Shown: positions 1 to 64,000 of the stretch, in pieces
Position numbering within the stretch: position 1 is the stretch's first letter
Layout of the letters: each line of letters begins with the position of its first letter
Source of the DNA: Alternaria dauci
Lineage: Eukaryota > Ascomycota > Dothideomycetes > Pleosporales > Pleosporaceae
Direction of reading: 5' to 3'
Assembly: GCF_042100115.1 (NCBI RefSeq)
Contig: NC_091272.1
Span: 2,046,001 to 2,110,000 of the forward strand
Length of the DNA: 64,000 nt
The notes under the pieces: generated by a model
Told to the model about the DNA's origin: nothing
Databases searched by the model: none
The model's input: the letters and a program-made list of their open reading frames with translations, nothing else
Made by a program: the position numbers and the translations under genes

Positions 1-573
1 TACTATTATATATATTATTATAGTAGAAGTAACTATATTATTATTATATTTACTAAAGGTAGTTAGCTATAGCCTAAAGTCTAACTCGTCTTTAGTAAAG
101 ATACTAAATAATTTCTAATATTAGTCTACTTTATCTTCTTAAAGGCTTTTAGTAGAATTAGGGATTAGCTATACTAAGATAGTATTATTTTCTACTATTA
201 CTATAGGGGGTTTTTCCTTAAATAGCGCTATAATAGTTAGTAAGTTAATATCTTATTTAAGCTACCTCTTTTTAATCTAAGCTAAAAGATTCTTAGCCTA
301 GAGCTATTAGCTAAGATTAAGTACTCTACTTTATAAGTTTTCTTCTATTCCTTACTAGAGTATAGATTACTTATTAAGGTATACTTAACCTTTATCTATA
401 AATACTTATAGTATAAGGTAATTATTCTTATAGTAACTAGGTTTATTATATACTTAGTAGTTTATAGCTACATTAAAGGACTATATTTAGTTCTTACCTT
501 AACTATACTAAGAGTTATAGTTTTAGTAACCTTAGGTATTAGTAGTATATAATTAGTTATTATAAGTCTAATA
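1..573. other. RIP-saturated AT-rich sequence, no gene recognised
   Basis: This stretch is dominated by TA-rich words, with almost no CA or TG. All six frames are full of stops. It is the left flank into which the F1-1 copy inserted, so it is probably one piece of an older repeat that resumes after 1553. I recognise no protein motif in it. Confidence 0.6.
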
Positions 574-590
574 ACCCTTCTATTAATACC
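574..590 (+). repeat. Target-site duplication of F1-1, left copy
   Basis: The 17-bp word acccttctRttaatacc occurs here (R = a) and again at 1537-1553 (R = g), directly flanking the truncated F1-1 copy. The single mismatch is a G/A transition as RIP would make. The length differs from the 13 bp seen at other F1 copies. Confidence 0.75.
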
Positions 591-1536
591 TACTTAATAC
601 GATTATAAGATAGGGATAAGCTAGCTAAGGACCTACTACAGCTATCTATTATAGTCCCTACTTATAACTATCTTAATATACACCTCTTACTCTATTATAA
701 GCGTGCCCCTAGCTACTATTATATTACTTAGCTTCTTAATGCGAACGTTCTACTCTATAGTAATAGATAACCTTACTTCTATATTTATCCTAGTGCTAGC
801 TAGTAAAGCGATACTACCTAGGCGAATAAGAGTTATAGTAAATAAGCTATCTATATAGAAGAGAATTTTATATTAGTCCTTAGTAGTATTATCTAATAAG
901 TTTAGAAAGGAGAGGTAGGTGTCTAGGAAGGGGCTTAAGACACTATAAGGCTTAAGATTATTATAGTTTAAGCTAATTTAATCCTTAGTGTACTAGTGCT
1001 TTACGTCTACGTTAGTATTAATATTAAGTACTATCTATAACTCTAGGAATAGCTGTTTAATACCTATAGCGCGATTATACATTATAAGGCGTATAGTATT
1101 AAAGAAGGTATTTCTCTTTAGTAGTAAGCTTTAGGATAGAGGTAAGTCTAGGTACCTAAAGTGTTCGCTTAAACCTTAGGCTAACCCGCACTAAGTGTTA
1201 AAGTAGAAGTTAAGAAATAGAAATTTAAAGAGTTACTTAAATATTTCTATAGCCTTAAGTACTATAGTTACGAGCCTAGAGGTAAGCTATAAACTACAGT
1301 TATTAACTAAAAAACTCCTCTTCTACTTTAACTCCTCTTCTCCCTAACGTCGCTATAACTATCTAGAACCGCTTAAAGTTTAGGGCTTTAGTTTTAACCT
1401 ATCTATTATTAAACTATATATAGCTATATATAGCACAAATAGGTATTTAGGAAATATACCTTTACTATAATTTATTATAGTATCTTTTAATAGTGTTATA
1501 CTTACGTCTTTTACTAGCACGTTTATTATTTAAATT
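591..1536 (+). mobile_element. F1-1: truncated, RIPed copy of the F1 element
   Basis: It aligns along its whole length with the clean F1 copy from about 33348 to 34238, with nearly all differences being C-to-T or G-to-A. The left third of the element is missing, and the right end (tttaaat) is intact and followed by the target duplication. It belongs to the subfamily with agaaccgcttaaag near 1370 and a longer spacer near 1300. It also carries a 54-bp insertion (1142-1195) absent from other copies and a small 6-bp deletion near 1231. The minus-strand frame seen in the clean copy is destroyed by stops. Confidence 0.85.
1142..1195 (+). other. 54-bp indel with intron-like signals
   Basis: Compared with the other F1 copies, 54 bp are inserted exactly between ggatagag and tgttaaag. 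Read on the + strand, the insert begins GTAAGT, has ctaac (1181-1185) 10-14 nt before its end, and ends AG. These are the 5' splice site, branch site and 3' splice site expected of a short fungal intron, although the final AAG is a weak acceptor. The length is also a multiple of three, and on the minus strand it could be 18 extra codons if its stops are RIPed Gln codons. Both readings remain open. Confidence 0.4.
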
Positions 1537-1553
1537 ACCCTTCTGTTAATACC
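1537..1553 (+). repeat. Target-site duplication of F1-1, right copy
   Basis: This is the right-hand partner of 574-590, differing by one G/A transition. It begins directly after the conserved F1 right end. Confidence 0.75.
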
Positions 1554-3589
1554 CGCCGTACTAGTAGGATTAGTACTAACCCTTTAGCTATAGCTTTTTA
1601 AGTTCCTAACTATTTATTAAGAGATTCTAGCTTATTATATTATTAACTCTATATTCTACTTCTATATAAATACCTAAGTTACTTATAAGCTCTATTTCCT
1701 AAGATATTTATTATAGCTTCCAAGGTTTAAGTTCTAGGCTAGCCTAATTAATTCTTAGGTTTAGTATTTTATTAACTAACTTATCTACTTCTATATTAGT
1801 AGGGGCCTTTCTAGGGGGTAACTAAGTTAGTTAATAGTACTAATTATCTTCTCTAATTAAGATAGATAATTTTAGGGTTTAGAAAATTTATATAAAGATA
1901 TTAGGTAGGTTATAGCTTACTATAAGTATATACTAAATAGCTATTAGCTTAGGTAGGGTAAACTCTACCTTAAGGGTAATTTCTTTAATTACCTCTAATA
2001 GGTTAAGTATATATACTTCCTCTTTTACTTTAAGGTAAGTAGTTAGGTAGTTACTAATCTTCTTATAACTAAACTCTTAGGGGCTATAAATTCTAAAGCT
2101 AAATCTCTTAAGTACTTTAGTTACTTATCTAAGTAGTAATCCCTTAACTAAATAGAAATCTTAGTATTCTTTATTAATAGTTATAGCTTTAATATAATAT
2201 TTACTATAGATTTAAAACTCTTATAAGTATTCTTTAATATTTAGATTAGACCTTACTTAATACTAAAGAAGCTAATATTTAAAGTATTTAAGTTATACTT
2301 CTTACTAGCTCTAGTTATTACTCTTAAATAACTTCTTAAGTACTTCTCTAAAGTCTTTCTAAAACTTATTTACTTAAGCTATATTATAAGTATTAGAGGC
2401 TTAGATAATAGTCTACTACTTCTACTTATAGTAGGCTAAGAGCCCATTAACTATAGCTTTATTACTAAACCTATAGTACTTAGATATATCTATAAAGCGT
2501 TCTAAGAATATAGTAATATTAGTACTATTAAAGACTAGAACTATTTTAGCTAGGTATAGTAGGAGTTACGTCGCTACTTTTAGGTCTTAGCTTCTTAGCT
2601 ATTAGAGTAAGGCTACTATTATCTAAAGGACCTTTATTATTTTATTATTAGGGGACTATACTAGTAGAATATCTAAAGAAATAGAGCTTCCTAGTATTAC
2701 TACTAGTACGCTTAGTAAATCTACTAGCGTTATTATACTATTAGCTAAGGCTTTTAGTTTCTTTATTTTAGTAGTAGAAGTAAATTAATCTATATTCTAG
2801 CTTCTAGCTAGTAGCTTAGTAATAGATTAGGTTCTTTTACTTATCTTATTCCTTACTTATTAGTTCTTACTTATCTATATAATATATATAATAAGTATAG
2901 TAAGGGCTATAATAAAGAGTGTAAGTACTATATAAAGTAGTACTTAGGTTTAACTAGTTAGTTACTTATATATCTAAGAGTCTTTTAGTAAGAGGGTAAT
3001 TACCCTATTCTTTATATATCTTAAGATACTATCTTAGTTAGCTATCTTTAGTCTATTAATCTAATTATTTATAATTAGTTTTTTCCTTATTAGTAGTACT
3101 TTATAGGGGTTATTACTATTATTCTTAGCCTTATATATTATTTAGCCTATCTATATACGCTCTATTATATTCTTTATCTATATAGCTATCTAAAGGATTA
3201 TTATCTTAGCCTATACTCTTTATATAATATACTACCTTATACGGCGTAGCTATACTCTAGTTATAACCCTAGTATTATTAGTAACTTAGAACCTCTATTA
3301 TATCTTTCTTACTTCTTAAGGGTCTTTCTATATCCCTACTTATTTATATTCTTTAGTCTTTATACTTTTTTATTACTAAATATTCTTTAGGTTACTATAT
3401 ACTATTACTATTCTCTTATTATTTCTTACTTATTCTATACTATATCTATTCTAATTTCTCTTACTATCTAAGACTTTAAGATAGAGCGTCTTATAAAGTC
3501 TTTAAATAGATTTTATACTTAGTAAACGCTTAAAGCTTTCCTAAGGTTAAAAGGTTATAAGGTTTAAGTTTTAATTAGTTACTATATAT
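1554..3589 (-). pseudogene. RIP-decayed repeat with a possible minus-strand coding remnant
   Basis: There is no intact frame here. On the minus strand between about 2900 and 1600, long stretches read as protein if TAG and TAA are taken as former CAG, CAA or TGG. One example near 2050-1950 is rich in Glu, Val, Leu and Ile. I do not recognise a family. The sequence from 1554 probably continues the unit interrupted by F1-1 at 574. The 3000-3589 part is simple TA-rich sequence with no motif I can name. Confidence 0.3.
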
Positions 3590-3797
3590 AGTAGAGTATT
3601 TTATTACTAATTCTTTATTAGGAATAGGTACTTAATATAGTAGGTAAGTATAGAAATTTTAAAAGGAGTATATATTATAGTTATTATTCTATAGCTAAAT
3701 ACTATTTAGCCTATTTCTATAGGGCCTCTTTTTCCTATATTACCCCTAAGCCTAATAGTTCTTTAACTACTTATACTTCCCCTAGTTTCTCTACTAT
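3590..3797 (+). repeat. About 208-bp repeat shared with 62149-62360
   Basis: This stretch, beginning agtattttattactaattc and ending near tttctctactat, is repeated in the same orientation at about 62149-62360 with mostly C/T or G/A differences. It directly abuts the start of homology between the two gypsy C copies, so it could be part of an LTR or leader of an older element. I cannot find a matching copy at the 3' side of element C to prove that. Confidence 0.5.
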
Positions 3798-6700
3798 AGT
3801 AGAGATATTATATCTACTCTAAGTAACTTAGTTTTATCTATAGCTAGACCTAGGTATACTAGTTTAGTCTTTATAAGAAAGGATATTACTAAGTTCCTTA
3901 AAGACTTTAACTAATAAGCTAATAATAGAAATATCCTTAATAAGATAAAGGTTTCTATACTTCTAGACTACCTATCTAATATAGATTAAACTATCTCTTA
4001 TATCTTAAAATAGCTACCTAGTTACTTTTCTAAAAACTAGTTATAGCTCTAAATAAGTATAAAGGAGTAGTAGTAAGATAAAGATACTATAGTAATAATA
4101 GGTAAGAGATCCTACTTATAAGTATACTTATACTCTTATTTCTAAGATTAGCTAGGCCTAATAGAGTACTATACTTACTTTTCCTTAGTAGTAGATACTT
4201 ATATTAATAATAGATAGCTACTAGAGGTAGAAGTTAATATTCTTTTCTTTAAAGGATTACCTTAATTAGATAAAGAAGTAATTATATACTATATAACTAA
4301 TACTCTAATAGGTAATAACTAGTCTACGTATAATAAGGATTAGATATATATATTCTTAAAACCTTACTATAAGAAGATTAATAGTCTTAATAAGATATAT
4401 TACTAAGAGAGAGGTAATATTAATATAGAAATATAACGCATTATACTATCTAATAAGAAAGTAACCTTTACCTTAGAAAGCGTAAGGGAAGCTATATCTA
4501 AAGTAAAGAAAGTAGTAGCTATTCCTTCTACCTTAAATAATATAGATAAGGAGGTAGAGGATTTAATTAAGTCCTTAGGAGATATAAAGATTAAACTAGT
4601 TATAGTAGATATACTAATAGCCTATCTAGATACGTCTAGGTTATTAAAGAAGTTAAGTAATTATATATACTTTATTACTAAAGCTATAATAGCTAGACTT
4701 CTAAATAAAAGGAATAATAGTATTTATATTACTATAGTACTTAGAAATATAGCTCTAAACTAAGATATAGCTAACTATAGTAGTAGAGAATATTATAATA
4801 TATATAATATATATAATAAAATAAGATATTAGGTTAAGAACTATAACCTATATAATTACTTAAAGAAGATAGAGTAGATTAGCTTTAACTAGGACTTAGA
4901 TACTAAGTATAAGACTTACTACTTTAGCCCTCTATATATAAGACTTAGAGAGATCTTAGGATTAGTTCCTCTTAACTTTATTCTCTAATAGCTAAAAGCT
5001 AAAATTAGAGAATACTTTAATATTACTAATAATATCCTTAACTAGCTAGCTTTAAGCATTATTCCTAAGAAGTTTTTAGGAAGAGACTTATATCTAGCTA
5101 TAAGGTATACTAGGCTAAGAAACCCTATAGCTTTAGCTAATATTACCTCTTCTTTAGACTAGTATAAAGAGAAATATAATATATTACTTTAATTCTAGTA
5201 GTTCTAAGACTAACTATTTAACCCCTACCTACTTAATATAGACTATTAACTAAATAAGGTTAATATAGTAAATATTATCTTAGGAGGAAGAGAATCTACT
5301 CTTAGAACTCTCTCTAAAGCTAATGCTATAATATACCCTAAACCTAGGAATAGTATAAGATTATAAGATATAGATAGTATAAGAAATAGAGATATCTAGA
5401 AATAAAGAAGACTTACTAAGAATAATAGAGAATATAAGATTACTAAAGAGCTATATAAAGGTACCCCTATAGTCTCTAATAATCCTATTATAGATTCTTA
5501 GCTAATAGATACTATATATAAATACTAAGAAATATAGTAAGAAGAAAACCTATTTTCTATTATTAAGCTACCTTAGTTAATAACTATTAATAGTAATATA
5601 TCTATAGATCTAAAATAACTATAATAAAGACGTAAGAAGAAAGCTATAAAATTTATAAATACTTTACCTAAGGAAGGATTATAAGAATTACTTTATATAG
5701 ACCCTAACTATATCCTAATAGCCTTACTTAACTAGGAAGTAAGAGGTATTACTATTATAAACCTAATAGGTTAAGAAGGACTAAAAAAGTAATTATATAA
5801 TCTTTTAGATAAGGATATAGAGTTAGTTAAGGGTAGTAGAAGTATTAATATATTAAAAGTTAGGTTAGGTATAGAATCTAGGTTCTCTAGATATAACCTA
5901 GATTCTACTATATAATCTAATTAGCTAGCTTTTACCAACCTTAACCTAGCTACCTATATTCCTATATAGGAATATAACTATTATAGTATAATAATATATA
6001 GTAGTAAAAAGTATAGTACGCTTTATCTATATAATTTAGGTATATAAACTAGATAGAGAGCTACTAGAAGAAGTAATACTTAGATTAAGGAACTAAATAT
6101 ACTCCCTACTAAAGTAGTATATAGTATATACTAATAAAATAGATAAGCCTACGTATAAATAAACTTACCTAAATACTAAGTAATAATTAATAGTAACTCT
6201 ATAAAGTACTTAATTAATACTAGTACCTAGATAAATATCTTATAACTTAGTATAGCTAGAGCTATAAAAATACTATATAAACTTATATATTATAAACTTA
6301 GTAACGCGCCTTAAGGAGTTACCTTAGTAAATAGTATATATAATCCTTTTATTAGAATAGCTTTTAATATACTTATATAAATAGGTTTAGTAATAATACT
6401 TACTAACTTCTAAATAGTTACTAACGTTACTTAATTAGTAATACTAGGAGGTCCTTAGTATATATATATAAAGATAACTATTTAATATAATACTTTTAGG
6501 AGAGTTATATATAAGATACTCTTAGAAGATAGTACTAGGAATATAGTCTTTATAGTATCTAACCTAGTACTATATTACCTATTATAGATAACGCCCTATA
6601 AAGATAATAAAGATTTAGAAAATAAGTAGTAGGTATAAGTATAGGGGAAGTATACCTACCTAATAATAGGTCCTTAGGATTAGGTATAGTTAATATACTT

Positions 6701-9700
6701 ATAAATAGTAATTAATATCCTCCTAAGGTAGTAAGGGTAAAGTATCTTTATAAAGTAATATAGTCTAATCCTACTATTAGACTAAGAGAGTATAGAATAA
6801 TCTTTAGTAAATAAGATATCTAAAGTTAGATATAATAGATAAATCTAGTCTTTATAATAGCTATAGGTAAAGTAGAAGACTTAGAGGGTCTACTAGAACT
6901 TAGTTAGTATATAATTATAAGTAAGTTAAACTAAGAATATATAAACTAAAAATAATTACTTCTTATCTAAAGAAATAATAACTTATATATACTATATAAA
7001 ATAGTAGATAAGAAGGTCTAGCTAGTAGATATTCTTAGATAAGAGGTACTAATAGAATTTAGATATAAGGACTAGAAGGAGAGGGTAATTAAATATTAAC
7101 GCCTATATATTAATATTTAAAACTCTAATCTAGGTCCTTATAACTATTTATTTAAATAGCGCTACGCTATATTTCTAAGAGGAACCTAACTAATAATAGA
7201 AAGGATTACTAAGTTATATATTAGAAAATAGCTTACACTATAAAAGTATAATATAATAATTAAAATACTCTATAATTAAGAAGGTACACTATGATAGTAA
7301 TTTAAAGAGGTAGGGTAGATTTACCTAAACATCTACCTACCTTATAAAATAAGGACTATACTATATAAAGTATAGTAGATATATAGCTTTATAGTCCTAA
7401 AGGCCCTTAAACTAGAAGTAATTATAATAGTTAACGCGTAATTAAATAGGGGTATATAGGAAAGATATAATAGCTAATATTATAACCTATAGTACTTAGT
7501 CCCTAAGAAAGATAAAGGAGTATACTAGATTAGTAATATATAAAAACTTAATAGTGTTACTATAAGAGACGTAAATCTTCCTCCTACTACTAATAAGTTT
7601 TTTAAATACTTTATTAGCTATAAGATAATATTTCTTATAGACCTATTCTTTAGCTATAACTAAATTACCTTCTACCTAGATAGTTAAGATATAATAGCTT
7701 TCTAGACTCTAATTAGCCTTATTTAATCTTATACTATAGTTATAGGTACTATAAATTTAGTTACTACCTTTTAGAGAGTAATAATAAAGATCCTAAAAGA
7801 CTATTAGCTAGAGATAATACTATTTATAAATAATATTACTTCTAGGGGACTTAAAATAAACTATAAAGAAGAAGAATCTTTCCCTAAAGTATAATAGTAT
7901 ATTCTAGAATATATCTAATAACTAGATTAAGTCCTAGTAGATATTAAGTAAGTAGGAGGTATAGTAAATAAGAAGAAATATAACTTCTTTATAGAATAAT
8001 TAGAAGTAGTAGGATATAAAGTAAGTCTAGATAGCTAGCACCCTAATACTATAAAAGTTAATAAGATTTTAAACTAGCTACCTTATAAGAACTATATAAA
8101 GGTTTAATTATTTATAAGTATTTACGTATACTACTATATTTAGGTTAACTATTTTACTCTAGTAGTAAAACCCTTATTCTATCTCCTCTAAGAGGATATA
8201 GAGTTTATATAACTAAAAGAATAAGATAAGGCTATATATACCTTAAAATAGTCTATTCTTTTAGTACTAGTACTAGTTAATTTAGATTATTTAGATATCC
8301 TTACTAATAAAATATTCTTTATAATAGATACTAGCTAAGATAGAGTAGGGGTATATATTAAGTAAATTAAAGAAGATAGTAGACGTTACCTAGTCTAATC
8401 TAAAAGTACCTTATAGTTAATATAAGAATAAATAAAGTATTCTATAAAGTTAGAAAATAAGGTAGTACTATAGGCCTTAAAGAAGTTTTAAATATATCTA
8501 TATAAAGTACACTTTACTATTAAAACTAATATAGCTACTCTTATTACCTAACTTAATACATCCTCTATAGATTACCTAGGATTAGTAATAAATAGATAGA
8601 TATCTACTATTATACTTAAGGAGTTTAATATTAAGTATATCTTAGGTAAGAAAAATATAGTAGTAGATACTCTCTTTAGGTACCTAAAACTAAAGGGATA
8701 GGAGCTACTAGAAGAACCTAAAGATAATCTTAAAGAATATATTAATTATATAATTAGGAATATTAATATACCTTCTTTACTATTACTAGAAGGGAGAATA
8801 CTCTAGTAGGAGTTTACTAATATATCTAAATAGTATACTTAATTCCTATTAAGCTTAAAAATACTAAGAGATATAACTCTATAAGAGCTTTAGGTATAGA
8901 AAAAGAGAGCCCTAAACTTCTTTATCTAAGATAGAATACTATTAAAGAAAACCTTATATAATATAGCTATTAGGAGAGTTATAGATAATCCTAACTTATA
9001 ATCTACTATAGTATAGAATATTAATTAATAGATTAGATATTATAGAGTAAATATAGTATACTTAATACTTATATAATATTACTAGTAGAATAGGATATAT
9101 AACTATATTTATAGACGTTTAGTAATATACCTAGATTATTAACTAAGATTATTAAAAAGGATAGTAGATATACTTACTAATACGTATAGCTTTATAATCT
9201 AAGAAATAGTTACTATTAATATAGTTTATATACTATAATACTTTAGAAAGAAGTACTTAGTAATTATAAGGGACTATCTTAGTAGATAGCTAGAAGCTTA
9301 TATACTATTAAATAACTAGTCTAAGACTATTACTAAGTTTATTTATAAAGATATTATATATAGATAGAGTATAATAAGAAAACTTATAGTAGATAGTAGA
9401 CTAGACTTTACTAAAGTAGTTAACTATTTAGTAAAAACCTATAAGATTAACTACGTATAGTTATTAGTATATAACCTATAGGTAATAAGTAAGATTAAAA
9501 GAGGATATAAGCTTATTATAAATACTCTAGTAAAACTCCTAGGTCTATAGATTAAGAATCTTCCTATAGTACTTCTTATAGATAGAATTTTAATATAAGA
9601 ATAGACTAGCTACTCTCTATATTAGTTAGTTACTAGCTAGAACCTAGTCCTACTAATTAAACTATTACTACTAACGTAGTAGACCTTACTATTCTAATAA

Positions 9701-10740
9701 GTTAAAGATTAAGTATAGCTACTTATAATTTAAGTAATATAGTTAGATCTTAGAGATTAGTTTACTAAGGAAGCTATAACCTATACTAAATATATACGCG
9801 CGGCTAAGAAAGAATATTAGGATAATATAAAAGAAATTTACTAGGAAGATATTATACCTAGAGACCTAGTACTTCTTTAGAATTTAATATAGGAAATTAA
9901 TATATTAAGAGATTAAAAGCTTAATATAAGATAGCTAAGACTATATAGAGTATAAGAGGTAAGGCCTAACTATAGAACCTACTACCTAGAAGACCTTAAT
10001 AGTACTATTTTCCTATATACTATACTAGGAAAAAGGCTAAAACTCTTCTACTAACGTCTTAAAGATAATATTATAAAAGAAGATAGAGGTAATATAAAAC
10101 TATAGAATATAGGGTACTAAGAAAATAGTAGTATTATATTAAATATTCTAATTATTTTAGATACTAAAGAATTACTACCCTAAGACTATAGACTATTAAT
10201 ATAACTTACTATATAATAAAAGGATAGTAGGATAGTTCCTAGAGTAGTTATTACTAAACGTCTAATAAAAGAAGAATAATAGGTATATATATAAGATTAG
10301 GGAAATTCTAACTTTAGATCTAACTCTAATACCTCCTTAGTATCTAAATAAACTATAGGATAGTCTATCTTTCTAGGAAGGGGAGGGAGAGTAGCTTTTA
10401 GTAGTACTTTAACACCTCTAAGTACTCCTTTATTAATTTAGAATAATACTAATTATTTATACCCTTAAAATATAAAATCTAGGTTTATAAGCTATAACTT
10501 AGATTCTATACCCTAACTACTAGAATATATTATAGACTATACGCTATATAATAATATATTATAAATCTCTTTAGATACTAGAAAATAATAACTTAAGTGT
10601 ATTTATAATACTACCTTAGGAATAAAGAGGAAGAAAATAATAATACCTAGTCTAGATCTTTATTATATAAAGTAAAACTTCTATAACTAGCTACTAGGTA
10701 GTATCTAGATAGTAGTCCTAGTACTATAAATAAAATATAT
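3798..10740 (+). mobile_element. Ty3/gypsy retrotransposon C, RIP-inactivated
   Basis: This is a nearly complete gag-pol unit on the + strand. The order protease, reverse transcriptase, RNase H, integrase is the Ty3/gypsy (Metaviridae) order. The left limit is set by homology to the reverse fragment at 34986-38325, which ends at the equivalent of about 3798. The right limit is approximate. I could not identify a pair of LTRs, so the element may be truncated or its LTRs too decayed to see. It differs clearly from elements A and B: its RT active-site block is of the FIDDI type, and no chromodomain was seen. Confidence 0.75.
3850..10080 (+). pseudogene. Decayed gag-pol polyprotein of gypsy C
   Basis: Gag-like sequence occupies roughly 3850-5700. 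A retropepsin motif lies near 6211-6240, reading INTSTQ where the family has IDTGAQ. RT begins near 7501 with PKKDKG, followed by a block like VTIRDxNLPP (near 7555) and the active site at 7823-7840, which now reads FINNIT for FIDDIT. RNase H follows near 8310-8490, with IDTS and a LENK-like block. The integrase core keeps a first Asp near 9272 and VDSRLDF at 9389-9409 (normally VDGGPEF), but the catalytic Glu codon at 9497-9499 is AAA (Lys). Dozens of in-frame TAG/TAA codons sit where Gln or Trp is expected. There is no major frameshift, so RIP transitions alone killed it. It would have acted in reverse transcription and integration of its own RNA. Confidence 0.8.
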
Positions 10741-11200
10741 CCTTCCTTTCTTCCTTCTTTCTTCCTCTACTAAGAGTTATAAACCTAGAATCTATAGCCT
10801 TAGTAATAGGCTAACTTATAGCCCCTAATAATTAGCTATTAGTTCTAATTAAAGAAGAATATAAAGGTAGAGAACCCCTTTATAGTATACGCGCCTATAG
10901 TTATATACTATTATTTTACTTTTACTTTTACGCGCTCTTTTACCTTTACTTATATTACTACCTAGGTAATATTAGCTAAGGAAGCTATAAATATACTACT
11001 ATAAGATAGATAAAAGTAATACCCCCTAGCTTTAAGCTCCTAATCTCCTTCTTTTTCTTTTAAACTACTCTCTACACTTAACTTAATTATATATAAAATA
11101 TTTAAACTATAAGAGTAGTAGCTAGAAGTAGTATAAAAAACTTCCTATACTTAATTACTTACTAGCGTACTTAGTTCTATATACTAAAGTACCTTATATT
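10741..11200. other. AT-rich spacer with pyrimidine-rich runs
   Basis: This spacer contains cctttcttccttctttcttc near 10743 and ttttacttttacgcgctc near 10918. It holds no recognisable frame or motif. It lies between gypsy C and the decayed ORF that hosts F1-2, so it may include an undetected LTR of C. Confidence 0.4.
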
Positions 11201-12835
11201 ACTAAAGGAATAGTAATAGATAGCTCTAAAGAATAAGAATAAGAATAAGGATAAGGGTAAAGTGCTAGTAATAATACCTCCTTCCTTATAGTAAACTCTA
11301 CCTCTAATAACCCTAGGTTTATTATCTAATTTTAATAATCTTAGAGTAGGAGATATATCTAAACTACCTAATAAAGAGTAATATATTATAATATTAAACT
11401 AAGAGCTAGTATTAGCTAAGTAAGATATTCTTAATATAGCCTAATAAGCTCCTATTAGTATCTAAGACTTAGTACGTAACCTTATTAATTAACTAGAAAA
11501 TAAGACTCTATATTAGTAATATATAATACTAGATATTTAGTTCTATAATAGTTCTTAGGCCTTTAAGCTCTTCTATAATTATATACTTAAGGTAATAGTA
11601 ATATATAAGAAACTTCTAGGCCTAATAGATAAGTATAAGGGATATAAATCCTTTATAGAGTATTACCCTCTTATTAAGGAAATAACTAGTATAAAAGATA
11701 AACGTAAGACTAAAATAATTAGCGTAATTAAGACTATTAAGAAACTAGAACTAAGATTAGTTAAGAACTACCTCTATAAGTAGAAGTCCTATATAATAGG
11801 TACCTTCTAGATAATAGCTAATATAACTTTTATACTAAAATATATAAGGCTTATTAATACTATACTTTTCCTTAACTAAATTATAATAGCTAGACTCTAT
11901 ATAAAGAATCGCGCTAATAATTAATTTATTAATAGATAGGACTAGGTAATATTAAAATCTAAACTAAAGTCTATATACTAGTTTATAGTAGATAACACCT
12001 TTAATATAAACTAATATAAATTATTAGTAGATAGTAATATTAAAGAACTAAGATAAATATTTAAAGCCTATTAAATAAAGGAGGATAACTTTATCTATAA
12101 TATAAAGAAGCTTAGGCCTAATATATAATTAGAAACCTAACTACTATTTTAGATAATACTACTCCCTTACTATATATAGGTTATAGTACTTAGTTTAAGC
12201 TTAGGGTTTACTACTTATATCTAGTAATAAGAGAAGAACTTAAAGAATAAAGGACTTAAGATATATCTAAATTACTATTTAGCTATCCCTATTAATAATA
12301 AGGTTAGTTAAGTAGAAGAAGGAGTTACTAATCTAGCCTTTATAATTTAATTAGAAACTTACTCCCTTAGGGAAGTAATAAATAAAGCTAAGACCTTAGG
12401 AGTTAACGCACCTTTAGAAGTATATAAGATAGTAGAACTAGACGCTAGTAAGAAAGTAGTAGTAAAGAGGACTACTATAATTAACGCTATAGCTAAGAAA
12501 AATATCTTAATAGCTAATATTCTATTACTACTTATTCCTAGGAGGAGTTTAAGAGCTCTAAAGTTAACTTCTACTTACTAATAGAGTATAAATACTATTA
12601 ATTCTATTTTAGAAGATAATAAGTATTAAGAAGAGGACTTAGATACTTATAAATAGTAAACTTAAATCCTAGTAGACTTATCTAAGTATATAGACGTAGG
12701 GTCTATCCTACTAGTACTAATAAAGAAAGTATATAAGAAGAAAGTATCCTTTTAAAACTTAGAATAGTATATAGTTACTAAGGAATAGTACTATAAGATC
12801 TATTAGGATAGTAATAAGGTTAAGAACTATAATAA
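11200..12835 (+). pseudogene. Long decayed reading frame of unknown family, first part
   Basis: From about 11600 one frame stays readable for several hundred codons if TAG and TAA are taken as Gln. Basic and Thr-rich stretches include KDKRKTK near 11695. The frame runs up to the F1-2 insertion at 12849 and appears to resume at 14229, so the original was a large protein, possibly more than 1000 residues, interrupted by F1-2. I do not recognise the family, and no RT, transposase DDE triad or helicase motif was found. It may be a transposon protein or a repeated host-derived gene. That it is RIP-saturated implies the locus was repeated when RIP acted. Confidence 0.4.
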
Positions 12836-12848
12836 GTTATACTTTATC
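12836..12848 (+). repeat. Target-site duplication of F1-2, left copy
   Basis: gttatactttatc occurs here and again at 14216-14228, exactly flanking F1-2. The 13 bp match is perfect. Confidence 0.85.
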
Positions 12849-14215
12849 CCCCCTAGGCCTTAGGGATAGGGCCTATAGTATAATCTTATATTATTTTACT
12901 AAGAAATTTTAAAACTAAGCCTAAACTATCCTAGTATATTTAGAAGTCTCTTTTTACCTATAATACCTCTCTATTTATCCCTTATACTACACCTAGCGAC
13001 ACCGCCTTAACGTCCCTACTATTATAATTACTATTAATACTACCTAGAGATTAAGAAGCTCTATTATATTATAGTAATTATATTTTAAGAGCGTAAGCAC
13101 TACTACTATTATAATTATAGTTATAGTTATAGTTATAGTTATAGTTATAATTATAATTATAATTATAATTCCCTTTAAGCGTCTAGAAAGCTTATATATT
13201 AGTAGTACTCTTACCTAAACTCCTCTACAGCCGCTACGCACCTAAGTCCTATCGCGCCGTATCCTAAGCCTCCCGCGTTATTATTATTATTATTAAATTA
13301 ATTATTAGCTATACCTACTTAATATAATTATAAGATAGGGATAAGCTAGCTAAGGACCTACTATAGCTATCTATTATAGTCCCTACTTATAACTTTCTTA
13401 ATATATACCTCTTACTCTATTATAAGTATACCCTTAGCTACTATTATATTACTTAGCTTCTTAATATAAATATTCTACTTTATAGTAATAGATAACCTTA
13501 CTTCTATCTTTATCCTAGTACTAGCTAGTAAAGTAATACTACTTAAGTAAATAAGAGTTATAGTAAATAGGCTATCTATATAGAAGAGAATTTTATATTA
13601 GTCCTTAGTAGTATTATCTAATAAGTTAAGAGAGGAGAGGTAGGCGTCTAGGAAGAGGCTTAAGATACTATAAGGCTTAAGATTATTATAGTTTAAGCTA
13701 ATTTAATCTTTAGTATACTAGTACTTTACGTCTACGTTAGTATTAATATTAAGTACTATCTATAACTCTAGGAATAGCTGTTTAATACCTATAGCGCGAT
13801 CGCACGTTATAAGGCGTATAGTATTAAAGAAGGTATTTCTCTTTAGTAGTAAGCTTTAGGATAGAGTGTTAAAGTAGAAGTTAAGAAGTAGAAATTTAAA
13901 GAGCTAGTAGTTACTTAAATATTTCTATAGCCTTAAGTACTATAAATATAAGCTTAGAGGTAAGCTATAAACTATAGTTATTAGCTAAAAAACTCCTCTT
14001 CTACTTTAACTCCTCTTCTCCCTAACGTCGCCGCGACTATCTAGAACCGCTTAAAGTTTAGGGCTTTAGTTTTAACCTATCTATTATTAAACTATATATA
14101 GCTGTATACAGTAAAAATAGGTGTTTAGGAAACACACCTTTACCGCGATTTATTATAGTATCTTTTAATAGTGTTATGCTTACGTCTTTTACTAGCACGT
14201 GTATTATTTAAATAG
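12849..14215 (+). mobile_element. F1-2: full-length RIPed F1 copy
   Basis: It runs from the polyC-taggccttaggg left end to the tttaaat right end and matches the clean copy 32898-34238 throughout. Differences are overwhelmingly RIP-type transitions. It lacks the 54-bp insertion of F1-1. It belongs to the same subfamily as F1-1 (agaaccgcttaaag, 'aaaaaactcctcttctac' spacer). Some CG, CA and TG survive near the right end (14100-14215), for example aggtgtttaggaaacacacc, so RIP was not uniform along it. It interrupts the decayed frame 11200-16100. Confidence 0.9.
13110..13172 (+). repeat. Hexanucleotide microsatellite inside F1-2
   Basis: This is a run of ttatag/ttataa hexamers corresponding to the tcacag/ttacaa hexamers at 33150-33208 in the clean copy. 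The CA-to-TA changes show RIP acting on a pre-existing repeat. Confidence 0.8.
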
Positions 14216-14228
14216 GTTATACTTTATC
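14216..14228 (+). repeat. Target-site duplication of F1-2, right copy
   Basis: This is a perfect 13-bp partner of 12836-12848, immediately after the F1 right end. Confidence 0.85.
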
Positions 14229-16110
14229 TATAAGCGCGCTACTACTATAGTAATAGGACTATTTAAATAAGTAATATCTAGTATAATACTTAATAATATA
14301 CTTTACTAACTCTATTACCTATATAGCTAATAGGACGTTATCTAGAGTAACCTAGTTACTTTAATACTCTTTATTAGTTATTACTATAAGAATTAATAGG
14401 AGGATAAGATACTTAGCTATTATTACTACCTAAATAAATATAACTTTACTAGCTTTAACTAAGATAAGATTATTAAAAACTAAGGAATAATACCCTTTTA
14501 TATAAAGTTTATTAATAAAGGTAATATTATTACTAATTAGTTTAACTATCTATTTAGAGATAAGGAAATAGTAGAGATTATTAACTAAAGTTTTAATATA
14601 TACTAATACTACCTATACTATATTAGAGGAAAAGAGAACCTAAGATAGCTTTATAATATATACTACTCTTTAATTTAGTAGGTTATATATACTAACTTAA
14701 GATACTAGTTTAGCTACGCTATACTCTAGAAGGAATATATATTAATTTCTTACCCTTACTATACTAAGTATATAATAGAAGGGGATAAGACTACTTTCTA
14801 CTATATAGATCTTAATTTAGAATAGGCTAGCTAGGATAGTACTAGGTAAGATATTATCTAGGGATTAGTATCTTTTAATAAGGAAGATAATTAGAACTAT
14901 ACTAAGATTCTAACTAGTTTTTATAAGATAGTTCTAAACTATATTAACTAGTGTACTATAGTTAGTATTTATTCTTCTACTAACTATATTAAAGGATAGG
15001 TTAATAGTAAAGACTAGCCTATAGTAATCTTATCCTAATACCTAAATATTAAATAAATAAAGGTTATATATAAGAAAGGAGATACTTATATTACTTTACT
15101 AATATTACTATATAGATTAATAGGACTAGTAATAAAAGTATAATATACTATCCTTCTATAGTTTATTATAGTTTATAAGGGTATTATAAAGGTACTAGCT
15201 ATAGGTACCTATAAGGAAATCTATAACGCGTATTAAAACTTAATAGCTCCTCCTTATACTCCTTCTAGACACCTAAATTAGTTTAGAGGTATTAGGTAGG
15301 CTTTCCTAGCTAACTTATATATTCTATTTAGTAATCTTATCTAAAAGGCGTTAATTAGATAACTCTTATAGGATAATAAGATAGTGTAACTAGAATATAT
15401 TAAGATTAATAATATAAGTAAAGAATAGTAGATTTAATATATAAAGGTTAAGTAATAGAAAGTTATTAAGATAGTTAAAGAACTTTAGGTTATTTAATAA
15501 TAACTAAAGATATCTACTTTTATAGTAGTACCTAAAGAGAATATCCCTAATTAATCTTTCTTTACTAATAGGGGGAGGGCTCTAGCTTAAGATAAGGATT
15601 AGAATAAATAAGATAAAGATATTAGTTAAGTTAATACTCTAGCTTAACTAGCTAATAAGATTACTCTAGAACTAGATAAGATAGGGTACTTTATAGAATT
15701 AGATAAGCCTACTATTAGATTACTAACTAATTAGGATAGGAATATTTACTCCTATTTAGGTAGCCTATAAGCGTCTAATATTACTATACCTCTTACCCCT
15801 ACTATAGCTTTATATTATAGTAATTATAATAAGAAGTAAAGGACTAACTACCTAGGTAATAGAATCTAAGTTATAGCCCTATAACCTAAGTTCTATTAAA
15901 ACACCTCTTATAATAATATAAGATACTACTAAGTCTACTAATTCCCTTTATATTACTTTAGTTTCTTAGATTTTAAGAATTTAAACTAACTTTTATCTCT
16001 CCTTTTCTCTTTTCCTTTATTCTATTTTACTTAGTAATATCTATAAATAGAAGAGTTATAATAAGACTATAACTCTAGGAAGGGGAGGTTTATACTAGTG
16101 TATAGAGTAA
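14229..16110 (+). pseudogene. Long decayed reading frame of unknown family, second part
   Basis: This appears to continue the frame broken by F1-2. From about 15170 to 16060 a single frame is readable with TAG/TAA as Gln. Near 15210 it has a Gly-Thr-Tyr-Lys-Glu block. Near 15530-15620 it has a basic and acidic linker (VVPKENIPN, then repeated Asp-Lys). Near 15790 it has a Thr/Pro-rich block. I recognise no catalytic motif. The C-terminal end is probably near 16060. Function is unknown; it is either a large transposon-borne protein or an amplified host gene. Confidence 0.4.
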
Positions 16111-16299
16111 GTAAGAGGGCTTTACTATAAATACTCTTCCCTCTTAATTCTTTTTTAAGGATTATTAATATCTAGGGACGCACCTATAAATCTACTTATC
16201 TATTAACTTATAAAGGCTTTAGACTAAGCTACTATAAATACTTTATATTATCTTTAATAAGTTTTCCTTTTAATAGTATAGAATATATACCTAACTCTT
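16111..16299. other. AT-rich sequence, nothing recognised
   Basis: This is a short RIPed spacer between the decayed frame and the repeat at 16300. It contains no motif. Confidence 0.4.
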
Positions 16300-16440
16300 T
16301 TTATAATAATTAATTACTTCTACTTATTACCTACTTACTAATATATTACTAGCTACGTAGAGGATAAAACTTTAATACTAAGATATTAGTATCTTTATAT
16401 ACTCTATACTTATACACTAGAGTTACTAGAGTTACTAGAT
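16300..16440 (-). repeat. Repeat shared in inverse orientation with 38974-39080 and 52753-52860
   Basis: The reverse complement of this stretch (ttttatcctctacgtagctag and neighbours) is found near 39020 and 52797. It lies directly beside F1-3. The related copy at 52753-53048 lies inside F1-10, so this unit travels in the same neighbourhood. Confidence 0.6.
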
Positions 16441-16455
16441 ATGCTAGATATATTA
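16418..16455 (+). repeat. Short run of a 10-bp minisatellite (ttactagaga type)
   Basis: About three units of gagttactaga type precede F1-3. The same junction at 51795-52020 has been expanded to about 22 units. Confidence 0.65.
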
Positions 16456-16775
16456 AAGTATAAGAGTTAAGAGAAGAAAATTTAAACTACTTAAATATTT
16501 CTTTATTCTTAAGTACTATAGTTATAAGACTAGATATAAGCTATAGACTATAGTTTAAAAACTCCTCTTCTCCCTAACGTTACTATAACTTTCTAGAACC
16601 TCCTAAAGTTTAGGGCTTTAGCTTTAACCTATCTATTATTAAATATATATAGCTATATATAGTAAAACTAAGTATTTAAGAAATATACCTTTACTATAAT
16701 TTATTATAGTATCTTTTATTAGTATTCTACTTATATCTTTTACTAGTATATTTAATATTTAAATAATATAATTCT
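16451..16775 (+). mobile_element. F1-3: right-end fragment of F1
   Basis: It matches the clean copy from about 33897 to 34238; everything to the left is missing. It carries the subfamily marker agaacctcctaaag shared with the clean island, and it lacks the agccagcagtt block. It ends at tttaaat like all right-complete copies. All CA/TG sites are converted. Confidence 0.8.
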
Positions 16776-19135
16776 TATATTATTACCTATTACTTCTATT
16801 AGTAGTTTAAGTTATTTAAGAAGTATATTATTATTCTTAAGTTTAAGGTTACTAACTCTTAGGATTACTATAAGTAGTAAGCCTATAGTAGTACTTATAG
16901 TTATAGCCTCTACTATTATAATAGTATTCTTAACTTAGATAAAGAACTTAGTCTTAATAGTTCTATATTTAGTATTACCTATACTATAAGGTTCTAGGGG
17001 TACTATATTTTAGCTATATACTTAGACCCTAATCTATAGTCTTTACTTAATAAAAGGTTAGTCCTTATACTACTATTTAAGGAAATAAAGTAGATATTTA
17101 GAAAGTTATTATCTATCCTTACTTACTACTATAAGTACTTTTACCTTATATTATACTATCTCTATAAAGATAAAACTACTAGTATAGAGGTTTACTACTT
17201 TAATATACTTTAGTCTATCTACTTAGAGCTTACTTTTAAATAACTACTAACTAAATTATTTTTATACTTTTATATTATATATAATTATCCTTACCTTAAT
17301 ACTTATATATAACTATTACCCTTAACTTAGTAGGCTAATACTAATATCTAAGTTTATATAAGTATAGTTAGGGTTATATAGTATATAAGTATTTATACTA
17401 TAAAAGGTAAGGTCTAGTCTTAATCCTTTAAAGATATTACCCTCTAAGTCTTACTTTATATTAAGCTAAATTATTCTCTACTTTCCTTTATATTCTATAT
17501 TATAAATAAGTTAATTAGTAAGTAGGATTATAGTACTTAGAAAGTTATATATATACTATTTAGTTTACTATTAGTATATTACTCTTATACTATTATTAAT
17601 ATTAACTACTACCTAAAAGATACTTAGTTAACTTTATATACTATCTATAGGGGTAATATAGAGAATCTAGACCTAAACTTAGAGAATATACTAACTATTA
17701 TATAAGGTATATCTCTCTATATAAAGTATAAAGGTTAGCTAAGCTATATAAAAGATATATATTATTTAGATTTCTTACTATACTTTATATATATTAGTAA
17801 AGATTATAAGTACTAACTAAGAGCTAAGCCTTATATACTAAACTATATACTATAGTATAGTACTATTATAGAGCTAGAAGAGTTTACTTAAGTAAAGTTA
17901 ATATTATATTATCTATTTTAATATATCTAAGATATCTAGATCTTATATAGCTAGGTATTTAACTCTTATATAGCTACTTACTAAGCTTACTAAGAAGAAT
18001 ATAAATATAAAGAAAAAGACTTATATACTAATCCTAATCTTAGGGTTAAGGAAGAGGACTCTAATTTAGAGCTTATATAACCCTTAAATAAGTCCTCTTT
18101 TAATAAGCTAGTAAGTAGGAGACTAGGCTTAGTAGAAGAATTAGTAGATAAGGATAAGATTAGTAAGTAACTTAGTAATAGAGTAAAGGACTAAGGTACT
18201 ACTAAATATATAAACTCCTTTAGGCTTAATATATAGACCTATTAGCTAAATATAAAGAAAGACTACCTTATAGTAAGGCCTAATACTAAGCCTAATACTA
18301 GGCTTAATACTAAGCCTAATACTAAGCCTAATACTAAGCCTAATACTAAACCTAATACCTTAACTAGTACTTTATAAAAGAAGTAGTATATACTATATAA
18401 TTTAATTATTAATTACTTTTAAGTTACTTTTAATAGCTACTTACTAGTATAGTTATTAGTCTAGTTATATAGGTAAGGGGGTACTAAGAAGATATAATTA
18501 ATTAAGTATATCTCTTATACTTTAGAGTACTTAGTATTATTAGCTAAGCTAAACTCCTTTATTATATATTATACTTTTATTAGTATTACTACCTTCCTTA
18601 TCTCTAAGTATATTATTAATATACTCTTTTAAATACTTATAATATCTATATATAAGTAGTTAGATCTACTTAATACTATTAGGTAATAGTATATCTAGCT
18701 AGTATTTAAATATATTTACTACTTTATTATTAATAAGAAGTTAATAGTTAGTTTACTTATACTTAGCTTTATCTATAACTATTATAGTTAGATTTAGCTT
18801 AGCTAAGTATATATCCCCTTTACTAGTCTTAATATTATTCTTTTAGGTAATTACTATTAGCTCTTACTTATTAGATATTAAGTACTATATAACTACTCCT
18901 TAAGGAAAGATCTTATTAAAGTTTATAGTTAATATTTATATTATATATTTAAGAAAACTATTATCTTAGATACTATTATATATTAATAAAGTATAGTATA
19001 AACCTAGTTTTATAATACTTTATAGTAACTTTAACTTAGCTATTCTACTTAGAATAATTAGGTATTATTTATAATATAATATAAATTAATCTTTTATATT
19101 CTAACTATACCTTATTCTAGGATACTATTTACTTA
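16776..19135 (+). pseudogene. Decayed long frame with a Pro-Asn-Thr-Lys repeat
   Basis: Between about 18170 and 19100 one + frame is readable when TAG/TAA are taken as Gln or Trp. It includes a perfect short tandem run translating as PNTK units at 18283-18357, which suggests a low-complexity linker. The 16776-18170 part is less certain and may use other frames. I recognise no enzyme motif. It sits immediately left of the F2-1 insertion. Confidence 0.3.
18283..18357 (+). repeat. 12-bp tandem repeat aagcctaatact
   Basis: About six to seven units of aagcctaatact occur in tandem with only RIP-type differences. They are in frame with the PNTK reading of the decayed ORF. Similar cctaatact words are scattered at 29400-30130 and 34350, but not in register. 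Confidence 0.8.
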
Positions 19136-19150
19136 TATAGCTATTATATT
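19136..19150 (+). repeat. Target-site duplication of F2-1, left copy
   Basis: tatagctattatatt here matches tatagttattatatt at 27252-27266 with one C/T transition. Together they bracket F2-1, including the gypsy A that later landed in it. Confidence 0.75.
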
Positions 19151-19712
19151 TAGCTTTAGCCTTTATAGACTTTTTTTTATTATTATAGTATATTTAGAGA
19201 CTTTTTTTTAAGATAAAGTTCTAACTAGGTAACTATAGGCTTATACCTATATTTAGTACTACTAGTATATATATAGTATATTATAAACGCTAGATACTAA
19301 AGATATATAATAGTATTTTACGTAAACTAAGACTATAAGATATAACTTTCTATTATATATACTATTATCTATTATCCTCTACTATTTCTACCCTTTATAA
19401 CCTTTATAGCTACCCTTTATAACTACTACTACCTCTACTACTACTACCTCTACTACCCTTTCTTAAGAATAAATAAACAGCTACTTATAGTATAGCTACT
19501 ACTATCTAATAATTAGTAATAGTTAGAAGAATATTAGTACTAGTACTATCTTTACTTTATTCTCTTATCCTTATACTATTTATTTAAATTCCCTCTCCTT
19601 AAGCTTAGGATATTAATTATTAATTACCCTCCTAATATTACTTATTTACTATTATAGCTAGGTCTTAGTCTCTTAACTTAATCCCTTTTCTAATACTAAG
19701 ATAGTAAGATAG
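19151..19712 (+). mobile_element. F2-1, left part (split by gypsy A)
   Basis: It begins tagctttagcctttatagac, the RIPed form of the F2 left end at 36634, and continues with F2 sequence up to the insertion of gypsy A. The rest of the element is at 26437-27251. Confidence 0.85.
19708..19712 (+). repeat. 5-bp target duplication of gypsy A, left (gatag)
   Basis: gatag precedes the 5' LTR here and follows the 3' LTR at 26432-26436. A 5-bp duplication is normal for Ty3/gypsy integrases. Confidence 0.8.
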
Positions 19713-19942
19713 TTAACGTATAGGATATAGCTTAGCTAGAAGGGTACTATAGTCCTAATATAATTACTTCTCTTATTATCTCTATAGATAAGGAACTTAC
19801 TCTTAACCTACACTTTACGCGCAGGAAGACTAGTAAGAATTATTATTATTACTTCTTTAGTATACTATTAGAATTTAAAGCTATCCCCTACTATTCTCTT
19901 ATAGTATAAAGTAAATACTATTACTTATAACTACCCTTTATA
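19713..19942 (+). repeat. 5' LTR of gypsy A
   Basis: It matches 26201-26431 and both LTRs of element B. The start is a RIPed form of TGTAA and the end is a RIPed form of CCCCTTACA; the less damaged 3' LTR of B at 61992 still ends in CA. Confidence 0.88.
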
Positions 19943-20229
19943 TAATAATTCTTCTCTCCTATAGGGTAAATAGTTTAGGGATAGCTCCCTTAACGCGATC
20001 TACTACCTAAGCTAAGGTAGGGAGCTAAAGTTCTAGCCTTTTAAGCCTAATATAAATACTATATAGTAAATATATACTACTAGTAGAGAATATACTTATA
20101 ACGCTAGAGGAGTGTATTATAGTAGTTAAGAAATAATAAAATAAACTACTTACCCTCTAATAGCTATATAAGCTAGAAGATAAAGTTATATAACTAGAGG
20201 AAATAGGATAAGATATACCCTAAGCGGAA

Positions 20230-21050
20230 GCTAGCTATATTACCCTTAGTATAGAGGATCCTACTACGCGTACCTAATGTACACCTAAACCTATAGGCGC
20301 TACGTACCTAAAATATACTTTAAAACCTAAGGACCCTATAAAGTACTAGGGAAAAATAATTAAAGAATATTATAAATTTATTTATTCTTATAAGATAGCT
20401 TTTTAACTACTACTATAAGAGTTTTCTACTAACTATAATAAAGTTTTATAGTCTATATAGTATCTAAGAGGAGAACCTAAAGAGCTTTAGTACGCGTACT
20501 ATAAGCGTACGTTTAAAGTATAAGGGGAAGATCCTACTTAGGAATACTTTAAGTAGTACCTACTTAACTTACTCTCTAATCCTATTAACTATAGTCTTAA
20601 AGTAGCTATAGCGTATAATAATACTATATAGTAAAAAGACTAGATAGTTTACTCTTTTACTATCTACCTAGAAGTTCTAGAAGACTAACTCCCTACTTAT
20701 ATTAAGGAGTAAAGGGTATAATACTTATTTATAAAACTATAGCCTAAGTTATAGTAAGCTATTACTAACTATTACTAAGTTCTAGCTACTAGAGAAGACC
20801 TTATTATATTAGTATCTACACTTAAAAGAAACTTACGTAGAGTAGCCCTTATATATAAATAATAGGCCTAAAGCGCTTATAAGGGAAAGTATAGAGAGGC
20901 TCTTTCTCTAACCTTAGAGTAGAACCTACTAAAGAAGCTAAAAGATAATAGTTTAATTATATACTTTAAGTACTAGAAGAAGGGGTACTACGCTAATAAG
21001 TACTAAAGTAGTAACCTAAACTAAGTACCTATTAATATTAACTATATAGG
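20230..21050 (+). pseudogene. Decayed gag of gypsy A
   Basis: A retrotransposon gag-like segment (about 20325-20900) is followed by a CX2CX4HX4C zinc knuckle at 20962-21003. All four metal ligands are now TAC (Tyr): the codons at 20962, 20971, 20986 and 21001 correspond to TGC, TGC, CAC and TGC. The frame contains many TAG/TAA codons in place of Trp and Gln. Gag would have formed the cytoplasmic particle packaging element RNA. It lies just downstream of the 5' LTR and precedes pol without an obvious spacer. Confidence 0.8.
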
Positions 21051-21289
21051 AAAAGGGTAAGCCTCCCTAAAAATTTAGGATTAGTAAAGTAATTACTAAT
21101 TAATATCTTACTAGGTATAAAGCGTATATATAGTGTATAAGTAGAATCTAGTTAAGAAAAAGAACTTAGGGTTATTCTTAATCCTTAAGTAGATATTAGT
21201 TTAATTAGTTAAATTACTACTATAGAAATAGGTATAAAGCCTATAGAGAATATAGAGCTCCTAAGATTAAGGTAAATTAGTTTATAACG

Positions 21290-24200
21290 TTAAGGCACCT
21301 ATATAGTATACGCGTTCTAGGTACACTTATTAGATAATAATAGTATAGAATACCTTACCTAAGTAACTATATATAAGGTAGATAAAGAGGGACTTCCTCT
21401 TCTCTTAAGGAATCCTTTTCTTAAATAAGAAGATATTTCTATTAATTATAGGCGCTAAAAATAGTACTAGAGATTAACTAAAGCTAATATCTAGTTAGTA
21501 AGTATAGAGACTCTCTAAAAAAGTAAAAAAGATTTTAGTTTTACTTACCTCTTAGGAACTCTCTAATTAACTAATACTTTTTTAGACTATAATACGCATG
21601 TATATAATATCTATATAGTATAGGAACTATATATCCCTAATACTTTATTAGAATATATAGATATATTTAATAATATAAAGGCTATAACTCTTCTAAGTTA
21701 TAAGAGTTTAGATTATATATTTCCTATCTAACTAAGTAAAGAGCTACTATATAGACTACTCTACACGCTCTCTTTATATAAGCTTTAGCTACTCTATAAA
21801 TATATAGAAGAGGCTCTTTATAAGGGATAGATATAATATAGTACTAGCCCTATAGGCTTACTAATTATCTTTTACTAAAGAAAGATAGTATACTTTACCT
21901 TTACGTAGATTATAGAGGTCTAAATATAGTTATTATAAAAGACTATTACTTACTCCTACTTATTAGAGAGATACTAGATTACTTATTAAGCGTATAATAC
22001 TATATAATACTAGATCTTAAGGACCCCTACTATCGTATATAAATAAAAGTAAGAGATAAATAGAAGATAGCTTTTTAAACTTAATATAGCTACTTTAAGT
22101 ACTTAGTTATACCTTTTAGGCTAACTAATACTCTAGTAAGCTTTTAGGCCTATATTAATAAGGTGTTAAGTAGATATTTAAACTATATTTATATAGTTTA
22201 CCTTAATAATATTCTTATCTATACTTATAATAATAATCTTAAGCTATACTAGCGCGTAGTATATACTATACTTTAGTCCCTTAGGGAAGCTAAACTTTAT
22301 ATAAACCTAAAGAAGTATACCTTTATAGCTACGAAAGTCTATTTCTTAAGATTTATTATTATAAGGAGCGGCGTTCGCGCTAATCCTACGTACGTAGAGA
22401 TAGTACTCTAATAGCTAACCCTAACTAGTATTAAAGAGCTATAATCCTTCTTAGGGTTTACTAATTTCTATTAACACTTTATTAAGCGTTATACTTAGGA
22501 AATAGCCCCCCTTACTAATATTCTAAAAGGGAATTAAGTCTTCTACTAAGATAATACTATAGAAGCTACCTTTACTAAGCTAAAAGAGCGCTTTATATAT
22601 ACGCCTATCCTACGCTACTTTAATAAATTACTATAGATTTATATTAAGATAGATACCTTAATATTTATAATCTTAGGTATACTTTCTTAGCTATTTAAAG
22701 ATAAGAAATAGTACTTAGTAGTATTTATCTTAAGAAAGCTTTAGGCTATAGAACTAAATTATAAAGTATATAATCTTAAACTTCTAGCTATAGTATATAA
22801 CTTTAAGTAGTAGTAGTATTACTTAGAGGGTACTTATTATACTATCTAAGTTTTAATAGATTATAATAACTTATACTCTATACGCGCTATATAAAGGCTT
22901 AACCTTTATTAAGTATATTAAGTACTTTATTTAGGAGTATTTAATTTTAAAGTAAAATACTATCTAAGGAATACTAACTTAGTAGATAGACCCTTAAGAA
23001 GAGTAGATTATAAGTAAAAGAATACGTCCTTAACTTAGTTATTACCTACCTTATAGAATAAGCTTCTAGTAAGGAATAAACTTAGTAGAGTAAAAGGATC
23101 TATACTTAGGCTTAGTCTAGTAAGCGCGTATAAGACGTACGTTACTAATATTTATAAAACTAGTTCGGTCCCTACTACTAGTACTATAAGATATATACTA
23201 TACGTACTATACTTACTAGCTAAGGTATGAGTTAGTAGTAAACTTATATTAGTAGAATCTAAAGCTTTACTAGATATTCTACTCTAGTTATAGTAAAGGG
23301 ATACCTTTACCTAGTAATAAGTTATAGACTCTAAATAGGTTTTACGTACTTAAAGCTATAGAGGTATATAAGTTTAGTATACTAATTATAAGGAAGTCCT
23401 AAGATACTATAGTAGAATTTATATTCTAAAGGAACTAGCTATTAAGTAAGAAATTTTATCCTAATATTATAATATATATATAGTAGGCTACTTTAGTGTA
23501 TATAAGATACTTAAGCTTATTAGTAAGTACTACTATTAGCTATTACTTAGCTAAGATATTTAGGAATATATAAAGACTTATACTATATATTAAAGAAGTA
23601 AAGCTATATAGTATAGTAAATATAGTAAGCTAGTATTACTACTAATCCTAGAGGATATCTTTAAGGAAGTCTCTTTAGATTTTATTAAAGGATTACTACT
23701 ATTAAAAGATAGGTTAGGTTACGTCTTTAATATAGTACTTATAATTATAGACTACTTCTCTAAGATAGTTATCTATATACTTACTTTAAAAACCTAAGAT
23801 ATAAAATAGTTTATAGAATCCTACTTTAATTAGGTTATTTTAAAATATAGGGTATAGAAAAGTATTATATTAAACTAAGGCTTAGTATTTACTTCTATAT
23901 TTTAGATAGAGATCTACTACTAACTATAAGTAAAGCGTAGGCTTAGTATAGCCTTCTATTTATAGATAGATAAGTAAACTAAACGCTAGAATTAGACTAT
24001 AGAGTAATATTTAAGAATTTTTACGTCTAAAAAATAGGATAACTAAGCCTAATTATTATTAATAGTATAATTCGCGTATAATAACTCTATTTACGAATTA
24101 ATAAAAACTACTCCTTTCTACCTTATTTATAGTAAGTACCCCTTACTTATAATACCTCCTAATAATAGTAGGTAAGAAGGGGAGGTACTAGATATAGTAG

Positions 24201-24735
24201 ATAAAGTTTAGCGTATATATAGCGTATATATAGTAGTAATAGATTATCTATTAAAAGTATAAGAGTATTAAAGCTACTACTATAATAAGAAATATAAGCT
24301 AGAAATTTTTTATAAAGTAGACCTTATCCTCCTAAGTATAAAGTATATTAATCTAGTTAACTAACCTAGTAAAAAGCTTTCTAGTAAGTATATTAGACTA
24401 TTTTAAGTCTAGAACGCAGTTAGGTTGTAGGTATATTACTTACTTCTACTACCTTATTATTATATTTATAACGTCTTTCACGTGTCTCTTCTAGAATAAT
24501 AGAATTATAAGAAAAATAATAATAATAATATATAACTACTAGAAGTTACCCTAGAAGGTTAAGAAGTTTAGGTAGTTAAAAAAATCTTTAGAAAATATAT
24601 AAGAAAAGGCTAGTTATAGTACTAGCTAAGATAGAAAGAATATAATAAATCCTAGGATACTTAAACCCTAGCCTCTAACTTTAAAGATATAGAAGAACTA
24701 CTCTAAGACTTTAAAGTATTATAAAGCTTATAGCG
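21290..24735 (+). pseudogene. Decayed pol of gypsy A (RT, RNase H, integrase, chromodomain)
   Basis: RT shows LYVDYRGLN and IIKDYYLLLLIREILD near 21895-21975, normally LCVDYRGLN and TIKDRYPLPLIREILD. The active site at 22196-22222 reads VYLNNILIY instead of VYLDDILIY. RNase H spans about 22640-23000. The integrase core near 23674-24060 keeps the first Asp (LDFIKG), but the second reads ILN where B keeps ILD. A chromodomain at about 24545-24720 has the pattern VxKIxRKYI, KEYN and NFKDIEELL, with the aromatic Trp codons turned to TAG. No frameshift is obvious, and loss of function comes from RIP transitions. The product would have been a single polyprotein. Confidence 0.85.
24545..24720 (+). 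other. Chromodomain at the end of gypsy A pol
   Basis: About 58 codons after the integrase resemble a chromodomain: a VEKIL-like strand, a W-K-G-Y loop now reading *-K-E-Y, and a T-W-E-P-like turn now reading T-*-T. It identifies A and B as chromoviruses. Confidence 0.7.
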
Positions 24736-24862
24736 TGTAAGGTGATAAAAAAGAGTATAATAAAAGAATTTATAATATACTTAAAGCGTAAATCCTATAG
24801 TATAGGATTTTAGGTATCTATATATATAAAAAGTAAAAAATATAAAAAAGAAAAAGAAAAAA

Positions 24863-25950
24863 TTAAGCCTTACTACCTTTATTATCTTTACTACCCTTAT
24901 TATCTTTACTACCCTTACTATCCTTACTACCCTTACTACTTTTATTACCCTTACTATCTCTACTACCTTTACTATCCTTACTATCCTTACCCGCGCTATA
25001 CTTAGACCTAGTATCTCCTAGCTACGTAGCTAGCGCGTTAGTAGCGCTATCCTTACTCTCCTTATTAGATAGACTATTATTATTATTATTATTATTATTA
25101 CTATTACTACTAGTACTATTCTAGAAAAAGTTAGTTAAGATAAATAAGGTTAGAAGATAAAGTATAAGAGTATACTATAATTACTATATAACTAACTAAC
25201 TACTCTAAGGTAGTAGTAATCTTATACTACTTAACTAGAATTAAGCTAAGGAAGTTAGTAGAAGTTATAAGAATCTAGGTAGGAACTTCTAAAGGAGTCC
25301 TAGAGTAAGTAGTAATATATTAGTAGTTAGTAAACTCTAAGTTAAACTAGTACTATATATATATAAGCTTAATACTTATATAAAGTACTATAGTATTAGT
25401 TTTAAGAGTAGTAGTACCTTATATAGTAGTATTATACCTTACGCGTAAGTAGTATAAATAATTAATATAAGTATTTAAGTTACTAAGAATTTATAAAGAT
25501 TAGCTAAAGTATAATATACTTAAAAAACTTTAAAGTACTTACTTAAGTATAACTACTATAGTTACTAGAACTATAGTAATTATAGTAATACTTATCTAAC
25601 TTCTTATAAATCTACTTTTACTTATAGATAGTCTAAGTATAGTATAAGTAAGTTATATAAGTAGTAATTATATTAGTATACTTATTACTATTACTCTAAG
25701 TAAATACTATAGTATTCTAGAGGTAGGACTTCTTAATATATTATAGATTATAATAATAAACTATATTAGTAAGCTTATAGCTTATGTAGAAGGTATAATT
25801 AAGGTATATATTAGTATTAATATAAAGGTGTTAAGTAAGGTATTAGAAAAATTTCTATTATAATAAATAATAAATAGATAGTTACTATAGAAAATTCTAC
25901 TCTTACTTTACTAAAAAATTCTATAACCCTAAAGAGGAAGTAAAGAAAAG
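24863..25950 (-). pseudogene. Possible antisense ORF of gypsy A between pol and the 3' LTR
   Basis: On the minus strand a frame ends at a TAA at 24863-24865. Its C-terminal part, read back from about 25110, is an Asn run followed by an acidic/basic Ser-Lys-Asp-Gly repeat tail (SKGSKDSKGSKDNKGS type). Further upstream the frame is hydrophobic and less clear, with TAG codons as RIPed Gln or Trp. The region is about 1.4 kb long, too long for a plain 3' UTR, and is conserved in B (60459 onward). Additional antisense frames at this place are known in some Ty3/gypsy lineages. The start is not defined. Confidence 0.35.
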
Positions 25951-26189
25951 TTACCTTTACTATAATATAGTAAAAGTGTAAAGGTAACTTATCTTAAAAT
26001 CCTTAGTTATCTCTATATTACTCTTTAACTTAGTAATAAGTATAATACACTCTACCCTAACACTATATCTATATAGTGTAAGATAGATATACGTAAAGTA
26101 AACTAAAAGACTAGATACTCTTTTCTTATTTTCTAATAAAGATTTTAGGTTTTTATTAAAGCTAGGACTATTAAGGATACTAGCCTAAG

Positions 26190-26200
26190 AGGGGAGGTTC
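26190..26200 (+). other. Polypurine tract of gypsy A
   Basis: aggggaggttc lies directly before the 3' LTR, as expected for the plus-strand primer. The same sequence precedes the 3' LTR of B at 61750-61760. Confidence 0.65.
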
Positions 26201-26431
26201 TATAATATATAAGATATAGTTAGGCTAGAAGAGTACTAAGGTTTTAATATAATTACTTCTCTTATTATCTCTATAGATAAGGAACTTACTCTTAACTTAT
26301 ACTTTACGTGTAGGAAGACTAGTAAGAATTATTATTATTACTTCCTTAGTATACTATTAGAATATAAAGCTATCCCTTACTATTCTCTTCTAGTATAAAG
26401 TAAATACTATTACTTATAACTACCCCTTATA
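26201..26431 (+). repeat. 3' LTR of gypsy A
   Basis: It matches the 5' LTR at 19713-19942 and is followed by the gatag duplication. Confidence 0.88.
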
Positions 26432-26436
26432 GATAG
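26432..26436 (+). repeat. 5-bp target duplication of gypsy A, right (gatag)
   Basis: This is identical to 19708-19712. Confidence 0.8.
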
Positions 26437-27251
26437 CTAACTATAAAGACTTTACTACTACTAGTATTATTAATCTAGGCCTTATAGATAACCTCCTCTA
26501 CGTCCTTTAGTATCTATATTCTACTCTTCTTTACTATCTCCTCTACTTTAATATTACTAATATTAGAGGTATTAATAATATTAATATTATCTACTATCTT
26601 AGTCTATAAGAGGTAGTAGAACTTAGGTAATTACTTATCTAACTTATTAAGGACTACTCTAGGTAGCTCCTATATATATATAAGGTAGGTATATTATATA
26701 TTTATAGATATATTAATTAGCACCTATCTAGCTAGGGTTTTTAGGCTAGGCTAGAAGACCTCTTAGATAAGGATAAAGAGGAAATATATATATTTATATA
26801 TAGTGCGATTTAATTATATATAGTGTAATTTAATTATATATAGTAAGATACTTAAAGTTAGTATTAGTATAAAGGTTAGAAGTAGCTAGGCTTTTATAGA
26901 AATATATAAAATTCTAGGTAAGCTTAATTATAGTAAAGATACTATATCTTCCTCCCTTTATAATATATTATAATTATATTACTAGCTAATACTAGTAATC
27001 CCTATTAGGCCTACTAAGGTTTAATAAGTATCTTTTTAGTTACCTTTAGTAAATTTTTTTAACTTTAGTTTTCGCGTATAGACGTTAGAGCTTTACTACC
27101 CTAAAATACTAATTAATCTAGTATTTAAATTATATTATTACTTTATCTTTTTTTATTAACTTTTATAACTAATAAGTAGAGGGATAACTACTTTTTACTT
27201 TTTTAAAGTTTTATTTTAATAATACTCCCTTACTTATAGAAAATAAAAAAT
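26437..27251 (+). mobile_element. F2-1, right part
   Basis: F2 sequence resumes after gypsy A and runs to the A-rich right end gaaaataaaaaatta. It is fully RIPed. Two or three short copies of a tatagtg(c/t)raattaatt unit near 26800-26850 resemble those at 41070-41130. Confidence 0.85.
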
Positions 27252-27266
27252 TATAGTTATTATATT
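27252..27266 (+). repeat. Target-site duplication of F2-1, right copy
   Basis: tatagttattatatt is the partner of 19136-19150. Confidence 0.75.
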
Positions 27267-27595
27267 AATATATCTTATATTAACTATAAAGGTATATATA
27301 ATTATAGTAGTTTAGTATTAGTTATATTAGCTTAATATAACTAAGCTATATAAGCCTTTATATCTATAGATAAAGTTAGTAATCTACTAAACTAACTCTT
27401 TTTATATATTAGTATAAGAGTTATATTAATAACTAATATCTAGACTAAATAAGGATAAGTTAATAGTACTACTAGTATTATTAATAATATTCTATAAGAT
27501 ACTAGTATAGCTAATTTATAAAAAGAGATACTTAAGGCTATTCTTATTACTTTATTAGAATATACTAGTCTAAGCCTTTATATATATACTATAAA
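27267..27595. other. AT-rich sequence, nothing recognised
   Basis: This is RIPed spacer between F2-1 and the palindrome. No frame or motif was seen. Confidence 0.4.
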
Positions 27596-28142
27596 TATAA
27601 AGGAATAGCTCTAGACTACTAAACTATATACCTCTAAAAAGAGTAGTAATAACTAAGTAGTTATTTCTTATCTAGAATAGTATATATAGTATATAATACT
27701 TCTTCCTTACTAGTCTCTTTACTAGGTAAAAGTAAGTCCTTATACTACCCCTCCTCTCTAGAATAGAAGGTTCTAGTCCTCTAGAATATATAGAGACCCT
27801 AGATATATATACTAGACCCTAAGTAAGCTTACCCTTTATCTTCTCTATACTATTCTAGGTCTATCTAGAGACTAGTAGTCTAGAATAGTATAGAGAAGAT
27901 AAAAGGTAAGCTTACTTAGGGTTTAGTATATATATCTAGGGTCTCTATACGTTCTAGAGGACTAGAACCTTGTATTCTAGAGAGGAGGGGTAGTATAAGG
28001 ACTTACTTTTACCTAGTAGAGAGACTAGTAAGGAAGAAGTATTATATACTATATATACTATTCTAGATAAGAAATAACTACTTAGTTATTACTACTCTTT
28101 TTAGAGGTATATAGTCTAGTAGTCTAGAGCTATTCCTTTATA
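27596..28142. repeat. 547-bp foldback palindrome
   Basis: The arms 27596-27858 and 27880-28142 (263 bp each) are reverse complements with very few mismatches and no indels; the symmetry centre is constant from end to end. The loop is 21 bp. Both arms are RIPed in the same way, and one CA/TG-type word (accttgtattc near 27968) survives. It may be a foldback or MITE-like element, or the scar of a head-to-head duplication. No protein frame is present. Confidence 0.85.
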
Positions 28143-30191
28143 CTAATAGTTAGGCTATTATATCTATCTTTCTTATTTTATATAAGTTTTATTAAAATAA
28201 GATATCTTATTCTTAACTATAATTTTTATTATTATTTACTTAGACTATTATTATTTATAAGTCTTAAGGTATAAGTCTTAACTAAGTAGTAGTATACTAT
28301 AAAAGAGACTCTATCTTAAGTTTATTATATATTACTATTTCTTAAGTTAAAAGTTTAGAGAGTTTAGTATTAAAGGAGCCTATATCTTTTAATTATTTAT
28401 ATAGAAAGGAGGGTAAGGTAGTATAGTAGTAGAAGAAGAATAAAGAGTAGTAAGTTAAAGAAATTATTTCTTTATAAGAGATAAGCTTTTTTTAAGCTTA
28501 TCCTCTATAGTAGGCCTAATACTAGCTATATTAATCCTCTATTATATCCCTTACGTCTACTAACTTATTATAGTAGTTCTAAATACCTTATATTTAGTCT
28601 TCTCCCTCTCTATTAAAGTTTTCTTTAAATTCTTTTTAGAATTTATAGTCCCTAAAGTTAAGCTCTTCTTTAACTATATTAATATCTAAGTCCTCTAGAA
28701 TCTTAGTTAATTTAACTTAATACTTAGCTAATACTCTACTTACTTAGCTTATCTATAATTTATTACTCTAGTATAGTTATATTATTTATATTAATTACTT
28801 CTTCTTCCTCTTCTAAGTTCTAGTTAGTATTAAGGCTAGACCCTACTCTAGCTTATAAATTATTTATCTTTTATTAGTAATTATTAGCCTATACCTTCTA
28901 TATAAACTTACTAAGATTAGGTTTAGGCTTATCCTCTATTAGTACGTTATTATCCTTATTATCTATTACTTATATATTAGTTTATAAGCTAATACTTAGC
29001 TAATACTACTATACTTAAGCTATATCCTAGCTTAAATTCTAGTCTTAGTTACTCTAACTTAAACTAGTTATTTATATTCTTAGGTAGCCCCCCTTTAGGC
29101 TCTCCTAATTCTAGTAGTATATATATAGCTTCTTTACTATTAATATACTTATATAGAAACTTCTTACTAGAGAATACTTATTTATTAAATAGTAGAGGTA
29201 GGTAGTATAAGCTATACTAAGTAATAAGGTAAAGGTAGTTATTTTCTTAGAAGTATCTTTATATTTATATAGTAATAACTATAGCTATAATAATCCTCTC
29301 CTAATATTAGAAAAGTAGTATAAATAGGGGGATTAGTAGGCTAGTATTATTATTAATTTTAATTAGGGGCTTATAGCGTTTAATATATTTCTAATAAGTT
29401 TCCTTAATAAGGTTAACCTAATATTATTAGCTTTAGCTAATACTAGACTAATACTAGTATATCTAATATACTTTATTATAGTAAGTAGGTAACTTAGTAT
29501 ATAAAGAGCTTTCTAATAAATATAAGTAGGCTTAAGGAGTATAAGTTAGTATAATTTATATTATAGTAAGTAGTTATAAATATACTTTAAACTTAGCGCC
29601 TATTATCTACTTAATATATACTCTAAAGTCTATATTATATAGTATATTAATCTTAGTAGTAGTATTCTTAGCTATTTCTATCTAGAAATCTTTAATATAT
29701 AACTAGTACTTAAGGTTATAGTCTTTATTATACTAGCTATTAATATAGTTAAGGTATACTCTAGCCTTATACTTAGGTATAACTATTATATAGTATTAGT
29801 ATTAGCTAATACTTACCTAATACTATACTTATACTTAGTATTATCTATATCTCCTTTTATATCTAGTTCTTACTCTACTCCTATAAAAGTACTATTAGCT
29901 TCTATATAAACTACCCCTAATACTATATATATAATCTAATTAGGAGGTATTAAACTATCCTTTAGTTAGTAGATAGTTTCTTATTTTATAAAGTACTTAT
30001 TCTTCTCTTTTTATATTATAGTATTTCTAGTTTACGCCCTACCCTCTTAGCTTAGGTACTTATTCTAACTAAACCTATAACCTCTTAGTAGGGCCTAATA
30101 CCTACCTAATACTAATATACCTAATCTCTATAGTAATATTATTACTCTAGTAGTAGAAGTTATCTTTAAGACGCTTTCTTTTAGTCTTATC
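28143..30191. other. RIP-saturated region, no gene recognised
   Basis: About 2 kb of AT-rich sequence with dispersed cctaatact words between 29400 and 30130. No domain motif can be read in any frame. It is probably the remnant of an older repeat into which F2-2 inserted. Confidence 0.45.
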
Positions 30192-31652
30192 TTTTTCTTT
30201 TAGCTTTAGCCTTTATAGACTTTTTTTATTATTATAGTGTATTTAGAAGCTTTTTTTAAGATTAAGTACTAACTAAGTAACTAAAGGCTTATACTTATAC
30301 TTAGTACTACTAGTATATACATAGTAAATTATAAATACTAGATACTAAAGATATATAGTAGTATTAGACGCTTACTAGAGATAAGTAGTAACCTTCTAAT
30401 ATATATACTATCCTCTACTATCCTTAACTATTTCTACCCTCTATAGCTACCCTCTATAGCTACTCCTACTCCTACTCCTACCCCTACTATATCCCTTCCT
30501 TATAATACTTATATTACTACTAACTATAACCTCTAAGTTAAATAATTATATAGCTAGTATACTAAGCGTAGCTAATATACTTTAAAGCCTTTTACTACCC
30601 CTATAGTTATAGTTATATCCTTATTTAAATATAGCTATCTATAATACTATTACTACTAGATAATTAACTTTAGCTAAAGGAATACTAGTAGTATAGTTAT
30701 CTATACCTTATTTTACTCTCCCTATAGTATACGTTTAAACTCCCTCTCTATAACTCCTAGATCTCTCTCCTTAACTACCTTATTAACGTCTAGGATTTAT
30801 TAGTATAGCTACTCCTTAGTCTCTTTACTAACGCCTAAAGCTACTATAGCTAAGTAGCTATACTAAATAAGCTTAATAAAGTAACGTATATTAGTATATA
30901 TAATAAATATTAACTTAAACCTCTTCCTCCTTAGGATTATTATTATAGTCTTTTCTACTCTCTCCTCTATTATAATATAGCTAACCCTAGTCTCTATTAT
31001 AAGGTCCTTATTAGGTTTAGTATAGTAAAAGTACTAAAGGAGCTTAGGTATACGCTCCTATAACTCTTAGAAGACTTTTAGGGGTAGCTTACTAATATAT
31101 ATAATACTTAGATCTTTTATATTATTAAATAGTATAAGTAGGACCTCCCCTACTAAGGTATAATTATTCTTATAGTATAATATATTAAGGATTACTGTAG
31201 TATTTATATATAGTATAAAATAATTATATATAGTATTAAAGCTTATAAGTTAGTATTAGTATAAAGTTTAGAAGTAGCTAGGTTTTTATATAACCTCCTC
31301 TTAGTTATAGTAAATATACTATATCCTCTCTCCCCTTTATAATATATTATAATTATATTACTAGCTAATAGCTAGTAATCCCTATTATACCCTCCTAAGG
31401 TTTAATAGGTGTCTTTTTTAAGTTACCTTTAGTAAAAATATTTTAACTTTAGTTTTTATATATAGATATTAGAGCTTTACTACTATAAAATACTAATTAG
31501 TCCTATATTTAAACTATATTATTACTTTATCTTTTTTATTAACTTTTACGACTAATAAGTAGAGGGATAGCTACTTTTTATTTTTTTAAAGTTATATTTT
31601 AATAATACCCCTATACTTATAGAAAATAAAAAATTAATTAAATTATCTTGTT
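30192..31652 (+). mobile_element. F2-2: near full-length RIPed F2 copy
   Basis: It starts at ttttagctttagcc and ends with an extended A-rich tail aaaataaaaaattaattaaa. A likely 12-bp target duplication, ttatctttttct before the element and ttatcttgttct after it (near 31647), differs by one base. Middle positions contain small deletions compared with F2-3. Confidence 0.75.
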
Positions 31653-32884
31653 CTATATCTAAGGTGTTTTAAATAGTAAGCTTAAACTTTTTTAACTAGA
31701 ATATTAATAAGGCCTAATTAATATAAGCCTATATTAGTTAAGGTAGTAATATATACTTACCTTATTAGTAGTATTATTTAATAGGATCTTAATAAGCCTA
31801 ATACTTATAGCCTTCTTACATTACTCTCTATTCTTAATAGTATATAGGTTTATAGAGTATATAGCCTTAGATAGATTTAGTATAGTAGGTAGTTATAGTA
31901 GTATTAGTTTAGTATACCTAGTATTAGGCTCTATAAGTCTATAAGGTATAAGTAAGGTATAAGAAGTAAAGAAGGAGTAGAGGAGATATTATTAGTATAA
32001 GTAATATTAGCGTAAACTTACTATATTTAAAGCTTACTTTTAATCTAAGATTAGTATTCTTAATTAGCTATAATCTTACTATTACCTACGCTAGTAGGAT
32101 TAGTAGTAAAAGTAAAGGTAAAAGTAAAAGTAAAGTTTAAATATATATTTTTTCTTCTATACTTTAATCCTCTTCCTCTTCTATCCTCTTCCTCTTATAT
32201 TTATTTATTATTATCTAATACTATACTAATACTCTTATTAGTATATTATCTTACTTTCTATTTACTTATATACTATATAGTACTTATAATATCTATTAGC
32301 TCTAATATATTAAGTTTACTTTTACTTTTACTTTTACTTTTACTTTCTACTCTTACTTATTATTATAGTTACCTAAAAGTATTTACTATTAATATAGTAT
32401 TATTTACTCTTATAGTTAACTTTTCTTTTACTTCTTACTTACCTTTTATACTTATAACCTAATAACCCTAATTACTACTACTATAATAATAATAATACTA
32501 CTACTACTTCTCTTAATATAGTTAACTATATATATTAGCTAGTATTAGCTAGTATTAGTTTATATCTTATACTTACTTAGGGTTTAGTACTACTTATCCT
32601 CTACTTAGTATAACTAACCTTAAGGGTACTTAAGGTTATCTTACTATTACTTATAAAGCTTTTTACTTTATTATCTTAATAATAAGTATATATATTCCTA
32701 ACTACTACTTCTTACCTATTAATCTTAGTACTTTACTTAATTTACCTACTCTAAGTTCCTTAATAGTATAACTACTTAGTATTACTTTAGATACTCTACT
32801 TACTACTACTCTTACTAGTAGCGCTAATAGTAGTAGTTAAGATTTAACTTATATAGCTATTAATAGTTATATTTATAAGAGTAC
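31653..32884. other. RIP-saturated region with complementary simple repeats
   Basis: It contains a (gtaaaa)n run at 32100-32138 and a (cttttac)-type run at 32318-32347 that are reverse complements and could pair. No coding motif is seen. It is the left host sequence of the clean F1 island. Confidence 0.45.
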
Positions 32885-32897
32885 TAGTAAGACTTTA
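32885..32897 (+). repeat. Target-site duplication of the clean F1 copy, left
   Basis: tagtaagacttta here is identical to 34239-34251. The base composition changes abruptly from RIPed to normal immediately after it. Confidence 0.88.
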
Positions 32898-33149
32898 CCC
32901 TCTGGGCCTTAGGGATGGGGCCTACAGTGTCATCTCATATTGCGTTGCCAAGAAATTTTGAAACTAAGCCTGAACTGTCCTAGCGTATTCAGAAGTCTCT
33001 TTTTGCCTATAACACCTCTCCGTCCATCCCCCACATCACGCCCTGCACCGCCTCAACATCCCCACTATCACGATCACTGCTAATACTACCTAGAGATTAA
33101 GCTCTATCGCATCGCAGCAATCACATTTCAAGAGCGCAAGCACCGCCGC

Positions 33150-33208
33150 TATCACGATCACAGTCACGGTCACAGTTACAATTACAATTACGATTACAAT
33201 TACAATTC
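33150..33208 (+). repeat. Hexanucleotide microsatellite of F1, unmutated form
   Basis: Imperfect tcacag and ttacaa hexamers run from gatcacagtcacgg to the tttaagcgg junction. In RIPed copies the same place is ttatag hexamers (13110) or 9-mers (49676, 52565). Confidence 0.8.
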
Positions 33209-33361
33209 CCTTTAAGCGGCTACAAAGCCTATACATTACTATCGCCTAAACTCCTCCGCAGCCGCTACGCACCTAATAGGTCCTATTGTGCCGTATCCTA
33301 AGCCTCCCGCGTCATCATCGTCGTTGTCGAATCGATCGTCAGCCGTACCTACTCGATACGA

Positions 33362-34009
33362 TCACAAGATGGGGATGAGCTGGCCGAGGACCCACCACAG
33401 CCATCCATCGTAGTCCCCGCTCATGACCATCTTGACATACGCCTCTTGCTCTATCGTGAGCGTGCCCCCAGCCGCTATCATGTCACTCAGCTTCTCGATG
33501 CGAACGTTCTGCTCTACAGCAACAGATGACCTCGCTTCTGTGTTTATCCCGGTGCTGGCCAGCAAAGCGACGCTGCCCAGGCGAACAAGAGTCACGGCAA
33601 ACGGGCCATCCGTGTGGAAGAGAATTTCATATTGGTCCTCAGTGGTATCATCCGACAAGTTCAGAGAGGAGAGGCAGGCGTCCAGGAAGGGGCTCAAGAC
33701 ACCATGAGGCTTGAGATCATCGTAGTTCAAGCTGATTTGATCCTTGGTGTACCAGTGCTTTGCGTCTGCGTCGGTGTCGACGTTGAGTGCCGTCTGCAAC
33801 TCCAGGAATGGCCGCTCGACGCCCATGACGCGATCGCACGTCACAAGGCGCATGGTGTTGAAGAAGGTGTTTCTCTTTGGTGGTAAGCTTCGGGATGGAG
33901 TGTTGAAGTGGAAGTTGAGAAATGGAAATTTGAAGAGCCAGCAGTTGCTCAAATATTTCTTCATTCTCGAGTACCATGGTCGCGAGCCTGGATGCGAGCC
34001 ATGGACCAT
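33362..34009 (-). CDS. Hypothetical protein of the F1 element
   Basis: This is the only sizeable open frame in the window: 215 codons from the first Met. A second Met at codon 53 (33853) gives a 162-residue form that looks more protein-like throughout, and I consider that start at least as likely. The N-terminal 52 residues are basic and aromatic and could be an upstream read-through. The 162-residue part is acidic in the middle (DTDADAKHWYTKDQ, then a DDTTEDQYE block). It has a hydrophobic Val/Leu-rich segment and a C-terminal DYDGWLWWVLGQL stretch. No known domain, catalytic triad, zinc finger or signal peptide is evident. RIPed copies have multiple stops in this frame. The frame is antisense to the inferred retroposition polarity of F1, so it may be a captured gene or fortuitous. 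Function is unknown. Confidence 0.45.
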   Translation of the reverse strand: MVHGSHPGSRPWYSRMKKYLSNCWLFKFPFLNFHFNTPSRSLPPKRNTFFNTMRLVTCDRVMGVERPFLELQTALNVDTDADAKHWYTKDQISLNYDDLKPHGVLSPFLDACLSSLNLSDDTTEDQYEILFHTDGPFAVTLVRLGSVALLASTGINTEARSSVAVEQNVRIEKLSDMIAAGGTLTIEQEAYVKMVMSGDYDGWLWWVLGQLIPIL

Positions 34010-34118
34010 GGTTTGAAAACTCCTCTTCCCCCCAAACTCCTCTTCTCCCCAACGTCGCCGCGACTTTCCAGAACCTCCTGAAGTTCAGGGCTTTGGCTTC
34101 AACCCATCTATTGTCGAA

Positions 34119-34124
34119 TATATA
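34119..34124 (-). promoter_or_regulatory. Possible TATA box for the F1 minus-strand frame
   Basis: TATATA on the minus strand lies 110 nt upstream of the first Met and about 265 nt upstream of Met53. It is kept in every F1 copy that reaches this point, but AT-rich context makes a chance match possible in the RIPed copies. In the clean copy it stands out from GC-balanced surroundings. Confidence 0.35.
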
Positions 34125-34145
34125 CAGCTGCATACAGTGAAAACA

Positions 34146-34166
34146 GGTGTTTGGGAAACACACCTT
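34146..34166. promoter_or_regulatory. Conserved imperfect palindrome of F1
   Basis: The outer arms are AGGTGT and ACACCT, with an inner TGTTT-ggg-AAACA. It is conserved in F1-2 (near 14120) with its CA/TG retained, and recognisably in other copies. It could be a protein-binding site or an RNA hairpin near the element's right end. The role is unknown. Confidence 0.4.
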
Positions 34167-34238
34167 TACCGCGATTTATCACAGTGTCTTTCAACAGTGT
34201 TGTGCTTGCGTCTTTTACCAGCACGTTTATCATTTGAA

Positions 34239-34251
34239 TAGTAAGACTTTA
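34239..34251 (+). repeat. Target-site duplication of the clean F1 copy, right
   Basis: tagtaagacttta is identical to 32885-32897. RIPed sequence resumes immediately. Confidence 0.88.
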
Positions 34252-34985
34252 TATATATAGTTTAGAGTTAAGATCTAATATAACTATAAAGTAGAATAGG
34301 TTCTAGTCTTCTATAGTAATATAATAGGACTTAAGAAAATTACTTAATAAGGTTAGTCTAATACTACCTAATACTAACTAATACCTTACTTTACTAATAG
34401 TATTATATAGCCTATATAGTAGAGGAGATCTAGTACTACTAGTAATATTAGGGTTAAGTACTACTAAAGCTTATTATCCTATACTATATTAAAGAGTTTA
34501 TAGCTATAGAGCTTAAAGCTCTATTCTATTACTACCTAAATCTACTTAGTAAGATAAGTATATCTACCTTTACTATTATTTATAAAGCTACTAAAGAAAT
34601 ATACTTTTAGCTCTAAGTTAATATATATATAATTATAGTATTAGCTTAGTATTAGATTAACTTTCTTAGTTATAAAAGTTATAGTTAAGTATTAAGGTAC
34701 TATTATTACTACTCCTAAGGATATAGCTAATACCTTTAAGGTAGCTAGGTTACTAAACGCCTACCTAAAGCTCTTAGAAAACTATATCTTCTAATATACT
34801 TAGGTTATTATAGGGTGTTATAGGTCCTTAAGTTTATAATATATAGTTCTTAAAAGTATTTATACTATCTACTTTTAGTCTTATAGTCTAGCTCTTAGTT
34901 AGTAATAAGAATAAAAAAGATATTTTATAGCTTTAAATAATTTAGCTTACTTTATATTACTATTTTATTTTTTATAAAATAGAAG
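34252..34985. other. RIP-saturated sequence, nothing recognised
   Basis: This continues the host sequence of the clean island. Short 'ctaatactacctaatact' words occur near 34358. No motif is seen. Confidence 0.4.
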
Positions 34986-35833
34986 GTTTATAAATTTTAT
35001 AACTTTCTTTTTATATCCTTATTATAGTTATTTTAGATTTATAGATATATTACTATTAATAGTTACTAACTAAGGTAGCTTAATAATAGAAAATAAGTCT
35101 TCTTCTTACTATATTTCTTAGTATTTATATATAGTATCTATTAGCTAAGAATTTATAATAAGATTATTAGAGACTATAGGGGTACCTTTATATAGCTCTC
35201 TAGTAATCTTATACTCCTTATTATTCTTAGTAGGTCTTCCTTATTTCTAGATATCTTTATTCTTTATACTATCTATATCCTATAATCTTATACTATTCTT
35301 AGGTTTAGGGTATATTATAGTATTAGCTTTAGTAAGAGATCTAAGAGTAGATTCTCCTCCTCTTAAGATAATATTTACTATATTAACCTTATTTAGTTAA
35401 TAGTTTATATTAAGTAAGTAAGGGTTAAATAGTTAGTCTTAGAACTACTAAAATTAATATAATATATTATATTTCTCTTTATATTAGTCTAAAGAGGAGG
35501 TAATATTAGCTAAAGCTATAAGGTTTCTTAGTCTAGTATACCTTAAAGCTAGATATAAATCTCTTCTTAGAAACTTCTTAAGAATAATACTTAAAGCTAG
35601 CTAGTTAAGGATATTATTAGTAATATTAAAGTATTCTCTAATTTTAGCTTTTAGCTATTAGAGAATAAAGTTAAAAAGAACTAATCTTAAGATCTCTCTA
35701 AGTCTTATATATAGAGGGCTAAAGTAGTAAGTCTTATACTTAGTATTTAGGTCTTAGTTAAAGCTAATCTACCCTATCTTCTTTAGGTAATTATATAGGT
35801 TATAGTTCTTAACCTAATATCTTATCTTATTAT

Positions 35834-35950
35834 ATATTTAAATAATAAACGTACTAGTAAAAGACGTAAGTATAATACTATTAAAAGATACTATAATAAA
35901 TTATAGTAAAGGTATATTTCCTAAATACCTATTTTTACTATATATAGCTA
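35834..35950 (-). mobile_element. F1-5: ~115-bp right-end fragment of F1, reverse
   Basis: Only the last ~115 bp of F1 are present (reverse complement of about 34125-34238), inserted in the gypsy C fragment. It is the shortest F1 copy and again keeps the right end, as expected of abortive reverse transcription from that end. Confidence 0.75.
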
Positions 35951-36614
35951 TATATCTATAGGTAGCTATATCTTAGTTTAGAGCTATATTTTTAGGCGCT
36001 ATAGTAATAAAAGTACTATTATTCTTTTTATTTAGAAGTCTAGCTATTATAGCTTTAGTAATAAAGTATATATAATTACTTAGCTTCTTTAGTAATCTAA
36101 ATATATCTAGATAGGCTATTAGTATATTTACTATAGCTAGTTTAATCTTTATATCTCTTAGGGATTTAATTAAATCCTCTACCTCCTTATCTATATTACT
36201 TAGGGTAGAAGGAATAGCTACTACTCTTTTTACTTTAGATATAGCTTCCCTTATACTTTTTAAAGTAAAGGTTACTTTCTTATTAGATAGTATAATATAT
36301 TATATTTTTATATTAATATTCCCTCTTTCTTAATAATATATCTTATTAAGACTATTAATCTTCTTATAGTAAGGTTTTAAGAATATATATATCTAGTCCT
36401 TATTATATATAGACTAGTTATTACCTATTAAAGTATTAATTATATAGTATATAATTACTTCTTTATCTAATTATAGTAATCCTTTAAAGAAAAGAATACT
36501 TACTTTTACTTCTAGTAGCTATCTATTATTAATATAGGTATCTACTACTAAGGAAAAGTAAGTATAGTACTCTACGAAGCCTAGCTAATCCTAGAGGTAA
36601 GAGTATAAGTATAC

Positions 36615-36633
36615 TTATAAATAAGATTACTTA
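36615..36633 (+). repeat. Target-site duplication of F2-3, left
   Basis: The 19-bp word ttataaataagattactta is repeated exactly at 37995-38013. It belongs to the gypsy C fragment. Confidence 0.9.
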
Positions 36634-37994
36634 GCTTCGGCCTTTATAGACTTTTTTTGTTATTATAGCACGTTTAGAGACTTTTCTTAAGATAAAGCGC
36701 TAACTAGGTGACTACGGGCTTATGCCTATATTTAGCACTACTAGTACGCACGTAGTGTGTTATAAACGCTAGATACTAAAGATATATAATAGTAGTAAGT
36801 TATACGCCTACTAGAGACGAGACGTAACCTTCTAACACATACGCTATCCTCTACTATCCTCTGCTATCCTCCGCTATTTCCGCCTTTCGTAACCTTCGCA
36901 GCCGCCCTTCGTAACCGCCGCCACCTCTGCTGCCCCTTCTTAAGAATAACTAACTAGCTACCTATAGTATAGCTACTGCTATCTAATAATTAGCTTTAGT
37001 TAGAGGAATATTAGTACTAGCGCTATCTATACCTTATTCTCTTATCCCTATAGTATCTCTTTAAACTCCCTCTCCTTAAGCCTAGGATATCGCTCCTCTA
37101 ACGCTCTTTTAATATCCTTTATCTACTAGCGTAGCTAGTTCTTAGTTTCCTAGCTAAAGGCACCTTATTTAAGAATAATAAGGTAGCTAAATATAAGGAG
37201 CCTATAGCTATAGCGGCCGTCTATATAAGCTATATATACTAGCTCCTCTACCTTTCTCCCTATCTACGTCCTCCTCTACCTAATAGCTACCTTTATAATA
37301 ATATTACTAATACTAGAGATATTAACCTAAGAGGCCTTTCTATTCTAGAATAAGAAGTAGAACTTAGGTAATCGCTTATCCAACTCGTCGAGGACCGCTC
37401 TAGGCAGCTCCCGAGTGTATACAGGGCGGGCATATCGCGTACTCATAGACATATCGATCGGCACCCGTCCAGCTAGGGTTTTTGGGCTAGGCCAGAAGAC
37501 CTCCCAGATGAGGATAAAGAGGAAATACATCGTATACGCGACGGTTTGTATACAAGGCGAGTCTTAAAAGTATTAAAGGTATTAAAGCTTATAAGTTAGT
37601 ATTAGTATAAAGGTTAAAAGTAGTTAGGCTTTTATAGAAATATACAAAATTCTAGGTAAGCTTAATTATAGTAAAGATACTATATCCTCCTCCCTTCGCA
37701 ACATATTACAATCGTATCGCTAGCTTATACTAGTAATCCCTATTAGACCTCTACTAAGGTTTCTAATAGGTGTCTTTTTTTAGTTACCTTTAGTAAATTT
37801 TTTTAACTTTAGTTTTCGCGTATAGACGTTAGAGCTTTACTACTATAAAACGCTAATTAGTCTAGCGTTTAAATCGCGTTATTACTTTATCTTTTTTATT
37901 AACTTTTGTAACTGATAAGCAGAGGGATAGCTACTTTTCACTTTTTTAAAGTTTTATTTTGATGATACCCCCCCACTTGCAGAAAACAAAAAAA
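36634..37994 (+). mobile_element. F2-3: full-length, only partly RIPed F2 element
   Basis: This 1361-bp element begins gcttcggcctttatagac and ends in the A-rich tail agaaaacaaaaaaa, with a perfect 19-bp target duplication. There are no terminal inverted repeats. Segments around 36640-36770, 36810-36930, 37376-37560, 37680-37710 and 37900-37990 keep CA/TG, while those between are RIP-saturated. It interrupts the gypsy C fragment. The A-rich tail, long variable-length duplication and left-truncated relatives (53072, 53504) point to a non-autonomous non-LTR retroposon transcribed left to right. The left end lacks an obvious RNA polymerase III box. Confidence 0.88.
36945..37530 (-). pseudogene. 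Decayed minus-strand frame of F2
   Basis: An open piece of 61 codons (37345-37530) starts MYFLFILIW and contains a VLDELDKRLPKF segment. It ends at a stop that is probably a RIPed codon, after which the same frame stays readable leftwards to about 36945 if TAG/TAA are taken as Gln or Trp. That part includes a charged helical stretch, RALEERYPRLKEREFKEIL, near 37110-37055. Other F2 copies conserve this frame as decayed sequence. The total could have been near 190 residues. I do not recognise the family. Like the F1 frame, it is antisense to the inferred retroposition polarity. Confidence 0.4.
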
Positions 37995-38013
37995 TTATAA
38001 ATAAGATTACTTA
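37995..38013 (+). repeat. Target-site duplication of F2-3, right
   Basis: This is the exact 19-bp partner of 36615-36633. Confidence 0.9.
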
Positions 38014-38325
38014 CTTATTATTACTATAGTATCTTTATCTTACTACTACTCCTTTATACTTATTTAGAACTATAACTAGTTTTTAGAAAAGTAATTAAGT
38101 AGCTATTTTAATATATAAGAGATAGTTTAATCTATATTAGATAGTTAGTTTAGAAGTATAGAAACCTTTATCTTATTAAGGATATTTCTATTATTAGCTT
38201 ATTAGTTAAAGTCTTTAAGGAACTTAATAATATCCTTTCTTATAAAGACTAAACTAGTATACCTAAGTCTAGCTAGAGATAAAATAAAGTTACTTAGAGT
38301 AGATATAATATCTCTACTAATACTA
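38014..38325 (-). mobile_element. Gypsy C fragment, reverse orientation, second part
   Basis: Its reverse complement matches about 3798-4110 of gypsy C, the very start of gag. Homology stops near 38325, which defines the shared left limit of the C units. Confidence 0.78.
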
Positions 38326-38973
38326 GTTATTATTATTAAAGCTTTTAGAGTAGCTTCTAAAAGGTTCTCTAATATTAATAAAGAGAGTAGTTACTATTCT
38401 AAGTTACCTTAGTATTAAATAGCCTTCTAGTTCTTCTTTATATTATATAATATAGAAGAACTTATAGATTAGTTCTTCTTAAACTAAGTTAAATTAATAT
38501 AACTAAATAATTAATATATTTAAATAATAGATATATACTTTAATAATTTAAGTAGTATATCTAATATATACCTCTTATAGTAACTACTAACTATCTCCCT
38601 TAATTACTTCTTTAGCTTATTTATATATACTAGTAGTATTACCCTTTAGGTCTATTAGATTAGTATTTTCTATCTAATATTATTTTTAAGGGGGGTTATT
38701 ATTTAGTCTATTAAATTAGTATTTTCTATCTATAGTATTAGTATAAGTAATCTTATTCTTAAGTATAGTACTTATTTTAAGAGTAAGTAATATTAGTCTA
38801 AGAACTTACTTAATAGTATAGTATAATATAGCTTCTAATAGTCTCTTCTAAAGAATCTAGTTATAATAAAGTCTTAGTTACCCTCTTATAGGATAACTAG
38901 TAGTATTAACTACGTATTAGAATTACTTCTTTACTAAGTTAAATAGTATCCCTATAGGCTTTACTATTTATAT
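38326..38973. other. RIP-saturated sequence, nothing recognised
   Basis: It contains a short duplicated phrase, ctattagattagtattttctatc, near 38654 and 38705. No coding motif is seen. Confidence 0.4.
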
Positions 38974-39245
38974 AGGTGTTAGAGTATATAAAGATACTAA
39001 TATCTTAGTATTAAAGTTTTATCCTCTACGTAGCTAGTAATATATTTATAAATAAGTAGTAGATAGGAGTAATTAATTATTATAAGAAGAGTAGTAAGTA
39101 TATTATATACTATTAAAAGAAAAACTTATATAAAGTTCTATAAAGGTTTAATAATAAGTAGATAACTAATTAATCTTTCCCTTAATATAGAGTAGAAAGA
39201 GTACTTATAGGGAAGCCTCCTTTCTTACTTAATATACTAGTATAA
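38974..39245 (+). repeat. ~270-bp repeat shared with 52753-53048 and, inverted, 16300-16440
   Basis: It begins tataggtgttagagtatata and aligns over its length with 52753-53048. The CA/TG sites are lost. It is unclassified and adjoins F1 fragments in the other two places. Confidence 0.65.
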
Positions 39246-40660
39246 TACTAATAGATTAGAGTTACTAAGTAAGGCTTAAAGATATAATACTTCTAATTAC
39301 TAGATAACTAGAAGAACTTACTAATAGTAATACTATCTATAATAAAGAGCTAAAGGCCTTTTAAGTAAGTAGAAAGAGTAGTATTATTAAAAGAAGGAAG
39401 AAAAGTAGTATTAAGGATAGGATTAAGAAAATAACTAGTAAAGTAAAGTAACTAAAGGTACTTAAGGAGGCCTACTAGCTATACTAAAGTAATCTCTTTA
39501 TTAAAGTTATTCTTAACTATAGTATTAGAATATTAGAATAATATTTAAGTAGACTTAGAAAGGAAGGTTTAATATACTATACTCTATAGTAAGGGATATA
39601 AAAGAATATAATAAAGAAGATACCTAGAGCTTAGTAACTTAATCCTTTATAGGACTAAGGATAAATCTTAAGTAGTAAGTATTAATAATAGTAGAAGGTA
39701 TAGTCTAAATAATATTTACTAAGTTAGTAGGTATAGAGGTAGAATTATAAGTATCTTTATTATTATTTTACTTAAAGAGCTAGGTAATAGTAGCCTAATT
39801 AGTAATACTTACTTATTCTTACTTTATAAATATCCTTATTATTATCCTACTTAAAGAGCTAAGTAATAGTAGCCTAATTAGTAGCGCGTACTTATTCTTA
39901 CCCTAAGATAGCGCTAGTAATAAATAAGAAAAGCTTTATATAATAATAGTAAGATAAGTAAAGTAGGGGGGAATCTAAGATATTATAGACTATTACTAAT
40001 ATATTCTTAGGTAGTAGAGGGGGAGACTAGTTTTTTATATATAAGTCTAGATCTATAATATACTAGTTAGTAATCTTATAGCTATTATCCTCTTAACCTT
40101 AAGGAGTAATATTTAGATCTTAAGTAAGTAAAGTAAAATAATATATAGAAGAATATAAATAAGAATTAGACTTACTATTAGAGCCTAATACTAAAGCCCT
40201 CTTAGTTATAATAATATTAGTAGTTAGAACTAAGTATAAAGAAATAAAAAGTAGTATAAGGTAAGAATTAATATATAACTAAAAGCTAAGCGCGCTATAA
40301 TCTATAGTAGTAGTAGGTTAAGTAGGTAGGGTATTATTATAAGAAAGAGTAGATATTATTTTAAAGTATATATAGATAGTAAGGATATAAAGAAAGAGGT
40401 AAAGAATAAAGAGTAAAGTAAGTTTAAAGTAGTAAAGAAGAGTAGAAAGAAGAGATAAGAGTAGTAAGGAATAGATAGGCTAGTATTATTATTATAGAAA
40501 AGACTCTAACTATTTACTATCTAAAGGCCTATTATAACTAAGGTAATAGACTTACTTTTAAGGTAAGAGATAATATAATACTAAAGTAATAATAGGGTAT
40601 ATTATAAGAAATAGGTAAGTCTAAAAATATACTTAAGATATAGGAAATAATCTAATCTAT
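39246..40660 (+). repeat. Repeat D, copy 2
   Basis: The 39690-40200 part matches 44140-44530 in the same orientation and 63230-63690 in reverse. It is unclassified. The end of a decayed frame may be present, but I cannot name a domain. It includes the 79-bp tandem duplication. Confidence 0.55.
39745..39902 (+). repeat. 79-bp tandem duplication inside repeat D copy 2
   Basis: Two units, 39745-39823 and 39824-39902, both contain cttaaagagctaRgtaatag. They differ mainly by C/T and G/A changes, so the duplication predates at least some RIP. The other D copies have one unit. Confidence 0.8.
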
Positions 40661-40668
40661 ATAGTATA
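40657..40668 (+). repeat. Target-site duplication of F2-4, left
   Basis: ctatatagtata is repeated at 42076-42087. Confidence 0.75.
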
Positions 40669-42075
40669 GTTTTTTATTTTCTATAAGTAGGGGGGTATTA
40701 TTAAAATAAAACTTTAAAAAAGTAAAAAGTAGCTATCCCTCTACTTATTAGTTATAAAAGTTAATAAAAAAGATGAAGTAATAATATAGTTTAAACGCTA
40801 GACTAATTAGTATTTTAGAGTAGTAAAGCTCTAATATCTATACGTAAAAACTAAAGTTAAAAAGATTTACTAAAAGTAATTAAAAAGATACCTAATAAAT
40901 CTTAGTAGGCCTAATAGGGATTACTAGCTATTATTAACTAGTAACGTAATTATAATATATTATAATAAGGAGAGAGGATATAGTATATTTACTATAACTA
41001 AGAGGGGTTATATAAAAACCTAGCTACTTCTAACCTTTATACTAATACTAACTTACTTTAAGTATCCTACTATATATAATTAAATTATACTATATATAAT
41101 TAAATTACGCTATATATAATTAAATTACACTATATATAAATATATATATTTCCTCTTTATCCTTATCTAGGAGGTCTTCTAGCCTAGCCTAAAAACCCTA
41201 GCTAAATAGGTACTAATTAATATATCTATAAGTACGTAATATACTTACCTTATATATACTTAGGAGCTAACTCTAGTAGTTAGTAAAGAGCTAGAATAGT
41301 AAATACCTCTAACACTCTAAATCCTTAGTAAGAGTAAATCTCTTAGCTAGTACTTTATTTAGAGGTCTAGGGTTAGTAATATTATTATAAAGGTAACCTA
41401 TAAAGAGACTAGAATGTAGTATCTAAAGAAGGTTATAAAGTATAAGGAGATTATCTATACTAACGCCTACTACTTTATTAATCTCTTTATATTTAGCTAC
41501 CTTAACTACCTAACCTTTAGTAGGTAAAGTAGAGAGATAAAGAGATAGCTATACTACTAAGCTATTAATATTAAAAGGGCGCTTAAAGACTAGTATCCTA
41601 GACTTAAAGAGAGAGAATTTAAAGAGATACTATAGGGATAAGGGAATAAGGGGTAGGCTATACTACTATTAATATTCCTCTAACTAAAGCTAATTATTAA
41701 GTAGTAGTAGTAGCTATACTATAGGTAGCTAGTTAGTTATTCTTAGGAAGGGGTAGAGGTAGTAGTAGTAGTTATAAAAAGTAGCTATAAAGGTTATAAA
41801 GGGTAGAAATAGTAAAGGATAGTAGAGGATAGTAGAAGATAGTAAGGGATAGCGTATAAGTTAGAAGGTTATATCTTCTAGTCTCTAGTCTATATATAAC
41901 TTACTACTATTATATATCTTTAGTATCTAGTATTTATAATATACTATATATATATTAGCTATACTAAACATAAGCTTATATAAGCCTATAGTTACCTAGT
42001 TAGCGCTTTATCTTAAAAAAGTCTCTAAATATACTATAATAATAAAAAAAAAGTCTATAAAGGCTAAAGCTAAGA
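40669..42075 (-). mobile_element. F2-4: full-length RIPed F2 copy, reverse
   Basis: It begins at the complement of the A-rich tail (gttttttattttctataag) and ends gtctataaaggctaaagc, the complement of the F2 left end. It carries three to four copies of a tatatataattaaatta-type unit near 41070-41135. A 12-bp target duplication flanks it. Confidence 0.85.
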
Positions 42076-42087
42076 CTATATAGTATA
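42076..42087 (+). repeat. Target-site duplication of F2-4, right
   Basis: ctatatagtata is the partner of 40657-40668. Confidence 0.75.
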
Positions 42088-42899
42088 AAGAACTAAAAAT
42101 ATATACTAAAATATAATTTAAGGCTAAAGAGTACTTAACCTAAATAAGGGATAAACCTAACTAGATAGTTAATAGAACCTAACTACCTAGAAGAGAACTA
42201 TATCTAATTACCTTAGATATAACTTAAAAAAGATAAGATATTTAGAGAACTCTACTAAAATATACTTAGAATAGAAAGAAATAAATTTAAAGTCCTAAGA
42301 ACTACCCTAAGAAGTCTATAAACTAGAATTAAGAAAGATAGAACTATAGCTTAGGAATAAATATCTATTAAGTAGCTATTACTAATCTCTAAAGTTAAAA
42401 ACTTATTATAAATATAAGAATTACTTAGTTTTTTAGTTTACTTTATTTTCTAAATACTCTTTAGAGACTAGGTTTTAAAGAAGAAAGGACTTTTAATTTC
42501 TTAAGTAAAGGAGGGAGTAGTATAAATACTTTATAGAGAAAGAAGATTAGAAGTAATACTAATATCTTTAAAAAGAATAAAAAGTAAAATAAGATAGTTA
42601 GATATAGATTTCTATAAGAACTATAACTAAAAGCCTATTAGGATAGTAGTAATATAACTAGTTAACTATTTACTACTAAAACTTAGAGAAGTATATAATA
42701 AAGACTAGAAACTAATACTATTACTACTAGACTTAGTAATAGAAACGTCCTTAATTATAGTAATAGGATTAATAATAAGAACCTTAAGCTAAAGAGTAGA
42801 ATTAATTAACTCTATATAATAATAAATACTACTAATATTAATAAGATATTATCTACTAAGAAAATACTTATAAAGAGAGCGCGAAACTAAATAAGCTTT
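42088..42899 (+). pseudogene. Decayed frame of unknown type
   Basis: A + frame between about 42090 and 42640 reads as a lysine- and glutamine-rich protein if stops are former Gln. I recognise no motif. It may be the upstream part of repeat D, split from its other copies. Confidence 0.25.
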
Positions 42900-44605
42900 A
42901 GAAGAAGCTAGAGGAGCTAAAGTAAAAGACTTCTTATAAGGAGCTTTCTTCTTTATTAGTAATAGTATTACTAGCTTTTAAGTAGTAGTACACTTAAGAA
43001 GAGTAAGTATCTTATAAGTAGCCTTCTTAAGTAGCTTAGATAAAGTAATAACTTAGTTATTACTTAACTTCTTAGCTAAAGGTAGCTTAGTAAGAGTTAA
43101 ATCCTTAGAGATAATACTATTAGTATCTAAGCTAAGCTTAGGCTTAAAGTTACTAGCCTTACTCTTATTTAACTAACTTAAATAAAGACTATAGCTAATA
43201 GTAAACTTCTTACTAACTTAGCTAAAGGAAGAGTAAGTAAATAAGAGTTTCTTAGTAAGTATTATAGCCTTATTAGTGCTAGTGTAAGTAAGGAGAAGTA
43301 AAGTAAGAGTATTAAGGATATTAGAGGAAAGGATAGGGGAGAGCTAGCTAATATAAGTAATACTATAATAAATAAGAATATTACTTAGAAAAAGTTTAAA
43401 TTAGTAGAATATATAAAGAAGAAAAGAAGAGGCTATCTAAAAGATAATTAGGTACTTATAGTAGAAAGAATAAGTATTTAAGGTACTACTATAAATATAA
43501 TTAATATAAATACTATTCTTATATAGCTTACTATTAATATATATAATAACGTAAATACTATAGACTTTAGTATAATAGTTAGAGTTATAGTAGCTATATA
43601 TATAACTAATATTATTAGGGTTATTAATACTACTAATTATAATAGTACCTTAATAGATACTTAGTATTAAAGCCTTAATATTAGAATTAATAATAGTACG
43701 CTTTATAAAGCTAGATAAGTAGAAGTATAAGCTAATAGTCCTAAACTTAATAAGAAGATTAAGTAGCCTCTTAGAGTTAACCTAAAAGTTTAAAAACTTA
43801 TTATTAGAGTAAATTATAAATACTAAGAGTAAAGGTTTTAAAGTAAAACTAGTATACCTAAGTCTCTAGAAGTAGAGCTAAAGGGATCTAATCTAATTAT
43901 AAGAGAGGACTTTATTAGTATTATTAATAACTATATAAGGTAGGATATTAGAAGGATATTTAAAAAGATAATAAATAGAATTTAAAACTTATAGTACTCT
44001 ATAACCTTATTATAACTAGAATTAGAAGATAGATATATAAAAAGCTTAAGATTAATAAAACCCCTACTACTAAGAACTACTCTCTTTAAAGGAGAGATAG
44101 GTTTAGCTTTACTAGTATTAGGCTAGATAAGAGAAGGTATAGTCTAAAGGATATTTACTAAGTCTATAAGCGTAGGGGTAGAATTATAAATATCTTTATT
44201 ATTATCTTACTTAAAGAGCTAAGTAATAGTAGCCTAATTAGTAATACTTACTTATTCTTACTCTAAGATAGTATTAGTAATAATTAAAAAAGGCTTTATA
44301 TAGTAGTAGTAAGATAAGTAAAAGGAGGGGGAATTTAAGATATTATAGTCTATTACTAAAGTATTCTTAAGTAGTATAGGTAGACCCCTAAATATTATAA
44401 AGATAGTATCCTAAATATTCTAGTTAAAGACTAAGCTATTAGAGTCCTACTCTCCTTAAGATTAGTTATTAAGATCTTAAATAAGTAAAGCTAAGTAATA
44501 TAGTAAAGAATTAAAAATAGAATTAGACTTACTACTAGAGCTTAATACTAAAGCCCTCTTAGTTATAATAGTATCCTTAGTAATAGCTAGTAGAAGTATA
44601 ATTTT
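42900..44605 (+). repeat. Repeat D, copy 1
   Basis: About 44060-44590 matches the reverse complement of 63220-63760, and part of it matches 39690-40200. It is RIP-saturated. The class is not identified: no RT, integrase or transposase motif could be read. Confidence 0.5.
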
Positions 44606-45169
44606 TTAATTTTTTATTTTCTATAAGTAGGGGGGTATTATTAAAATAAAACTTTAAAAAAGTAAAAAGTAGCTATCCCTCTACTTATTAGTTATAAAAG
44701 TTGATAAAAAAAAAAATAAAGTAATAACGTAATTTAAACGCTAGACTAATTAGTATTTTAGGGTAGTAAAGCTCTAATATCTATATATAAAAACTAAAGT
44801 TAAAAAAATTTACTAAAGGTAACTAAAAAGATACCTATTAAACCTTAGTAGGCCTAATAGGGATTACTAGCTATTATTAGCTAGTAACGTAATTATAATA
44901 TATTATAAAAGGAGGAGGATATAGTATCTTTACTATAATTAAGCTTACTTAGATTTTTATATATTTTTATAAAAGCTTAGCTACTTCTAACCTTTATACT
45001 AATACTAACTTACTTTAAGTATCCTACTATATATAATTAAATTATACTATATATAAATATATATATTTCCTCTTTATCCTTATCTAAGAGGTCTTCTAGC
45101 CTAGCCTAAAAACCCTAGCTAGATAAGTACTAATTAATATATCTATAAGTATATAATATACTTACTTTA
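44606..45169 (-). mobile_element. F2-5, first segment, reverse
   Basis: It begins with the complement of the A-rich tail (ttttttaattttttattttc) and runs up to the F1-6 insertion. The copy continues at 45401-46101 and 47414-47590. Confidence 0.82.
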
Positions 45170-45400
45170 TTTAAATAATAAACGTGCTAGTAAAAGACGT
45201 AAGTATAATACTATTAAAAGATACTATAATAAATCGTAGTAAAGGTGTATTTCCTAAATACTTAGTTTTACTATATACAGCTGTATATATTTAATAATAG
45301 ATAGGTTGAAGCTAAAGCCCTAAACTTTAGGAGGTTCTAGAAAGTCGTAGTAACGTTAGGGAGAAGAGGAGTTTAGGGGGAAGAGGAGTTTTTAAACTAT
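45170..45400 (-). mobile_element. F1-6: ~231-bp right-end fragment of F1, reverse
   Basis: It is the reverse complement of about 34010-34238, inserted in F2-5. Flanking sequences 45148-45169 and 45401-45422 are the same 22-bp word apart from three C/T differences, a long target duplication. It carries the clean-island subfamily markers, including the ggggaagaggagttt spacer. Some CG and TG (cagctgtata, gttgaagc) survive, so it is less RIPed than most copies. Confidence 0.85.
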
Positions 45401-46101
45401 AGTATATAATATACCTACCCTATATATACTTAGGAGTTACCTAGAGCAGTCCTTAATAAGTTAGATAAGTAATTACCTAAGTTCTACTTCCTATTCTAGA
45501 ATAGAAAGGCCTCTTAGGTTAATATCTCTAGTATTAGTAATATTATTATAAAGGTAGCTATTAGGTAGGTAAGGATATAGATAAAGAAGAAGGTAGAGGT
45601 GTTAGTATATATAGCCTTTATAGATAGCTACTATAGCTATAGGCTCTTTATATTTAGCTACCTTATTATTCTTAAATAAAGTACCTTTAGTTAAGAAACT
45701 AAGTACTAGTTATACTAATAGATAAAGGATATTAAAAGGGTATTAAAAGAGTAATATTCTAAGCTTAAAGAGAGAGAGTTTAAAGAGATACTATAAAGAT
45801 AAGAGAATAAGGTATAGATAGTACTAGTATTAATATTCCTCTAACTAAAGCTAATTATTAGATAGTAGTAGTTATACTATAAGTAGCTAGTTAGTTATTC
45901 TTAAGAAAGGGTAGTAGAAGTAGTAGTAGTAGAGGTAGTAGTAATAGTTATAAAAGGTAGCTATAAAAGGTAGATATAGTAAAGGATAGTAGAGGATAAT
46001 AGAGGATAGTAAAAGATAGTAAAGGATAGTATATAAGTTAGAAGGTTACTATAAATTATCTTATTTTTAGTAAGTATATAATACTATTATATATCTTTAT
46101 T
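45401..46101 (-). mobile_element. F2-5, second segment, reverse
   Basis: F2 sequence continues between the F1-6 and F2-6 insertions. It includes the decayed F2 frame, here reading on the + strand. Confidence 0.82.
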
Positions 46102-47413
46102 AGCTTCAGCCTTTAGAGACTTTTCTTAAGATAAAGTACTAACTAGGTAACTCTAGGCTTATATAAGCCTATATTTAATACTACTACTACGTACGTAGTA
46201 TATTATAAATACTAGATACTAGAGATATATAATAGTAGTAAGTTATACGCCTACTAGAGATAAGACGTAACCTTCTAATATATATACTATCCTCTACTAT
46301 CCTCTACTATTTCTACCCTTTATAACCGCTACCCCTATAATCCTAAGAATAACTACCTAGGGCTACTACAACACTTTTAACTTTAACTAGAGGAATATTA
46401 GTAGTAGCGCTATTTATACTATATTCTTATATCCTTATAATATCTATTTAAATTCCCTCTCCTTAAGCTAAGGATATTAATCCTTTATTACTTATTAAAT
46501 ATTAACTACTTACCTACGTAGCTAGGCCTAGGTTTCTTACCTAAAGCCCCCTTAGTTAAGGAGAAAGATATAGCTAAATATAAGGAGCTTATAGTTATAG
46601 TACCTATTAAGCTAAGCCTTACGCCTAAACTCCTTAACTTTCTACTATATCTATATCCTCCTCTCCTTAAAAGTCTCTTCTATAATAATATTACTAATAT
46701 AGGTATTAATCTAATCCCTCTTAGATACTCTACTATCCTAGAATATATAGTAGAACTCTAGTAATTACTTATTTAACTTATTATAGACTACCTTAGGTAG
46801 CTCTTAAGTATATATAAGGCTATTATATTATATATTAGATAGATTAATTAGTACTTCTCTAGTTAGGGTTTTTAGGCTATAATAAAAGACCTCCTAGAGG
46901 ATAATATAAAGGAAATATATTATATATATAGGTTTATATATAGTATAAGTCTTAAAGGAAGTCTTAAAAGAAGTTTTAAAGGAAGTCTTAAAGGAAGTCT
47001 TAAAGCTTATAAGTTAGTATTAGTATAAAGGTTAGAAGTAGCTAGGCTTTTATAGAAATATATAAAATTCTAAGTAAGCTTAATTATAGTAAAGATACTA
47101 TATCCTCCTCCCTTTATAATATATTATAATTATATTACTAGCTAATACTAGCGATCCCTATTAGACCTCTACTAAGGTTTCTAATAAGTGTCTTTTTTAG
47201 TTACCTTTAGTATATTTTTTTAACTTTAGTTTTTATATATAGCTGTTAGAGCTTTACTACTATAAAACGCTAATTAGTCTAGCGTTTAAATCGCGTTATT
47301 ACTTTATCTTTTTTATTAACTTTTATAACTAATAAGTAGAGGGATAGCTACTTTTTACTTTTTTAAAGTTTTACATTAATAATACCCCCCTACTTATAGA
47401 AAATAACAAATTA
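46102..47413 (+). mobile_element. F2-6: full-length RIPed F2 copy nested in F2-5
   Basis: It starts ttagcttcagcc, keeping one CA, and ends gaaaataacaaa. It lies in opposite orientation inside F2-5. Flanks ttatatatcttta and ttatatttttagt are a decayed target duplication. Tandem 15-bp units of gtcttaaaggaa occur at 46964-47005. Confidence 0.82.
46955..47005 (+). repeat. Tandem gtcttaaaggaa repeat in F2-6
   Basis: Four to five units of gtcttaaaggaagtc type appear where F2-3 has a single agtcttaaaag. The array is absent from most other copies. Confidence 0.7.
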
Positions 47414-47590
47414 TATTTTTAGTGTCTAGTATTTATAATTTACTATGTATATACTAGTAGTACTAAGTATAAGTATAAGCCTTTAGTTACTTAGTTAGTA
47501 CTTAATCTTAAAAAAGTCTCTAAATATACTATAATAATAATAAAAAAAAAGTCTATAAAGGCTAAGGCTAAAGGTTATTATATATAATAT
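47414..47590 (-). mobile_element. F2-5, third segment, reverse
   Basis: This is the last part of F2-5, ending agtctataaaggctaaggc, the complement of the F2 left end. Confidence 0.8.
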
Positions 47591-47632
47591 TATTATAAGT
47601 ATAAAGTGCCTAGTTTTAAAAGGCCTAATAAC
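47591..47632. other. Short spacer between F2-5 and F1-7
   Basis: It is AT-rich and RIPed, with nothing recognised. Confidence 0.4.
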
Positions 47633-47645
47633 CCTCTTAGTAACT
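47633..47645 (+). repeat. Target-site duplication of F1-7, left
   Basis: cctcttagtaact is repeated exactly at 49040-49052. Confidence 0.85.
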
Positions 47646-49039
47646 ATTTAAATAATAAACGTACTAGTAAACGACGTAAGTATAATACTATTAAAAGATA
47701 CTATATTAAATTATAGTAAAGGTATATTTCTTAAACACCTATTTTTACTATATATAGCTATATATAGTTTAATAATAGATAGGTTAAAACTAAAGCCCTA
47801 AACTTTAAGTAGTTCTAGATAGTTATAGTAACGTTAGGGAGAAGAGGAGTTAAAGTAGAAGAGGAGTTTTTTAATTAATAACTATAGTTTATAGCTTACC
47901 TCTAGGCTTATAACTATAGTACTTAAGGCTATAGAAATATTTAAGTAACTACTAGCTCTTTAAATTTCTATTTCTTAACTTCTACTTTAATACTCTATCC
48001 TAAAGCTTACTACTAAAGAGAAATACCTTCTTTAATATTATACGCCTTATAATATATAATTACGTTATAAGTGTTAAGTAGTAATTCCTAGAGTTATAGA
48101 TAGTACTTAATATTAATACTAATACTAATATAGACGTAAAGTACTAGTATATAAAGGATTAAATTAGCTTAAACTATAATAATCTTAAGCTTTATAGTAT
48201 CTTAAGCCCCTTCTTAGATACTTACCTCTCTTCTCTTAACTTATTAGATAATACTACTAAGGATTAATATAAAATTCTCTTCTATATAGATAGCCTATTT
48301 ACTATAACTCTTATTTACCTAAGTAGTATTACTTTACTAGCTAGTACTAGGATAAATATAAAAGTAAGGTTATCTATTACTATAGAGTAGAATATTTATA
48401 TTAAGAAGCTAAGTAATATAATAGTAGCTAAGGGTATACTTATAATAAAGTAAGAGGCGTATATTAAGATAGTTATAAGTAAGGACTATAATAGATAGCT
48501 ATAGTAGGTCCTTAGCTAGTTTATCCTTATCTTATAATTATATTAAGTAGGTATAGCTAATAATTATACGTATAGGGTAGGTATTAAAAAGGTAGTAGAT
48601 AATTAATTTAATAATAATAATAATAATATAGGAGGCTTAGGATATAGTATAATAGGACTTATTAGGTGCGTAGTAGCTATAGAGGAGTTTAGGTAATAGT
48701 ACTACTAATATATAGGCTTTATAGCCGCTTAAAGGGAATTATAATTATAACTATAACTATAACTATAATTATAATAGTAGTAGTACTTACACTCTTAAAA
48801 TATAATTACTATAATATAATAGAGCTTCTACTTAATCTCTAGGTAGTATTAGTAGTAATTATAAAAGTAGGGACGTTAAGGCGGTATAGATAGGCGTAAT
48901 ATATAGGATAGATAGAGAGGTATTATAGGTAAAAAGAGACTTCTAAATACGCTAGGATAGTTTAGGCTTAGTTTTAAAATTTCTTAGTAATATAATATAA
49001 GATAACACTATAAGCCCTATCCCTAAGGCCTAGGGGGGA
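47646..49039 (-). mobile_element. F1-7: full-length RIPed F1 copy, reverse
   Basis: It runs from the complement of the right end (atttaaataataaac) to the complement of the left end (ccctaaggcctagggggga). It belongs to the F1-1/F1-2 subfamily and lacks the 54-bp insertion of F1-1. Its microsatellite (48735-48775) is short. Confidence 0.9.
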
Positions 49040-49052
49040 CCTCTTAGTAACT
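49040..49052 (+). repeat. Target-site duplication of F1-7, right
   Basis: This is the exact partner of 47633-47645. Confidence 0.85.
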
Positions 49053-49440
49053 ATAATAACTACTATTAAGTAGTATAGTAGGTATAAAGTTATTATTAAG
49101 ATTAACCCCTTTAAATATAACTTTAAGTATAAGTTTTAAACTTATATTTAATCTCTTAGCTTATTATATAAGTTTATTAAAAAGAATTTAACTATATACT
49201 TAAGGACTTAGTTTTTATTACTAAGGTCCTCTTTATAAGTACTATTATTATAGTAGCTAATAAAGGTATAAATAAAGCTAATAAGTTATTTACTCTTCTT
49301 TAGGATATATAGGTCTAGTATATATATAATATATAAGATACTAGTACTATAATAACTAATAAGTAGTATAAGTACTTAGAGGAGGTTTATAATAGGGACT
49401 TTAAGGACTAGCTACTATATATTATAAATATTATTAAGGA
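49053..49440 (+). repeat. Left arm of a large inverted repeat
   Basis: About 390 bp are the reverse complement of 51328-51730. In the + direction the arm reads as a decayed coding piece (for example YKYLEEVYN near 49370) of an unknown protein. F1-8 and the nested F2-7 lie between the arms. Confidence 0.78.
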
Positions 49441-49446
49441 ATAGAT

Positions 49447-49750
49447 AATCCCCCCTAGGCCTTAGGGATAGGGCTTATAGTATTATCTTATATTATATTA
49501 CTAAGAAATTTTAAAACTAAGCCTTAACTATCCTAGTATATTTAAAAATCTCTTTTTACTTATAATACCTCTCTATCTATCCTCTATTTTATACTTAGCT
49601 ATACTACTTTAATATCCTTACTATTATAATTACTACTAATACTATTTAGAGATTAAGCTCTATTATATTATAGTAATTATAGTAATTATAGTAATTATAG
49701 TAATTATAGTAATTATAGTAATTATAGTTATAGTTATAGTTATAGTTATA
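49447..49750 (+). mobile_element. F1-8, left segment
   Basis: It starts with the F1 left end (cccccctaggccttaggg) and reaches the microsatellite, where F2-7 is inserted. It resumes at 51104. Confidence 0.85.
49676..49750 (+). repeat. Microsatellite of F1-8, 9-bp then 6-bp units
   Basis: About six tagtaatta units are followed by ttatag hexamers. The F2-7 target site lies in the hexamer part. Confidence 0.8.
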
Positions 49751-51103
49751 ATTTTTTATTTTCTATAAGTAGGGGGGTATTATTAAAATAAAACTTTAAA
49801 AAAGTAAAAAGTAGCTATCCCTCTACTTATTAGTTATTAAAGTTAATAAAGAAGATAAAGTAATAATATAATTTAAACGCTAGACTAATTCGCGTTTTAT
49901 AGTAGTAAAGCTCTAACGTTTATATGTAAAAACTAAAGTTAAAATATTTTTACTAAAGGTAACTAAAAAAAGACACCTATTAAACCTTAGGAGGGCTTAA
50001 TAGGGATTACTAGCTATTAGCTAGTAATATAATTATAATATATTATAAAGGGGAGAGAGGATATAGTATATTTACTATAACTAAGAAGGGTTATATAAAA
50101 ACCTAGCTACTTCTAACCTTTATACTAATACTAACTTTAAGTATCCTACTATATATAATTAAATTATATATAATTAAATTATACTATATATAAATACTAT
50201 AGATTTCCTCTAGATCTTTATCTAAGAGGTCTTCTATTATAGCCTAAAAACCCTAACTAGACTAGTACTAATTAATCTATCTATAAGTATATAATATACT
50301 AGCCCTATATATACCTAAGAGCCGCCTAAGGGGGTCTATAATAAGTTAAATAAGTAATTACTAGAGTTCTACTATATATTCTAAGATAGTAGAGTATCTA
50401 AGAGGGATTAGATTAATACCTATATTAGTAATATTATTATAGAAGAGACTATTAAGGAGAGGAAGATATAAATATAGTAAAAGGTTAGGGAGCTTAGGCG
50501 TAAGGCTTAGCTTAATAAGTACTATAGCTATAAGCTCCTTATATTTAGCTATATCTTTCTCCTTAACTAAGGGGGCTTTAGGTAGGAAACCTAGGCTTAG
50601 CTACGTAAGTAAGTAGTTAATATTAAATAAGTAATAGAGGATTAATATCCTAAGCTTAAGGAGAGGGAATTTAAATAGATATTATAAGGATATAAGAATA
50701 TAGCGTATATAGCGCTCCTACTAACGTTCCTCTAGTTAAAGTTAAAAGTGTAGTAGTAGCTATAGGTAGTTATTCTTAGGAAGGGGTAGAGGTAGTAGTA
50801 GTAGAGGTAGTAGTAGTAGTAGTAGTTATAAAGGGTAGCTATAAAAGTTATAAAGGGTAGAAATAGTAAAGAATAGTAGGGGATAGTATATAAGTTAGAA
50901 GGTTACGTCTTATAGTCTCTAGTCTACGTATAATACTATTATATATCTTTATATCTAGTATTTATAATATACTACGTACGTACTAGTAGTACTAAATATA
51001 GGCTTATATAAGCCTATAGTTACCTAGTTAGTACTTTATCTTAAAAAAAGTCCCTAAATATACTATAATAATAAAAAAAGTCTATAAAGGCTAAAGCTAA
51101 ATA
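49751..51103 (-). mobile_element. F2-7: full-length RIPed F2 copy in F1-8, reverse
   Basis: It starts ttttttattttctataag and ends gtctataaaggctaaagct. The words atagttatagttata on both sides are a likely 15-bp target duplication, although the target is itself a simple repeat. Confidence 0.83.
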
Positions 51104-51327
51104 GTTATAGTTATATTTATAATTATAATTCCCTTTAAGTAGCTATAAAGCCTATATATTAGTAGTAGTACCCTTATATATTACTACTATAGCTACTATA
51201 GCTATTAAAGCTATTAAAGCTATTATACTATACTTATTACTATTATATACCTAAATCCTATTATATTATATCTTAAGCCTTTTATATTATAAAATTAATT
51301 ATCTACTACCTATACCTATCTTAGCTC
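51104..51327 (+). mobile_element. F1-8, right segment
   Basis: F1 continues with attataattccctttaag (compare 33203). It ends near the equivalent of 33347, so the coding half is missing. F1-10 ends at the same place. Confidence 0.75.
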
Positions 51328-51730
51328 CTTAATAATATTTATAATATATAGTAGCTAGTCCTTAAAGTCCCTATTATAAAACTCCTCTAAGTACCTATAC
51401 TACTTATTAGATATTATAGTACTAGTAACCTATATATTATATATCTACTAGACCTATATATCTTAGAGAAGAGTAAATAACTTATTAGCTTTATTTATAC
51501 CTTTACTAGCTAGTATAATAGTAGTACTTATAAAGAGGACTTTAGTAATAAACGCTAAGTCCCTAAGTATATAGTTAAATTCTTTTTTAGTAAACCTATA
51601 TAATAGGCTAAGGGATTAAATATAAGTCTAGAACTTATACTTAAGGTTACTTTTAAGGGGGTTAATCTTAATAATAACTTTATACTTACTTTACTACTTA
51701 ATAGTAGCTACTATAGTTACTAAAAAGGTT
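51328..51730 (-). repeat. Right arm of the large inverted repeat
   Basis: It is the reverse complement of 49053-49440, with RIP-type differences and few indels. Confidence 0.78.
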
Positions 51731-51794
51731 ACTAGGCCCTCTAAAACTAAGTACTTTATACTTATAATAGTATTATATATAATAACTTTTATAT

Positions 51795-52020
51795 TAGAGA
51801 TACTAGAGTTACTAGAGATACTAGAGTTACTAGAGTTACTAGAGTTACTAGATATACTAGATATACTAGATATACTAGATATACTAGATATACTAGATAT
51901 ACTAGATATACTAGATATACTAAATATATTAGAGATACTAGAGTTACTAGAATTACTAGATATACTAAATATACTAAATATACTAAATATACTAAATATA
52001 CTAGATATGCTAGATATATT
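51795..52020 (+). repeat. Expanded 10-bp minisatellite (actagatata and actagagtta units)
   Basis: About 22 units of 10 bp in blocks of two variants. The same junction before F1-3 (16418-16455) has about three. The array ends directly at the start of the F1-9 fragment. Confidence 0.88.
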
Positions 52021-52336
52021 AAAGTATAAGAGTTAAGAGAAGAAAATTTAAACTACTTAAATATTTCTTTATTCTTAAGTACTATAGTTATAAGACTAGA
52101 TATAAGCTATAGACTATAGTTTAAAAACTCCTCTTCTCCCTAATATTACTATAACTTTCTAGAACTACCTAAAGTTTAGGGCTTTAGCTTTAACCTATCT
52201 ATTATTAAATATATATAGCTATATATAGTAAAACTAAGTATTTAGGAAATATACCTTTACTATAATTTATTATAGTATCTTTTAATAGTATTATACTTAT
52301 ATCTTTTACTAGTATATTTATTATTTAAATTAAAGA
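52012..52336 (+). mobile_element. F1-9: right-end fragment of F1
   Basis: It is nearly the same fragment as F1-3, with the same left breakpoint and the same preceding minisatellite type, so the two are duplicates of one insertion. It ends tttattatttaaat. Confidence 0.8.
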
Positions 52337-52752
52337 GCTATAATAGGTATAGGTAGTAAATAATTAATTTAGTAATATAGAAGGCTTAGGATATAATATA
52401 ATAGGATTTAAGTATATAATAATAATAAGTATAGTATAATAGCTATAATAGCTTTAATAGCTATAGTAGCTATAGTAGTAATATATAAAAGTACTACTAT
52501 AAATATATAAGCTTTATAGCTACTTAAAGAGAATTATAATTATAATTATAACTATAACTATAACTATAATTACTATAATTACTATAATTACTATAATTAC
52601 TATAATTACTATAATTACTATAATTACTATAATTACTATAATTACTATAATTACTATAATTACTATAATTACTATAATTACTATAATTACTATAATTACT
52701 ATAATTACTATAATATAATAGAGCTTCTTAATCTTTAGGTAGTATTAGTATA
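52337..52752 (-). mobile_element. F1-10, first segment, reverse (left half of F1)
   Basis: This is the reverse complement of the F1 left half from about 33347 towards the microsatellite and beyond. It is the partner of F1-8, which has the same missing half. It is interrupted by the 52753-53048 repeat. Confidence 0.75.
52565..52712 (+). repeat. Expanded 9-bp microsatellite tataattac in F1-10
   Basis: About 16 nearly perfect units, continuous with hexamers on its left. It corresponds to the F1 microsatellite 33150-33208 on the opposite strand. It is the longest form in the window. Confidence 0.88.
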
Positions 52753-53048
52753 TAGGTGTTAGAGTATATAAAGATACTAATATCTTAGTATTAAAGTTTT
52801 ATCCTCTACGCAGCTAGTAAAGCGCTTATAAGTAAGTAGTAGATAGAAGTAATTAATTATTATAAGAAGAGTAGTAAGTATATTCTATACTATTAAAAGA
52901 AAAACTTATAAAAGGTTCTATAAAGGTTTAATAATAGATAGATAGCTAATAGATAATTAATAATTATATTTTTCCCTCCCCCCCTTAATATAGAGTAGAG
53001 GGAGTACTTATAAGAAAGCCTCTTTACTTACTCTATATACTAGTATAG
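52753..53048 (+). repeat. ~295-bp repeat inserted in F1-10 (copy of 38974-39245)
   Basis: It aligns with 38974-39245 and ends near tactagtatag. F1 sequence (tagtaattataatagtaggga) resumes for about 20 bp after it. It is unclassified. Confidence 0.65.
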
Positions 53049-53071
53049 TAGTAGTAATTATAATAGTAGGG

Positions 53072-53328
53072 ATTCCTTATTAAGCTTACTAAGGTTTAAT
53101 AAGTATCTTTTTAGTTACTTTTAGTAAATCTTTTTAACCTTAGTTTTTATATATAGATATTAGAGCTTTACTACCCTAAAATACTAATTAGTTTAGTATT
53201 TAAATTCTATTATTACTTTATCTTTTTTTTTATTAACTTTTATAACTAATAAGTAGAGGGATAGCTACTTTTTACTTTTTTAAAGTTTTATTTTAATAAT
53301 ACCCTCCTACTTATAGAAAATAAAAAAT
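53072..53328 (+). mobile_element. F2-8: left-truncated F2 copy
   Basis: It contains only the last ~260 bp of F2, from the equivalent of about 37737, and ends gaaaataaaaaatta. attataatagtagggat before and attatagtaaggat after are a likely target duplication within F1-10. Confidence 0.75.
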
Positions 53329-53503
53329 TATAGTAAGGATATTAAAGTAGTATAACTAAGTGTAATATAAAGGATAGATAAAGAGGTATTATAAGTAAAA
53401 AGAGACTTCTAAATATACTAGGATAGTTTAGGCTTAGTTTTAAAATTTCTTAGTAATATAATATAAGATAATACTATAGGCCTTATCCCTAAGGCCTAAG
53501 GGG
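53329..53503 (-). mobile_element. F1-10, last segment, reverse
   Basis: It continues to the complement of the F1 left end (ccctaaggcctaaggggg). Confidence 0.78.
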
Positions 53504-54118
53504 GCTTATTTAACTTATTATAAATTACCTTAGGTAGCTCTTAAGTATATATAAAGCTAGTATATTATATATTAGATAGATTAATTAGTACTTATTTAGT
53601 TAAGGTTTTTAAGCTATAATAGAAGACCTCTTAGAGGATAATATAGAGGAAATATATTATATATATAAGTTTATATATAGTATAAATCTTAAAGGAAGTC
53701 TTAAAGCTTATAAGTTAGTATTAGTATAAAGGTTAAAAGTAGTTAAGCTTTATAAAAATATATAAAATTCTAAATAAGCTTAATTATAGTAAAGATACTA
53801 TATCCTCCCCTCCCTCCCTTTATAATATATTATAATTACATTACTAGTTAATATTAGTAATTCCTATTATACCCTCCTAAGGTTTAATAGGTATCTTTTT
53901 TTAGTTACCTTTAGTAAATTTTTTTAACTTTAGTTTTTATATATAGATATTAGAGCTTTACTACCTTAAAATATTAATTAATCTAGTATTTAAACTATAT
54001 TTTTACTTTATCTTTTTTATTTACTTTTATAATTAATAAGTAGAAGGATAGCTACTTTTTACTTTTTTAAAGTTCTATTTTAATAATACCCCCTTACTTA
54101 TAGAAAATAAAAAATTAT
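53504..54118 (+). mobile_element. F2-9: left-truncated F2 copy
   Basis: It matches F2 from about 37376 to the A-rich end (gaaaataaaaaatta). It directly abuts the F1-10 end. It is fully RIPed. Confidence 0.78.
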
Positions 54119-54721
54119 TACTACTTTTTAAGTACTTATTATATAGCTAGTTCTTTAGTATACTATTAATACTTATAGTAATACTTAATTTTAACCTATT
54201 ATTAAGCTAACTTTATAGCTCCTTAAACTTACTTTTTATAAGCTATTACTACTACTCTTACCTCTTTATTATAAGTTTTTTAGAGTTATAGTTATATAGC
54301 TTTATCTAATTTAGTAACTTTATATATATACTTACTAATAAGCTTTTATAAGCTATAGAATATAGTATTATTATACTACTTATTACTATCTTATATAGTT
54401 AGTATTATAGACTTAGTTAACTACTTTATAATAAAGTTAATCTTAGTATAAAGCTTTATATTTTAGAGTTATAGAATCTTATTATTAATTTATAGTAAGT
54501 ATAGGCTTTATAATAGCTATTTAGCTTTAACTTTAGCCTTATCTCCTACTATAGCTTTAAAAAATTTTTATAGCTAAGGCTAAGTATTCCTATTACTTTA
54601 CTTCTTAATTCTTAAGTTATTATCTTATTATTATAAGTAGTTATTAAAGTATTAAAGTACTAGGTTTACTTTTATTAACTATACGCTTATAGCTTAAAAA
54701 CTTTTTAATATAAGATTATAA
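54119..54721. other. RIP-saturated sequence, nothing recognised
   Basis: About 600 bp of AT-rich sequence with almost no CG. No frame or motif is seen. Confidence 0.4.
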
Positions 54722-55145
54722 GTTATATAAATAATAAATATACTAGTAAAAGATATAAGTATAATACTATTAAAAGATGCTATAATAAATTATAGTAAAG
54801 GTATATTTCCTAAATACCTATTTTTACTATATATAGCTATATATAGTTTAATAATAAATAAGTAAATACTAAAGATTTAAACTTTAAGTAGTTCTAAGAA
54901 GTTATAGTAATAGTAAGGGGAAGAGGAGTTAAAGTAGAAGAGGAGTTTTTTTAATTAAGAACTATAGTTTATAGCTTACCTCTAAGCTTATAACTATAGT
55001 ACTTAAGGCTATAAAAATATTTAAGTAATTTTTAACTTTTAAAATTTCTATTTCTTAACTTCTACTTTAATATACTAAAAAGAAATACTTTCTTTAATAC
55101 TATACACTTTATAATATATAATTATATTAAGGGTATTAAGTAGCT
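54722..55145 (-). mobile_element. F1-11: right-end fragment of F1, reverse
   Basis: It is the reverse complement of about 33830-34238 and belongs to the F1-1/F1-2/F1-7 subfamily, with the long ttttttaattaagaac spacer. It is among the most heavily RIPed copies. Confidence 0.78.
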
Positions 55146-55311
55146 ATTCTTAGAGTAAGATTATAAGTTATTATAGAGCTTTATACTAACTAAAGGTTAT
55201 TAAAGAAATTATATTTAGTAATCTTTAAGAAGCCTTAGGTTTACTAAAGGTACTAAGTAAACTATTTAGTATAGTACTTTAAAAGTAGTAAGAAGATTAT
55301 AATATCTAATA
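55146..55311. other. Short AT-rich flank of gypsy B
   Basis: Nothing is recognised. The five bases before the LTR do not clearly match those after 61992, so no target duplication can be claimed for B. Confidence 0.4.
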
Positions 55312-55543
55312 TATAATATATAGGATATAGCTTAGCTAGAAGGGTACTAAGGTCCTAATATAATTACTTCTCTTATTATCTCTATAGAGGAGGAACTTAC
55401 TCTTAACCTACGCTTTACGCGTAAGAAGACTAGTAAGAATTATTATTATTACTCCCCCTAGTATACTATTAGAACATAAAGCTATCTCCTACTATTCTCT
55501 TATAGTATAAAGTAAATACTATTACCTATAACTACCTCTTATA
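55312..55543 (+). repeat. 5' LTR of gypsy B
   Basis: It matches 61761-61992 and both LTRs of A, and it starts tataatatatagg. Confidence 0.88.
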
Positions 55544-55839
55544 TAATAATTCTTCTCTCCTATAGGGTAAATAGTCTAGGGATAGCTCTCTTAACACAAT
55601 CTACTACCTAAGCTAAAGTAGGGAGCTAAAGTTCTAGCCTTTTAAGCCTAATATAAATATAATATAGTAAATATATACTACTAGTAAAAAATATACTTAT
55701 AACACTAGAGGAGCGTATTATAGCAATTAAGAAATAATAGGATAAACCACTTACCCTCTAATAGCTACGTAAGCTAGAAGATAAAGTTATATAGCTAGAG
55801 GAAATAGGATAAAGTATACTATAAGTAGAAGTAAGCTAT

Positions 55840-56650
55840 ATTACCCTTAGCACTAAGGATCCTATTATATATACCTAATACGTACCTAAACCTATAGGCG
55901 CTATATACCTAAAATATACTTTAAAACCTAAGGACCCTATAAAGTACTAGGGAAAAATAATTAAAGAATATTATAAATTTATTTATTCTTATAAGATAGC
56001 TTTTTAACTACTACTATAAGAGTTTTCTACTAAAATATAATATAATTTTATAGTCTATATAGTATATAGGTAGAGAACTAAGAGGGCCTTAGTATATATA
56101 ATTTAAGTAAATATTTAAAGTATAAGGGGAGGATCCTACTTAAGAATACTTTAAGTAGTACTTACTTAACTTACTCTCTAATCTTGTTAACTATAGTCTT
56201 AAAGTAGCTATAGTATATAATAATACTATATAACAAAAAGACTAGATAGTTTACTCTTTTACTACTTACTTAGAAGTTCTAAAAGATTAACTCCCTACTT
56301 ATATTAAGGAGTAAAGGGTATAATACTTATTTATAAAACTATAGCCTAAGTTATAGTAAGCTATTATTAACTATTACTAAGTTCTAGCTACTAGAGAGGA
56401 CCTTATTATATTAGTATCTACACTTAAAAGAAACTTATATAGAGTAGCCCTTATATATAAATAATAGGCCTAAAGCGCTTATAAGGGAAAGCGTAGAGAG
56501 GCTCTTTCTCTAACCTTATAGTATAACTTACTAAAGAAGCTAAAGGATAATAGCTTAATTATATACTTTAAGTACTAAAAGAAGGGGTACTATACTAATA
56601 TGTGCTAAAGTAGTAACCTAAACTAAGTACCTAATAATATTAACTAGGTA
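55840..56650 (+). pseudogene. Decayed gag of gypsy B
   Basis: It is equivalent to 20230-21050 in A. The zinc knuckle spans 56564-56605: the first two Cys codons and the His codon read TAC, while the final Cys is still TGC (56603-56605). There are many in-frame TAG/TAA stops. Gag would form the particle and bind element RNA. Confidence 0.8.
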
Positions 56651-56889
56651 GGAAAAGGGTAAGCCTCTTTAAAAATATAAGATTAGTAAGGTAGTTACTA
56701 ATTAATATCTTACTAGGTATAAAGCGTATATATAGTATATAAGTAGAATCTAGTTAAGAAAAAGAACTTAAAGTTATTCTTAATCCTTAAGTAAATATTA
56801 GTCTAATTAGTTAAATTACTACTATAGAAATAAGTATAAAGCCTATAGAGAATATAGAGCTCCTAAGATTAAGATAGATTAATCTATAA

Positions 56890-59800
56890 TATTAAGGTAC
56901 CTACGTAGTATACATTCTAGGTGCGCTTATTAAATAATAATAGTATAGAATACCTTACCTAAGTAACTATATATAAGGTAGATAAAAAAGGACTTCCTCT
57001 TCTCCTAAGGAATCCTTTTCTTAAATAAGAGGATATTTCTATTAATTATAGGTACTAAAAATAGTACTAAGGATTAACTAAAGCTAATATCTAGTTAGTA
57101 AGTATAGAGACTCTCTAAAAAAGTAAAAAGGATTCTAGTTTTACTTACTTCTTAAGAACTCTCTAATTAACTAATACTTTCTTAGACTATAATATATATA
57201 TATATAATATCTATATAGCGTAGGAACTACGTATCCCTAATACTTTATTAGAATATATAAATATATTTAATAATATAAAGGCTATAACTCTTCTAAGTTA
57301 TAAGAGTTTAGATTATATAATTCCTATCTAACTAGGTAAAGAGTTACTATATAGACTACTCTATATACTCTCTTTATATAAGCTTTAACTACTTTATAAA
57401 TATATAGAAGAGGCTCTTTATAAGGGATAGATCTAATATAGTACTAGCCTTATAGGCTTACTAATTATCTTTATACTAAAGAAAGATAGTATACTTTACC
57501 TTTACGTAGATTATAGAGGTCTAAATATAGTTACTATAAAAGATTATTACTTACTCCTACTTATTAGAGAGATACTAGATTACCTATTAGGTATATAATA
57601 CTATATAATACTAGATCTTAAGGACGCCTACTATTATATATAAATAAAAGTAAGAGATAAATAGAAGATAGCTTTTTAAACTTAATATAGCTACTTTAAG
57701 TACTTAGTTATACTTTTTAGGCTAACTAATACTCTAGTAAGCTTTTAGGCCTATATTAATAAGGTGTTAAGTAGATATTTAAACTATATTTATATAGTCT
57801 ACCTTAATAATATTCTTATCTACACCTATAATAATAATCTTAAGCTATACTAGTATATAGTATATACTATACTTTAGTCCCTTAGGGAAGCTAAACTTTA
57901 TATAAACCTAAAGAAGTATACCTTTATAGCTACTAAAGTCTATTTCTTAGGATTTATTATTATAAGGAGTAGTATTCGCGCTAATCCTATATATATAGAG
58001 ATAGTACTCTAATAGCTAACCCTAACTAGTATAAAGGAGCTATAATCCTTCTTAGGGTTTACTAATTTTTATTAATACTTTATTAAGCGCTATACTTAGG
58101 AAATAGCCCCCCTTACTAATATTCTAAAAGGGAATTAAGTCTTCTACTAAGATAATACTATAGAAGCCGCCTTTACTAAGCTAAAAGAACGCTTTATATA
58201 TATACCTATCCTATACTACTTTAATAAACCGCTATAGATTCGCATTAAGATAGATACCTTAATATTTATAATCTTAGGTATACTTTCTTAGCTATTTAAA
58301 GATAAGAAATAGTATTTAGTAGTATTTATCTTAAGAAAGCTTTAGGCTATAGAACTAAATTATAAGGTATATAATCTTAAACTTTTAGCTATAATATATA
58401 GCTTTAAGTAGTAGTAGTATTACTTAGAGAGTACTTATTATACTATCTAAGTTTTAATAGATTATAATAACTTATACTTTATAAGCGCTATATAGAGGCT
58501 TAACCCCTATTAAGTATATTAGGTACTTTATTTAAGAGTATTTAATTTTAAAGTAAAAAACTATCTAAAGAATACTAACCTAGTAGATAAACCCTTAAGA
58601 AGAGTAGATTATAAGTAAGAGAATATTTTTTTAACTTAGTTATTACCTACCTTATAGAATAAGCTTCTAGTAAGGAATAAACTTAGTAAAGTAAGAGGAT
58701 CTATACTTAGGCTTAGTTTAGTAAGTACGTATAAGATATATATTACTAATATTTATAGAACTAGTTAGGTCCCTACTACTAGTACTATAAGATATATACT
58801 ATATATACTATACTTACTAGCTAAGGTATTAGTTAGTAGTAAACTTATATTAGTAGAGTCTAAAGCTTTATTAGATATTCTACTCTAGTTATAGTAAAGG
58901 GACGCCTTTACCTAGTAGTAAGTTATAGACTCTAAGTAGGTTTTATATACTTAAAGCTATAGAGGTATATAAGTTTAGTATACTAATTATAAAGAAGTCC
59001 TAAGATATAATAGTAGAATTTATATTCTAGAGGAACTAGCTATTAGGTAGAAAATTTTATCCTAATCCTATAATATATATATAGTAGGCTACTTTAGTAG
59101 ATATAGGATACTTAAGCTTATTAGTAAATACTATTATTAGTTATTACTTAGCTAAGACGTCTAGGAATATATAAAGACTTATACTATATATTAAAGAAGT
59201 AAAGCTATATAATATAGTAAATATAGTAAGCTAGTATTACTACTAATCTTAGAAGATATCTTTAAGGAAGTCTCTTTAGATTTTATTAAAGGATTACTAC
59301 TATTAAAAGATAGGTTAGGTTACGTCTTTAATATAGTACTTATAATTATAGACTACTTCTCTAAGATAGTTATCTATATACTTACTTTAAAAACCTAAGA
59401 TATAAAATAGTTTATAGAGTCCTACTTTAATTAGGTTATTTTAAAATATAGGGTATAGAAAGGTATTATATTAGACTAAGGCTTAGTGTTTACTTCTATA
59501 TTTTAGATAGAGATCTACTACTAACTATAAGTAAAGTATAAGCTTAGTATAGCCTTCTATCTATAGATAGATAGGTAAACTAAACACTAGAATTAGACTA
59601 TAGAGTAATACTTAAGAATTTTTACATCTAAAAAATAGGATAACTAAGTCTAATTATTATTAATAGTATAATTTACTTATAATAACTCTATTTATAAATT
59701 AATAAAAGCTACTCCTTTCTACCTTATTTATAGTAAGTACCCCTTACTTATAATACCTCCTAAGGATAGTAGGTAAGAAGGGGAGGTACTAGATATAGTA

Positions 59801-60330
59801 GATAAAGTTTAGCGTATATATAGCGTATATATAGTAGTAATAGATTATCTATTAAAAGTATAAGAGTATTAAAGCTACTACTATAATAAGAAATATAAGC
59901 TAGAAATTTTTTATAAAGGAGACCTTATTCTCCTTAGTATAAAGTATATTAACCTAGTTAACTAACCTAGTAAAAAGCTTTCTAGTAAGTATATTAGACT
60001 GTTTTAAGTCTAGAATATAGTTAGGTTATAGGTATATTACTTACTTCTACTACCTTATTATTATATTTATAATATCTTCTATATATCTCTTCTAGAATAA
60101 TAGAATTCTAGGAAAAATAATAATAATAATATATAACTACTAGAAGTTACCCTAGAAGGTTAAGAAGTTTAGGAAGTAGAAAAAATCCTTAGAAAATATA
60201 TAAGAAAAGGCTAGTTATAGTACTAGCTAAGATAGAAAGGATATAATAAATCCTAGGATACTTAGACCTTAGCCTCTAACTTTAAAGATATAGAAGAACT
60301 ACTCTAAGACTTTAAAGTATTATAAAGCTT
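56890..60330 (+). pseudogene. Decayed pol of gypsy B (RT, RNase H, integrase, chromodomain)
   Basis: The RT fingerprint VDYRGLN lies near 57510, and the active site near 57797-57823 reads VYLNNILIY (normally VYLDDILIY). The integrase shows LDFIKG near 59276 and keeps ILD near 59470, where A has ILN. The chromodomain lies at about 60145-60320. Both catalytic RT Asp codons are changed GAT/GAC to AAT, exactly as in A. This could be shared ancestry of damage or independent RIP at the same preferred sites. There is no obvious frameshift. Confidence 0.85.
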
Positions 60331-60458
60331 ATAGTATATAAGGTAATAAAAAAGAGTATAATAAAAGAATTTATAATATACTTAAGGTATAAATCCTATA
60401 GTATAGGATTTTAAGTATCTACGCGTATAGAAAGTAAAAAATATAAAAAAGGAAAAAA

Positions 60459-60634
60459 TTAAGCCTTACTATCCTTATTATCTTTACTACCTTTACTATC
60501 CTCTTTACCCTTACTATCTCTACTATCTTTACTACCCTTACTATCCTTACCTACGCTATACTTAGACCTAGTATCTTCTAGCTATATAGCTAGCGCGTTA
60601 GTAGTACTATCCTTACTCTCCTTATCTAATAGAC

Positions 60635-60667
<33 letters not shown>

Positions 60668-61540
60668 TACTAGCACTATTCTAGAAAAAGTTAGTTAAGA
60701 TAAATAAAGTTAGAAGATAAAGTATAAGAGTATACTAGAATTACTATATAATTAACTAGCTACTCTAAGGTAGTAGTAATCCTATACTACTTAACTAGAA
60801 TTAGGCTAAGAAAGTTAAAGGAGGTTATAGAAATCTAAGTAAGAACTCCTAGAGGAGTCTTAGAGTAAGTAGTAATATATTAGTAGTTAGTAAGCTCTAA
60901 GTTAAACTAGTACTATATATATATAAGCTTAACACCTATATAAAGTACTATAGTATTAGTCTTAGGAGTAGTAGTACCCTTTATAGTAGTATTATACTTT
61001 ACGTATAAGTAGTATAGATAATTAATATAAGTATTTAAGTTAGTAAGAACTTATAAAGATTAGCTAAAGTATAATATACCTAAAAGACTTTAAAGAACTT
61101 ACTAAAGTATAACTACTATAGTTACTAAAACTATAGTAATTATAGTAATACTTATCTAGCTTCTTATAAATCTACTTTTACTTATAAATAGTTTAAGTAT
61201 AGTATAGGTAAGTTATATAAGTAGTAATTATATTAGTATACTTATTACTATTACTCTAAGTAAATACTATAGTATTCTAGAGGTAGGACTTCTTAATATA
61301 TTATAGATTAGGATAATAGACTATATTAGGAAGCTTATAGCTTATGTAGAGAGTATAATTAAGGTATATATTAGTATTAGTATAAAGGTGTTAAGTAAGG
61401 TATTAGAAAAATTTCTATTATAATAAATAATAAATAGATAGTTACTATAGAAAATTCTACTCTTACTTTACTAAAAATTCTATAACCCTAAAGAGGAAGT
61501 AAATAAAAAGTTACCTTTACTATAATAAAGTAAAAGTGTA
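60459..61540 (-). pseudogene. Possible antisense ORF of gypsy B
   Basis: It is equivalent to 24863-25950 in A, with the same minus-strand stop (60459-60461) and the Ser-Lys-Asp-Gly tail upstream of it, shortened by a few repeat units. An Asn run lies near 60650. Conservation of both position and reading direction in two elements supports a real, if decayed, frame. The start is not defined and the function is unknown. Confidence 0.35.
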
Positions 61541-61749
61541 AGGGTAACTTATCCTAAAATCCTTAGTTACCTTTATATTACTCTTAGACTTAGTAATAAG
61601 TATAATATACTCTACCCTAATACTATATCTATATAGCGTAAGATAGACGCGCGTAAGATAGACTAAAAGACTAGATACTCTTTTCCTATTTTCTAATAAA
61701 GATTTTAGGTTTTTATTAAGGCTAAGACTATTAAGGACGCTAGCCTAAG

Positions 61750-61760
61750 AGGGGAGGTTC
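61750..61760 (+). other. Polypurine tract of gypsy B
   Basis: aggggaggttc directly precedes the 3' LTR, as in A. Confidence 0.6.
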
Positions 61761-61992
61761 TATAATATATAGGATATAGCTTAGCTAGAAGGGTACTAAG
61801 GTCCTAATATAATTACTTCTCTTATTATCTCTATAGAGGAGGAACTTACTCTTAACCTACGCTTTACGCGTAAGACGACTAGTAAGAATTATTATTATTA
61901 CTTCCCTTAGTATACTATTAGAATATAGAGCTATCCCCTACTATTCTCTTATAGTATAAAGTAAATACTATTACCTATAACTACCCCTTACA
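61761..61992 (+). repeat. 3' LTR of gypsy B
   Basis: It matches 55312-55543 and ends ccccttaca, preserving the CA terminus that the other LTRs have lost. Confidence 0.88.
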
Positions 61993-62148
61993 AATAGCTA
62001 TAAGCTATAAGTTAAATATAAAGGATATATTATAACTATAATATATTTAGCTTTATAATACTTTAAAAACTTAAGTATTAAGTAGCTACTATAGCTATTA
62101 AGAAGTAGAAGATATTATTACTAGTAAGCTTTAGTAGTAGTATAGTAC
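61993..62148. other. Short AT-rich flank
   Basis: Nothing is recognised between gypsy B and the shared repeat at 62149. Confidence 0.4.
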
Positions 62149-62360
62149 TATAGTAGAGTATTTTATTACTAATTCTCTATTAGGAATAGGTGCTTAATAT
62201 AGTAGGTAGATATAAAAATATTAAAAGGGGTATCTATTATAGTTATTATACTATAGCTAAAGGCTATTTAGCTAGTTTCTATAGGGCCTCCTTTTTCCCG
62301 CGCTACCCCTAAGCCTAATAGTTCTTTAACTACTTACACTTCCCCTAGTTTCTCTACTAT
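62149..62360 (+). repeat. ~210-bp repeat shared with 3590-3797
   Basis: Same orientation as 3590-3797, but slightly less RIPed (cccgcgctacccc and acttacac survive). Unlike there, it is not followed by gypsy C gag. Confidence 0.5.
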
Positions 62361-64000
62361 ATCCCTCCCTTACTTAAGAAGAAGGCCTCCTCTTCTTTAA
62401 CTAGAATAACTTTTAGACTTACCGCTATATAATAAAACCTATATATAACCCTAATAAGCAGACCTATAAATCCTAAACTAGATACTAAAGTCCTCCTTCC
62501 TAGTGTAATTTACTAACTATCTATCTTATACCTTCCTTTACTATATCCCCTAATTTCTATTATAATTTTAATTCTTCCTTACTATACTATCCTTATTCCT
62601 TTCCTCTTCCCTTATAGTTCTTAGGATAGACTACTTCTTCTTCTAATAGTCTTTTAGGATTTATTAGAAGTTACTTTATATTTAACTAAGTTCCTATAGC
62701 TATCTACTATTCTTTTTATTTAATCCTCTTTCTACTCTACTTAACTAATCTCTACACTATCTAGAGTACCTCCTCTTCCTTTAATAGTACTATATAGGTC
62801 GCCTTTTATATCCTAGGTGCATTCTAAACGTCCTTTAGTACTAGCTATAGGACCTACTTTTTCTATAAACTTTAATATTACTTTAGCTCTATTTATTACT
62901 AAAGGCCTTTTAGTACCTAGTAACTAAATACTAAATAATAATAATATTACTTCTACTTACTTCTACTTACCTACTTCTTCTTTCTCTCTACTATCTTATT
63001 ACTTTATTCGCATTACCTTACTAGCTTTATTACCCTCTTACCGTTTCTCTTAACTCTACTATACCTTTATTATAATATCTTTTCTTACTATTAACTCCCC
63101 TAAGAAGCTAAAGCGCCTTTACGTTTAGTATAGTACTAGGCCGCCTAGGGAGTAATCTACTACTACGTCTACGCCGCCTAATTCCTCCGCCTTACTTACT
63201 TATATACCTCTACTAGCTATTACTAAGGATACTATTATAACTAAGAGGGCTTTAGTATTAGGCTCTAATAGTAAGTCTAATTCTATTTCTAATTCTCTAC
63301 TATATTACTTAGCTTTATTTATTTAAGATCTTAATAACTAATCTTAAGGAGAGTAAGACTCTAATTACTTAGTCTTTAACTAGAATATTTAGGATCCTAT
63401 CTTTATAATATCTAGGGGTCTACCTATACTACCTAAGAACGCTTTAGTAATAGACTATAATATTCTAGATTCTCCCTCCCTTTACCTATCCTACTACTAC
63501 TATATAAAGCTTTCCTTAATTATTACTAGGGCTATCTTAAGGTAAGAATAAGTAAGTATAGCTAATTAGGCTACTATTACTTAGCTCTTTAAGTAGGATA
63601 ATAATAAAGATATCTATAATTCTACCCCTATACTTATAAACTTAGTAAATATCCCTTAGGCTATACCTTCTCTTATCTAGCCTAATACTAGTAAAGCTAA
63701 ACCTATCTCTCCTTTAAAGAGAGTAGTTCCTAGTAGTAAGGGTTCTATTAATCTTAAGCTCTTTACCTATCCTTCTTCTAATTCTAGTTATAATAAGGTT
63801 ATAAAGTACTATAAGTTTTAAATTCTATTTATTATCTTTCTAAATATCCTTTTAATATCCTACTTTATATAGTTATTAATAATACTAATAAAGTCCTCTC
63901 TTATAATTAGATTAGATCTCTTTAGCTCTACTTCTAGAGACTTAAGTATACTAGTTTTACCCTTAAACCTTTACTCTTAGTATTTATAATTTACCCTAAT
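62361..64000 (-). repeat. Repeat D, copy 3, reverse, running off the window
   Basis: Positions 63220-63760 are the reverse complement of 44060-44590. The 62361-63200 part has somewhat more CG and C-rich words than its surroundings but no readable motif. The repeat continues beyond the window end. Confidence 0.5.

Follow-up and report, generated by a model that had tools for sequence, protein, structure and literature searches.

A stationary, many-intron RNA gene as the probable source of spliced, tailless retroposed copies in Alternaria dauci

The locus described here raises the question of how a stretch of DNA of normal composition came to lie inside a block saturated with RIP, and from what source it was made. 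The window, by which we mean the whole 64,000-nucleotide stretch of contig NC_091272.1 that was analysed (positions 2,046,001 to 2,110,000), holds 1341 bp at 32898..34238 on the forward strand that are bounded on the left by tagtaagacttta (32885..32897, forward strand) and on the right by the same 13 bp (34239..34251, forward strand), the two repeats being perfect. As set out below, this element is a retroposon copy made up of the 18 joined exons of a gene on contig C3, without its introns.

The window element and its family

Within the element TA/AT is 0.69 and (CA+TG)/(AC+GT) is 1.25, the corresponding values being 2.15 and 0.0 in the 1 kb to its left and 1.85 and 0.01 in the 1 kb to its right, and CA and TG are absent from the 100 bp on either side. 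Because the dinucleotide ratios switch there and the adjoining 100 bp contain neither CA nor TG, the RIP boundary coincides with the 13-bp repeats, in agreement with the initial annotation, which had described a clean 1341 bp between identical 13-bp repeats with the RIP signature starting at the very next base. When the two flanks are joined (80+80 bases, with a single 13-mer), they align without a break to 10 places, at 89-98% identity across no fewer than 154 of the 160 bases, the best being C4:214526-214685 at 98%, and an 11th uninterrupted match spans 126 bases. Since ten other places carry both flanks unbroken with one 13-mer, the block is an insertion, and the 13-bp repeats, which both the duplication test and the empty paralogous sites identify as target-site duplications, are not a coincidence. 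The element therefore entered one copy of an already RIPed repeat, which supports the earlier proposal that insertion postdates RIP of the flank. Neither terminal inverted repeats nor LTRs are seen at the element ends, as the annotation had stated, and the ends, CCCTCTGGG.. and ..CATTTGAA, are by eye not the inverted repeats that mark a DNA transposon or MITE.

Related RIPed sequence occurs at 12 further places in the window, by our own grouping of the matches, in which some fragments are possibly parts of one copy; at least ten such copies had been claimed. Three of these are long: a copy at 587..1534 (forward strand) that retains intron 13 of the source, window positions 1070-1232 aligning unbroken to exon 13, intron 13 and exon 14; a full-length copy at 12849..14212 (forward strand) with an 18-bp duplication containing one mismatch; and a full-length copy at 47647..49037 (reverse strand) with a 15-bp duplication. 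The rest are fragments.

A search of the 34.9-Mb genome (10 contigs) with the 1341-bp unit, as the annotation had proposed, returns at least seven clean full-length copies at 95-100% identity, and the next-best copy is only 76% identical among the 40 candidates scored; as these were 40 of 219 first-look candidates, the genome copy counts are minimum values. When the antisense reading frame described below is used as a protein query, 71 matches result: the seven clean copies, three segments of a single source locus, and a further 61 that all contain stop codons, some of these being pieces of one copy. Among the 20 copies tested, 18 carry target duplications of 11-18 bp, which contain one mismatch in two cases; the exceptions are L010, which has none, and W49451, whose end is undefined. 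The claim of a mobile family with recent activity is borne out. The 5' start is almost fixed and is preceded by 0-2 extra bases (C, TC or CC), and the 3' end is fixed: all 17 retrocopies shown terminate in TTTGAA or its RIPed form (one base off in L010) without a poly(A) tail, while the tail of L003 reiterates TTGAA. Insertion prefers TT^ATA, with T at -1 in 15 of 18 copies and A as the first duplicated base in 14 of 18. The target duplications and the fixed tailless 3' end point to target-primed reverse transcription.

Two of the clean copies, L006 and L007, occupy the identical base in two RIPed repeats that are paralogous and have flanks 90-91% alike, and 19 other copies of that target repeat are uninterrupted, which indicates a sequence preference in target choice unless gene conversion was involved, as it might have been. 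L008 (C3:113118-114519) is a RIPed copy inside unRIPed flanks (GC 0.44), so there RIP struck the insertion itself and insertion is not restricted to AT-rich blocks. The 251-bp L012, in DNA of GC 0.52 and with a perfect 16-bp duplication, connects exon 2 to the interior of exon 16 at a 3-nt microhomology; it is an internally deleted cDNA, produced by deletion or template jump, and alternative splicing is ruled out by the position of that microhomology inside exon 16. A search of open-licence papers found no description of the family.

Separate matches lie near contig ends, where the last ~220 bp of the element, spliced and 90% identical, are found at C1:3192-3411 (unit L025) and in 14 further matches near the ends of C1-C4. 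In units L013 and L025 they adjoin a large helicase-like CCHC frame, and on C1, C3 and C4 the matches recur about every 25 kb. A subtelomeric array of an 18-bp unit (gggcttcttagttactta-like) occupies L025:60-1130, immediately after the telomere repeat.

An intron-bearing source gene and its spliced copies

The source gene is at C3:2815991-2818209 on the forward strand and has 18 exons and 17 introns of 44-60 bp, with a spliced length of 1320 and a longest exon of 176 bp. Its splice sites, which were placed by hand from the alignment, give 16 GT-AG introns and one GC-AG intron, all on the + strand, and a loose branch-type motif occurs in 16 of the 17. The locus lacks a flanking target duplication, the 1 kb upstream of it is unique in the genome, and its composition is normal, with GC near 0.5 throughout. 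Because it holds the same sequence cut by 17 introns and is without a target duplication, the copies are spliced cDNAs. The source introns are precisely missing from the copies in the processed-retrocopy test, save for a few old ones that keep one or two; at least six old copies do so: those at C9:722895 and C3:408599 retain introns 2 and 3, those at C4:203351 and C1:44214 retain intron 3, L019 retains intron 16, and the window copy noted above retains intron 13. The clean copies also vary at exon junctions by CAG, GAG, CAGCAG or CCAG, mostly at tandem splice sites of the source. Taken together, the missing introns, the retained introns and the tandem splice-site differences show that the family arose by reverse transcription of RNA that was mostly spliced. 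The recently mobile family of the initial annotation thus stands, but its source is a stationary 17-intron gene and not another copy of the element.

No second intron-bearing source was found in a search for exons 2-8. The spliced RNA has stops in all three sense frames and no long sense frame, and with no Pfam match in the antisense frame either, the element encodes no EN-RT. The last exon folds no better than shuffled RNA (z 0.74), and Rfam gives no match at the gathering score in L009 or in the window.

Exons 9-14 (window 33345..33937, forward strand) are invariant in the seven clean copies and the source, with 0 of 593 sites variable compared with 71 of 447 in exons 1-8 (Fisher p 3e-28) and 16 of 280 in exons 15-18 (p 9e-9), in a count that skips columns missing from the source and leaves out L012. 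Of the transitions, 56 of 70 are in CpA or CpG context, and therefore the source alleles appear to have been lightly RIPed, exons 9-14 excepted; within the antisense frame 65 silent RIP-type changes are possible and none is seen. Among old copies (n=16, with the low-similarity, misaligned window stretches W53503, W55070 and W45403 dropped), shared non-RIP differences number 12 of 447 in exons 1-8, 4 of 593 in exons 9-14 and 12 of 301 in exons 15-18. Selection on how well the RNA is copied, a recent sweep or a function of exons 9-14 as RNA could account for their invariance. The variants of the clean copies are arranged as mosaics, which points to several recombining source alleles. Each clean copy differs from the present C3 allele by 50-67 sites and none matches it, so other source alleles made them. 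Exon-wise shuffling was rejected as the cause of the mosaics, and allele recombination is more likely, because the switches also occur inside exons 6 and 7.

In the same genome, 26 RVT_1 matches on C1-C5 and C7-C10 have equal scores and no internal stops, 19 of them in a 1391-codon frame, and represent a recently amplified element that escaped RIP. One of these (C10:1587989) sits inside an interrupted RIPed copy of the present family at C10:1584060-1592466. Together with the clean copies, these 26 matches point to the recent phase without effective RIP that had been claimed from the window. DNA methyltransferase matches are present at three loci. The source gene is not heavily RIPed despite its abundant homologous copies, and we note, as an idea and without claim, that its dense introns may keep it below the length that RIP detects. 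In Neurospora, RIP sums homology across several hundred bp, and interrupted homology of a few hundred bp can be enough (PMC4858203).

An antisense reading frame in the copies

On the reverse strand of the element, at 33362..33853, there is a frame of 163 codons plus stop, within an open run of 240 codons, that in the C3 source is cut by introns 9-12 of the sense strand. Upstream of it, on the same strand at 34117..34124, lies TATATATT, which by its motif alone is a candidate TATA box; it straddles the junction of exons 17 and 18, is broken up in the source gene and takes shape when those exons are joined. It may be that the frame was formerly a gene, now caught in antisense, or that it acts as a gene only once retroposed; it may also be a fossil. 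If the frame were a retroposition-dependent gene, it would be off in the source through the sense introns and switched on in fresh copies, where it might act as a sensor of copy number; this is compatible with the explanation that we prefer below, and we entertain it tentatively, as a minority possibility. The 163-aa frame is identical in 7 of 7 clean copies, and its CACCATG start (the ATG being preceded by CACC) and the TATATATT created at the exon junction would fit such a gene. Its GC by codon position (0.58/0.38/0.73) is of coding type, with a chi-square of 39 that is reached by 0 of 20000 base shuffles, and the periodicity weakens beyond the limits of the frame; a chi-square of 27 is, however, attained by a stretch of repetitive, noncoding DNA upstream of the RNA gene. 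Its codon-usage score, likewise of coding type, is 0.108 per codon, against a mean of 0.134 (minimum 0.005) for coding windows taken from the same four genes as the codon table, and at most -0.086 for 66 noncoding windows, which overlap one another and were cut from two stretches next to the RNA gene; on the sense strand, however, the mirror frame scores 0.097 and yet contains stops.

Chance openness and the pattern of change also weigh against a gene of this kind. Shuffling produces an ATG frame of 163 codons in 87 of 3000 trials, and an open run of 240 codons in 8 of 3000. In a set of 36 distinct old copies, non-RIP differences recur in at least three copies at 11 sites of the frame (6 at third, 3 at second and 2 at first positions), and only 4 of these are wholly synonymous. 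Indels in the frame are of two types, both 6 bp, in 9 of the 36; conservation of the frame in old copies was rejected as proof of coding, since indels are rare anyway. The synonymous sites of exons 9-14 are invariant too, and protein constraint alone does not explain this. No homolog of the predicted protein was found at E 0.001 among 124 candidates, it has no Pfam match, in line with the annotation's statement that no known protein domain is visible, and its best PDB match is at E 1.8. A structure model made without an alignment is too poor to interpret (pLDDT 47.9).

The arrangement resembles the man-made retrotransposition-indicator cassettes (mneoI and mhis3AI), in which an antisense frame holds a sense intron and is restored after splicing and insertion. 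The antisense frame of the C3 family is likewise interrupted by sense introns and restored only after those two steps, but it is natural, has four introns in the frame, and its function is putative.

Neighbouring enzyme genes, mechanism and comparison with known systems

Upstream of the RNA gene and on the same strand is an EN-RT gene whose main open frame of 1102 codons (C3:2810836-2814142) matches Exo_endo_phos_2 and RVT_1 in Pfam. The frame ends 1.85 kb before the RNA gene, and the modelled end is ~1.2 kb before it; a splice-site trial extends the start and adds short introns and a C-terminal zinc knuckle, in a predicted model for which several splice choices preserve the frame. Divergent to it, on the reverse strand at C3:2808124-2809737, is a gene for a 538-aa CCHC protein that is gag-like by its zinc knuckles and belongs to no Pfam family. 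Genome searches return only itself for the gag-like gene, and itself plus one 31-37% relative in two pieces for the EN-RT, so that each is single copy and, with the two on opposite strands, they do not form a collinear mobile LINE. The relative is a second, diverged EN-RT locus at C3:3101427-3104419 with one stop within the match, and it could be the enzyme supplier; its composition is normal, and it has a zinc-knuckle-like tail of its own. Its 3' side has no significant match to the element (best E 0.5) that would indicate a common tail. There are 112 RVT_1 matches in the genome, of which, by match span, only the two C3 loci were taken as LINE-like, and heavily RIPed LINEs may go undetected by such a search. 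In searches with ~8000 candidates scored each, A. burnsii has homologs of the EN-RT (80% over 74% of the query) and of the gag-like protein (56% over 99%), and A. novae-zelandiae has one of the gag-like protein (40% over 73%).

The main reason for connecting the EN-RT with the RNA gene is that the only close EN-RT gene adjoins the only source gene. The explanation that we consider best overall, and probable, is that the stationary C3 RNA gene is spliced, copied by a LINE-type EN-RT and inserted as full-length tailless cDNA. The gene at C3:2815991-2818209 would be transcribed and spliced, and the enzyme would be a LINE endonuclease/reverse transcriptase, most likely encoded by the single-copy EN-RT gene that lies upstream in the same orientation; the gag-like protein with zinc knuckles, whose gene is divergent, would be a putative helper. 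The endonuclease would nick target DNA at TT^ATA-like sites, reverse transcription of the spliced RNA would be primed at its fixed 3' end, and the full-length tailless cDNA would be inserted with a target duplication of 11-18 bp. The resulting copies would be without introns and without the upstream promoter region of the source, and RIP would destroy them later. Splicing, target duplications, fixed ends, one intron-containing source, single-copy EN-RT and gag-like genes and the empty sites are the evidence for this course of events; from it we infer that C3 is transcribed, that this EN-RT and gag-like protein do the work, and that a LINE has been split into enzyme genes and a template gene. 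Enzyme and template appear to be separate fixed genes, and the C3 locus would then be a sedentary LINE whose fixed enzyme genes copy a separate RNA gene.

It is rather unlikely that this is instead an ordinary processed-pseudogene family, in which an abundant spliced host noncoding RNA is copied in trans by any LINE and the nearby EN-RT is coincidental. Spliced retrocopies with target duplications fit that account, and in Magnaporthe the WEIRD RNA is copied by the machinery of the MGL LINE, though as chimeras (PMC2104539). However, one RNA dominates and has one fixed tailless end, the sole other EN-RT relative found is only 31-37% identical and is on the same contig, and the RNA gene is less than 2 kb from the only close EN-RT gene, for which the chance of random placement in 34.9 Mb is ~1e-4 by our own estimate. 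Intron gain at C3 may have predated the copies, but that C3 is a secondary copy which gained its 17 introns in an introner-like manner, the intronless form being ancestral, is very improbable even though the intron density is extreme and the antisense frame is readable only without introns, given that C3 lacks a target duplication, that source introns survive in old copies and that the tandem splice-site differences require splicing.

Our preferred reading, of a fixed RNA gene copied by a LINE-type enzyme, has likenesses in several known systems. SINEs are non-autonomous, are mobilised in trans and have a fixed 3' end, and the C3 family shares all three features, but it is spliced, has a 17-intron source and lacks an Rfam match. 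Fungal Tad-type LINEs encode a gag-like protein and an EN-RT with a zinc-knuckle tail, as the C3 locus does; in the latter, however, gag and EN-RT are on opposite strands, the EN-RT has introns, and both are single copy, the searches having returned no copies of either. Among described cases, the closest that was found is WEIRD/MINE, again a noncoding RNA copied by LINE machinery in a fungus: WEIRD is ~1.1 kb, the LINE itself is mobile, and two elements are described as having direct repeats of 12 and 14 bp, in an account whose main text does not contain the word 'intron' (PMC2104539). No solo copies of WEIRD were found there, and it occurs only fused to other retroelement copies (PMC2104539), whereas the copies of the C3 family end at their own tail, 18 of them having that tail followed by the target duplication with no fusion to a LINE 3' part. 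Mammalian tailless retropseudogenes lack an A tail and are truncated (PMC5322556), and these and processed pseudogenes resemble the C3 family as cDNA insertions with target duplications and no A tail; the family differs in its one dedicated source beside an EN-RT, its mostly full-length copies and its one fixed end. A dedicated intron-rich source beside a stationary EN-RT gene is absent from the parts of the WEIRD and tailless retropseudogene accounts used here (PMC2104539, PMC5322556).

A fuller version of the preferred reading, in which a stationary LINE-derived enzyme locus copies a noncoding gene, an antisense protein gene exists only after splicing, reverse transcription and insertion, and the dense introns also cut the homology that exposes the source to RIP, is in our judgement improbable. 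If the antisense frame is real, it would be a natural counterpart of the laboratory reporter for counting retrotransposition. In LINEs the RNA for the enzyme serves as its own template, and in telomerase a fixed RT gene is paired with a separate RNA template gene. The C3 locus likewise seems to pair a fixed RT gene with a template gene that is separate and fixed as well, but what it gives rise to are dispersed insertions. Why C3 genes that do not copy themselves persist is a directly testable question, and the many-intron source, set against its RIP-attacked intronless copies, makes it possible to ask whether a gene can be hidden from RIP by its introns.
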